Of a stretch of DNA of 45,485 nt, positions 1 to 45,485 are shown in pieces. The position numbers were made by a program, and so were the translations under genes. Below the pieces are notes generated by a model. The model ran no database searches. It was given only the letters and a program-made list of their open reading frames with translations, and was not told the origin of the DNA. Positions within the stretch are counted from its first letter, which is position 1. Every line of letters starts with the position of its first letter. Source of the DNA: Myxococcales bacterium. Lineage in GTDB: Bacteria > Myxococcota_A > UBA9042. The DNA lies in the NCBI GenBank assembly GCA_009692465.1, contig SHZD01000019.1, positions 1 through 45,485 of the forward strand, written 5' to 3'.

Positions 1-2
1 TA

Positions 3-90
3 GAGTAAGTCATTCTGGGACTGGGAGTAAGTCATTCTGGGACTGGGAGTAAGTCATTCTGGGACTGGGAGTAAGTCATTCTGGGACTGG
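3..90. repeat. Tandem repeat, 4 copies of a 22-bp unit GAGTAAGTCATTCTGGGACTGG
   Basis: Read directly: identical units at 3-24, 25-46, 47-68, 69-90; may continue upstream of the window. Confidence 0.97.
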
Positions 91-172
91 TTCCGTTTGC
101 TGGCTTGGTTGGTCGCTAAGCTCGCGTCCTGAAAGGCCGACTCGCCGCTCCCGTGTTGCCGAGATCGATCGA
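69..172 (+). repeat. Partial copy 1 of dispersed structured repeat (AAGTC-loop element)
   Basis: AAGTCATTC...TTCCGTTTGCTGGCTTGGTTGGTCGCTAAGCTCGCG...GCCGACTCGCCGCTCC...GAGATCGATCGAG aligns with the cores of the copies at 10563-10706, 18347-18487 and 43530-43673; the right end is missing or displaced. Confidence 0.75.
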
Positions 173-408
173 GCCACCCGAGGACAGCCCCCAGAGGACG
201 CCCACCCCCAAACGCCTGCTGCGCGTAACCCGTCGATGAGTTCGCTGGACTCATCGACCCCGCCATGCTTTGTTGTCGGCCCTCTTCCTCCTTGCGACGC
301 ACTACAAGTGCGCCTCAGTCGTCAGAGCGCCTCCGCCTCGCCTTGCGGGCGCCTGTTTCCGCTCGCTTCGGCAATGAATGTAAACACCCTCTTAGATTTG
401 CCTAGGCC

Positions 409-1431
409 TCAATAGACTTCCACCCGAAAACGCTTTTCGTCTAGCAGCGTTTGGCGCAGTGCTGGCCAATCGGCGCCATGGTCCAGCGCGGTCGCCGCCA
501 GGGCGTCATCGATCCCTTCTTCCATGCCCTTGAGGCCGCACAAATAGGTCACCGCGCGCGGATCTTGCAGCAGTTGCCAAGCTTGGTGGCCATACTCGCG
601 CAGGCGATCTTGGACATACATCCGTTTACCAGTGGCCGTCTTCTCCTCGCGAGACCGCGCATACACGATTTGCAGACCTGAATCGTGCACAGCAAGGTCG
701 TCCATCCACTCGCGATAGCTGAGATCGCCCTCAGTTTGCGCCCCAAAAACCAGCAGCGTCTTGCCGCGTTCCGCCGCAGGCAATCGTGATCGTTGCTGCA
801 GGAATGCTCGAAACGGCGCGATGCCGGTACCGGTGGCGATGAGCAGCATGGGCGCCGACCAATCCAACGGCACCATTTCGCGGCCCACCGGACCGGTCAT
901 CAGCATTTGGTCGCCAACTTGGGCATCACACAGATAATTGCTGCACAGCCCCGGAATCACCACCCCAGTTTCAGGCACCGTCCAGTAAAATCGCTTGACG
1001 GTCAGACCGAGCGTACAACCGTCACCATCTTCACCGCCGCGCGCCGAAGCAATGGAAAACAGCCGCACTGGCTGGGCGCGGCCTTTGGCCGTCAGGCCCG
1101 GGGCGATAATGCCCACCGACTGGCCTTCCTGCCACCAGAACTCGCCCGGCCGCCAACGCAGGACCAAATGCCGCACGTCGTTCGGTGAGCCTTCTGGCGT
1201 AATCTTCTCGATGCTGTCGAGGGTTACGCGCAGCGGCGCACTCGGTCGATAGCGGTTGACCGGGATTCGTTCTTGCAGGTCGAGGTCCATCGGGCGATTC
1301 TGCGGCAACTGCGGTAGCGACGCAACCGACGCTGCGCTATTCTCGGCGGCACCGCCAGCTTGCTGTTGAGTTGCGGCGGTTCGCATTGCTGGAGCGTGTC
1401 CATTGGGGCCAATCGCGTGGAATACGGTCAT
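409..1431 (-). CDS. Ferredoxin--NADP(+) reductase family (plant-type FNR-like) oxidoreductase
   Basis: RLFSIAS flavin-binding motif, LTVKR, GTGIAPFRAFLQ, YLCGLKGMEEGID and C-terminal aromatic VEVY; the ORF-track N-terminus (1432-1635) overlaps the divergent TPR gene and is probably spurious. Confidence 0.85.
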   Translation of the reverse strand: MTVFHAIGPNGHAPAMRTAATQQQAGGAAENSAASVASLPQLPQNRPMDLDLQERIPVNRYRPSAPLRVTLDSIEKITPEGSPNDVRHLVLRWRPGEFWWQEGQSVGIIAPGLTAKGRAQPVRLFSIASARGGEDGDGCTLGLTVKRFYWTVPETGVVIPGLCSNYLCDAQVGDQMLMTGPVGREMVPLDWSAPMLLIATGTGIAPFRAFLQQRSRLPAAERGKTLLVFGAQTEGDLSYREWMDDLAVHDSGLQIVYARSREEKTATGKRMYVQDRLREYGHQAWQLLQDPRAVTYLCGLKGMEEGIDDALAATALDHGADWPALRQTLLDEKRFRVEVY

Positions 1432-2428
1432 TGTTGTTACGGCCTGTTGCATGCTCGGGGCCGGTTGCGCTGCCCGCAAGGAAGTGGTCGACCGCGACCG
1501 TGCCTTGGTGGAGACGCTAGCGGCCGACGGCGCCAAATTGGAGACCCTCAACGGCGATCTCGCCGACGGAGCGCAGGCATTGCGCGATGGTGAGTTGGAC
1601 GAGGCCAAGGCAGCCCTAGACCGCCACCTTGCCAAGCATCCCGGTTCGGCTTTAGGCGCCTATCATTTGGGCCTGTGGGCGCTTGAATCTGCAAAACCAT
1701 CGGTTGCGCAAGGCTATTTTCAACGGGCCAGCGACCTGGATGGCCAGTTTCATGCCGCCCTGTGCCACCTGGGGGTGTTGTACTTGCGTCAAGGCGAAGA
1801 CGTCGCTGCCCTGCGCGTGCTTGAACAAGCGCTGCTCATCGCCCCAGACGACGTCCGCGTGCTCGCCAACGTGGGTGCAGCGCGCGCTCGTCGCGGCCTG
1901 TGGAGTGAGGCCCTGCAGGCCTATCAGGCGGCGAACAAGATTGCGCCAGCCCATGGTTCGCTGTTGTACGACACGGCCCTAGTCTGGATGGCGCGAAGTC
2001 AGTGGCAACCTGCGTTGGACTTGTTGGAGCAGGCCATCAGCGTTCGGCCATTTTTTGCTCCAGCCCATGCTGCAAAAGTTGTATGTTTACAGGGTGTCGG
2101 CCAGATTGACGAGGCGGAAGTTGCCGCAAAGCAAGCGATCGAAGAATTGCCGCAGCCAAACCACGAATTGTTGATTGCTTATGCGCGCTTGCTGGTGCAC
2201 AAGCGGCAGATTGCCGACGCCATGAAGCAGTTGCGTAGGGCGATCGAGGTCGCTCCCGAAGATGCTGGAGCGCAGTTGGCTCTCGGCGAGCTATCCGATG
2301 CGGCCGGCGATAGGGCCGCCGCGACCGAGATGTACCAGAAATTTCTAAAGAATCCGCTAAGACTCGCAGCAGACAGCCGACGCATTCGCGATCGCCTCAA
2401 GCAATTGCAGTCTGGCAAGCAGGAGTAA
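1403..2428 (+). CDS. TPR-repeat lipoprotein
   Basis: N-terminal hydrophobic segment with lipobox-like LGAGC; multiple TPR motifs (e.g. LGAYHLGLWALESAKPSVAQGYFQRA). Confidence 0.8.
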   Translation: MGPIAWNTVIVVTACCMLGAGCAARKEVVDRDRALVETLAADGAKLETLNGDLADGAQALRDGELDEAKAALDRHLAKHPGSALGAYHLGLWALESAKPSVAQGYFQRASDLDGQFHAALCHLGVLYLRQGEDVAALRVLEQALLIAPDDVRVLANVGAARARRGLWSEALQAYQAANKIAPAHGSLLYDTALVWMARSQWQPALDLLEQAISVRPFFAPAHAAKVVCLQGVGQIDEAEVAAKQAIEELPQPNHELLIAYARLLVHKRQIADAMKQLRRAIEVAPEDAGAQLALGELSDAAGDRAAATEMYQKFLKNPLRLAADSRRIRDRLKQLQSGKQE

Positions 2429-3250
2429 GTGATGACAATGGGTTGGACTGCAGCGCGTTTGGGCGCTGCATTGGTGTTTATGGCGACTTCTGCCTGTTTC
2501 AGTCCCGTGCACGTGCGGTCGGCACGCATTCTTGCCGTCGGTGAGCACGAAATCGGAATTGCCATGGCAGGCGCACAACTCAAAGCGGATACCGTGAAGT
2601 GGTACAACGGCACGTCGACAGATTCCATCAAGGAACCTTCAGCGCAGGGCAAAATCAGCGGCTGGCCTGAGTTGGCTTATCATTATGGAATTATTGAGAA
2701 TCTTGAAGCTGGCCTTCGACTGATCGGTGGATCGGGACTGGCTGAGGTCGACGCCAACTACCGGTTGTTGAAAACCCCCTTGGGTTCGATGCACTTGCAT
2801 CTGTCCACTGGTGTGATTTTCGGCACCGCCCTGGCTGACGAAACAGGCGGCAAACGTGCACTGGTTCCACTGATGGCGACGATAGATTTCAATGAAAACT
2901 GGGGGTTGACCTTGGCTGGTCACCTCGGCTATCGCTGGGTTACCCCGCCTCCTGTCGATCCAAACTTGGCAATTGCCAATATCGATGATTTGCGTTGGTT
3001 GGTCGGTAGCGATGGACTAACCTATGGTGGCGGATTGTCAGCGGATTGGCGCAATGACGACTGGATCGCCAGGCTATTCTTCGAGTCGAGTTTTTGGCAT
3101 GGCGAAATCGGTGCACAGAACAAGGTGTCGACCTACGATGTGACGGTCATGCAGGGCGGCTTTGCGGTTGGATTCAAATTTGGCAAAGATGCTGCGGCAT
3201 TGCGCAAGAGTCACGACGACTTGGATTCACTGACGGCGCCGCCAAAATAG
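2429..3250 (+). CDS. Putative outer-membrane/lipoprotein of unknown function
   Basis: Signal/lipobox-like MATSACFSP, beta-strand-rich; starts directly after the upstream stop codon (TAA GTG). Confidence 0.65.
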   Translation: MMTMGWTAARLGAALVFMATSACFSPVHVRSARILAVGEHEIGIAMAGAQLKADTVKWYNGTSTDSIKEPSAQGKISGWPELAYHYGIIENLEAGLRLIGGSGLAEVDANYRLLKTPLGSMHLHLSTGVIFGTALADETGGKRALVPLMATIDFNENWGLTLAGHLGYRWVTPPPVDPNLAIANIDDLRWLVGSDGLTYGGGLSADWRNDDWIARLFFESSFWHGEIGAQNKVSTYDVTVMQGGFAVGFKFGKDAAALRKSHDDLDSLTAPPK

Positions 3251-5215
3251 TTACATATGCGAAGCGGGGTTGGACGTTGGGCTCAGGTCCGATGCTGGCG
3301 GAGCGGCCATGACTGGTGCTGGTGGATCGCGCACGCTAGGTGGCCCTGAACGCTCAATGGCCCGCAGTGCGCGCTCGCGGTTGCCGGCCGTTTGCCATTG
3401 ACGTGCCGCAGCTGACCATTCGGCGGCGTTTGCTTGCCCGGTCTTGGCCAAACACGCCGCTGCCCGCTCGTACCACTTGGCGGCGCCCGCAGCATCGGGC
3501 TTTGCTTGCAACGCCTGCGCCAGCAGCTGGGCGGACTCGCAGGTTTGCAGGCCCATCTTAAGTGATTCTCGCAGCATGGACTCGGCGGCAGCATGCTGAC
3601 TGGTCTTGACCAAGGCTCGGCCCATCAGGAAACGCAGCGAAGCAGCGTACCGGCGGTCAGCAGGTGGGTCGGCCAACAAGCGGCGTCCTTCAGCAATTCC
3701 GAGACTATACTGACGATTTTCGACTAGCGCGACGAAGCGGTTAAAGCGAAATTCCGCGGCATAGCGACACGCGGGCTCGGCGCGCTCTGACGCAGCGACG
3801 ACTTCGGCAAAATCGCCGCGCTGGCCCAGCGTGATCAGGGTCCGAATCGCAAACCGGCACCGATCTTGTTGGGTCCGGTGTTCAAGCGGCGTGGCGGCAA
3901 ACTGGCGGTCCTCCAGAGCCACCAAGCTGGCATCGTCGGCATAAGCGGCCACCTGAGCGTCGATGTCTGCCAGGCGAACAGCCGTCCACACTGCCGCTGC
4001 CACGAATCCCGTGCGCGCCAGCCAACGGTGCCGCAACCGCGAGACCACCAACGCCAGCAGCACTTGCATCGCCAACATGGCAAGGAAAAGCCACCGATCC
4101 GCAAGGGCAATCTTGCCATCCACCCCGGGAACATTGAGCTGCTTGACCATCAGCACAGGCGCAATCGATAGGGCCATCCAGATCAGCAACATCGCGTCAG
4201 GGCAGCGTTTTCGCAGTGACCAGCCCAACCACAGGCCCCACGACGCCAGCGCCAGCAGCCACGCCGCCATGCGCAGGGGCTCGATCGCCATCGTGAGTGG
4301 CAAATTGTGGATGCTGGACTCGCTCCGACCGGGCAACAGCCCCAACGCGTACTGTCCAGCCCCTGCCAACATACGCAGAGGATCGAACGCAATCTCGGCT
4401 CCTTGCCGGTCGCCCAAAACCACCCGGCGGGCAACGACGTAGCCCAGCGCCAAGACCAACGCAGGTAGCGCCGGCATCAAGGTCGCACGCCATGTCTGAT
4501 CGCGGTCACGGACTTGCAGCAGCCACACCAACAGCACGACCGGCAGGGTCACAGCCGCTTCTTTGCTGGCCAAAGCGACAGCCAAACCGGCGATATGCAG
4601 TGCAAGCCAGCGCAATTTAGGGTCCTGCAGCTGGCGCGCGAATCCAATCAAGGCCCACAGCGCCCCAGCCGCTGCGACCACATCCGAGCGCGCCATGACC
4701 AGCCCAACCGGCTCCAAGGCCACCGGATGCAGAGCCGCGACCACGCCGGCCAGAACAGCCCACAGCGGCCACGCGCCCAGTGTGCGGGCCAGAACGGCGA
4801 CGCCGACACAAGCCATGGCAAACCACAGAACTTGCATCGCATGAAAAGGCCACGTTGCGCCGGCGCCCGCGATGGTCTCCGCCAGCCAAGAGGCCTTGGT
4901 CAGTGGCCGCCAGTAGGGGATGGTATTTCCCGATGACGACCAAAAGTAATCGTGGGTTACATTCGGCCACAAGTCTGACCAAGAGCGCAGCTTGGTATTT
5001 TCCACGATCAAGAAACGCGCGTCGGCGATGAGCCCAAAGTGCAGCGATGAACGGTAAGCCCACACCGCCGCGGCGGTTGGCGCGACCACTTGGGCCCAGT
5101 CCCACCACTTGCTGACCGGCGGCGGTTCTGAAGAGGGCGTTGCGGGTTGTGCGGCCAAGTCCGCGATCATTTTGGCGACTTCGGGCGTAGCTTTTGCGAC
5201 TTGAAGTTCAGTCAT
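3251..5215 (-). CDS. TMTC-like polytopic membrane protein with C-terminal TPRs
   Basis: Many TM segments, motif YWRPLTKASW and HPVALEPVGLVMARSD..., C-terminal TPR helices. Confidence 0.75.
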   Translation of the reverse strand: MTELQVAKATPEVAKMIADLAAQPATPSSEPPPVSKWWDWAQVVAPTAAAVWAYRSSLHFGLIADARFLIVENTKLRSWSDLWPNVTHDYFWSSSGNTIPYWRPLTKASWLAETIAGAGATWPFHAMQVLWFAMACVGVAVLARTLGAWPLWAVLAGVVAALHPVALEPVGLVMARSDVVAAAGALWALIGFARQLQDPKLRWLALHIAGLAVALASKEAAVTLPVVLLVWLLQVRDRDQTWRATLMPALPALVLALGYVVARRVVLGDRQGAEIAFDPLRMLAGAGQYALGLLPGRSESSIHNLPLTMAIEPLRMAAWLLALASWGLWLGWSLRKRCPDAMLLIWMALSIAPVLMVKQLNVPGVDGKIALADRWLFLAMLAMQVLLALVVSRLRHRWLARTGFVAAAVWTAVRLADIDAQVAAYADDASLVALEDRQFAATPLEHRTQQDRCRFAIRTLITLGQRGDFAEVVAASERAEPACRYAAEFRFNRFVALVENRQYSLGIAEGRRLLADPPADRRYAASLRFLMGRALVKTSQHAAAESMLRESLKMGLQTCESAQLLAQALQAKPDAAGAAKWYERAAACLAKTGQANAAEWSAAARQWQTAGNRERALRAIERSGPPSVRDPPAPVMAAPPASDLSPTSNPASHM

Positions 5216-5438
5216 CCGCAGCAGCGTAGGTCACGGACGGCAAGCGCCGCAACCAGAGGATTGGGGGTTGCAAGGCCGCGAGCCGAAACTGGAGGTGTCC
5301 GCGAGAAAATGGACGAGTACCGACACAAGCATTGGCCTAGCTACGGCGAATTGACGCCTGTGCTGCGCCACCCTAACGTGACCGGGCGAATCGCGCGCGG
5401 CGAACGTGCGTCTGCGTTCGCAGGAGACCGTTAACGTC

Positions 5439-7082
5439 ATGAAAAACTCCGCTATTTCGAAGACAACTGCCGTAGCGGCGACCGTGCTGCTTTTGGCGTC
5501 GTCTGCTTGGGCCAGCTTGGCCGCAGGTCTCAGTAAGTCTGAAGTATTTGACCGTTGCGCTCCGGCTACCGCCTTAATTGTGTTGGCGACGCCGAGCGGG
5601 TCCGAAGTGGGCTCAGGCGTGGTTGTCGACCCCAAAGGCTTGCTGATCACCAACTACCATGTCGTGGCTGATGCGCCGCGGGCGCGCTCCTTTGCGGTGT
5701 TCCTCTATGATCCGAAAGAGCGCATCGTTGAAGAGGATTTGCGCGCTTATTTGGACAGCCACAAGTCCAAAGCGTTGCAACCCAAAGTCTTGCGCGTCGA
5801 TGTGGAAAACGACCTAGCGCTGCTACAACTGCCTGAACGTAAAGGTGGTTACCCGTTCGTAGCTTGGGGTGACTCTGATGCTGCCAAAGTGGGTCAGGAC
5901 GTCATCGCGATAGGCAATCCGCAAGGGCTGGCGTGGACGCTGACGTCGGGGTCGATTTCGGCGATTCGCAAGAATGCATTGCAGACGGAAACCGCTATTA
6001 ATCCAGGCAATTCCGGTGGGCCATTGCTCGACATGGACGCCAAACTGATTGGCATCAATACCTATATTCGGCGCAACGCTCAGTCGCTCGGCTTCGCCCG
6101 GCCCGTCAACCTCGTTCGTGGTTTTGTGGAGCAAAAAGGCGATCTGGGGCACGCCATTGCCGGTGCGCAGCCGACAACGCCTCAGGCAGGCAAGGCCGAG
6201 TCGCCAGTCCATTTGCCGTCTGGCGCCCAGATGTCGGTGCTGGTCAAGCGTTTGTTCGCGGATATTGAGAAGCGGTTTCCCGGCGAGGCGGGCAAACGCG
6301 TGCTGTGTGCGTTGTTTTCTGCGATGACCTATAGCGGCCGCACCGTAGTTAGCGGAGTCGGCGACGTTGCGTGGCTCAACGATTCGCTGGCCGCGGCGCT
6401 AGAGAGTGTGCCCAAGCCCGATCGCGCTAAATCCGCTCAATACATTGAACAAAACCTGCCGCTGTTGGCGATTTCTACCACTGGGAAACTGTGGTTGCGC
6501 AGCGGTGCCAAGTATTTCGATGTCGGACCAGCGACGGCGATGGACGTTGACGATGTAACCGGCCAAATCTACGCGACCGATCAGGAAGGCAATGTGGTCG
6601 CGTATGACCGTGGCACCGGCAGTTGGAAGCAGACCGGTATTGGTCAAGCCCGCGATATCGAAGCCAGTGAAGGCGTGCTGTACGTGTTGGACAAAGCCGG
6701 AATTGTTTCCGCGGTTGTTGGCGCCAAACGAAGTCCGTTGTCACAGCGGCCGGTGCAGGGTTCGCTTCTGGCGACGCGAGGGACTTTGTACGTGCTCGAT
6801 CAACGCGAGGGAGCGCTATTTCGCTGGAAGGGTGGGCACTGGGACAAGGACGGTGAGCCGATCGCCAAAGGTGTTCGCGAAGTGCGCGCCAATGGCCCGA
6901 CTTGGTACGGACTGGACCGTGGCGGTGGGGTCTATTCGGGCACTCAAGCCAACTATATTGACCGCGAAGGTGATCTGATTGGGATTTGGCTGATGGGCGA
7001 CGACTTGCTCGGCCTCGATCGCGAGGGAGTTCTGCACCATTGGCACAATCAAGCCCAGAAATGGCACGCACTTACGCCGTAG
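5439..7082 (+). CDS. Secreted trypsin-like serine protease with C-terminal repeat domain
   Basis: Signal peptide MKNSAISKTTAVAATVLLLASSAWA; catalytic motifs TNYHVV, NDLALLQL, INPGNSGGPLLD; RBS GGAGA upstream. Confidence 0.88.
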   Translation: MKNSAISKTTAVAATVLLLASSAWASLAAGLSKSEVFDRCAPATALIVLATPSGSEVGSGVVVDPKGLLITNYHVVADAPRARSFAVFLYDPKERIVEEDLRAYLDSHKSKALQPKVLRVDVENDLALLQLPERKGGYPFVAWGDSDAAKVGQDVIAIGNPQGLAWTLTSGSISAIRKNALQTETAINPGNSGGPLLDMDAKLIGINTYIRRNAQSLGFARPVNLVRGFVEQKGDLGHAIAGAQPTTPQAGKAESPVHLPSGAQMSVLVKRLFADIEKRFPGEAGKRVLCALFSAMTYSGRTVVSGVGDVAWLNDSLAAALESVPKPDRAKSAQYIEQNLPLLAISTTGKLWLRSGAKYFDVGPATAMDVDDVTGQIYATDQEGNVVAYDRGTGSWKQTGIGQARDIEASEGVLYVLDKAGIVSAVVGAKRSPLSQRPVQGSLLATRGTLYVLDQREGALFRWKGGHWDKDGEPIAKGVREVRANGPTWYGLDRGGGVYSGTQANYIDREGDLIGIWLMGDDLLGLDREGVLHHWHNQAQKWHALTP

Positions 7083-7162
7083 GCTTGTTTGAACTTGGTC
7101 CGCGCAACCAAATGATTGTATAGCGAATATGTCCCAAGAATACGCGCCGGCTGGCAATCGGT

Positions 7163-8203
7163 TTAGCAATGGTCTGGCGCGAAATCTTGAATAAACTTTT
7201 CAAGATCAACATCTTCATCGACTACGAAGGCTTGGCCGGGATCATGAGCCGACAGCCGCAACATCGCCACCCCGTGCCATTGGCCCAAGATGGCGCGGGC
7301 GTCGCGGTCGATCCAGTGCAAGTGCACCAACGCCATCTGGATCTTGCGCGGCAATAGCGGGGCCAGCGCCAGTACCAGCCACGTCGGCGTCGACGAGTTG
7401 CGCGCCGCAGCTTCGCAGACTTTGTCATTGCCAAGCCAGCGCGGTTGCAGCAAAAGTGCTTGCAAGGCCCACGGATGCTGGGGGCGCATACTGGCGATTT
7501 GGACCGCGTGGGGCTCCAGCGTTTTGGGATTCTCAGCCAAAATTTGCACTACCGCCGGCGTCGAGTCCAGCAGCAGCCAATTTTGGTGAGTCGTAGCCGT
7601 AGCCCTAGCCCGCTCGCGTCGCAGACCAAGTGACCACTTTTCAACGCTGGGGTGCAATTGCAGTAGTTGAGCCTCATTGCCGGCGAGGCGGGCAAAGGCA
7701 TCGCGCAACACGATGCTCGTAAACGGTAATTGCAGCGCGACTGCGGCCTCGATGATTTCAGCAATGTGGGTACCGTCCGGTGCCAAATCGTCGCTTGGTA
7801 CCGGCCAGTGACCGACCGGAAAACGCGGCCGTGGCCGCGCGTGCAGCATCCAGTGGAGCAGAGCCAGCCACGTTTGACGCCATCCGCCAGCAACTGAGTC
7901 GCGAGCCGAGTGCTCCAAGACTTGTGCCAACTGCTCAGGCGCCGTGTCACAGATGAAGCGAGCCACCTTGCGCATACGCAAGTTCGGATCGAGCGTGGCC
8001 GATAATGCCGCGTCTAGGCTTCGCAAAATTCGCAGCGTCGTCGCGGCCCTATCCGAATCGGTGGCTGACGATGGCTCAGCTAGTTCGGCGGTAAGTACCT
8101 CATCGTCGTTGCTCGCCCGCCAGCCGGGATGAACGGCAGCCAAGCCAGCACTTGGGGGCCCACAAAGCGCGTCGTGCGGGGCGTCAGAGTCGGGACCACT
8201 CAC
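7163..8203 (-). CDS. Hypothetical protein
   Basis: 346-aa ORF whose GTG start overlaps the stop of the upstream gene (GTGA), operon-like. Confidence 0.65.
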   Translation of the reverse strand: MSGPDSDAPHDALCGPPSAGLAAVHPGWRASNDDEVLTAELAEPSSATDSDRAATTLRILRSLDAALSATLDPNLRMRKVARFICDTAPEQLAQVLEHSARDSVAGGWRQTWLALLHWMLHARPRPRFPVGHWPVPSDDLAPDGTHIAEIIEAAVALQLPFTSIVLRDAFARLAGNEAQLLQLHPSVEKWSLGLRRERARATATTHQNWLLLDSTPAVVQILAENPKTLEPHAVQIASMRPQHPWALQALLLQPRWLGNDKVCEAAARNSSTPTWLVLALAPLLPRKIQMALVHLHWIDRDARAILGQWHGVAMLRLSAHDPGQAFVVDEDVDLEKFIQDFAPDHC

Positions 8204-9063
8204 GGCAACACAAGCTCCACCGATGTTGTCCGCCCAGAATGTACCCAGACTTTGGTTTCGGCCTTGACGCCTAACCTCTTGTTTTCAAGCGTGATAACGT
8301 GCGATCCAGAGGCAATCGTCCAGCTGATCACGGGCGTCGACTCGCCAATGGCCACGCCGTCGATAGTCACTTCGGCGCTTGGAACACTATCAATGAAAAT
8401 ATACCCTTGGGTGCCCATGGTCCCTGTCGGTGGCTGATAGGCAATGTCACCTGAGACGGCCAGAGTCACCTGCCGCACGACATTGATCAAAGTCGCGAAC
8501 CGGCGATCGGGGTGGCTGAACGGATCGGCCACTAGAACCGTCGCTTCGCGACCTCCCAGCCGAAACGAGAGGTCGAACACCGGCACTGTCGAACGCGCCG
8601 GTCCTAGGTGCGGGTTGTTCGGATCAAACGGCGGAATCACAGCGACTGGCTTTCCCTTTGCCTTGCCCGCGGATGCAGTCGGCGTCGGCGCTTCAGGCAG
8701 GCGCATGCTCAAGAGACCCTGATCGCGCAGAAAGCCGAAAAGCCGCCGAACGTCCTCTTTGCGGATCAGATCGGTCTTGCTTATCACGTCGCTGCGGCCC
8801 ATGAATCCCCGAACATTGGAGACAACACCCGCATTGCCACGCATCGTCACTTCGTAGGCCAAGTACTGATAAGGACCCGGATTGGCCCGCAAAGCCACGC
8901 GCGCCCACGAGTCTTCCAATTCTGAGTCCGTCGGCAGTTGCGTCGAGGTGATAGCCGTCGGCAGTGGCGATTGATCTTTCGTCAGTGCCCAAGCTTCGCT
9001 GGCCCCGGGCGTCACTGTTGCAAGCGTCGTCAAAAGAACCAAAAGAAAACTAAGTAGATTCAT
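8200..9063 (-). CDS. PEGA-domain secreted protein
   Basis: Signal peptide MNLLSFLLVLLTTLATVTPGASEAWA; C-terminal GYIFIDSVPSAEVTIDGVAIGESTPV...GSHVITLE PEGA motif. Confidence 0.75.
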   Translation of the reverse strand: MNLLSFLLVLLTTLATVTPGASEAWALTKDQSPLPTAITSTQLPTDSELEDSWARVALRANPGPYQYLAYEVTMRGNAGVVSNVRGFMGRSDVISKTDLIRKEDVRRLFGFLRDQGLLSMRLPEAPTPTASAGKAKGKPVAVIPPFDPNNPHLGPARSTVPVFDLSFRLGGREATVLVADPFSHPDRRFATLINVVRQVTLAVSGDIAYQPPTGTMGTQGYIFIDSVPSAEVTIDGVAIGESTPVISWTIASGSHVITLENKRLGVKAETKVWVHSGRTTSVELVLP

Positions 9064-10555
9064 GAGGTCCACCATCGGCAACCCGATCAGCGGCGGCGGT
9101 AACTGGGGGTGGAGTGTCCCCATGCTCGCCATTGGGCTGGGTGGCGCCGCCATTTGGTGCAGCGCTGTCTGTGGAGGCTGGTCGCGGCGTCTCCCTTGCC
9201 TGTGCCAGCTTTTGATGCTGGTCGGTATTGCGAAGGGGGCCTTCAAATTCAGTACCCGCGTAGCGTCCAACCGGTCGACCCGGATCCGGTGTCGGGCTGG
9301 CAGGCAGGCGTTCGCGGCTTTTGCCATGTTCGCGCCGCAGACGTTCAACGGTTCGACACACGTAACTTGCGGTCTCTGCGACCGGTGACAGCGGCGAGAC
9401 TTGGGCCGTCCGGCTGGCATGTTCGCTCAGTTCCGGCGATAGCAAGCGTACGACTGTTGGAATCGCCGCCTTTCGATCGGCAAGCAGTAGCCCCACATGC
9501 AAATTGACGGAGTCCAAGCTGGTCAGCGCCATCACCACGGCGGCATGCCAAGCGCCGGCCAAATCCAGCGTTTCGTCGACTGTCGCGTCGCCAACCACGA
9601 CCGGAATGCCCGCCGCTCGCAGTCGCTGCACGTTGCCTAGGCCGCCGTCGCGCTCCACCACGACGACATGAACGCGACGCTGGTGCAAGATCTCAGCCAC
9701 GCGAGCGCCGACATTGCCTGCGCCAAGCACGACCACGTGGTCATGCAAATTCACCGGCGCCGGTTGCACCACTCCGGCCAGTCGGCGCTGCATCAACCAA
9801 TCGAGCAGCAACAGGGTCGCGGCCACCAGTGCTGCGCGATCGGCCAATGTCAGCAGCACCGCCAGCCAATGAATCGCAGGCGCCAACTTGGCAACGGTGG
9901 GCGCCGCGCCGGTAAAGACCCAGCTTGCGGCCAGCGCCAACGCATCCACGCCCTGCACCTTGAGGGTCGACGCCAGAACCAAAATACCCGCAACCGTAGT
10001 CATTAAAGACGTGAGCAGCACTGCCCACAGCGCTGTGCGAATCCGCACGGATTGCGGCGTAGGCCTGCGAACTTGTGGACCTTTGTGACCGCTACTGAGC
10101 AACTGCAGAGCCAAATCCGCCGCAACTGGCGCGGTGACCGAACCCATCGAATAGGGTTCCACATGCGGCACGCTCACGCGCAGGAACCTGACCAAGGTCG
10201 GATCAGAAACCCGAACCAGCATCGGCACATCTGGGCTTTTACGCCGCACCAGCAAGCACGCGTCGACATTGCCGGAGTCATTGTCCGCGGCCAAAATCAC
10301 TGCGCCTAGAGTCGAAAAGTCTTGACGGGCGAGATCGTGTTCCCACGCCGCGCTACCGTTGATGATGCCGATGCCCAGACTCTGCAGCTCAGAACCCTGC
10401 CGCGCCAACTCGGCTGGAGTCATCAGCGCAGTCACCGGAACGCCCAGCGCGTGCAGGCGATGGACCACGGCGACGCCGACATGGCCGAGACCGACCACGA
10501 GGATCGGGTGCTCCGTCGAGGACTTACGGCGCGTTGAGGCTGGACTATCAGTCAC
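9050..10555 (-). CDS. Membrane protein with two TrkA-N (RCK) NAD-binding domains flanking TM segments
   Basis: Two Rossmann motifs ILVVGLGHVGVAVV and VVVLGAGNVGARVAE separated by hydrophobic segments; the ORF-track extension to 10669 is translated repeat, so the GTG at 10555 is preferred. Confidence 0.8.
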   Translation of the reverse strand: MTDSPASTRRKSSTEHPILVVGLGHVGVAVVHRLHALGVPVTALMTPAELARQGSELQSLGIGIINGSAAWEHDLARQDFSTLGAVILAADNDSGNVDACLLVRRKSPDVPMLVRVSDPTLVRFLRVSVPHVEPYSMGSVTAPVAADLALQLLSSGHKGPQVRRPTPQSVRIRTALWAVLLTSLMTTVAGILVLASTLKVQGVDALALAASWVFTGAAPTVAKLAPAIHWLAVLLTLADRAALVAATLLLLDWLMQRRLAGVVQPAPVNLHDHVVVLGAGNVGARVAEILHQRRVHVVVVERDGGLGNVQRLRAAGIPVVVGDATVDETLDLAGAWHAAVVMALTSLDSVNLHVGLLLADRKAAIPTVVRLLSPELSEHASRTAQVSPLSPVAETASYVCRTVERLRREHGKSRERLPASPTPDPGRPVGRYAGTEFEGPLRNTDQHQKLAQARETPRPASTDSAAPNGGATQPNGEHGDTPPPVTAAADRVADGGPHEST

Positions 10556-10562
10556 GGCGGCC

Positions 10563-10706
10563 ACTAAGGGCGTGTAAAAGAATAACTCGATCGATCTGCG
10601 AAAAGAACGGAGCAGCGAGTCGGCTGTAAAGACGCGAGCTTGCGACCCACGCAGCAAGCAAACGGGCACGGTAAATGAATGACTTATTCATTTACGAGCC
10701 CTAAGC
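10563..10706 (-). repeat. Copy 2 of dispersed structured repeat (AAGTC-loop element)
   Basis: Inverted CTAAGGG/CCCTAAG ends; perfect hairpin GTAAATGAAT-GACTT-ATTCATTTAC at 10671-10695; core homologous to copies 1, 3 and 4. Confidence 0.92.
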
Positions 10707-11981
10707 GTTGGAGTGTTGAGTCGCGGCGTTAGCAGCGCCGGAGGGCAGGGCGCCAGCCGTAATTAGGGCCTCGAGGACTTGCGCCTCCGTCAGCGTGGAG
10801 TCGGCCACTTTGGCGCGGCCTAAAATAGCTTGAATTCGGGATTCGGTCGGTTCGAGATCGTGATCCAGCAACCACATTTCGACATTGGCCTTGCCACTGT
10901 AAAAACCGATGTCGATCATCTGCTTACAGCCGACTTCATGAGCGGGAACGGAGCTGTATACCGTGTCGGCAAGATCGCGCCGCCCGATCTTGATGGCCTT
11001 GGCGATAGCCGCAGCGTGCACGCCCGTCGCCGTGCGAAAGGCATCGGTGCCAAATGCAGGATAATTATACGGAATCGGCACGCCATAGTACCGCGAGACT
11101 GTTTGGACGTACTGCCGCAGGCCAGACAGTGAATGATCCCAGACCTTGAGCAGCCTCAAATTCAACAGGATTTGGTCAATTGACGCATTGCCGACGCGCT
11201 CACCAACGCCCAAACAGGTGCCGTGAACGCGATCAAACCCCAGCTCGAGCGCCGTCAGGCACAGCGGGACTGCTAGACCGCGGTCATTGTGCCCATGCCA
11301 ATCGAGCGCAACTTGAGCGCCAGTCTCGGCGACGACACCTCGGGTAAATTCCAACAAGTTGGCCAAACCATCGGGCGTAGCGTGGCCAACGGTGTCGCAT
11401 AGAATTAGCCGGGTCGCCCCGTGGTCGATGGCGGCCTTAAACAACGTGCGCAGAGTATCCGGATGCGCGCGAGTGGTGTCTTCAGTGACAAAACTAAACG
11501 GCAGTTGATTGTGGATGCTCAAGTCCGCCGCCGCGACGACCAGCTTGGTCATGTGGTCGACGTCCCAGTTTTCGACCAATTGGCGCACCTGCGAACTTCC
11601 CAAGAACGCGCACACTTCAATCTCGACGCCAGTCTTGTGGGCGATGTTGGCAATAGCAGTGATATCAGCTGGATGCGTGCGCGCTGCGCAATTGGGCACG
11701 ATCCGCATGTGCTGGTCGCGGATCTCTTCGACCAAACGGGTCACATCAGCTACGGCCAGCGCACCCGCCCCTGGCAAGCCCACATCGAGAACGTCGATCG
11801 CCAACGCTTCCATACAATGCAGGATTTCGAGCTTTTGGCCGATGGGCGGATTGGTAATCGAGGGCGACTGAATCCCATCGCGCAAGGTCTCGTCGACCAA
11901 GGCAAACCCCGGGCGAATCGGCGGTTTGTCGCGCTTGAGTTCGTTCCAGTCGTAAATAACATCTGAATTGGTCGCTGACAT
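10701..11981 (-). CDS. 2-isopropylmalate/homocitrate synthase-family (DRE-TIM/HMGL-like) enzyme
   Basis: LVDETLRDGIQSP motif, LCDTVGHATPDG, DWHGHNDRGLA, GVGERVGNASID; substrate not resolvable from sequence alone. Confidence 0.85.
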   Translation of the reverse strand: MSATNSDVIYDWNELKRDKPPIRPGFALVDETLRDGIQSPSITNPPIGQKLEILHCMEALAIDVLDVGLPGAGALAVADVTRLVEEIRDQHMRIVPNCAARTHPADITAIANIAHKTGVEIEVCAFLGSSQVRQLVENWDVDHMTKLVVAAADLSIHNQLPFSFVTEDTTRAHPDTLRTLFKAAIDHGATRLILCDTVGHATPDGLANLLEFTRGVVAETGAQVALDWHGHNDRGLAVPLCLTALELGFDRVHGTCLGVGERVGNASIDQILLNLRLLKVWDHSLSGLRQYVQTVSRYYGVPIPYNYPAFGTDAFRTATGVHAAAIAKAIKIGRRDLADTVYSSVPAHEVGCKQMIDIGFYSGKANVEMWLLDHDLEPTESRIQAILGRAKVADSTLTEAQVLEALITAGALPSGAANAATQHSNA

Positions 11982-12320
11982 GGCTACCTCGGTCGGCGTA
12001 GACCTGCTGGCCACTGCCCCAAAATAGGAGCGTTGGCCGTTACCAGTGCGATTCGCGGCTGTCCACGTCGCCACGGGCCCACGGTCAGAATACCACGAAC
12101 GCACTACGACTACAGCCTAAGCAACTTGCGCCGCCGTGGACGCTTCTGACACTGCTCGGAGTTGGCCAACAGACCACACCACTTTGAAAGCGTTGAATAC
12201 CGCGCATGTCTGCAGGAGCGATTTGACACCGGGGCGGCCGCTGCGCAAACTCGCAAAGGGCATCCTATCGGACCCAGATGGTCCGGAATAAGAGCGTCAG
12301 GGTCACCCATCCGGAGCATT

Positions 12321-14090
12321 ATGGACATCGATACCGACGAAGAATTGGACGGTTCAGCGGCTAATTTTGCTAATGACTATAGCGTGTTGTCGGATGTTGA
12401 CGAGTTCATCGCCCGCACTGAAGATTACGCTGCCGGGCGCTTGGCTCCTGATGCGTATCGAGCCTATCGGCTCACGCGCGGCGTCTATGGCCAAAGACAG
12501 GACAACGTGTTCATGCTGCGGGTCAAAATGCCCGGTGGCATCATCATGCCCAAGCAACTGCGTGTAGTCGCAGAGATTGTCGCGCTGGCCGACGACAAAG
12601 TCGGGCACATCACTACCCGCGAGAACATTCAGATTCACCATTTTCCGCTGCCCCAGGTCGACGGCTACATGCGCAAGCTTGCGGAAGCTGGCATGACCAT
12701 GACCGAAGCCTGCGGCAACGCGGTGCGCAACATTACCATGGACCCGTGGGCTGGATTGGCTACGGACGAAGTCTTCGACACAACGCCATATATGCAGGAA
12801 ATTGTTCGATTTTTTCTGCGCAATCCGCGGGCCCAAGGCCTGCCGCGCAAATTCAAGATTGCCATCTCAGGGTCGGATGCTGACCGCGGCTACGCGGCGA
12901 TCCATGACGTAGGGCTGGTGGCCACGACCACCGCCGATGGCAAGCCCGCGTTTCGCATGTTGGTTGGTGGCGGCTTGGCCTCGATGCCGCGCTCCGGTTT
13001 GGTGGTCCATCCGGCGTGGCCGGCGTGCGATATTTTGACCCCTATGTTGGCCGTCATCGATTTTTTTCAGGAACACGGCAATCGCAAGATTCGCAGCAAG
13101 GCCCGGATCAAGCACGTGCTGCGCAAAATGGGCGATGAGGTATTTCGCGCTAAATACCAGGAATACCTGGATAAAGTGCTGCTGGACCCGCCGCCGGCCC
13201 TTGACATCGACGTTGTCGTTTGGACTGCGGCGTCACAGTCCGCGGCCAAGTCTTGGATGTACGCGCGGCCCACCGACGAAGAGGCGCGGGCCTCTGGTTT
13301 TGCGGCGTGGGCGGCGACTGCGGTGCGCGAAACGCGGACTGCCGGGCGGGTGTTTGTGCATGTTCGCGTTGACCGTGGCGGCGAAGTGACCGCAGACCAC
13401 CTGCTGGCGCTGGCGACCATTACTGAGCAATTTGGCGAGGGCAAACTTCATTTTACCCCCAATCAAAACGCGATGTTGAGGGCGATTAAGGTTGAAGATC
13501 TGCCCCAACTTTTTCAGGCGCTCAAGGCGGCAGGTCTGGCCAAGCCCGGCGCCGGCACTACCGCGGACATTACCAGCTGCCCCGGTATCTCGACCTGCAA
13601 TTTGGGCATCACATTTTCACGCTTTTTAGCGGATTCGCTTGTCGATCAACTGCAAGGGCGGCCAGATACCGACTTGAGCATCAAGATCAGCGGCTGTCAC
13701 AATGCGTGTGGCCAGCATCACATCGGTACCTTTGGGTTTTACGGCGCTCTCAAGCGCGTCGATGGTCGACCAGCGCCGCATTATCGAGTGCTGGTCGGTG
13801 GCGGCATCAGTCCCGCCGGCGCAGCATTTGGTCGCGATCTCGGGCTCATTCCGGCGCGCCGTGCTCCCGATGCGGTCAAGCGATTGGTGGCGTTTGCCGA
13901 TGCTCATAAGACTGCAGAACAAACGGCTGGCGCTTACCTCCGTGAAACTACAGCGGAAATACTGCAACCGGTCATCGCGGATTTGTTGGTGTTGAACGAA
14001 ACGACCGCAACGGAACTCGATTTTTGGGATATTGGTGCGACTTCGGCGTTCTTGGCTGAGGCTGCTCGCGAAGGGGAGTGCGCGGCCTAG
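12321..14090 (+). CDS. Nitrite/sulfite reductase (siroheme/4Fe-4S, ferredoxin-dependent type)
   Basis: TSCPGISTCNLGI and SGCHNACGQHHIGTFGF cofactor motifs; HITTRENIQIH. Confidence 0.9.
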   Translation: MDIDTDEELDGSAANFANDYSVLSDVDEFIARTEDYAAGRLAPDAYRAYRLTRGVYGQRQDNVFMLRVKMPGGIIMPKQLRVVAEIVALADDKVGHITTRENIQIHHFPLPQVDGYMRKLAEAGMTMTEACGNAVRNITMDPWAGLATDEVFDTTPYMQEIVRFFLRNPRAQGLPRKFKIAISGSDADRGYAAIHDVGLVATTTADGKPAFRMLVGGGLASMPRSGLVVHPAWPACDILTPMLAVIDFFQEHGNRKIRSKARIKHVLRKMGDEVFRAKYQEYLDKVLLDPPPALDIDVVVWTAASQSAAKSWMYARPTDEEARASGFAAWAATAVRETRTAGRVFVHVRVDRGGEVTADHLLALATITEQFGEGKLHFTPNQNAMLRAIKVEDLPQLFQALKAAGLAKPGAGTTADITSCPGISTCNLGITFSRFLADSLVDQLQGRPDTDLSIKISGCHNACGQHHIGTFGFYGALKRVDGRPAPHYRVLVGGGISPAGAAFGRDLGLIPARRAPDAVKRLVAFADAHKTAEQTAGAYLRETTAEILQPVIADLLVLNETTATELDFWDIGATSAFLAEAAREGECAA

Positions 14091-14093
14091 GTT

Positions 14094-14195
14094 GCGTGGA
14101 CTGAGCCAGTGCGGCGTGGACTTAGCCAGTGCGGCGTGGACTTAGCCAGTGCGGCGTGGACAGCCAGTGCGGCGTGGACTTAGCCAGTGCGGCGC
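14094..14195. repeat. Tandem repeat, about 5 copies of a 20-bp unit GCGTGGACTTAGCCAGTGCG (one 18-bp copy)
   Basis: Read directly, beginning 3 bp after the TAG stop of the nitrite/sulfite reductase. Confidence 0.95.
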
Positions 14196-14236
14196 CGGGC
14201 ATTTGCGGCAGGTCCGGGTCGTTGTATGTTCGCCCT

Positions 14237-14839
14237 ATGGAACTTAGCCGCCACTTGTCACGTTTATTCTTCGCCACCGGCTTCACGGTGGCCACATGGG
14301 CCTGTTCTGGCCAGATCGCCCCGCAACCGCTGCCCGAGGTCAGTGGCGGTCGCCTAGTCGTGCCCATCGGTCAAAGTAACGTCGTCAGTGCGGTGCCGCC
14401 CAAAGGCTGTAAGATTATTGACGATCAGACTTGGCTGTGGCCACTGGGTCAGGACCGCGGCATCGTGATGCGGGTTCATCGCAGCGAAACGCCACCGGGC
14501 GGCACCAAGCCCTACGTAGACAGCTTGATCGGCGCATTGGGCAAGACGGGACAGGCGGGGCTGGAGCGCGACGAGCAACTGCGGTTGGGCGATCTGGATG
14601 CCCGCGCTGTCGAAGCGACGGAACTGCGCAATAAACCAGCAATGGCGCTGTGGTTGGTGATCGCTGAGGCCGAAGACGGCCTATACACCGCGACCGCTTA
14701 TGGCGAACGCGATGACTTGCGACGAAAATCAAGTGAAATCCGGGGATTCTTGAGCAGCTTGCGCGTTGAGGCCCGCGATGGCGCGGTCCGTATTCCGATC
14801 GCGACGACGCCGACTGATCCACTCGATAATTTGCCCTGA
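14237..14839 (+). CDS. Putative lipoprotein, unknown function
   Basis: MELSRHLSRLFFATGFTVATWACSGQ lipobox-like; the ORF-track start at 14129 lies in the tandem repeat and is likely spurious. Confidence 0.7.
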   Translation: MELSRHLSRLFFATGFTVATWACSGQIAPQPLPEVSGGRLVVPIGQSNVVSAVPPKGCKIIDDQTWLWPLGQDRGIVMRVHRSETPPGGTKPYVDSLIGALGKTGQAGLERDEQLRLGDLDARAVEATELRNKPAMALWLVIAEAEDGLYTATAYGERDDLRRKSSEIRGFLSSLRVEARDGAVRIPIATTPTDPLDNLP

Positions 14840-14976
14840 CGACGCCATCAAGATTTCGTTGATCTTAGGTCGCGCGCGCCTGTTCGCTTGGGGAGCCGGC
14901 TATTTTGTGTCGATTCGTCGGGCGCGCCTACCCGTTTGTTACGAGAGTCGGAGAAGTCTCTCAATTCGGGCACAAT

Positions 14977-15567
14977 TCAGAAGCTGGCGCCAAATTGCAC
15001 ATTGAGCAAAGGTTCCGCCTTGCTGTCGCTGCTTGTGCCTTTGCTCGACGCTACAACCCAGCCATAGCCCGCTTGCAGTAGACCCGTTAAACCAATCTGA
15101 CGTGAAATTGGCCAGTTGAGCTTGTAGCCGCCGATTGCTCCGACTGTAGTGCTGGTGCTGGGCGCTGAAGCCGTAGGTGTGCCAGCGCTGTCTACAAGCT
15201 GTGACCTCGCGTACATGACTTCAAATCCAGCGTGAATGCCTTCGTCGAAATTTCCCGACAGGTAATATGAGGCCTGTACGCCCGCCACAAACAAGTTGTC
15301 TTTGGCAGTCGCATCGCCAAAGCCAGAATTGACCGTGCGAGTGCGAGCGCCTCCACCGCCAATGGCTGCGACGCCTATCATGGGCAACACGCGAAATTCT
15401 GCCGTTACTTCGAAGATTGGATCCAACAAAAGCAGCGGATTGAAGCTCACAGTGGCGCGATATTTGGACGTTCCGCCGTCATCCTGAGCGAAAACGGGCG
15501 CTGCGCTGATCACGGCGGCGCAAACGGCAATGGCAAGCAATAGTCGAGAAACACTATGGTTTAGCAT
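14977..15567 (-). CDS. Putative outer-membrane beta-barrel protein
   Basis: Signal peptide MLNHSVSRLLLAIAVCAAVISAAPVFAQ, alternating beta-strands, terminal aromatic (NVQFGASF). Confidence 0.7.
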   Translation of the reverse strand: MLNHSVSRLLLAIAVCAAVISAAPVFAQDDGGTSKYRATVSFNPLLLLDPIFEVTAEFRVLPMIGVAAIGGGGARTRTVNSGFGDATAKDNLFVAGVQASYYLSGNFDEGIHAGFEVMYARSQLVDSAGTPTASAPSTSTTVGAIGGYKLNWPISRQIGLTGLLQAGYGWVVASSKGTSSDSKAEPLLNVQFGASF

Positions 15568-15713
15568 TTTGCTCCTGTGGTCCGCGGCAGACGCGGCTGG
15601 CCCAAGGTGAAACGGAGTGCCAGCCAGTGTCAAGTTCACCTGCGGTCATCGACCGCTCTCTGGCACAAGCGGCGTGTATCTGGCGCCGCAGCCAAAAAAG
15701 CGTACAGTTGCCC

Positions 15714-17279
15714 ATGGAGGCTCGCGGCAAAATGGCCCATGGTGGCATCAAGATTGGCGAAGTAGCAGTTGCCGGCCAACCGGTGGTCGCCGTAATTGCG
15801 CCTCCTAGCAAGGCAACGCCACTTGCCTTTGCGCAGGTGACGGAACTCGCTCCCAGGCCCAACTTGAAGGTGGCGGTTCACGATCGTTCGCGCTTGGAGT
15901 GGGTGGTGACAGTGCCGATCGCGGCGGTGGGCGAGGAGCAGACTTGGGATACCACCTTTGATATCACTATTCCGGACGCCATTTGGCTCGCGCACCTGCC
16001 TTGGGATCACTTCACGGTTCGCTCGCGTTTGATGAGCCCTGTGTTGCAACCCGGTCACCGGCAAGAAGGGGCCCCGATCGAACAGCTGCGGCGGCGCGCC
16101 CTTGCGGCTGTGCATGAACTCAAGAAGGCGACTGAGGCTATCGGCGCTCAATTATTGGCTATTCGCCGTCGCGATCGCCTGATTGGCCAAGCCGAAGGCG
16201 CGGACTTGCTGGCAGCCCTCCATTCGGCTGTCGACGGAGCGACTCAAGCGCGGCAAGCATTGGATTATTTGCGCGATGCGCGCGATGAGGCATTGGAGCG
16301 CGAGCATGGGCTCGCCGACGAATTTGTGTCCAATCAGGTGCTGATGCTGGTGACCAAAATTGTGCGCCTGATGGGGCCGTTGCGAGCGCGCTCTGGGCGA
16401 ATTGACCCGGCATTGCAAGGCGATCGCGCCGACGCGGTGCAGGCGGCCGTGCTCGACATTCTCAAAGTGGAGGTCGCTCACCGCAAGCACAAGAATATCA
16501 AGTTTGCCGATGCGCATAATGCCCATGAAATTGAAGGGTTTGTCCAGCGCGGCGCCCTGTTAAAGAAACATTTTCAGCAGGCCCTGTTTGTAGAGGCGCG
16601 CGCTTACATGCTCGACCAGCGCCTGCGCAACTGGATAGCGGCGGCGATGGCCATGGTGGCGTCCGTGTTCTACTTTGTTGGGCAAATCTGGCTCTTTGCC
16701 AACGCGACTGCGGCCAGCACCACGTTTTCGTTGCTGGTCGCCTGTGCCGTTGGCGCTTTGGTGTACGCCGCCAAGGACCGAATCAAGGAGTTGGGTCGCG
16801 ATTGGCTGGCGCGCCGAGTCAAGCACGGCTACGCCGATCGGGTGGCGCACTTGAGCCTGCAAGAGCGCATGGATCCGCACCACAGCGACTTCGCGTTAGC
16901 CCGTGAAACGATTACACTAATCCGAAAGATGGCCCCCGATCCGCTCAATGCTGCGCTGGGCGATACGTCAGTCGTCCATCAACTTGTCATCAAAGAACGG
17001 CTCAAGCACGACGGCTTGCCGATTTTGCACCAGCAGGGATTGGTCGGGCTAAAGCACGTATTTCGCTACGATTTTTCGCCACTTTTGGTCAAGCTCGACG
17101 ACCAGCTCAAGCGGGTGCCGGTGGTGGGCATGGCGCGGGTGCACCTCAAAGCGTCGACGCGGGTCTATTCGTTGCCGGTGACAGTGCGGTTGCATAAGTT
17201 AGGTACGGATTTTGCGATTACCCAGCGTGGCCACTTGCGGATTCGGCGCAACGGGCTGGAGCGGTTTGTTGCGCACTGA
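15714..17279 (+). CDS. Conserved-looking hypothetical protein with two central TM segments
   Basis: Long ORF with coding-like composition; hydrophobic segments around AAAMAMVASVFYFVGQIWLF and LLVACAVGALVYAA. Confidence 0.7.
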   Translation: MEARGKMAHGGIKIGEVAVAGQPVVAVIAPPSKATPLAFAQVTELAPRPNLKVAVHDRSRLEWVVTVPIAAVGEEQTWDTTFDITIPDAIWLAHLPWDHFTVRSRLMSPVLQPGHRQEGAPIEQLRRRALAAVHELKKATEAIGAQLLAIRRRDRLIGQAEGADLLAALHSAVDGATQARQALDYLRDARDEALEREHGLADEFVSNQVLMLVTKIVRLMGPLRARSGRIDPALQGDRADAVQAAVLDILKVEVAHRKHKNIKFADAHNAHEIEGFVQRGALLKKHFQQALFVEARAYMLDQRLRNWIAAAMAMVASVFYFVGQIWLFANATAASTTFSLLVACAVGALVYAAKDRIKELGRDWLARRVKHGYADRVAHLSLQERMDPHHSDFALARETITLIRKMAPDPLNAALGDTSVVHQLVIKERLKHDGLPILHQQGLVGLKHVFRYDFSPLLVKLDDQLKRVPVVGMARVHLKASTRVYSLPVTVRLHKLGTDFAITQRGHLRIRRNGLERFVAH

Positions 17280-17348
17280 AATTAGCCAGTTAATTAGGAG
17301 ATCGCCCTGAGTTGGCCAGCCGCAGTTCGGCTGACTTGCGCCCTAGTC

Positions 17349-17651
17349 GTGCCCGGGCTCGGATTGGCATTGCGCGGCTATCTGGTGGCAGCGGCGTGGA
17401 CGCTGTTTGCGGTCTTGCATCTGCTAGCGCTGGCGTGGGCGGACGCATCTAGTGTTCTCAACCGTATGGATACCTTGCCGTTTGTTCACTGGGCTGCCCA
17501 TGATTGGCTGCCGCGTCGATTCGGACCTCAGGCGATGTGGGCGTTGGCGATGGCGATTGCGGTCCATTGTCTTAGTGTTTGGGCGGCCGTAAGGGCCCCT
17601 CGGCGCCCCGCAGAATCTTTGCCCCAAAATGCCCAAATGGACCGCGGTTAG
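17349..17651 (+). CDS. Small membrane protein, unknown
   Basis: Hydrophobic ORF; coding may begin upstream at CTG 17307 behind a TTAGGAG Shine-Dalgarno sequence. Confidence 0.5.
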   Translation: MPGLGLALRGYLVAAAWTLFAVLHLLALAWADASSVLNRMDTLPFVHWAAHDWLPRRFGPQAMWALAMAIAVHCLSVWAAVRAPRRPAESLPQNAQMDRG

Positions 17652-17878
17652 CATTGGTGGGCCAAACGAGCGCACGGTGGGCACCCAGGATTCCCCAACG
17701 AAATTCTCCGCGGCCCCCGATTTGGGATGCAGATCAAGGAGCAAGGAGAAAGGCGACGCCGCGACGCAGAGATGCGCCCAAAGCGGGGGATCGCGGGCAC
17801 CAGTAGCCGTTTACGCCACTTGGTCTCCATGGCAAACTGCGCCGCCCAACTCGCCAACCGGCATCGAGGAGTTTTTGC

Positions 17879-18214
17879 GTGCGTAGAGTCGACAAACCGT
17901 GGGGTCACGAAGAAATTTGGGCGCAAACAACACGGTATGCGGGCAAATTCTTGATCATTCGCGATGGTGAAATGTTGTCGCGGCAATATCACAAGGTTAA
18001 AGAAGAGACGATTTTTGTACTCGAAGGCACGTTGACGCTGGAATTAGGCCGAACGCCGGATTGCACTGAAGTTCTGCAACCCGGCCAAAGCTGGCACATT
18101 GAACCTGGCGTAATCCATCGATTTTGTGCTCACCACGGCGACGTCCGGCTGGTCGAAGTCAGCACGCCTGAACTGGATGATGTCGAGCGACTCGAAGACA
18201 AATACAGCCGTTGA
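17879..18214 (+). CDS. Cupin, mannose-6-phosphate isomerase type II-like
   Basis: KPWGHEEIWAQT, GEMLSRQYHKVKEETIFVLEGTLTLE, HRFCAHHGDVRLVEVSTPELDDVERLEDKYSR. Confidence 0.85.
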   Translation: MRRVDKPWGHEEIWAQTTRYAGKFLIIRDGEMLSRQYHKVKEETIFVLEGTLTLELGRTPDCTEVLQPGQSWHIEPGVIHRFCAHHGDVRLVEVSTPELDDVERLEDKYSR

Positions 18215-18346
18215 CCTATGCACTGTTGACCATTGAGCCGCGCAGTTCATGGACGACCACTTCAGGCGCAAGCCGGTTGCGTCGCTGCTTGGCATTGTCC
18301 CCAACTGCGCCTAAACTCTGGCGCGCGCATGCGCTTGCGCTCGCCC

Positions 18347-18487
18347 ACTAAGGGTCCGTGCAAAATCAAGTCGATTTTGCACCCCGGCCCATTGCATGCT
18401 TGGTGGGTCGCTAACTCCCAGCTTTGCAAGCCGACTCGCCGCTCCGTTCCACACGCAGATCGAGTTATTCTTGCACGCGCCCTAAGA
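18347..18487 (+). repeat. Copy 3 of dispersed structured repeat (AAGTC-loop element)
   Basis: Ends CTAAGGG/CCCTAAG; perfect hairpin GTGCAAAATC-AAGTC-GATTTTGCAC at 18358-18382; core homologous to the other copies. Confidence 0.93.
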
Positions 18488-18494
18488 GGTTCCA

Positions 18495-21400
18495 ATGATG
18501 GTGCCAGTCGACGCCGCTGTATTGACCGATCCGGCGGACGTCGAACAGCTAGCTAAGTCTTTGCAAGACCAACTGGCCTCTGGGGAGTCCGTGGCCGTTG
18601 CCTTGTTGCAATTCTCCGCCCAAGAGCCCCACCCGCGCGTTCGCGCTGCTCTGTTGCACACCGCCGCAAAGTTGGTGCTGTCGGGAGATCCAGAGCGAGC
18701 GACGGATCTATATCGCGAATCCTTTCGCCTTTTTCCCTCAGTTGACGTTGGCAGGTCATTAGCAGCCCTGACGGCCGACGCGCCGGTGTTTGCGCGATTG
18801 TTCCGTCATGGGCATCTCGTCGATGCCACCGCGGTGTTGGCGGCGGAAGGTCCAGCTTGGGCCGATACGCTTTTGGATGCGGCGCGCAGCCATGTCAATC
18901 AAGGTCACGGTCGGGCCGCAGTGGCCGTTTTGGACCGCCTGCTGGCCGGCAGGCCGAATCTAAGTCTCGCCCGCGAGCTGATGGAGACAGCCACAGCCCA
19001 AGTCGAAGCTCGACAGGAAGGCTTGACAGCTCAAAGACTTGCATTGGCTGAGTGCGATCCAGGCGACCGAGCTGAGAGTCTGGTGGCCTATGCCGAACTT
19101 TTGCTGGCTGGGGACGAAGCATTAGACGATGCCGCCGCGGTATTGGCCGACGCCGTCGACTCTGGTGCCGATCTGGCTTCGGTCGCGCCCTTATGGGTAG
19201 AAGTCGCTCGTGCTCAGGGAAATAATGGCGAATTGACTAAAGCGCTGGCCTGCTCGCTGGATGCCGGCAGTGGCTTGCCCAAGCGACTGCAGCACGCCGA
19301 CGAATTAGTCAATATTCCCAGCGTTGACCGGGTCGCGCCTCGAGCTGCGCTGGCTGCATTGCGGGTTTTGAGCGAAGCGATGCCGGACGATGCGCCGATC
19401 GCCGCCCGTTTGGATGCAGTCACTCGATTGGCTGGCCCGGAGCCTGAAGCGCAACTCGAAGACATGCGCATGCGTACGGTCAGGGAGCGCGACCGCCTTG
19501 GTGAGACTGTGGCCTGTTTGGGGCTGGCATCTCTCGCATTGGCCAAACAAGACTGGCCAATGGCCGAGAGACATTACCGTCGCGTGCGGACCCTGTCGCC
19601 ACAAGACGCTGAGGCCTTGGACTTTTTTGAGCAGTTGTATCGTCAATCTGGAGATCACAAACGCCTGTTGGTTGCGCTTAGTCAGCGCTTGGGCGCGACC
19701 GAAGGCCGCGAGACCGTTCGGATCGCCCTTGAAATGGCCCGACTGTGCGAAGGGCCACTGGAATCCCCGGACCGCGCATTGGAGGCCTATCAGCGGATCT
19801 TGACCGTACAGCCCGACCACGAAGGGGCTCTCAATGCGCTGGAAACGCTCAACACCAAGTTGCAGCGGTGGCCGGCAGTGCGCGAGGCGTTGGAGCGCAA
19901 TGCGCGAGCGCAATTAGCCAAAGTGGCAGTTGACCCGCGGACCAAAGATGCCGCAATTGCGACTTTGACCAAGCTGGTCGACTTGTGCCAAGACCCTCAG
20001 CGGTGTGACGACCCGGCGGCGACCGTGCCGTTTGCCCGCCAGATTATTGACCTTGCACCCGATCACGATCAGGCGCTAGCGATTGTCAGTCAACATCTCA
20101 ACGATCAAGGCCGCTATGCGGAGTTGGTCCAGTTGCTGCGCCGCGCTGCCGGTTTCACCAATAACACGAATAGTTCGATCTTGTTGCGCCTAGGCAATGT
20201 TCTAGCCGATGAGCTTGGTCAGCCTGCAGCGGCCATGGATGCGTGGCGCGCAGCCCTAGACGCCCACCCAGGCTTAATCGAGGCCCAATTGCGCTTGCGG
20301 CGTGCTGCGCGGGACACCGGCGACTCCGGGGCCGTTTTGGCCTCGCTTCTGGACGAGATTGGGTCAATCGTTGGCGCGGCAGCCATTGATTTGGCCACGC
20401 CGGTGCCAACCATTTTGGCGAAGATGCCAGCAATTGCCGCTGTCGACGCGCAGACGGCCCCGGTCCAGTTGCCCGCACAACTTCTGGAGGCCGCGGTGTT
20501 GGCCGAGGCGCGCTCGGATGGTAGCCGGCTGGCAGGCCGCCTCTATGCTCTGATTTTAACAGACGATCCCAACCATGACGGCGCAGTCGCCGGTCTGGTG
20601 CGTTGTTGGTCGTCTGGCGACGATGGCGCCCAGTTGATCCAGGTTCTACAGCGCTTAGTCCGTGATGAGACTGTTGTTTCGCGCAAAGTGCAGTTGCTGG
20701 CTAACCTCGCCGGCACGCAGCTTAATGTCGGCTTTGACTTTGCGGGTGCTGGAGCTACCGCCTCCGCGGCGCTGCAGTTAGCGCCTGACCACCAACAGGC
20801 TCGGGAGATCTGGATCGACGCTGCTTTGGCCTTGGGCGACATGATTGCGCTGCGCCAAGCGTGTGGCAACGACGCTGCTGGCCTCGAAATGTTTGCCGCG
20901 CGCGCCGGCGCATTGGCGGCGGAGTCGTCAAAAGTGCAGCGATTTGCCCAATGGCGAGCGGCTGCGGCTGTGTTGCATGACGATCTAGGCGATGCCGAGC
21001 GCGCAGCTCTCATGCTTTCAGACGCGGTTCAGGCCTGTCTTGCCGCCGCAAGTGAACCGGTAACCACAGCGACGCAAGAATTACTGAGCAGCGAAGAGCG
21101 CACTGAACTGTGCGATTTGGCAAGAAAATATGCCCATGCGGCCGGGTTGCGCGGTGCCGAGCGATTAGCTTTGGAGGCGATGCTTGAGGTGACAGAGGGC
21201 GCCGCTCAGCGCCAGGCTAAACTCGCCTTGGTCGACTTGATGGCGGTTTCTGGTGAGACCGACGATGCCGAAGCGATGGCGCGCAGTCTGGCTGAGGAGG
21301 CGATCGGCGACCGTGACACGACTATGCTTGCCGCTTCGCTGGATCGATTATGCGATTTGGCCGCTGCTGGCATTGCGACCAGCCCAGAGTCGACTTGGGA

Positions 21401-24400
21401 ATCGGTTGCGGATTTGTTGGCGCTGGCGGCGGATGACGGCGAATTGCGCACGTCCATGCGCGAATCGTTGCTGTCGCGCTGCTTGGCCAACGCCGAGCGC
21501 CTGAGTCAAAGCGAGGAGTTTTGGGCTTGCGTCGACCGGTTGGCCGGTGCGGGTTTGGTGTGTTGTACCACCGCAGACGACAATTCGACCCGGCAGCGGT
21601 TGCTTGAACTGCAAGAGCAGGCGTGCATTGAGCTCGGCAATTGGGGAAATGCGGCAGCCGCGGCCGAAGCTCTGGCTGGTGTATCTACGGGTGAAGCAGC
21701 TAGCGGCGCACTGCTCCGAGCAGCGGAACTGGCCTTTGATCGCTTGGCGGACAGCGCTCGCGCCGAACGCTTGTACCGACTGGCGCTGGCAGCCAACCCG
21801 ACTGATGGCAGCGCTTGGGCCGGCTTGGCTGCAACCGTGCGTGCCAGTGGCGATTCCACCGCAATGGGTCTAGTGCTGGATGAGATCTTTGCGGTGCCCA
21901 GTATTGGCCGCGATTCGCGTGCCCGCTTTGCCCTGGAGCGGGCAGAACTGGCGGCCACCCTTGACGAGGCTGATTTGCTGGGCTTGCTATGGCCCGTTGT
22001 GTCAACGTTTGCCGATTGGGATTCCCTAGCCGAATCAGAAGAAGCCGTGCTGGCGATCGCGGCCGGTCAACTTGATGTCCCAGAATTGGGCTCCATCGTT
22101 GCCGAACGCCTTCGGCCCATTTTTGCCAAACATGGTCGAATTGAAGAGGAAGTTCGGTGCCGCGAGATCATTGCTTTGCACGCTCCCCGCCAAAGTGCTG
22201 CGCGAATTACCGGATTAATCGCGGTAGCTGAAAGTGTGGCGGACAGTTCGCCGCGCCAAGCATTTGACGCTCTTTTTCACGCGGTCGCTGACGCACCAGA
22301 ACGCGCAGATCTACTTGAGAAATTGACAAGTTTGGCGGACCGCATTGGCGGTCGAGACCGCTTACAGAAGCTACTGCGAGGCATGGCCGGTCTGGATGTG
22401 TCGGGCGAGTACGTCGCGCTTCCCGAGGCCAACCGTCATGCAGCACTCGCTCGCTTGGCCCAATCGGCCCAAGATCGCGGCGATGTGCCCGCTGCTATTG
22501 AGGCTTTGGTCGCATGGCGCACCCTTCAGCCGGAAAACCTCGCGCCGCTAGTTGCTCTTCAAGCTTGCTGGCAGGCGACCGGTGACACGGAAAACCTCGC
22601 GGAAGTACTGCAGGCCCAAACGACGCTGGGTCCGGACGCGAGCCGCGCGGCTGCGTGGCTGGGCCAAATCGCGTTGACCCTGACCATTTCAGCGGACGTC
22701 AGCGCGGCACTGGCTTTGGCAACGGCAGCCACTTCGGCCGTAGGTGCCCGGCCCGAATTGTGGTTGCGGCGGATTGAACTGGCCCGAGAACTCAACCAGC
22801 CGCTGTCGCTCGCCACCGCCATTGCCCAAACTTTGACTGTTTTGCCTGGCGCATTGACCGACCGCTTCGCCGCGGTGCGCGAACTGGCAATTGCTCTGCA
22901 AAACTCTGGGCCAGAACACGCGACCGCGGCCATCGAACGGTGGCTTGAGATTCTGGACAACGATCCAGCCGACGATGCGGCAATCGCTAGTTGTTTCGAT
23001 TTGTTGCCTGCCCTCACTACTGACGGCAAGGCCGACGTTCGCGGGCTGCTCGACCGGCTGGAACTCATTGCAGACGCGCGTGGCGAAGGCGAACGCGTTG
23101 ACCAACTGCTGACCGTCCGAGCAGATGTGGCCGTCGATGCCGCCGATAGGACAGCGATCTTGTTGCGGCAAGCCCAGGCCCGCGAAAACACCTTGGGCGA
23201 CGCCGACGGTGCCGCCCAAGTGTTGGCTTTGGCAGCACGCTTGGCTCCGCAATTGGACGCCGTTCTGCCCGCGCTGACAGCGACATGCCGATTGGCGTTG
23301 GCCGCCGGATCCGCTGCTGCAACGATCAGCGCCTGTCTGGAGAGTGCGGCAGCCGCTCGCGATCTCGTCGCCGACCGGCTGGCCTTGCGCCGGTTGGGTC
23401 TGTCACTTATCGCCGATTCCTCGGGACTGGAAGCGCTACGCAACCTGCTAGAAGGCGTTTTGCGCGATGACCCAGACGACGAATCCGCGGCTGGCCGTCT
23501 AGACGCTTTGGCCACGGTGAGCGGTGACGTCAAAGCGCGGTTGGCACTGCTGAGCCTGCGGATTGCTCGCGCGGCCGACGCGGACACTGCTGGCCAATTG
23601 TGGATAGAGCGGGCGCAACTGGCGACCAATGCTGGGCTTACTGACGACGCCAAAGCGAGCTACCGCGCCTGCGCCAGCGCCGCCAATGCCGATATTCGCA
23701 CAGCAGCCAACGCTGGTTTGGCAGAAGTGTGTGAAAACTCAAATGACCCCGCCGGTGCTGCTGCCGCGGTCGCTGCGCTGCTAACTGACACAGCGGATCT
23801 CGAGGATCGCATTGCGCTAACCCTGCGCGCCGTCGGATTGTGGCAGACCAGCGGAGCAGTTACCGCCGCGCAGGAGGCCCTGCGGAGTGTTCTCACCGAG
23901 GCGCCGCGCAATTTGGCTTTGCATACCGCATTGGAAGCAAGCCTAGCCGACAGTGGCAACTCCAAGGCCTTGGTTGAGCATTTGGCCAATGGTTGGAATC
24001 GCCTTGACAGCTTAGAGGAGGGCGAGCGAGAGGCGATGGCACAACGCTGGCTGGCTGCTGTGCAATCCAGCGCTGGTTCTGGTGATGAACTGACGGCGGC
24101 GTGTAAGTCACTGACAGAGCAAGGTCTGGCTATTGCAGCTGTCGATGAAACTCTGGAATCGCTTACCCAAGCTGAATTCGCGGGCGAGAAATGGCCAGCA
24201 TGGTTGCTGCAGTCTTGGCAAATTATTGCTGATCGCGCCCAACATTCGGGTGCCACTGAAGGCGAACTTGCAGCACGCCTGCAATTGGGTGCAATGGCGG
24301 TCGACCGGTCCGTCCAATTGGCGGCTATTCGCCGCTCTGCAGTGCTGCTGGAAGCGATCGGTGAACCGGACGCCGCTTTGGCGAAATGGTACGAACTGCT

Positions 24401-27400
24401 GGATCTAGGCCAAGCGACCCTACCAGCCTGGACCGATGACGACGCCATTGAAATCTTGCGGCTTGGTGACGTACTTGAGCGCAATTCGGAAGCAGCTGAG
24501 TATGTCCAAATTGCCGCCGCAGAATTGGCTGACCCCGACCGCAAGATCAAGCTTCTGCTCTTGCTGGCTGGGCGCGCACAGTCCGCAGGTGATGCCGAGC
24601 AACAATGGGCACTTGCGCAGCAAATCCTCGTTGATGCCCCTCTGCACAGCGCTGCGCTGGCCGTTCGCGGCGCGGCTTTGCAAGCTTGGTCGGCGGCTCC
24701 GACTGCGGCGCGGGTCTCGCACGCTCAGGCTATGGTTGCAACCGCCCACGACGATCCGGCCAAAGCAGCCGCACTAGTGGCTCTTGGCGCGCTGTTGCTG
24801 GCCGAAACAGCGACCGCAAAATTGGGCGCGGAGCAGCTCGTCGCTGCAGTCAAACTCGATCACGCCCAGAATCAAGCCGCATTTGAGTTGGTTGCCGATA
24901 ACGCCGATGTGGCCGAACAGACCAATGAAATCGCGCGCCTTGCCGCAGGGCGCTCAGTCGCCGCTGCGGCATGGTTGGAAGGTCGTGCCCGCGCCTTGTC
25001 CGATTGGTCGGATCTCGATTCACTGATCGAAGCGCGCGCGCGCGCAGCCGCCACTGATGACGTCGACGCAGCGGTCGCGGCATGGCTGGAGCTGGCCGAC
25101 TTGCGCTCCGCCGAGCGAGACGATGCCAAAGCTGCGGCTGCGGCATTGGACGCAGCCCGAGCCCTCGCGCCGTCCAACGACACTGTGCTCAGGCTGCGCT
25201 TGCAGCTGGCGGAAACTGCTCAGGATCATTCCGTTGTCGGCGATCTGTGTCAGACTTTGGCCGGCAGCGCTGACGCCGACGAAGCTGGCCTGCTTTGGTA
25301 CCGTGGCGCCCAAGCCTATGCTGATGCTAGTGATACCGACAAAGCGCTGCTCTGCTGCGTTGCTGCGCTGCAAGCGGACACTTCGCAAGTGGATGTTCAC
25401 CTGCTGCAGGCTCGCATTCGCAGCAGCAATGGTCAGCAAATTGAGGCAATTGGTGACTTGGACAGTGCCGCTCGGGCCATGGCCGACGCCGGCGCGGCTG
25501 ATGGGGCCGCGGCGCTGTGGTTGGCGGCGGTCCCCTTGGCGCGCGAAAGTGGCGACGCTGAAAGTTGGGGACGGGTCCTTGCTGCAGCCATTCGCTCTGG
25601 GGTCGCCACGGCACAAACGGCGCAGTTGGCGAAAGAAGCTGAACTTGAAGGGATTTGGCTCAAAAGGGGCGTCACAGATGTAGCTCCAGCGCTCTTTGCC
25701 GCTGGCTTGCACGCTGAAGCGCTAGCACTTCGCAAGAAATTGGCTCAAACGGCGACGGGAGTTGACCGTTTGACGGCCCAACGCGGCTTGGCGCAGCAAA
25801 CTGCTGAGGACGGCGATCCCGCTTCCGCAGTCGCGGCCCTGTTTGAAGTGGCCATTAGTGCCGAACTGCCGGCAATGGAACTGCCCGATGTGCTTGGCGA
25901 AGCCCAGGCCATTGCTTTAGCAGCTGGCATGGTAGAAGACTGGTTGGATCGGGTGGCCGAGATCATCGCCAGTGATGTCATCGCCCAAGACCAATTGTCC
26001 GCCGTGGTCGGATTCGCAGCGCAAGTGGCGGCCGATGCAGACCTCGCAGACCGCGGCGCCGACTTGTGGGACCAACTTTGGGAACAACTACCCGACGACG
26101 TCGATGCCCGCGACGGCACCTTGGCGCTGCGCCGTTTGGCCAACGACCCCGGTCGGTTGGCGGCAGCCTTAGAAAAAGCATTAGTTTTCGCCGAGGCGAG
26201 CGCCAAAACCGGGCTGCGTATTGAGTTGGCGGCGCTCAAGCTCGACTCACTCGGTCGGCCCCGCGAGGCATTGCGGTTGGTGCAAGATGTACTGGGCGTC
26301 GAGCCCAACAACGAAGACGCAACCGCATTGGCCGAGCGGTTGGCCGACAATGCTGTCCTTGGCGATGAGACCTTGACCTTTTTGGACCGCCACCTGCGCA
26401 CGGCCGAAAACTGGCTTGGTTTGGAGCGAGTTCTGACCAAGCGCGTGGCGCGAGCGAAAACCGCGGCGGCAAAGTCGGAATTGGCCCAAATGTTGGCGCA
26501 GTTGCAATCTGAGCAGTTGAGCCACGCCGACAGTGCTCTGGGCAGTCTTTGGGCGGCAATTCAGGCAGAACCGCGGTTGACGACTCTTGAATCCATCGAG
26601 AGGCTTGCGCGCCCGGTCGACCACGACGACTTGCTGGCCCGAGCCTATGGCTTGGTGCTGGCATCGCCGTTACGCCCCGATGATCGCTCGCAAGTCCTGC
26701 TCCGCGCGGCCCTCCTCGATAAACGCCGCGGTGACCTTGCTGCAGCTGAAAGGCGCTTGCGTAACGCTTTGTCGGCAGCTCCGCAGTTGAGCGCAGCTTT
26801 CGATCTCTTGGATGGTTTGCTCGATGAGCAGGGCCGGGCTCCCGATCAATTGGTGTTGTTGGCCGATCGGGCGAACAAAGTCAGTGACCCAGCCGAAAAG
26901 CTCACCTTGTTGAATCGGACGGCCGAATTGGCGCGCGCTTTGCAGGACGCTGACGCTGCGATCGACGCCTACGCACGTCTTGCGGACTTGGATGCCACGG
27001 ACGTCGATTCTCGCGCCGCGATTGTCGAATTGCTGCGCGAAGCTGGGCCATCTGTGCGCTTGCCAATCGCGCTGGTCGCGTTAGCCGAAGTCACTGAAAC
27101 CGGAGTTCAAAAAGCCGAATTGCTCTGCGAAGCTGCGCGATTACAGCCAGCTGGTGCGTCGGGCGAAGAAAAGGCCGCCGAGCTGTACCGCGCCGCCTTT
27201 GCCGGTGACGGCAGCAGTGACGAGGCGTATGTGTGGCTGGAGCGGCACTGCCACCACAATCCGCGGATGTTGGCCCCTTTGTATCAAGCGCGTGCCGATG
27301 GCCTGCCGTTGGGGCCCACCCGCACGCTGACTTTGCGCAAGCTGGCCCACGCGCATCGCGATATGAACGACGGCGCTCAGGCTTGCACCGCATTGCAGCG

Positions 27401-28580
27401 GGCTCACGCCGAAGATCCACTCAACGCTGCGGTGCTCGACGAGCTGCAGAAGACCTCTGAATCTTTGCGTAATTGGGACAGCTGGGTTGCAGCGACCGAG
27501 CACAAGCTGGCGGCCGAGACCCGCAAAGAGGCTCGCGCTGTTCTTTTAGTGCAGCTGGTGCGCGTTCTGCTAGTCGAGTTGGAGGATGCCACCCGTGCGC
27601 AGGCGCTGGTCGCCGAACTGCAGAAGATCGCTCCCAAAGATCCCAATACCCGCCAAGTTGTTGCCATGCTCAAGTCGCACAGTGGCGATCCGGCGGAAGC
27701 TGCGGCAGGTCTTGAGCAAGTGTTGCGCGAGACGGACGATCCTGCCGCCCTGTTGGCGATTCATCAGCAGCTTGCGGACCTGTACTTGGGCGTGTTGAAC
27801 AATCCAGGCAAGGGCATTCGCGAGTTGCAGCGGATGCTGGTCTTGGATCCAAAGCGCTGGGAATTTCGCCGCACACTTTGTGATCTTTATGCCCAACGCC
27901 AGTCGTATGAAGCCTTGGCCGAGTCGCTCAAGCAGTGGCTGGCCCAGTTTGAGGAATCCGCGGAAGACAAGCGCACGCTGCACTTGGCGCGTGGCATGGA
28001 GATCGCTGGTTTGATGCGTGAACTTGCCGATGTCCTAGTGACCTTGGGCAAACCGCAAGAGGCGACGCAGATGTTGCGGCGTGCTTGGGAACTCAGTGGC
28101 AACGAAGCCGAATTGAACGCCAAGCTCGCACCGTTGCTTGAAATGACTGGCGAAGTCCAATTGGCGGCCGAGTTGCACGACTGGCTGGCGGCGCACTTTG
28201 CCACTGACAAAGCCAAAGTGGCGACGCATTTGTCCAAATCTGCGTTGCTGCATGAGCGGCGTGGCGACTTTGCCGGTGCCCGCGAGCGCTTCAAGAAGGC
28301 CATGGAATCTGCCCCCGGCGACGACGAAGCGACCTTAGGTAGCGCTCGCGTGTGTTTAGAGCTCAACGAGCCTGACCGAGCGATGCGGTTGTTTGACCTT
28401 GTGGCTCGCAAGCCTGCGCACACAGTCGGCGCCGATTTGCGTGCCGACGCAAACTTTGGCATGGGGCGCTGCCGGCTCAAGCGCAATCAACGCGATCAAG
28501 CGCGCGCCTGTTTTGAACAAGCTTTGGCTCTAGTCCCTGGCCATAAAGCCGCAGCTGAGGCGTTGCTCGGCCTAGCGTAG
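18495..28580 (+). CDS. Giant (3361 aa) alanine-rich TPR-repeat protein
   Basis: Single uninterrupted 10-kb ORF; many TPR-like helices (e.g. DRALEAYQRILTVQPDHEGALNALETL, DQARACFEQALALVPGHKAAAEALLGLA). Confidence 0.92.
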   Translation: MMVPVDAAVLTDPADVEQLAKSLQDQLASGESVAVALLQFSAQEPHPRVRAALLHTAAKLVLSGDPERATDLYRESFRLFPSVDVGRSLAALTADAPVFARLFRHGHLVDATAVLAAEGPAWADTLLDAARSHVNQGHGRAAVAVLDRLLAGRPNLSLARELMETATAQVEARQEGLTAQRLALAECDPGDRAESLVAYAELLLAGDEALDDAAAVLADAVDSGADLASVAPLWVEVARAQGNNGELTKALACSLDAGSGLPKRLQHADELVNIPSVDRVAPRAALAALRVLSEAMPDDAPIAARLDAVTRLAGPEPEAQLEDMRMRTVRERDRLGETVACLGLASLALAKQDWPMAERHYRRVRTLSPQDAEALDFFEQLYRQSGDHKRLLVALSQRLGATEGRETVRIALEMARLCEGPLESPDRALEAYQRILTVQPDHEGALNALETLNTKLQRWPAVREALERNARAQLAKVAVDPRTKDAAIATLTKLVDLCQDPQRCDDPAATVPFARQIIDLAPDHDQALAIVSQHLNDQGRYAELVQLLRRAAGFTNNTNSSILLRLGNVLADELGQPAAAMDAWRAALDAHPGLIEAQLRLRRAARDTGDSGAVLASLLDEIGSIVGAAAIDLATPVPTILAKMPAIAAVDAQTAPVQLPAQLLEAAVLAEARSDGSRLAGRLYALILTDDPNHDGAVAGLVRCWSSGDDGAQLIQVLQRLVRDETVVSRKVQLLANLAGTQLNVGFDFAGAGATASAALQLAPDHQQAREIWIDAALALGDMIALRQACGNDAAGLEMFAARAGALAAESSKVQRFAQWRAAAAVLHDDLGDAERAALMLSDAVQACLAAASEPVTTATQELLSSEERTELCDLARKYAHAAGLRGAERLALEAMLEVTEGAAQRQAKLALVDLMAVSGETDDAEAMARSLAEEAIGDRDTTMLAASLDRLCDLAAAGIATSPESTWESVADLLALAADDGELRTSMRESLLSRCLANAERLSQSEEFWACVDRLAGAGLVCCTTADDNSTRQRLLELQEQACIELGNWGNAAAAAEALAGVSTGEAASGALLRAAELAFDRLADSARAERLYRLALAANPTDGSAWAGLAATVRASGDSTAMGLVLDEIFAVPSIGRDSRARFALERAELAATLDEADLLGLLWPVVSTFADWDSLAESEEAVLAIAAGQLDVPELGSIVAERLRPIFAKHGRIEEEVRCREIIALHAPRQSAARITGLIAVAESVADSSPRQAFDALFHAVADAPERADLLEKLTSLADRIGGRDRLQKLLRGMAGLDVSGEYVALPEANRHAALARLAQSAQDRGDVPAAIEALVAWRTLQPENLAPLVALQACWQATGDTENLAEVLQAQTTLGPDASRAAAWLGQIALTLTISADVSAALALATAATSAVGARPELWLRRIELARELNQPLSLATAIAQTLTVLPGALTDRFAAVRELAIALQNSGPEHATAAIERWLEILDNDPADDAAIASCFDLLPALTTDGKADVRGLLDRLELIADARGEGERVDQLLTVRADVAVDAADRTAILLRQAQARENTLGDADGAAQVLALAARLAPQLDAVLPALTATCRLALAAGSAAATISACLESAAAARDLVADRLALRRLGLSLIADSSGLEALRNLLEGVLRDDPDDESAAGRLDALATVSGDVKARLALLSLRIARAADADTAGQLWIERAQLATNAGLTDDAKASYRACASAANADIRTAANAGLAEVCENSNDPAGAAAAVAALLTDTADLEDRIALTLRAVGLWQTSGAVTAAQEALRSVLTEAPRNLALHTALEASLADSGNSKALVEHLANGWNRLDSLEEGEREAMAQRWLAAVQSSAGSGDELTAACKSLTEQGLAIAAVDETLESLTQAEFAGEKWPAWLLQSWQIIADRAQHSGATEGELAARLQLGAMAVDRSVQLAAIRRSAVLLEAIGEPDAALAKWYELLDLGQATLPAWTDDDAIEILRLGDVLERNSEAAEYVQIAAAELADPDRKIKLLLLLAGRAQSAGDAEQQWALAQQILVDAPLHSAALAVRGAALQAWSAAPTAARVSHAQAMVATAHDDPAKAAALVALGALLLAETATAKLGAEQLVAAVKLDHAQNQAAFELVADNADVAEQTNEIARLAAGRSVAAAAWLEGRARALSDWSDLDSLIEARARAAATDDVDAAVAAWLELADLRSAERDDAKAAAAALDAARALAPSNDTVLRLRLQLAETAQDHSVVGDLCQTLAGSADADEAGLLWYRGAQAYADASDTDKALLCCVAALQADTSQVDVHLLQARIRSSNGQQIEAIGDLDSAARAMADAGAADGAAALWLAAVPLARESGDAESWGRVLAAAIRSGVATAQTAQLAKEAELEGIWLKRGVTDVAPALFAAGLHAEALALRKKLAQTATGVDRLTAQRGLAQQTAEDGDPASAVAALFEVAISAELPAMELPDVLGEAQAIALAAGMVEDWLDRVAEIIASDVIAQDQLSAVVGFAAQVAADADLADRGADLWDQLWEQLPDDVDARDGTLALRRLANDPGRLAAALEKALVFAEASAKTGLRIELAALKLDSLGRPREALRLVQDVLGVEPNNEDATALAERLADNAVLGDETLTFLDRHLRTAENWLGLERVLTKRVARAKTAAAKSELAQMLAQLQSEQLSHADSALGSLWAAIQAEPRLTTLESIERLARPVDHDDLLARAYGLVLASPLRPDDRSQVLLRAALLDKRRGDLAAAERRLRNALSAAPQLSAAFDLLDGLLDEQGRAPDQLVLLADRANKVSDPAEKLTLLNRTAELARALQDADAAIDAYARLADLDATDVDSRAAIVELLREAGPSVRLPIALVALAEVTETGVQKAELLCEAARLQPAGASGEEKAAELYRAAFAGDGSSDEAYVWLERHCHHNPRMLAPLYQARADGLPLGPTRTLTLRKLAHAHRDMNDGAQACTALQRAHAEDPLNAAVLDELQKTSESLRNWDSWVAATEHKLAAETRKEARAVLLVQLVRVLLVELEDATRAQALVAELQKIAPKDPNTRQVVAMLKSHSGDPAEAAAGLEQVLRETDDPAALLAIHQQLADLYLGVLNNPGKGIRELQRMLVLDPKRWEFRRTLCDLYAQRQSYEALAESLKQWLAQFEESAEDKRTLHLARGMEIAGLMRELADVLVTLGKPQEATQMLRRAWELSGNEAELNAKLAPLLEMTGEVQLAAELHDWLAAHFATDKAKVATHLSKSALLHERRGDFAGARERFKKAMESAPGDDEATLGSARVCLELNEPDRAMRLFDLVARKPAHTVGADLRADANFGMGRCRLKRNQRDQARACFEQALALVPGHKAAAEALLGLA

Positions 28581-28637
28581 CCGCACTCGCTGGTCGCCTA
28601 GCGACTGGGCATACCTTTTGACAATTCAAGGGATTCG

Positions 28638-29708
28638 ATGATCGATTCTGTTTTGCCCAGGCCGTGTCGCGTGGCAGTCGTCGGCGCCACGGGGTACGGC
28701 GGCGCTGAGCTCTTGCGCCACTTGCTTGTTCACCCTCACGTTCAAGTTACTCGGCTGATTGCCAAGGACAATATTGGCAAGGCACTGGGCCAAGTCCATT
28801 TGTCGCTCGCCGGCCTGACCGCGCTGCGCATCGAGGACGCCGAGCCAGCTGCAGTCGTTGCGGACGCCGACGTTGTGTTCGTCGGCCTGCCCCACAAAGT
28901 GTCGGCGCTCGTCGTGGCTCGTTATGTTGATTTGGGCGCCCCTGTCATCGATTTATCCGGTGATTACCGGCTACTGGACGCCGCGGCGTACAAGCACTAT
29001 TACGAAGTGGATCACCCATTGCCTGAGCGGCTGGGTTCCTTTGTGTACGGTTTGCCAGAACTGAACCGAAAATCGTTGCGCGGTGCCCGCTACGTCGCCT
29101 CCCCCGGCTGTTTCGCGACCGCGATTACCCTAGCATTACTGCCGTTTGCGGCGGCGGGCTTGTTGAATGGGCGAGTAAGGGTCGCCGCAATGACCGGATC
29201 GTCGGGTTCGGGCGCCAATCCGGTGTTGGGGACCCATCACCCGTTGCGCGCTCAAAACTTGCGCGCGTATAAGCCGCTGACACATCAACATACACCCGAG
29301 ATTGAGCAGACGTTGAGATTGGCCGGTGCCAGCGATTTTGTTCTGGATTTCGTACCGATATCTGCACCGCTCGTGCGCGGAATTCTGGCGACGTGTTGGC
29401 TTGAAGTGGATTCCGAGGTCGATATTGCCCAGATTTCCGGCTTGGCGGCCCAGTATTTTGCCAACGACAAGCTGGTGCGCGTCCTGAGCGACCGACTGCC
29501 GGAGGTCAATGCTGTCGCCGGCTCGATGTACACCGAACTAGCCATAACCGTTGACGACCGCGTCGTTAACGGCAAGCGGACCGTGGTCGCGCACAGCGCC
29601 ATGGATAATTTGGTCAAGGGTGGAGCCGGTCAGGCCATTCAGTCCTTCAATGTGATGCTCGGCTGTGACGAATACTTGGGGCTGCTCACTCCGTCGCAGT
29701 GGCCGTAA
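28638..29708 (+). CDS. argC: N-acetyl-gamma-glutamyl-phosphate reductase (ArgC/LysY family)
   Basis: VAVVGATGYGGAELLR, SPGCFATA catalytic Cys, HQHTPEIEQ, MDNLVKGGAGQAIQSFNVMLG. Confidence 0.88.
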   Translation: MIDSVLPRPCRVAVVGATGYGGAELLRHLLVHPHVQVTRLIAKDNIGKALGQVHLSLAGLTALRIEDAEPAAVVADADVVFVGLPHKVSALVVARYVDLGAPVIDLSGDYRLLDAAAYKHYYEVDHPLPERLGSFVYGLPELNRKSLRGARYVASPGCFATAITLALLPFAAAGLLNGRVRVAAMTGSSGSGANPVLGTHHPLRAQNLRAYKPLTHQHTPEIEQTLRLAGASDFVLDFVPISAPLVRGILATCWLEVDSEVDIAQISGLAAQYFANDKLVRVLSDRLPEVNAVAGSMYTELAITVDDRVVNGKRTVVAHSAMDNLVKGGAGQAIQSFNVMLGCDEYLGLLTPSQWP

Positions 29709-29743
29709 GCCGGTCGGCCCAGAAGGCGTACAGGCCCTAAATC

Positions 29744-30583
29744 ATGGCAGATTTGCGCGACCGCAAAGTGTTAATCAAAGTAGGCGGCGAGACCGTCCGC
29801 GCGCTCGCTGACCGCCAACGGTTGGCCCGCGACGTCGCCGCTGTGGTGGCTACCGGCGCACAAGTGATCGTCATTCACGGGGCTGGTCCGCAGATTACCG
29901 AACTGGGTCAGCGGCTTGGAATTGCCTCCGTATTTCGGGCAGGTCGCCGAGTCACCGATGCGGCGATGTTGCAGGCTGTCGCTATGGCTATGTGCGGAGA
30001 AGTAGGCCCCAATTTGCTCGCGGCCTTTCTTGGTGTCGGCTTGCCGGCGGTTGCAACCACGGCAGCTTCTGCGGGTCTGGCGATAGGCGTCAAGCGCGCA
30101 CCGACAAGGGTGACCGGAGAGTCTGAACCCGTGGATTTTGGCTTGGTCGCTGACGTCGCAACGGTCAACGGCGCGCTAGTGGCCTGCCTATGGCAAGCGG
30201 GGTTCGTACCTGTCCTCAGTTCACTAGTTGCCGATGCGGATGGTCAACTGCTCAATGTCAATGCCGATACGTTGGTGACCGCGTTGGTACCAGCCCTTGG
30301 CATTGACGATGTCGTGTTGGTTACGGGCGTCCCTGGCGTTTTTGGCGACATCGATGATCCCGCAACCCACATGGCACACTTGACGCCAGCCCAAATCGGT
30401 CCGCTGATCCAAAGCGGTGCCGTCAAAGGCGGGATGGTGGCCAAGTTGGAAGAAGTTGCCAAACTGTTGCAGCGTGGTGTAAGACGGGTGATTCTCACTG
30501 GCTTTGGCCACGAAAATGCCATAGCCGATGCACTTCTAGGCCGCCCTGGCTTGCGAACAATTGTCGAGGGAGAACTGCCTTGA
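29744..30583 (+). CDS. argB: Acetylglutamate kinase (ArgB/LysZ family)
   Basis: LIKVGGE, HGAGPQI, GRRVTDAAMLQAV, LNVNADTLVTALV, KGGMVAKLEEV. Confidence 0.88.
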   Translation: MADLRDRKVLIKVGGETVRALADRQRLARDVAAVVATGAQVIVIHGAGPQITELGQRLGIASVFRAGRRVTDAAMLQAVAMAMCGEVGPNLLAAFLGVGLPAVATTAASAGLAIGVKRAPTRVTGESEPVDFGLVADVATVNGALVACLWQAGFVPVLSSLVADADGQLLNVNADTLVTALVPALGIDDVVLVTGVPGVFGDIDDPATHMAHLTPAQIGPLIQSGAVKGGMVAKLEEVAKLLQRGVRRVILTGFGHENAIADALLGRPGLRTIVEGELP

Positions 30584-31245
30584 TTGCTGCTGTGCTCAGG
30601 CTCAAGTTGCCATGGTGTTGTCGCGTCGGTCGGGCGGCGGTTGTCATCGGCGTTCTAGCCACTGCAGGCGTGGCTTTCGCCCACGACGTAGATGGCAAAC
30701 TCGGCATCGGTTTTGAGGAATCGTTGACCGCTGTCGGCGTTCGCCAAGTCATTCCGGTCACCGACGCCCAAGCGAACAAACAAACCTTTGCCCAACCCGA
30801 CATTCGCGCCTCTGGGCTCGCAGGTCGGGCGTGGTTCGGCAACGTCGGTGTCGAGGGCATTTTCGGCTTTCTGGCCCATATCCCGCGCGGAAAAGATGCA
30901 CCTCCTAATGAATTTGCTAGTTTTTTATCACTGGGTGCGACCTACAACGTCGTGCGCGGCCCACAGGTCAATCTCGGCATCGGCGTCCGCGCATTGGCCG
31001 CTATCGCCCGCACCAATGTTGGCACGGTGGCGACAGACCTTCGTTTTGGAATTGCTTTTGAAATTCCAGTGCGTATCGAGTACTTCTTCAACCAAACCTT
31101 CGCCATCGCTGGCGCATTTGGACCGACATTGGCTGTCAACACGGCGCGACCCAACCCGTTGACGGGAAGCAGTCAGTCTTTTGACATAGCGATCGCCCGC
31201 GGCGACTTTGGCGGCGGCCTGGGTTTTACCTACTACTTACGCTGA
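30580..31245 (+). CDS. Putative outer-membrane/exported protein
   Basis: Signal-like N-terminus, glycine/aromatic beta-strands ending GGGLGFTYYLR; TTG start overlaps the argB stop (TTGA). Confidence 0.65.
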   Translation: MIAAVLRLKLPWCCRVGRAAVVIGVLATAGVAFAHDVDGKLGIGFEESLTAVGVRQVIPVTDAQANKQTFAQPDIRASGLAGRAWFGNVGVEGIFGFLAHIPRGKDAPPNEFASFLSLGATYNVVRGPQVNLGIGVRALAAIARTNVGTVATDLRFGIAFEIPVRIEYFFNQTFAIAGAFGPTLAVNTARPNPLTGSSQSFDIAIARGDFGGGLGFTYYLR

Positions 31246-31310
31246 ACTACTCGCTTTGAGCGCCGCCGTCGCCGCTGCCCACTCCCATTCAACATAGGAG
31301 GAATTGCCCA

Positions 31311-32354
31311 ATGCGCATTGCGCTCTTGCCCGGCGACGGAATTGGTCGCGAAGTCGTCGCTGCAGCCAAAGAGGTTCTGGAACACGCTGCCAGACGCTTC
31401 GATTTTTCGTTTAGTTCGGAGTGGATTGACTTGGGGGCTGAGCGCTACCTGCGCACTGGCGAGACCATGCCGCAGCACGTGTTTGAGCACCTGCGCGACG
31501 ACTTCGACTGCATCTTGCTCGGCGCGTTTGGCGATCCACGGGTGCCAACCAATATCCACGCCAAAGAGATCCTGCTCGGCCTGCGCCAACGCTTGGATCT
31601 GTATGTTAATTTGCGGCCTGTGCGCTTAGTTGATGCCCGACTTTGTCCTCTCAAAGGCGTCGTCGAGGGCGGCATCGACATGGCGATCGTCCGCGAGAAC
31701 ACGGAGAGCGTCTACGTCGGCATCGGCGGCTCTTTCAAGCCCGACACCGACGACGAAATCGCTCAAAATATTATGCTATCTACGCGCAGAGGCTGCGACC
31801 GGCTCTTGCATTATGCGTTTGAGCTAGCGCGCACCCGCCGCCGCAAGTTGGTGCTGTGCGACAAGGCCAACGCAATCGAAGCTGCGCACGGCCTGTGGCG
31901 TAAATCTCTGAAATCCTTGGCGCCTCGCTATCCAGATGTGGTGGCCACCACGCTCTATGCTGACGTTGCGGCGATGCGTATGGTGACTCATCCTCATGAA
32001 TTTGATGTTATTGTCGGCGACAACATGATTGGCGACATCCTCTCGGATCTAGCGGCTGCCCTCGTTGGAGGTCTCGGCCTGGCCCCTTCGGCCTCGACTC
32101 ATCCCGGTCGGGTTGCGCTGTACGAACCGGTCCATGGTTCAGCGCCCGACATTGTCGGCACAGGCAAAGCCAATCCGTTGGCGGCGATCCTGTCGCTGGG
32201 CATGTTGCTGCGTGACCAAGGTCACTGTGCTGCGGCTCTAGCTATTGAAGCCGCGTGTAGCCAATCGGTGGTGGAGCGCGCCTGTACTCCCGACCTCGGC
32301 GGGGCCTTGACGACCTCCGATGTCACCGCTTGGATCTGTGCCTGCTTGGGCTAG
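31311..32354 (+). CDS. Isopropylmalate/isocitrate/homoisocitrate dehydrogenase-family protein
   Basis: LLPGDGIGREVV, RENTE, FDVIVGDNMIGDILSDLAA, YEPVHGSAPDI; RBS AGGAGGA. Confidence 0.88.
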   Translation: MRIALLPGDGIGREVVAAAKEVLEHAARRFDFSFSSEWIDLGAERYLRTGETMPQHVFEHLRDDFDCILLGAFGDPRVPTNIHAKEILLGLRQRLDLYVNLRPVRLVDARLCPLKGVVEGGIDMAIVRENTESVYVGIGGSFKPDTDDEIAQNIMLSTRRGCDRLLHYAFELARTRRRKLVLCDKANAIEAAHGLWRKSLKSLAPRYPDVVATTLYADVAAMRMVTHPHEFDVIVGDNMIGDILSDLAAALVGGLGLAPSASTHPGRVALYEPVHGSAPDIVGTGKANPLAAILSLGMLLRDQGHCAAALAIEAACSQSVVERACTPDLGGALTTSDVTAWICACLG

Positions 32355-32435
32355 GAGCCTGTCGGAAATCAATCGGTTATGAAATATCTTTGCGGTTATA
32401 CACAATGAATCCATTGCGATCCGACAGTCTCCTAG
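32351..32435. repeat. Inverted repeat pair CTAGGAGCCTGTCGGA ... TCCGACAGTCTCCTAG
   Basis: Arms 32351-32366 and 32420-32435, 15/16 complementary. Confidence 0.93.
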
Positions 32436-32451
32436 CTTCTCAGATATTCTG

Positions 32452-32499
32452 AACTGTCCAAGAACTGCCCGGAGTGAATCCGTGCAGTTTCGGACAGTT
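32452..32499. repeat. Imperfect hairpin AACTGTCC-AAGAACTGCCCGG ... CCGTGCAGTTTC-GGACAGTT
   Basis: Arms read directly; about 20-bp stem with small bulges. Confidence 0.85.
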
Positions 32500-32501
32500 G
32501 C

Positions 32502-32521
32502 CGCCGTCTAGCCAGACGGCG
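32502..32521. repeat. Perfect hairpin CGCCGTCT-AGCC-AGACGGCG
   Basis: 8-bp stem, 4-nt loop. Confidence 0.85.
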
Positions 32522-32558
32522 CTAGGAGCGAGTCGGAATACTCCGACACGCTCCTAGC
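32521..32558. repeat. Near-perfect hairpin GCTAGGAGCGAGTCGGA-ATAC-TCCGACACGCTCCTAGC
   Basis: 17-bp arms with one mismatch; same motif family as 32351-32435. Confidence 0.93.
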
Positions 32559-32681
32559 GAACAACTAAATTTGGTTATGCTTCGTGACTGACAACGCTAT
32601 ATCCTTGACATCGACGGCAACTGCCGGTATCCGCCTTGCCCGCGGCAACCGTGCTGCCCACCAATTTGTCGCAGGCGTGCT

Positions 32682-34673
32682 ATGGCCGACCAAATGATGC
32701 ATCGGACTACTCTTGAGGACGGCCGCCCAGCCGTGCGTTTCAGTGGTCGAATCCTATTTCTTTATGAAGATCAGAATCTTGTGCGACGGCAGCTCGCCGG
32801 CGAACAGGTGGCTTGGGATCCGAATGCACCGCTCATTGACAACATTTCCACCGACGAAATTACGCCGGCGTGGGTGTGTTTCTACTTTGACGAAACACTG
32901 GGGGACTATTCGCTGGTCGGCTTGCGCGGAGGAGCCATAGAGCCAAACAGCGTCAAGAATGGCGGCTTTTCGGTGGTGGTCTCGGGCAAGTCCAAAGGCT
33001 GCGGTTCGTCACGCGAGACTGCCCCCTATTCGGAACAAGCAGCTGGAGTGCGGTTGGTCATTGCCCAAACGATTGAGAAAATCTACGGGCAAAATAGCCA
33101 AAACATTGGATTGTACACGAGCACTGATTTTGGCCTGATTCCTCGAATTGCGGCCGGCGAAGCGATCGCCATCGATGAGTTTACCCGCGGATTGGACCCG
33201 GTTGCCGCCCAAATCGTGCTTAGCGGTGGCTTGTTTGCCTACAATCGCAACCGCATGACCGGTGATATAAAGCCACCAGCACTTGCGACCGCTGCTCGGC
33301 CGATGAATCTAGTTGAGAAGATCATTGCGCATCATGCGATTGTCGACGCTGCTTCAGGCCAAACTGGGGCAACGGCGGTGCAACCCGACGATGCGGTGTT
33401 TGTGCGCACCGGTGTTCGCTTCAGCCACGATTACACCACCGCAATGGCTCAGGCTAGCTTTCATGCCGCCTTGGGCGCTGATGCTAAAGTTACTGATCCA
33501 CAATCGATTTTCGCTTTTCGCGATCACCTGACGTTCCTCAAAGGCGTCATGTCCGCAAAACACAAGGCGATGGGGCTCGATGCTCAGTCCGACCAACTAG
33601 CTATAATTCAACGCCAATTTTGTGCAGAGCAGGGCATCCGGTTATATGACGAAAGTGCCGACGGCTCCGGTTCCGAAGCCATATGCCACAACGCGGTCTT
33701 GGAGGATTTGGGCACTCCGGGCGACATCATTGTTGGCACCGACTCACACACCTGTACCGGAGGCGCTCTCGGTGCGTTTGCGTTTGGCGTCGGCTCCACT
33801 GACATGGCCAACACTTGGTATAGCAAGGATATTCGCGTCACCGTCCCCCATTCGGTGCGCTTTATCATCTCCGGTGTTTTGCGCGCTGGATTGTCCGCCA
33901 AGGACGTAATGCTGCGGATCTTGGCGACACCTTTCATCAAAGATGGCCACGCCATCGGCAAAGTGTTGGAATTTTGCGGATCGGGCGTGCAAGCCATGTC
34001 GATGGACGAACGCGCCACCTTGACCAACATGGCCGTGGAGGCCGGTGCAACGTCGGGAATTATTGAGGCGGACACGACCACATTGGCCTGGTTGCAGCAA
34101 ATTCGACCCCAAACCACGCTCGAAAAGCTGAGCGGCGTCGTGTTTCAATCCGACGCAGACGCCCACTATTTCGCCAGCTTCGACATCGATTTGGACCAGC
34201 TCGATTTGATGGTGGCGACTCCAGGCGATCCGCGCAATGGGGTTGCCATTGGCGATCTGGGTCCGCCGATCAAAGTCGATCTCGCCTATGGTGGTTCGTG
34301 TACCGGCGGCAAAATGGCAGACATGGACATGTACGCGCTCGTACTGCGCGCTGCTGTGGACAAGGGGCGTCGCGTCCATCCGGACGTCCAGTTGTACATT
34401 CAATACGGCAGTCAAAAAATCAAACAATATGCCGTGGATCGCGGTTATCCAGCGCTATTTGCCGCAGTTGGAGCGCACGTGATTGACCCGTCTTGCGGTG
34501 CCTGTATCAATGCTGGCCCTGGCGTGTCGAAAACTGCAGATACCGTCACAGTGTCCGCAATCAACCGAAACTTTCCCGGTCGTTCCGGCCCAGGCAAAGT
34601 GTACCTCGCTAGTCCAATGGTTGTCGCGGCTTCCGCAATTGTGGGCCACATCGCCTCGCCTGACCAGATTTAG
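32682..34673 (+). CDS. Aconitase/3-isopropylmalate dehydratase superfamily, fused, small (swivel) domain N-terminal
   Basis: N-terminal swivel-like SKGCGSSRETAPYSEQAAGVRLVIA; then GTDSHTCTGGALGAFAFGVGSTDMA, GGSCTGGKMADM, DPSCGACINAGPG, INRNFPGRSGPGKVYLASPMVVAASAIVGHI. Confidence 0.88.
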   Translation: MADQMMHRTTLEDGRPAVRFSGRILFLYEDQNLVRRQLAGEQVAWDPNAPLIDNISTDEITPAWVCFYFDETLGDYSLVGLRGGAIEPNSVKNGGFSVVVSGKSKGCGSSRETAPYSEQAAGVRLVIAQTIEKIYGQNSQNIGLYTSTDFGLIPRIAAGEAIAIDEFTRGLDPVAAQIVLSGGLFAYNRNRMTGDIKPPALATAARPMNLVEKIIAHHAIVDAASGQTGATAVQPDDAVFVRTGVRFSHDYTTAMAQASFHAALGADAKVTDPQSIFAFRDHLTFLKGVMSAKHKAMGLDAQSDQLAIIQRQFCAEQGIRLYDESADGSGSEAICHNAVLEDLGTPGDIIVGTDSHTCTGGALGAFAFGVGSTDMANTWYSKDIRVTVPHSVRFIISGVLRAGLSAKDVMLRILATPFIKDGHAIGKVLEFCGSGVQAMSMDERATLTNMAVEAGATSGIIEADTTTLAWLQQIRPQTTLEKLSGVVFQSDADAHYFASFDIDLDQLDLMVATPGDPRNGVAIGDLGPPIKVDLAYGGSCTGGKMADMDMYALVLRAAVDKGRRVHPDVQLYIQYGSQKIKQYAVDRGYPALFAAVGAHVIDPSCGACINAGPGVSKTADTVTVSAINRNFPGRSGPGKVYLASPMVVAASAIVGHIASPDQI

Positions 34674-34825
34674 TCATTGTCGCTGCCCAGATTTAGTCAT
34701 TGTCGCTGCCCAGATTTAGTCATTGTCGCTGCCCAGATTTAGTCATTGTCGCTGCCCAGATTTAGTCATTGTCGCTGCCCAGATTTAGTCATTGTCGCTG
34801 CCCAAATATGATCAATGCCCGTGCC
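34665..34825. repeat. Tandem repeat, 6 perfect copies plus 1 degenerate copy (and partial trace to about 34840) of CAGATTTAGTCATTGTCGCTGCC (23 bp)
   Basis: Units start at 34665, 34688, 34711, 34734, 34757, 34780; degenerate unit 34803-34825. Confidence 0.97.
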
Positions 34826-34862
34826 CAGATTTGATCATCCTTTTTCCCCCGCAGGAGGCGCT

Positions 34863-36305
34863 ATGACCGCAAGATTGTTGAGACTTCACGGTGCTTTTGC
34901 GTCGGCCATTTGCGTCATAGCCTTGCCGGCGCTCGCTGCGCCGCCTGTGGCGTCACCTGCACGGCAATCTTCACCTGCACCTGTTGCGGCAGTCAGTGCG
35001 GTCAGCGACGGGGTCAGTCGCGCCGTTGCCTTGCGCCAAAGCGGGCAATACTTAGAAGCCACACAGGTTTTGCTAGTTTGGCTTGGTGATAACCCAGCGG
35101 ACGCTCGCGCTCGAAATGAACTGGGCGCCTTGTACGCCTTGCACGGTCAACTGCGTGAAGCCCAAGATCAATTTGAGCAAGCAGTCCAGCTCGAGCCAAA
35201 ATTGCGCGCGGCTCGCTGGAATTTGGCGGAGGCGCAACGAGCCGACGAGCGTTGCAACGATGCTCTGCCGCACTATGCGAAGCTGGTTGAGGACGATCCA
35301 CGCGATGGCCCGCCGTACAAGGGATTGTGCTTGTGCAACGCGATTTTGGGCCGGTGGGACGCGGCCGTAGTGGCTTGCGACACCTTGGCGAAAAAATTTC
35401 CAGGGACGTCGCTGGGCAAATGGGCTGAGGCCCAGCGCAGTCGGATCAGCGAATTGGCCGCAGCGGGCGAACTGACCGTCGGGCAGATGGAAGCTGAAGG
35501 AAAGCAGCTATTTGCCGAAAAGCGCTATGCCGACGCGGCGGCGTGGCTGGCGATGGCGGCGGCCGCAGATCCCAGCGCAGATCGTGAATATCGTTTGGCA
35601 ATGGCACTGTTGGGCACTCAAGACCTGCTCGGCTGTCACGCAGCATTGGAGCGCGCCGTCCGTTTGGACCCCAAGCACCAACCCGCGCTGGTCGCGATGG
35701 TGACCGTGGCTAGGGCGCTGCGCAATTTTGGAAGTGGCGCTCGCGACATTCGCTTTGCGGCGATCGATGAAACGATCGAACGCGCCTTGGCGCGCGCCTT
35801 GGTCAATGCCGATTTGGTCGTGGCTCGCCAGCTCGCCATCGTCATTACCGCTGCCAAGGCTCCCAACGACGCCGGTGCGATTGGTTGGCTCCTAGCCGCC
35901 GAAGTCGAGTTGCGCGACGGTCGCTACAGCAAGGCGTTGGAGTGGCTAGATAAGGCCAACAAGGCGCGTCCCAAGCATGACGCGATTCGCAAGGCGCAGG
36001 CTGAGGTCTACTTTCATCTGGGTCGCTTCGCCGACGCCCGCCAACTCGCCAGTCTGCCACCGCCGCCAGCGCAGGTGGCCGCCAATGCAGACTTGGCGGT
36101 TTTCATGCGGCATCGGCGTGACGAGTTTGATCATCAACTCAAGATGATGCTGGATCCTGGGCTGCGGCCGCTGCCGGCAATTCAGGATCTGGTGGCTGGC
36201 GACATGCGGCCGCCGCCCAAAGTGGAGACTGCGCCCGTGGTGGTTGCCCCTACAATGCCGACCAAGCCCACTGGCAAGGTGGGCAAGTCGGGCAAGAAGA
36301 AGTGA
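34863..36305 (+). CDS. TPR-repeat exported protein
   Basis: RBS CAGGAGG; signal peptide MTARLLRLHGAFASAICVIALPALA; TPR motifs. Confidence 0.8.
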   Translation: MTARLLRLHGAFASAICVIALPALAAPPVASPARQSSPAPVAAVSAVSDGVSRAVALRQSGQYLEATQVLLVWLGDNPADARARNELGALYALHGQLREAQDQFEQAVQLEPKLRAARWNLAEAQRADERCNDALPHYAKLVEDDPRDGPPYKGLCLCNAILGRWDAAVVACDTLAKKFPGTSLGKWAEAQRSRISELAAAGELTVGQMEAEGKQLFAEKRYADAAAWLAMAAAADPSADREYRLAMALLGTQDLLGCHAALERAVRLDPKHQPALVAMVTVARALRNFGSGARDIRFAAIDETIERALARALVNADLVVARQLAIVITAAKAPNDAGAIGWLLAAEVELRDGRYSKALEWLDKANKARPKHDAIRKAQAEVYFHLGRFADARQLASLPPPPAQVAANADLAVFMRHRRDEFDHQLKMMLDPGLRPLPAIQDLVAGDMRPPPKVETAPVVVAPTMPTKPTGKVGKSGKKK

Positions 36306-37537
36306 CCAATGCCCAGCGACTCGTGCAGCTTGGAGCCACCAAGGCCAGCGGACAGGTTTGCGGTTCCGTGCTTCTGCCGACCCCGGATGGGCGAGTCGAC
36401 TTTGTGCCTCACGCCCAGATCAGCTGGAGCGATGCCCGCATCGTGCACGTGCAGCCGATCGACCGCGTGCCGGATCCTGCCAGTGCGCTGTGGCTGCCCG
36501 CGTTTGTCGACTTGCACGCTCACTGGCCGCAGACGGCGGTGCGCGGGCAGTTCAGCGGTCAATTGCTGCCCTGGTTGCGGCAGTCGATATGGCCGGCCGA
36601 AGCGAAGTTTGCGGACGAACAAGTGGCCCGAGCGGGCGTTGCCGCGTTTCTGCATACCGCCCAGCGTGCAGGGACGTGTAGCGGCTTGGTTTTCGGACCT
36701 CCATTTGCCGGTGCCAGCCAGATTTTTGCGCAAATCGCTCCGCATGGCTGGATCGAAGGCCCTGCGATCATGGAGGTCAATGGGCCTGTAGCGCTGCTAC
36801 AGTCGGCACCGATGATGCTGACGGAATTACAAACGCAAAATCGTGACACTGTGGCGATATCGCCGCGTTTTGCGCCGAGCCTGTCCGCAGAAGGACTAGC
36901 GGCCTGCGGTCTGGCGGCTGCCGCAACCCATTGGCCAGTCCAAAGTCATCTTGCTGAAAATATAGATGAACTTCGTTGGGTGGCCGAACTCTTTGCCGAA
37001 GCTGAGGATTATACTGATGTCTATGACCGCGCTGGTCTTTTAGGGCCGCGGACGATACTGGCCCATGCGATCCACTTGAGTGACCGCGAATTGCAGCGTC
37101 TGGCTGCGACCGGGACGTGGGTTGCGCACTGCCCGACGAGCAACGAAGCGCTCGGTTCGGGGCGAATGCCACTGGAGCGGTTGAGGCAATTTGGGCTGCG
37201 CTGGGTACTGGCCACCGATGTCGGTGCTGGACCACAACTGAGTCAATTCGACGTAATGCGTGCGTTTTTACGCTTGCATCCGCCAGAACTTACGACTGCC
37301 GTGGACGCACTGTGTCGGACAACAGCGATCGCCGGAGCGTTTTTGGCCCAGTTTGACCAAGGATTGCAAGGCCTTGGCACCTTGGCTGCGGGCGCCCCTG
37401 CGCATCTGATTGCCGTTCCTCGACCGACTGGCAACGACGCCGAGGCGATTTTGCGAAGTCTTTTTAGCTCTTTACCCGACAACGCCGAGCAGGTGCCGCT
37501 GGCGGTGGTCGCTTGGGGACAGCCGCTAGACTGCTAA
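36302..37537 (+). CDS. Amidohydrolase (chlorohydrolase/cytosine deaminase-like)
   Basis: DLHAHWPQT, HLAENIDEL, AHAIHLSDREL, HCPTSNEALGSGRMPL, LATDVGAG; GTGA overlap with upstream gene. Confidence 0.8.
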   Translation: MTNAQRLVQLGATKASGQVCGSVLLPTPDGRVDFVPHAQISWSDARIVHVQPIDRVPDPASALWLPAFVDLHAHWPQTAVRGQFSGQLLPWLRQSIWPAEAKFADEQVARAGVAAFLHTAQRAGTCSGLVFGPPFAGASQIFAQIAPHGWIEGPAIMEVNGPVALLQSAPMMLTELQTQNRDTVAISPRFAPSLSAEGLAACGLAAAATHWPVQSHLAENIDELRWVAELFAEAEDYTDVYDRAGLLGPRTILAHAIHLSDRELQRLAATGTWVAHCPTSNEALGSGRMPLERLRQFGLRWVLATDVGAGPQLSQFDVMRAFLRLHPPELTTAVDALCRTTAIAGAFLAQFDQGLQGLGTLAAGAPAHLIAVPRPTGNDAEAILRSLFSSLPDNAEQVPLAVVAWGQPLDC

Positions 37538-37726
37538 TTGACGCAGTGCGTCACGAACGGCGGGCCAAAGCCAAACAAGCGCTTGACGTCGGCCGCGCGC
37601 TTTTGGACACTGCGCCGCCCAACGCGGCTGCTTGGCTGACGTTGGTGACACGCGTCCACTAATCGGCTAAAATACAAGAACTTGCCAATTGGTCTGCCGC
37701 CAGAGGCAGCCAGCGAGAATGGCCCC

Positions 37727-39010
37727 ATGAGCACTTCCAAATCCAACGGCCGCCGCAAAGTGGTTTTAGCCTACTCCGGTGGTCTCGACACCTCTGTAAT
37801 GCTACATTGGCTTAAGTATACACAGGGTTGCGACGTCGTTTGCATGACTGCCGACGTAGGTCAAGGGGAAGAGCTCGACGGCCTGCGCGACAAAGCCATT
37901 CGCTCGGGAGCTGAGGCGATTCACATTGTCGATTTGCGCGAAACCTTCGTGCGTGACTACGTTTTTCCGTCCTTGATGGCCAATGCGGTGTACGAGGGCT
38001 ATTACTTGCTGGGCACTTCGCTGGCCCGGCCACCGATCGCCAAGGCCCTGGTCGAAGTTGCCGTCGCTGAGGGTTGCCAAGCGATCTCGCATGGAGCCAC
38101 GGGCAAAGGCAACGATCAAGTGCGCTTTGAGCTCGGCGCCTATGCGCTCCAACCATCCATTGAAGTCATTGCCCCGTGGCGCACCTGGCCCTACAAAAGC
38201 CGTAGCGATTTGATTGTCTATTGCAAACAGCACGACATCCCGGTGGCAGCGACCGCCGAAAAGCCCTATTCGACCGACCGCAATCTGTTGCATATCAGTT
38301 TTGAGGGCGGGATTTTGGAAGATCCTTGGCGCGCCCCACCCGAGGATATGTTCAAGCTGACTGTGGACCCACGGTTTGCGCCAAACGAGTCCGAAGATGT
38401 TGAAATCGCATTCGAAGATGGAGCCCCGATCTCAATCAACGGTGTGATTCTGGGCCCGGTGGCGCTTCTGGAAAAGGCCAACGCGATTGGCGGAAAACAT
38501 GGCATCGGTCGCGTCGATATCGTTGAAAATCGATATGTTGGCATCAAGTCGCGCGGCGTGTACGAGACCCCAGGCGGCACTTTGTTGTACCACGCCCATC
38601 GCGCCGTCGAGTCACTGGTGCTCGATCGCGAAGTCATGAGTTTGCGCGACGGCCTTGTTCCGCAGTTTACCCGCATGATCTACAACGGTTACTGGTTCAG
38701 CCCTGAGATGGCGCAGATGTTGGCTTTCATGAAGAATATTCAGAAGGGCGTTACCGGCGTGGCTCGTTTGCAGCTCTACAAGGGCGGCGTGCAAGTAACC
38801 GGCCGTAAGGCTCGAAATTCGCTGTATAATCCGGAATACAGTACGTTTGAGGCCGATAAGGTCTACAACCAAGCTGACGCCGATGGGTTTATCAAGCTCA
38901 ATGCCCTGCGCCTCAAGCTCAACACCTATCGCGACCGCGCGACTCTCGCGGATCCCACGCCTGAAGTTGCAGAAAACGTTGCGGATCTGCGCGCCAATTA
39001 CATCGATTAG
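37727..39010 (+). CDS. argG: Argininosuccinate synthase
   Basis: [55 protein letters not shown]. Confidence 0.95.
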
Positions 39011-39094
39011 GCTGTGGCCAGTCCCGTCACCTTGAAGCCCACATCGGTCGACCAGGCGGATAGCCTTGTCTTAGTCGATGACCAACGAGGAATT

Positions 39095-40030
39095 ATGCAC
39101 GCGCGTATCAAAATCTTTGCCGGCACCAGCCACCCTGAGCTCGCGGAAGCGATATGCGGTCACCTCGATCTGCCTCTATCCAGGTCGGAGTGTATCAAGT
39201 TTTCTAATGAAAACCTGATGGTGCGGATTCTGGAAAATGTTCGCGAATGCGACGTGTACTACATTCAGACCGCGGCGCCACCGGCCAATGAAGCGATTTT
39301 GGAAACACTTATCGCCATCGACGCGCTCAAAAGTGCGTCGGCGGCGCGGGTGACCGCGGTGTTGCCGTACTTCCCGTACTCGCGTTCAGACAAGAAAGAC
39401 CAGCCGCGTATCTCGATCACGGCCCGCCTGATGGCCGATTTGTTGCAGACTGCCGGTGCCGACCGTGTCCTGACTATGGACCTGCACTCGCCACAAATTC
39501 AAGGGTTTTTCCGAATTCCTGTCGACCAGCTCATGGGCGCTCCCGTGCTGTGCGACCACATGAAGACGTGGGAGTTGCAAGACAGCGTCTTGGTGGCCGG
39601 CGATGTCGGAGAAGCCAAAGATATCGGGCGGTTTGCCAATATTTTGCATCTTCCAGTGGCAGTGGTCGATAAGCGCCGCTACGGCAATGACGACCGCGCG
39701 GTCGCGACGAACCTCATCGGTGAAGTAGCAGGCAAGCACGCGATCATCACCGATGACGAGATTGCGACCGGCGGCACCATCATCGAGGCCGCCAATTTTC
39801 TGATTGCCCGCGGCGCGCTGTCGGTACGGGTGTGTGCTACTCATGGCGTTCTGTCGGGACCAGCTATCGAGCGCATCAACAAGTCGAAGATTGACAAGGT
39901 AATTATCACGGACACCATTCCGATGCGCGACAAGAAATCCGATCGCGTCCACGTCCTGTCGGTGGCGCCGTTGTTCGGCAAAGCGATTCGCCGCATCCAT
40001 GATGGCGATTCAGTGAGCGATTTGTTCTAG
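39095..40030 (+). CDS. prs: Ribose-phosphate pyrophosphokinase
   Basis: IKIFAGTSHPELAEAI, LPYFPYSRSDKKDQPRISITARL, DLHSPQIQGFF, IITDDEIATGGTIIEA. Confidence 0.93.
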   Translation: MHARIKIFAGTSHPELAEAICGHLDLPLSRSECIKFSNENLMVRILENVRECDVYYIQTAAPPANEAILETLIAIDALKSASAARVTAVLPYFPYSRSDKKDQPRISITARLMADLLQTAGADRVLTMDLHSPQIQGFFRIPVDQLMGAPVLCDHMKTWELQDSVLVAGDVGEAKDIGRFANILHLPVAVVDKRRYGNDDRAVATNLIGEVAGKHAIITDDEIATGGTIIEAANFLIARGALSVRVCATHGVLSGPAIERINKSKIDKVIITDTIPMRDKKSDRVHVLSVAPLFGKAIRRIHDGDSVSDLF

Positions 40031-40235
40031 ATCTTGTGCAAATCTGAGCTGTTCCGGCTGCCTGTCCGGTCTGTGCCAAAACTGACATGCAGGCCATGGC
40101 CGGCCTCGGTTACCGGATTTCCTCATTGGGAACTAAGTTGCGTCAACTGGCATTGTCGGGCTATGGGTCGCCTACAAGTTCCGAGCGTCGTAGCACGCTG
40201 GCTTGACCGCTAACGATCCGAGCCGTAGGTTGTCC

Positions 40236-41336
40236 ATGATGGCGACGCGCGTCCGGTTTTGGGTTCAGTGGCTAACGGCGGCAGTGCTGGGGGTTCTCGC
40301 TGCCCTATTGGTGTTGGGCAGTCTGGCTCATCTGGTGCGGTTGGATTTGAACCACACCGCCGCAAGAGTTCGACCGCAGCCTCACTCAGCCCGCACGGCC
40401 AATCCGCAGCGCGCCGCCAAACTTGCATTGATCCCAATGCCGTCCGCGCCGCCAAAGGACCAGCCGATCGTCAAGCCGACCGACGACCGCGATTCTGGCC
40501 AAATTGTGCAGACTGCTCGGCCGGACCGCGAACAACGGCCGACCAAGGCCAAGTATCTTAGTCGCTACGACATGACCGTTGCCCGCGAAACCAAAGCGCG
40601 CGATGTGGCCAAGGCCAACCGCGATCTGGGTCGGGTCCGCGTCGACGAGCCTTCGGAGGTGCAGAGCCTGCGTTCGAAAAGCAAAGAGGCATCTGCCGTT
40701 CAAGCAAAACGGCAACGCAAGGTGGTTGATGGCGAGCCAAGCACGCAGCCGATCCCCAAAGCAGGCGCGGGCGAGTTGGTGGAAAGTCCTAGTGAAAACA
40801 AGCCAATAGCTCAGGCTGGTGGTTCCGTTGTCGTCAGGGGCAGCGAAACGGGTCTGTTGTTGCCAGCGACGTCGGCTAACAACGTGTTGCGCAACTTGCA
40901 AGCGTTGTCGGGCAACGCCGGCCACAGCGACTATTTGCCTGAAGTTGACGATGAAGGTGAAACAAACCTGTTGAATACGCGAAAGTTTCGCTACTGGGAC
41001 TTTTTTGAGCGGATTCGCGAACGCGTCGGTCAGGAGTGGGAGCCGGGCCGAGTCTGGAGGAGTCGTGACCCCACTGGCCAACGCTTTGGCGTCAAGAGTC
41101 GCCTGACGATTGTGCACGTCCGCCTCGATACCGAAGGCAGCCTCAAGGTGCTTCAAGTATCGAAAGAATGTGGTCTCGATTTCCTTGACGACGAGGCTCG
41201 GCGCGCCTTTGCTGCCGCTGGCCCGTTTCCGAACCCACCGGTCGGCCTGAAGAATGAGCACGGTGAAATTGAGTTTCGCTTCGGATTCATGTTTGAAATT
41301 ACATCGCAACGCTTTCGCTTGCGCGGTTGGCAATAG
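40236..41336 (+). CDS. TonB-like C-terminal domain protein
   Basis: N-terminal TM, proline/charge-rich linker, C-terminal TonB-like domain with FPNPP. Confidence 0.75.
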   Translation: MMATRVRFWVQWLTAAVLGVLAALLVLGSLAHLVRLDLNHTAARVRPQPHSARTANPQRAAKLALIPMPSAPPKDQPIVKPTDDRDSGQIVQTARPDREQRPTKAKYLSRYDMTVARETKARDVAKANRDLGRVRVDEPSEVQSLRSKSKEASAVQAKRQRKVVDGEPSTQPIPKAGAGELVESPSENKPIAQAGGSVVVRGSETGLLLPATSANNVLRNLQALSGNAGHSDYLPEVDDEGETNLLNTRKFRYWDFFERIRERVGQEWEPGRVWRSRDPTGQRFGVKSRLTIVHVRLDTEGSLKVLQVSKECGLDFLDDEARRAFAAAGPFPNPPVGLKNEHGEIEFRFGFMFEITSQRFRLRGWQ

Positions 41337-42531
41337 GCGTCCTCGGCGGCTGCTCGCGGCGGTGTTGGCAGCGCTCGCCGCTCTAGTGTTAATGCTGGCA
41401 AGCGCAGTCGCTCAAGCGCAGTCCCACCCTGATTTGATTGTCAATTTGCATGATGTCGACGATGACCGCCGCGAGCCGCTGACCAAGGCTGCGCACGAAG
41501 CGGCACGTGCTGTGCAGGCCTACCTGCAGGTGCCCAGGCCAGCAACAGTGACTATCGACTTTGTTGGCGGCGACGATGCGTTCGCGCAAGTGATGGCCCA
41601 ACATCAGGTTACCGGCTGGGATGAACGCTGGCTGGCCGGCTTGGCGATGCTGGATCAAAACCGGGTGATTGTTGCCGTCAACGGCACTCACGCGCTAACT
41701 ACCCGCGACACGTTGGAGCACGAACTGGTCCATGTCCTGATGCACGGGTCGATTGGCCGCCAGCGGCAGCCGCGCTGGTATCAGGAGGGCGCGGCGATGT
41801 TGTTGGCGGGCGAAGCGACCTGGGAGCGCATGAAGGCAATGGCCGGCGCGGCGCCTCTGGGTCAACTCGATAGCTTGAACGATCTCGATGACGGCTTGCT
41901 CGGCAGTGCGGTGGAAAAGGAGCGAGCGTACGCCACGGCGGGCGCTTTCCTGCAATTCGCTACTCGGCGTACCGGAGTCGGTCGTCTGGCAGTTGCTGAG
42001 GTTCAGCTCCACATGGCTGCAGGCATGGCCTTTGAACGCGCATTCACGTTGACTTTTGGTCGCACGCCTGACGGTCTGTATCGCATTTTTGCCGAACACA
42101 TGCAGGCTACGGCGTCGGCATGGTCGCTGCTGCTGACCGATAGCGCCATGTGGTCGATTATTTCGTTGCTGTCCGCGATCGCGCTGGTTCACGCGTGGCG
42201 CAATCGCGCTAAATATGCCGATCTGCCACAGGAATCCAGCGGTCCGCCCGTCGATTTGGAGGAAGTCGCGGCTCTGAGTGAGGCGGCGGCCCAGCGTCCT
42301 TGGCGAAATCGAGATTTTTCTAGTGATCCTCTATTTCTAAACGGAGTCAGCACCCCACAAATTGTCCAGGATCCGGCCGACGCGGATCCCGAATTCAGCC
42401 CAGTGCAATCGCAAAACGACCAAGAGGATTCGCAGGCTGCGCAGGGCATCCAGCCGGCAAGTCACATCGACCAGCCTTCATCGCTGCCGGCAAACTTGCT
42501 CGTTGACGATAAGCGAAAACCAGACCTATAA
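41254..42531 (+). CDS. Putative HExxH zinc metallopeptidase with C-terminal TM
   Basis: LEHELVHVLMH (HExxH) and WYQEGAAMLLAGE; hydrophobic TM near SIISLLSAIALVHAW. The true start may be GTG 41362 because the annotated start overlaps the upstream gene. Confidence 0.75.
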   Translation: MSTVKLSFASDSCLKLHRNAFACAVGNRRPRRLLAAVLAALAALVLMLASAVAQAQSHPDLIVNLHDVDDDRREPLTKAAHEAARAVQAYLQVPRPATVTIDFVGGDDAFAQVMAQHQVTGWDERWLAGLAMLDQNRVIVAVNGTHALTTRDTLEHELVHVLMHGSIGRQRQPRWYQEGAAMLLAGEATWERMKAMAGAAPLGQLDSLNDLDDGLLGSAVEKERAYATAGAFLQFATRRTGVGRLAVAEVQLHMAAGMAFERAFTLTFGRTPDGLYRIFAEHMQATASAWSLLLTDSAMWSIISLLSAIALVHAWRNRAKYADLPQESSGPPVDLEEVAALSEAAAQRPWRNRDFSSDPLFLNGVSTPQIVQDPADADPEFSPVQSQNDQEDSQAAQGIQPASHIDQPSSLPANLLVDDKRKPDL

Positions 42532-42552
42532 CGCAACTCATCGCTGCCCAAC

Positions 42553-43551
42553 TTGAGCGTTGCTACGACCATGGCCTTGACCACCGCCCTGCGCCCTCAT
42601 CGAATTCGCCGCCTGCATTGGCAGACGCTGATTAAGGCTGTCGAATTTGCCCAGTTGTCGTTGGACGACCCTCAGGTGCTAGTGGCTGCCAGTCGCTTTT
42701 TTCGGCGCAAGGTGGCTAGCGGGCGCGATATCGAAAGCCTGCTCGTCGCTAGCGACAGCGAAGTCCACTTTATTCCGTGGGTGCTTTGGGACGCTGAGAT
42801 TGGCCGCAGTGGAGGCTTGGGCAAAGTGCTGGTGTCCAAGGCCCGCCACAAAGAAACCCGAGAGATCTTGCGAGCTCTAGTGGCTTGCCGGCCCGAAGTG
42901 TGGCGCATTGACGCCGTAGTGGGCGAACGGGCCAGCTTGCGCAGGTTGCGCGACGATGCTGTCGCCACCCTCGCGGATCCTATTTTGAGTTGCGGTGTCG
43001 CCGTTGGCGAGCTGTTGGTGGCAAGAATCGCTGACTTGGGCGACGTGCAGATTTTGGACGCGGTCCACGAAGCATTGCCGGGACGGCATGAACCAGCCAT
43101 GCGCCGAGCTGCCAAGCGCATCGCCAAATTGCCTGCTGAAGCGCAACTGCTGCACTTGCGGCGCGCTGCGTTCTTTTGCGTGACTTGCCCAGATCCCGTT
43201 GACAATCGCCGCACTCGCCTGCCACGGACGGTGGTCACTTCGTTGGTATTTTCCGTAGCTAACGTGGACTCATTGCTGGCTGGGCTGCAACGATGCGCTG
43301 TCGGCGGCCTTGTGCAGGCCATCAGTCCAGAGCATTACCGCTTCACTCAAGCGTCGACTGACCTCACGGGCTGTGAACTAGCGCTGCGGCGGGGCCGGTT
43401 GCGCGCCACCATCGCCGATGCTGCTCAGTGCGGCAAATTGCGCGCCTTTGTCGAAGAACAGTTTGCGAACGCCGTTGCCTACGCCGTTACGGTGCATGAA
43501 CGCAAGGCGCGTATCGTCAGCGCCGTTGCGTTAGGAACTGTGACAATTTAA
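42553..43551 (+). CDS. Hypothetical protein, unknown function
   Basis: 332-aa ORF with TTG start; C-terminal codons lie inside repeat copy 4. Confidence 0.65.
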   Translation: MSVATTMALTTALRPHRIRRLHWQTLIKAVEFAQLSLDDPQVLVAASRFFRRKVASGRDIESLLVASDSEVHFIPWVLWDAEIGRSGGLGKVLVSKARHKETREILRALVACRPEVWRIDAVVGERASLRRLRDDAVATLADPILSCGVAVGELLVARIADLGDVQILDAVHEALPGRHEPAMRRAAKRIAKLPAEAQLLHLRRAAFFCVTCPDPVDNRRTRLPRTVVTSLVFSVANVDSLLAGLQRCAVGGLVQAISPEHYRFTQASTDLTGCELALRRGRLRATIADAAQCGKLRAFVEEQFANAVAYAVTVHERKARIVSAVALGTVTI

Positions 43552-43673
43552 GTCGATCGATTTGATTCTTGCCGGAGCGGCGTGTCGACTTGCAAAGTCG
43601 CGAGCTTGCGACCCACCTAGCAAGCAAATGGAACCCTGTGACAGAACAACTTGTTCTGTCACAGTTCCTTAGG
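43530..43673 (-). repeat. Copy 4 of dispersed structured repeat (AAGTC-loop element)
   Basis: Inverted AGGAACTGTGACA ends; perfect 12-bp hairpin CTGTGACAGAAC-AACTT-GTTCTGTCACAG at 43636-43664; core homologous to the other copies. Confidence 0.93.
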
Positions 43674-43922
43674 CTAGCCGTCCAAAGTCTCAAAGGCTTT
43701 GCAGAAACGCGGCACGCCGTCAGCGCTAACCGCTTCAAACGTGGGGCTTTGCAGATGGTCGTTGGGCCAGCGCATCAAGCATCCACCGTCGGCTAAACCA
43801 TTTGCGCACGCCGAACAGCGAAACTGCAACCGCCACTTTTCAGCTTCAATCGCAAACACCGCATTGACCGCGGCGACCGGCGCTCCGCGGGTCAGATTGG
43901 GCTGAAATAGCATTCGTTTCAT
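43674..43922 (-). CDS. Small (82 aa) Cys-containing protein, unknown
   Basis: MKRMLFQPNLTRG...FRCSACANGLADGGC...; ATG overlaps the upstream stop (ATGA), stop abuts repeat copy 4. Confidence 0.6.
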   Translation of the reverse strand: MKRMLFQPNLTRGAPVAAVNAVFAIEAEKWRLQFRCSACANGLADGGCLMRWPNDHLQSPTFEAVSADGVPRFCKAFETLDG

Positions 43923-44680
43923 GGTGTTGACCTGGTCTTGGCCACGTGGTGTTTGACTGCTTCGACGGCCGTCGTTTCCCACTCCGTTCGCGCCCGCGCT
44001 GCGGCCTTTTCGATGTAGCTGACGCTTTGGGCGGGGGCTGCCAACCCCCGTAGGAGATCGGCGCTGACGGTTGCGTTGGTTCCGAGCGCCGCCGCCCCAA
44101 TGGCCCAGTCGCGATGCTGAGCCGCCAATGCCACGGCGAAACTAGCAGCTATCGTTCCGTGTGGGGCATGCGCTGCAGCAGCGCCAAGCAAGCGCACAGC
44201 CACGGCCGCCTGATCCGCCGAAATACACGCTGCAGCAATCATGCTGCGCCAAGCTGGCGCTGGGGCAAACCCCTCGTCAATGATCTCGAGACTGGCGACC
44301 TTGGTGCGAACATGACGGTCTAAGAAACGCTCAATCGCAACGGGCTCGGCTTTTTTTCGATCCGGACCGAAAAATAAGGGTGCCGCTTGGGCCATCAGTG
44401 CCGCGTATACGGCTTCGCTCTCGCGGCAAACACTGGCAAACTTGCGCTTTTTGAAGGCTTTGGCCAATGGCACCATGAGGTTATGGACCGCGTTCACTTC
44501 GGGTGCCGCTTGCGCGCTGGGTGAAATAATGACCGCTAGCGGCTGCGAATAGGGCACCACACGCTGTGTTTGAGAGAGCGCGTGCGCGGGGCCGAAGACG
44601 CCAATCGCGAGCGAAAACGCAAGTAAAGCTCTAAAAGTACGCCTAGTTTTGGGCCCCACTTGAAAACTAGTTCTAACCAC
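43919..44680 (-). CDS. Putative exported protein, unknown function
   Basis: GTG 44680 start gives a signal-like RTFRALLAFSLAIGVFGPAHA; the ORF-track extension to 45004 overlaps the ABC ATPase and is rejected. Confidence 0.65.
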   Translation of the reverse strand: MVRTSFQVGPKTRRTFRALLAFSLAIGVFGPAHALSQTQRVVPYSQPLAVIISPSAQAAPEVNAVHNLMVPLAKAFKKRKFASVCRESEAVYAALMAQAAPLFFGPDRKKAEPVAIERFLDRHVRTKVASLEIIDEGFAPAPAWRSMIAAACISADQAAVAVRLLGAAAAHAPHGTIAASFAVALAAQHRDWAIGAAALGTNATVSADLLRGLAAPAQSVSYIEKAAARARTEWETTAVEAVKHHVAKTRSTP

Positions 44681-44843
44681 CGAGCCCTCCGTTCGCCGTC
44701 GCCTGTGCGGCCTTGACACCCACCAGTGCCATCCTAACCTTCGCGCGCTTGCGTCAACAGGGGCACGGGCCAAAGCCGCGACAAGCAGACCCCCGCATCC
44801 GATTCGGACCCCGCCGCTGACATAGTGGCAAATGAGGAAGTCA

Positions 44844-45485
44844 ATGGCAGACGGCACAGTAGTGTGCGTGCGCAACCTCGTCAAAGAGTACGCGACGAAA
44901 ACGGCTCTGGGCGGTGTATCGTTTGATGTGCACTCCGGTGAGATCTTAGGTTTACTGGGACCAAACGGCGCCGGCAAGTCGACGACAATGAAAATTCTGA
45001 CCACGTATTTGGCAGCGACGTCTGGCGATGTCGCGGTTCAAGGGGTGGACGCGGCCGCCGAGCCAGTTAAAGTGCGAGCGATGTTGGGGTATTTGCCCGA
45101 GTCGACGCCGTTGTACACGGACATGGTCGTCTACGACTACCTGGCCTATGTGGGCGCCATGCGCGGCTTCAAAGGCGCAGAATTGAAAAAGCGCGTCGCC
45201 GATGTGATCCGTATGGTTGGCCTCATCGAGTACACGGGTTTTCAGATCGCCATGCTGTCCAAGGGCTATCGCCAGCGCGTCGGTCTGGCCCAAGCGATGA
45301 TTCACAATCCCAAAGTGCTGATTCTCGACGAGCCAACTTCAGGTCTCGATCCGAACCAGATCATCGAAATTCGCAATCTGATTCGTGAGCTTGGCAAGTC
45401 ACACACCATCATCCTGTCGAGTCACAATCTGGCCGAAGTGCGGCAGATCTGCGACCGGGTAGTAATTATCCACCGTGGCATGGTC
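44844..45485 (+). CDS. ABC transporter ATP-binding protein (3' truncated by window end)
   Basis: Absent from the ORF track. Translation MADGTVVCVRNLVKEYATKTALGG...GLLGPNGAGKSTTMKIL...LSKGYRQRVGLAQAMIHNPKVLILDEPTSGLDP...; RBS GAGGAAG. Confidence 0.93.
   Translation, partial: MADGTVVCVRNLVKEYATKTALGGVSFDVHSGEILGLLGPNGAGKSTTMKILTTYLAATSGDVAVQGVDAAAEPVKVRAMLGYLPESTPLYTDMVVYDYLAYVGAMRGFKGAELKKRVADVIRMVGLIEYTGFQIAMLSKGYRQRVGLAQAMIHNPKVLILDEPTSGLDPNQIIEIRNLIRELGKSHTIILSSHNLAEVRQICDRVVIIHRGMV

Follow-up and report, generated by a model that had tools for sequence, protein, structure and literature searches.

An abundant MITE family with a constant core and variable ends, and its insertion between a synthase gene and an RCK gene in a Myxococcales genome

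Bacterial MITEs derived from IS elements, such as RUP, Correia/NEMIS, Chunjie and MITEAba12, are short sequences without an ORF that carry TIRs, are flanked by target duplications and occur in high copy number between genes. For RUP, insertion within the transposase genes of IS elements is described as well (PMC2229807). MITEs have mostly been read as decayed IS elements in which the ends are the sole constrained part, and in the IS-derived bacterial families the ends are usually constant. ERIC, which is about 127 bp long, and IRU reach up to hundreds of copies and are mostly intergenic. The prokaryotic copy numbers quoted in the excerpts of PMC10969869 cited here go no higher than 711, which is the figure given for ERIC of Photorhabdus. 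REP/REPIN sequences, which are associated with RAYT, are likewise intergenic, hairpin-forming and numerous. Among IS elements, IS427/IS1031-like members of the IS5 family are relevant because of their 3-bp TTA/TAA duplication; IS1237 (IS5 family) has a DR of TTA/TAA and ends GAGGTGGTTTCAGTAGTCG (PMC2516522).

Here we describe a family of short elements, one copy of which sits exactly between the stop of a synthase-family gene and the start of an RCK-type gene, with neither gene broken. That copy lies in the window, by which we mean the whole 45,485-nucleotide stretch of DNA that was analysed (Table 1). The family is a MITE family, because it has TIRs, TWA duplications, empty orthologous sites, nested insertions and an estimated ~1,200 copies, and its members are short, with neither an ORF nor a transposase gene. 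It resembles ERIC and IRU in size and in being mostly intergenic; its estimated copy number exceeds the 711 quoted for ERIC, and neither a 3-bp TWA duplication nor a variable-stem terminal hairpin is described for ERIC in those same excerpts. It shares the TTA/TAA duplication of the IS427/IS1031-like elements and has a similar end layout, finishing AGTCG. In contrast to the usual MITE pattern, variation here falls in the ends and the core stays constant, an unusual design for a MITE. In animals, SINEs that contain a V, CORE or Deu domain likewise keep this short, highly conserved stretch although their ends differ (PMC6887750), but this is an analogy only, since those are retroelements, the present element is a bacterial DNA transposon, and there is no homology. 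Our preferred explanation, to which we give a probability of about 0.87, is a non-autonomous MITE mobilised in trans by IS5-type DDE transposases.

Table 1. Features of the synthase–RCK locus and further copies of the element in the window
Feature	Position	Strand	Basis or remark
Element, subfamily A, 134 bp: GGGCTCGTAAATG...TTTTACACGCCC	10568..10701	-	TSD and TIR limits; covariance model R1
3-bp TSD, synthase side, TTA on minus strand (TAA on plus)	10702..10704	-	
3-bp TSD, RCK side, TTA on minus strand (TAA on plus)	10565..10567	-	
HMGL-like (PF00682) synthase-family gene	10701..11981	-	TAG stop 10703-10701; the G is element base 1
TrkA-N/RCK-type gene (PF02254)	9050..10555	-	likely true start GTG 10555-10553, from start alignment with congeners
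Repeat-derived peptide of ORF 9050-10669: LLRGSQARVFTADSLLRS			
Left-end hairpin, 10-bp stem GTAAATGAAT / ATTCATTTAC, loop AAGTC	10671..10695	-	sequence, folding, covariation
Left TIR GGGCTCGTAAATGAATAAGTC	10681..10701	-	17/21 match to right TIR; left-right covariation
Right TIR, reverse complement GGGCGTGTAAAAGAATAACTC	10568..10588	-	TIR match; left-right covariation
Conserved core GCTTGCT..GTGGGTCGCAAGCTCGCG..GCCGACTCGCTGCTCCG, second small hairpin inside	10608..10659	-	cross-subfamily and cross-species identity
End sequences of the element family that a helper IS would be expected to carry: GGGCTCGTAAATGAATAAGTC, GGGCCCGTGCAAAATCAAGTC, GGAACTGTSMCAGAAYAAGTC			
Copy 3, subfamily B	18352..18482	+	TAA duplications 18349-18351, 18483-18485
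Copy 4, subfamily C	43534..43668	-	TTA (+ strand) duplications 43531-43533, 43669-43671
Copy 1, degenerate subfamily D	3..191	+	22-bp tandem array makes up the hairpin part

Copy number and anatomy of the element

We scanned 1.245 Mb, ~21% of the genome, with a profile; this sample comprised the window and 60 stretches of 20 kb. It held 256 copies, making up 2.4% of bases, and a block-shuffled control held none, so the dispersed repeat proposed for this locus in the preliminary description is real. Scaled to the 5.82-Mb genome this gives ~1,200 copies, which is perhaps somewhat high because the stretches came from low-numbered or long contigs, many of them with known copies. Each of the three full window copies, used as a query, matched at least 40 loci, the 40 scored out of 231-569 candidates; those scored for the copy between the synthase and RCK genes matched at 86-100% identity and lay nearly all on other contigs. 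A 40-base core pattern occurred at 59 sites and its reversed form at none. The closest relatives are Myxococcales/Deltaproteobacteria MAGs. The covariance model detected the element in 13 of the 22 genomes searched in the order, all of one family, with at least 150 matches in each of G000, G002 and G004, and the core was detectable in other genera of that family. BLAST in the searched other families of the class returned no element, nor did the plasmid and phage collections; 80 viral-contig loci from a search with a 17-base core pattern proved on scanning to be chance matches. Rfam covariance models gave no match at the gathering threshold or at E<=1. The family is thus a very abundant MITE that matched no described element family in what was searched.

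We set element limits from inverted repeats and duplications, and a covariance model made from 17 elements trimmed in this way also returned 10568-10701 for the copy at the locus. On the minus strand this copy reads GGGCTC-GTAAATGAAT-AAGTC-ATTCATTTAC-CGTGCCC-GTTT-core-...-GATCGATCGAGTTATTCTTTTACACGCCC, with a wider imperfect palindrome around the left hairpin (10664-10701). The hairpin had been described correctly to the base. Its stem was said to differ from those of copies 3 and 4 while the AAGTC loop was kept; the stems do differ within one architecture, but the loop of copy 4 is AAGTT, and AAGTC recurs at that copy's other end. Elements are typically 134-135 bp long (range 130-137 bp). At a separate locus (L135, 32-188), 50-bp core-only repeats stand head to tail with no ends.

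Subfamilies A-E of the source genome were aligned with those of five congeners and a sister genus. The ~52-bp core had a mean pairwise identity of 80%. Values were lower for the spacer (44%), the right end (47%) and the hairpin stem (51%), the variable modules flanking the core spanning 44-56%. Two-sided changes preserved pairing at 8 of the 10 pairs of the left stem and at 4 of the 6 pairs of the core hairpin. Together the two hairpins gave a covariation score of 0.470, against 0.197 for the shuffled control and no more than 0.131 for the slid one; since relatedness inflates the shuffled value, the comparison by sliding is safer. The left and right ends also covaried with each other (0.369 versus 0.155). 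A left stem that is wholly different between subfamilies and still covaries is unusual. The copy at the locus folds better than its shuffles (z -2.75 as RNA, -3.01 as DNA), and a 10-pair helix is predicted to close the core.

The left end would hold the end sequence twice, as a hairpin of TIR, short loop and TIR', and with this doubling any change of end would be needed in three places. The hairpin-plus-core layout seems to have been preserved through many joint changes of stem and right end. We infer that the core has outlasted the ends because core and hairpin most likely aid mobilisation, by offering extra sites for the transposase or a host factor or by forming a structured strand, and that the ends follow changing transposases. 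The family may therefore serve as a testable case of how non-autonomous elements switch transposase partners.

Two further subfamilies likewise have a left hairpin followed by this kind of core, with ends other than the TWA-flanked ones of A-E. Of the 32 copies of subfamily F (~133 or 153 bp), 19 are flanked by TA at both ends and none by TWA, and subfamily G (14 copies, mostly 139 bp) is in most cases flanked by CTA..TAG; a hairpin directly precedes the core in G too, although there the right end does not have it as its partner. A lone F terminal palindrome without a core, GAGAGCCGATCAAATCCTATTTGATCGACTCTC, followed by TAG, lies at L299 15591-15623. Within the IS5 family, duplications of 2 bp predominate in the IS427 group (PMC3281130), so F and G possibly use a second type of helper. 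Should the TA be a duplication, the family would be built the other way round from the usual MITE, with exchangeable ends on a conserved hairpin-core module.

TA-type ends on the same core suggest that the hairpin-core module rides several transposition systems. A reading that refines rather than excludes the MITE explanation makes the module a passenger packaged into several transposon-end systems, IS5 types with TWA and others with TA. The core common to A-E, F and G, the position of the hairpin in G and the 2-bp duplications of the IS427 group all speak for it; TA, however, is self-complementary and could be part of the inverted repeat in F and G. Free exchange of modules was not seen either. 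For this comparison and for the target sites below, we called intact the 97 of 141 near-full copies whose left and right ends matched at 8 or more of 12 positions. Left end, core and right end were concordant in 83 of the 97 intact A-E copies, the rest differing mostly by small margins, which rules against free exchange of ends within the genome. We consider the passenger reading possible, though the odds are somewhat against it. Its stronger form is a little more doubtful still: a ~90-nt module, structurally conserved across the bacterial family and carried by at least three end sets (TWA and two TA-flanked types), would persist through a function of its own, either as structured RNA or ssDNA or by drawing in transposases or host factors.

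Candidate helper transposases

In the source genome's own assembly, we found no transposase with the element's exact ends. PF13340 and PF13359 had no match there, which leaves a PIF-like helper (PF13359) without a candidate, and none of three PF01609 matches had element-type ends. PF07592 (ISAzo13) also had no match in this genome, but this result is uninformative because the PF07592 control likewise matched nowhere. A search of the 1.245-Mb sample for an autonomous element between paired ends returned only composite or nested cases. A helper may be missed because the assembly is fragmented and repeats exceeding the read length are likely missing from it.

Among the congeners, G002 and G004 have IS5-family transposase genes (PF13340), with TWA-adjacent ends GAGGGTGT.., and NF033580 matched both genes tested with it, which came from G004 and G023. 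These ends are not those of the MITE (GGGC.., GGAACTGT..), and the ends of the present element are identical to no IS found in the searched genomes. One of the congener IS5 ends continues ..AATAAGTCG; one that continues ..AAAATAAGTCG shares the sub-terminal AATAAGTC with the MITE, although the outer bases differ. The source genome also has a second MITE family, with GAGGGTGT ends. TWA duplications flank 7 of the 8 pairs listed for it; the remaining pair is spurious, and one other is a long-range re-pairing of the same ends. Because of the congener IS5 ends with their adjacent TWA, this second family and the DR of IS1237, an IS5-type transposase acting in trans is the most likely motor.

In G002, a copy of the MITE is inserted in an IS5-family transposase gene with a TTA duplication, truncating the gene, and a second copy abuts the other end. 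The truncated gene and the second, inverted element (L429, 544-1849) form a composite-transposon-like layout. Members of the second MITE family are 176-205 bp long with ends GAGGGTGTTTA.. (window ~198-398; L137 17413-17588; L273 4728-4925) and often adjoin the first family, with a TTA in common. Within an IS5-like transposase reading frame at L259 (~834-1030) there is a 19-bp tandem repeat, CGGGACAGTGTCGTGTGGT.

Target sites and stop codons

Of the 97 intact copies, 65 are exactly 135 bp long. The 3-mers on the two sides agree in 69, against 31 on average and never more than 44 after shuffling. The flank pairs were TTA/TTA in 40 and TAA/TAA in 25, with only 2 mixed, which shows a true 3-bp duplication rather than part of a palindrome. 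The preferred insertion site is (C/G)TWAG. Two nested insertions, one in a subfamily-A copy (L039) and one in a subfamily-B copy (L084), each have a TWA duplication.

Genes were called with a simple purpose-written codon-usage caller, and expected values came from 5-mer-matched TWA sites. None of the 65 copies with TWA duplications lay in coding sequence (46 expected), and 20 of the 65 overlapped a stop codon (1.9 expected), a 3-fold excess over non-coding sites (p 3e-6). With a 3-bp TWA duplication, an element can sit on a stop codon and the stop survives. This explanation of the stop-codon position was absent from the preliminary description. We propose end recognition by the transposase and insertion at TWA, with C-TWA-G as the best target; in a GC-rich genome such sites would often be stop codons, an element beginning with G would retain a TAG stop on insertion at TTAG, and insertions within genes would be purged. 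TWA insertion would thus place elements on stop codons without harm to genes.

The same position could be expected of a structured RNA or regulatory 3'-UTR module that the host keeps to stabilise or terminate transcripts past stop codons. The conserved, covarying structure, the frequent location directly past stop codons and the predicted closing helix of the core fit this reading, but we think it improbable. Neither orientation relative to tandem genes (25 to 14, p 0.11) nor which end lies at the stop codon (19 to 12, p 0.28) showed a significant bias, no T run follows the hairpin and no Rfam family matches. The position at stop codons is in any case largely explained by TWA targets and purging from genes. 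A REP/REPIN is more improbable again, whether its motor were a RAYT (Y1 tyrosine) transposase or an IS200/IS605-like single-strand mechanism. The terminal hairpin, the many copies and the intergenic location are what one would expect of it, whereas exact 3-bp duplications with clear TIRs are unexpected from a Y1 mechanism, and the near-fixed length of 130-137 bp also argues against it.

The insertion between the synthase and RCK genes

All five congeners examined (G001-G005; L240-L244) have the synthase and RCK genes adjacent, with a stop-to-start gap of ~3-15 bp and no trace of the element at the junction. The insertion is therefore lineage-specific, and apparently harmless to the flanking genes. 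These empty sites refute the idea of native intergenic DNA, or of a leader or attenuator specific to the RCK gene, in spite of the position between two co-directional genes and the good folding (z -2.75 as RNA), and the occurrence of the same sequence at the many other loci described above argues likewise. The preliminary description had itself named orthologous loci as the comparison that could decide this point.

Both termini lie where that description placed them, at the synthase stop and the RCK start, but its limits (10563-10706) were a few bases too wide on each side, beyond the exact element and reaching past the duplications. We joined the flanks in silico, which gave AACGC TTA GTGGCCGCC GTG ACT GAT, a TAG stop and, after it, a GTG start in alignment with the start codons of G004 and G002 (GTG/ATG). 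The element had been thought to supply the stop codon of the synthase gene. Since the pre-insertion site, CGC TTA GTG, already had a TAG, the stop is native; it was merely regenerated, its present form being the TA of the duplication plus the first G of the element.

The longer RCK ORF (9050-10669) begins within the element, at 10669. Ahead of the GTG at 10555 it has 34 codons of repeat, 1 of duplication and 3 of native leader, so that of the roughly 38 N-terminal residues first attributed to the repeat about 34 belong to it. The suspected N-terminal mis-annotation is supported, with the alignment of starts in the congeners favouring the GTG. Repeats of this kind generate false N-terminal extensions in gene annotation. 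Copy 4 acts at the other end of a reading frame, giving the gene at 42571-43551 a new stop, so that the protein ends ...ALGTVTI* rather than ...ALG*.

Several other features of the window were recorded. At the contig end, the hairpin arm of the subfamily-D copy contains four units of the 22-bp array GAGTAAGTCATTCTGGGACTGG (3-90). Further tandem arrays are present at 34660-34832 (23-bp CTGCCCAGATTTAGTCATTGTCG, 7.5 units) and 14094-14194 (20-bp GCGTGGACTTAGCCAGTGCG, 5 units). A dispersed sequence, GAACTGCCCGGAGTGAATCCGTGCAGTTTCGGACAGTTGCCGCCGTC, occurs with variants at window position 32450 and at L270 19324 and L280 2863. A 3361-aa ORF with TPR-type repeats (18495-28580) starts directly past copy 3.

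Follow-up and report, generated by a model that had tools for sequence, protein, structure and literature searches.

Bacterial MITEs such as Nezha, RUP, NEMIS and ERIC are short, non-coding elements with terminal inverted repeats (TIRs) and target duplications (TSDs), present in many copies and mostly intergenic. Elements of the IS1031-like subgroup of the IS5 family use TNA targets, and IS630-type MITEs a TA target in CTAG. Two further groups of small palindromic repeats have been described. REPs are extragenic hairpins located mostly between tandem or convergent genes and rarely between divergent ones (PMC3733652), and the PATEs of Haloquadratum carry a near-terminal palindrome and no transposase, have neither TIRs nor duplications, and are derivatives of elements of the IS605 type (PMC3119063). 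The repeat described here was found in a 45,485-nt window, the whole stretch of DNA analysed, from an uncultured freshwater myxobacterial relative (genome of 5.82 Mb in 294 contigs). It is likewise short, non-coding and multicopy, has TIRs and duplicates its target on insertion; the best reading is that of a MITE with REP-like placement and an inside-out pattern of conservation. Unlike in the described bacterial MITEs, one end is a full TIR palindrome, the core is conserved while the TIRs are replaced, and the same core occurs with both TWA- and TA-duplicating ends. The 3-bp TWA duplication is shared with IS5/IS1031-like elements. The TA-flanked forms resemble IS630-type MITEs but share their core and left palindrome with the TWA elements. 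A PATE or other IS605-type element is ruled out by the TIRs and TSDs.

The window contains three full copies, as the first-pass annotation had reported, and one further degenerate copy (Table 1). The sequence quoted there for the minus strand at 43530-43673 was confirmed, and the element is real, its body being slightly narrower than that interval and flanked by TAA TSDs. Read on the minus strand, it consists of TAA, GGAACTGTGACAGAAC-AAGTT-GTTCTGTCACAGGGTTCC, ATTTGCTTGCTA, GGTGGGTCGCAAGCTCGCG-ACTTTGCAAGT-CGACACGCCGCTCCG, followed by GCAAGAATCAAAT, CGATCGACTT-AAATTGTCACAGTTCC and TAA; the hairpin loop is AAGTY in most subfamilies. The three full copies have perfectly paired stems, GTAAATGAAT, GTGCAAAATC and CTGTGACAGAAC, and far ends that match these stems, as claimed. 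The single-strand DNA fold of the feature has z = -4.9 and shuffled windows contain 0.03 core matches on average, which, together with pairing above that of shuffled copies (see below), excludes chance as the source of the repeat. At its very start, the contig consists of half-hairpin units of subfamily C in tandem, fused to the degenerate copy. A second, TWA-flanked repeat with ends GAGGGTGTTTA often abuts MITE copies; besides the window, it is found at the right flanks of copies in loci L033, L169, L174 and L195.

Table 1. Window positions of the subfamily A element and its parts, of the other copies and of adjoining features
Feature	Position	Strand	Remark
MITE body, subfamily A	43534..43668	-	135 bp
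TSD, left (hairpin side)	43669..43671	-	TAA
TSD, right	43531..43533	-	TAA
Left TIR, hairpin 5' arm	43653..43668	-	GGAACTGTGACAGAAC
Hairpin loop	43648..43652	-	AAGTT
Hairpin 3' arm	43630..43647	-	inverted copy of the left TIR
Conserved core	43573..43617	-	45 nt, GGTGGGTCGCAAGCTCGCG(hairpin)CGACACGCCGCTCCG
Small core hairpin	43586..43600	-	CGACTT-TGC-AAGTCG; variable, mostly paired
Right TIR	43534..43549	-	'tracking' distal terminus of the first-pass annotation
MITE, subfamily B	10568..10701	-	TSD TTA
HMGL-like gene	10701..12104	-	TAG stop completed by the first G of the subfamily B copy
MITE, subfamily D	18352..18482	+	TSD TAA
ORF, 3361 aa	18495..28580		ATG 12 bp beyond the right end of the subfamily D copy
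Degenerate C-like MITE	61..191	+	left hairpin runs into tandemly repeated half-hairpin units
Tandem repeat at contig start	1..90		units GAGTAAGTCATTCTGGGACTGG
Second repeat	371..392		ends GAGGGTGTTTA

The own genome contains 32 full-length near-identical copies, with divergent ones besides. All 30 inspected copies of subfamily A have a body of identical length (135 bp) and are 96-99% identical. A search of the own genome and its relatives with a covariance model based on 18 diverse copies recovered at least 150 copies each in the own genome, G002 and G004, and 18-38 copies in five other genomes. The density in the own genome, taken away from targeted copies, is approximately 1 per 10 kb, corresponding to about 570 copies, and that of the window alone corresponds to about 510. 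Thus, far from having few further copies, the repeat is dispersed, as first proposed, with an overall estimate of about 500-570. At least six subfamilies with TWA duplication (type 1) exist in the own genome, named by their left ends: A (GGAACTGTGACAGAAC), B (GGGCTCGTAAATGAAT), C (GGAACTGTCCCAGAAT), D (GGGCCCGTGCAAAATC), E (GGACCTGTGACAGAAC) and F (GGGCACCAACAAAATC); GGAACTGTGACA is an example of a TIR of this TWA-duplicating type. In each subfamily, the terminal sequence occurs three times, as the left TIR, as the inverted 3' arm and, less exactly, as the inverted right end, and the left and right TIR types are concordant in 94 of 97 classifiable copies. The distal terminus that had been noticed to track the stem is therefore the right TIR. 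Locus L003 contains, at 1461-1503, a lone subfamily C left-end palindrome of about 39 bp that has TAA on both sides; since a TIR lies at each end, it is possibly a mini-element that moved alone.

The family has a narrow range. An exact core pattern matched 40 stretches, in only five MAGs among 85,462 species genomes, labelled Myxococcales, Deltaproteobacteria or Proteobacteria, and none in IMG/VR. In a DNA search of relatives, the repeat was present in five of five genomes of the same genus and in two of 16 other genomes of the family, with none in genomes more distant than the family. Comparison with plasmids and phages by blastn gave no match, Rfam scans gave no credible match and none above the gathering score, and no published description of the family was found in the openly licensed literature.

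Exact 3-bp direct repeats flank 29 of the 30 subfamily A copies, 27 of them being TWA (TTA or TAA), one TCA and one CAA; the exception, in L013, has flanks GAA/TAA, one base off. Across all subfamilies and species, exact 3-bp duplications were found in 93 of 181 copies, versus 2-6 of 185 at shifted offsets. No exact duplication is present in roughly half of the copies overall, most of which are diverged; many of these differ by one base, as expected for older insertions. In L170, a subfamily B copy interrupts a repeat of type 3 (see below): the intact relative of this repeat in L013 reads GTTCGGCGTTAATTGGTCGGG, the interrupted one GGCGTTAA-[B]-TAATTGG, with TAA duplicated, so that an empty site and the duplication are seen within one genome. 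Constant length and exact duplications are the mark of a cut-and-paste element. With the many copies and the nested insertion, they firmly establish the mobility and the anatomy of the repeat, which the first-pass annotation had offered as one of several readings.

The covarying hairpin was examined in two alignments. In one of 70 distinct copies from relatives, fitted to the structure, the proportion of paired cells is 89.8% (64.2% after shuffling, 32-55% with slid partners) and the covariation score 0.589 (0.195 and 0.08-0.14, respectively). All 16 pairs of the hairpin change on both sides in this alignment, as do three of the five pairs of the small core hairpin. In a structure-free MAFFT alignment of 79 copies, the top six column pairs are hairpin pairs of one register. 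Single base pairs in this alignment are not significant under a tree-based null, and we relied on stem-level tests: the whole hairpin stem scores 251, against a null maximum of 65.6 in 60 simulations, and the small core hairpin is marginal, with 73 over six pairs (above the null maximum) and a score inside the null over four pairs. The stem is thus replaceable yet paired, as was noticed in the window, and consists of the subfamily-specific TIR and its own inverted copy. Covariation alone does not prove structural selection, which had been suggested from the same pattern. The hairpin mismatches comprise 35 G.T and 28 A.C, giving no clear sign of selection on the RNA of one strand. Moreover, in B' copies, found at three sites (L198, L201, L203), the 5' arm has changed from GGGCTCG to GGGCACGG, the exact complement of the 3' arm, and the right TIR is largely still B-like. 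Such a multi-base change fits template switching between the arms, a documented way of keeping stems paired that has been proposed for RNA stems at large (PMC8794818), and template switching is likely to operate on the arms in general. It is possible, if somewhat doubtful, that pairing of the arms is purely mutational, by quasipalindrome template switching in a functionless hairpin, and that the core is kept by recombination between copies. The B' variant speaks for this explanation, as does the existence of chimeric copies. The evidence from the core goes against it.

Per column, 3.5-4.9 changes are inferred for the flanks of the core, 8.8 for its loop, 11-16 for the hairpin and TIRs and 19.9 for the adjacent spacer; the rate of change in the core is about one-fifth of that in this spacer (p = 8e-8), a constraint that may be inflated because the copies were mostly collected with a model leaning on the core. 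For this reason the search was repeated with the left TIR of subfamilies A-D only, the core being unused. Hairpin and core were found in 93 of 103 matches and the core with a diverged hairpin in three more; the remaining matches are mostly right ends, reversed hairpins, interrupted copies and one copy with a mutated core. This result argues against collection bias as the cause of the constraint. Since the spacer adjoining the core is not homogenised, recombination alone fails to explain the conservation of the core, and a hairpin kept in nearly every copy detected by its TIR does not look functionless. A role of the core in cis is likely.

The same core and left-palindrome plan recurs in elements with other ends, TACTCGATCGCC- or GAGAGCCGATC-like. 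Type 2 has ends TACTCGATCGCC...GTGTA (in G004, TACAGGATCGC...CTGTA), and type 3 GAGAGCCGATCAAAT...GTCGGGTCTC. Both have TA at their flanks, often as C-TA-G; flanks of 2 bp are less secure than the TWA duplications. A profile of three type-2 copies has a match to a type-1 copy (5e-11) that spans the core and the right subterminal region. Chimeras combine a C left with a type-3 right end (L170, 3060-3196), an A left with a C-like right end (L033) and a B left with a D right end (L177, 2900-3034), indicating that recombination inside the shared core is one route of end exchange. We tentatively suggest that hairpin and core form a parasitic module under its own constraint, which may have acquired new ends repeatedly, including between IS5-type (TWA) and IS630-type (TA) ones, so that a single lineage would hitch-hike on unrelated transposases.

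Placement is strongly biased. Genes were predicted with a home-made codon-usage script, and by these gene calls, on which all placement counts rest, 125 of 126 copies are intergenic, even though coding sequence offers 2235 unoccupied TWA sites, compared with 330 in short intergenic gaps. Next to the hairpin end is the 3' end of a gene in 91 cases and the 5' end in 22; for the right end the counts are 49 and 51, respectively. Copies located between tandem genes are in sense orientation 42 times and in antisense orientation 13 times (p = 1e-4). Convergent and divergent locations number 34 and 3 for the copies, against 58 and 76 for free TWA sites (p = 5e-8). The orientation bias is the same whether the rest of the locus runs along or against the flanking genes (15:3 and 14:4), hence orientation follows local transcription. 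Some 22 copies are placed exactly at a stop codon. This distribution resembles that of REPs, in agreement with the REP-like character first proposed. Element orientation also shows a weak negative correlation with local GC skew (p = 0.02, own-genome loci of at least 5 kb).

Orientation along the neighbouring transcript, proximity of the hairpin to gene 3' ends, avoidance of divergent promoter regions and covarying helices would all be expected if hairpin and core were a structured RNA selected by the host, such as a 3'-UTR stabiliser, a terminator or a processing site, and spread by transposition. We judge this unlikely: G.T mismatches are not clearly favoured, terminator and sigma-70 promoter signals in the copies are at the level of shuffled sequences, Rfam has no counterpart, and purging of hairpins from 5' leaders would alone give an equal bias. 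Such purging is the simplest cause of the placement, and the copies may in addition have an active role at 3' ends.

Judged by the type of duplication and the transposase families present, the partner is likely to be an IS5-type transposase. IS5-type genes (DUF4096 and DDE_Tnp_1) are present in relatives, and locus L240 of G019 contains an IS5-type element with matching 16-bp ends GAGGGTGTTTACATTG and TTA duplications. At the same locus, the TIR GAGGGTGTTTA, the end of the second repeat mentioned above, is found in an IS5-type element. No autonomous element with exactly the TIRs of the MITE was found in the regions searched, and a TIR-pair search of the loci around copies returned only MITE-MITE pairs. 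IS630-type DDE_3 genes occur in G001, G002, G004 and G019 and are absent from G000. As to other candidates, the own genome has DDE_Tnp_1 genes that seem to be either unrelated or broken, DDE_Tnp_4 (the PIF/Harbinger-type domain) is absent from that genome, and ISAzo13 is represented by a fragment in one relative. In relative G002 (L235, 544-1846), an IS5-type transposase gene is flanked by two inverted MITE copies; each has its own duplication (TAA and TTA), and they look like separate insertions rather than a composite transposon. A tandem repeat (GTGTCGTGTGGTCGGGACA, about 19 bp) disrupts the IS5-like transposase gene in L091 (840-960). Movement by a Y1 (RAYT) transposase, as for REP, REPIN or BIME elements, would accord with the high copy number, the extragenic hairpin and the gene context (PMC3733652), and Y1_Tnp matches exist in all eight genomes, weakly in the own one. 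It is nevertheless highly improbable, given the 3-bp duplications and TIRs and the absence of a MITE copy from all eight Y1 loci (0/8); for the same reasons the repeat is not a REP proper. Least probable is the switch-like RNA first envisaged, a riboswitch-like alternation of the 5' arm between the hairpin and the far end, since the 59% complementarity of the far end to the 5' arm in register, peaking in register 0, is what two TIRs are, and this long-range pairing, modelled separately, scores 61, inside the null.

We consider it very probable that the repeat is a MITE family mobilised in trans by transposases of the DDE class, IS5-type ones being the most likely, with hairpin, core and placement arising as follows. 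The transposases would cut and paste the non-autonomous elements into TWA targets, the TIR of each subfamily presumably being the recognition site of its own transposase. The left TIR, followed by its own inverted copy, would form the hairpin, whose arms are probably kept matched by DNA-level template switching and by selection on the TIR; turnover of the TIR with matched arms would then make the stem appear to covary. The 45-nt core between hairpin and right TIR would act as a conserved cis module in practically every copy, also in elements that have TA duplication and unrelated ends. Copies would persist where they do little harm or are useful as 3'-end sequence, that is, in intergenic locations, often at stop codons and with the hairpin towards the 3' end of the upstream gene.

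Usual MITEs are defined by their ends and have disposable interiors; here the interior is conserved and the ends change, apparently across two kinds of target duplication. The family also carries a warning, in that textbook stem covariation across many copies can stem from transposon ends. It offers a natural system in which to study how non-autonomous elements change transposases, whether template switching, and not RNA-level selection, can maintain covarying stems, and by what route ordinary cut-and-paste elements come to be placed at gene 3' ends in the manner of REPs.
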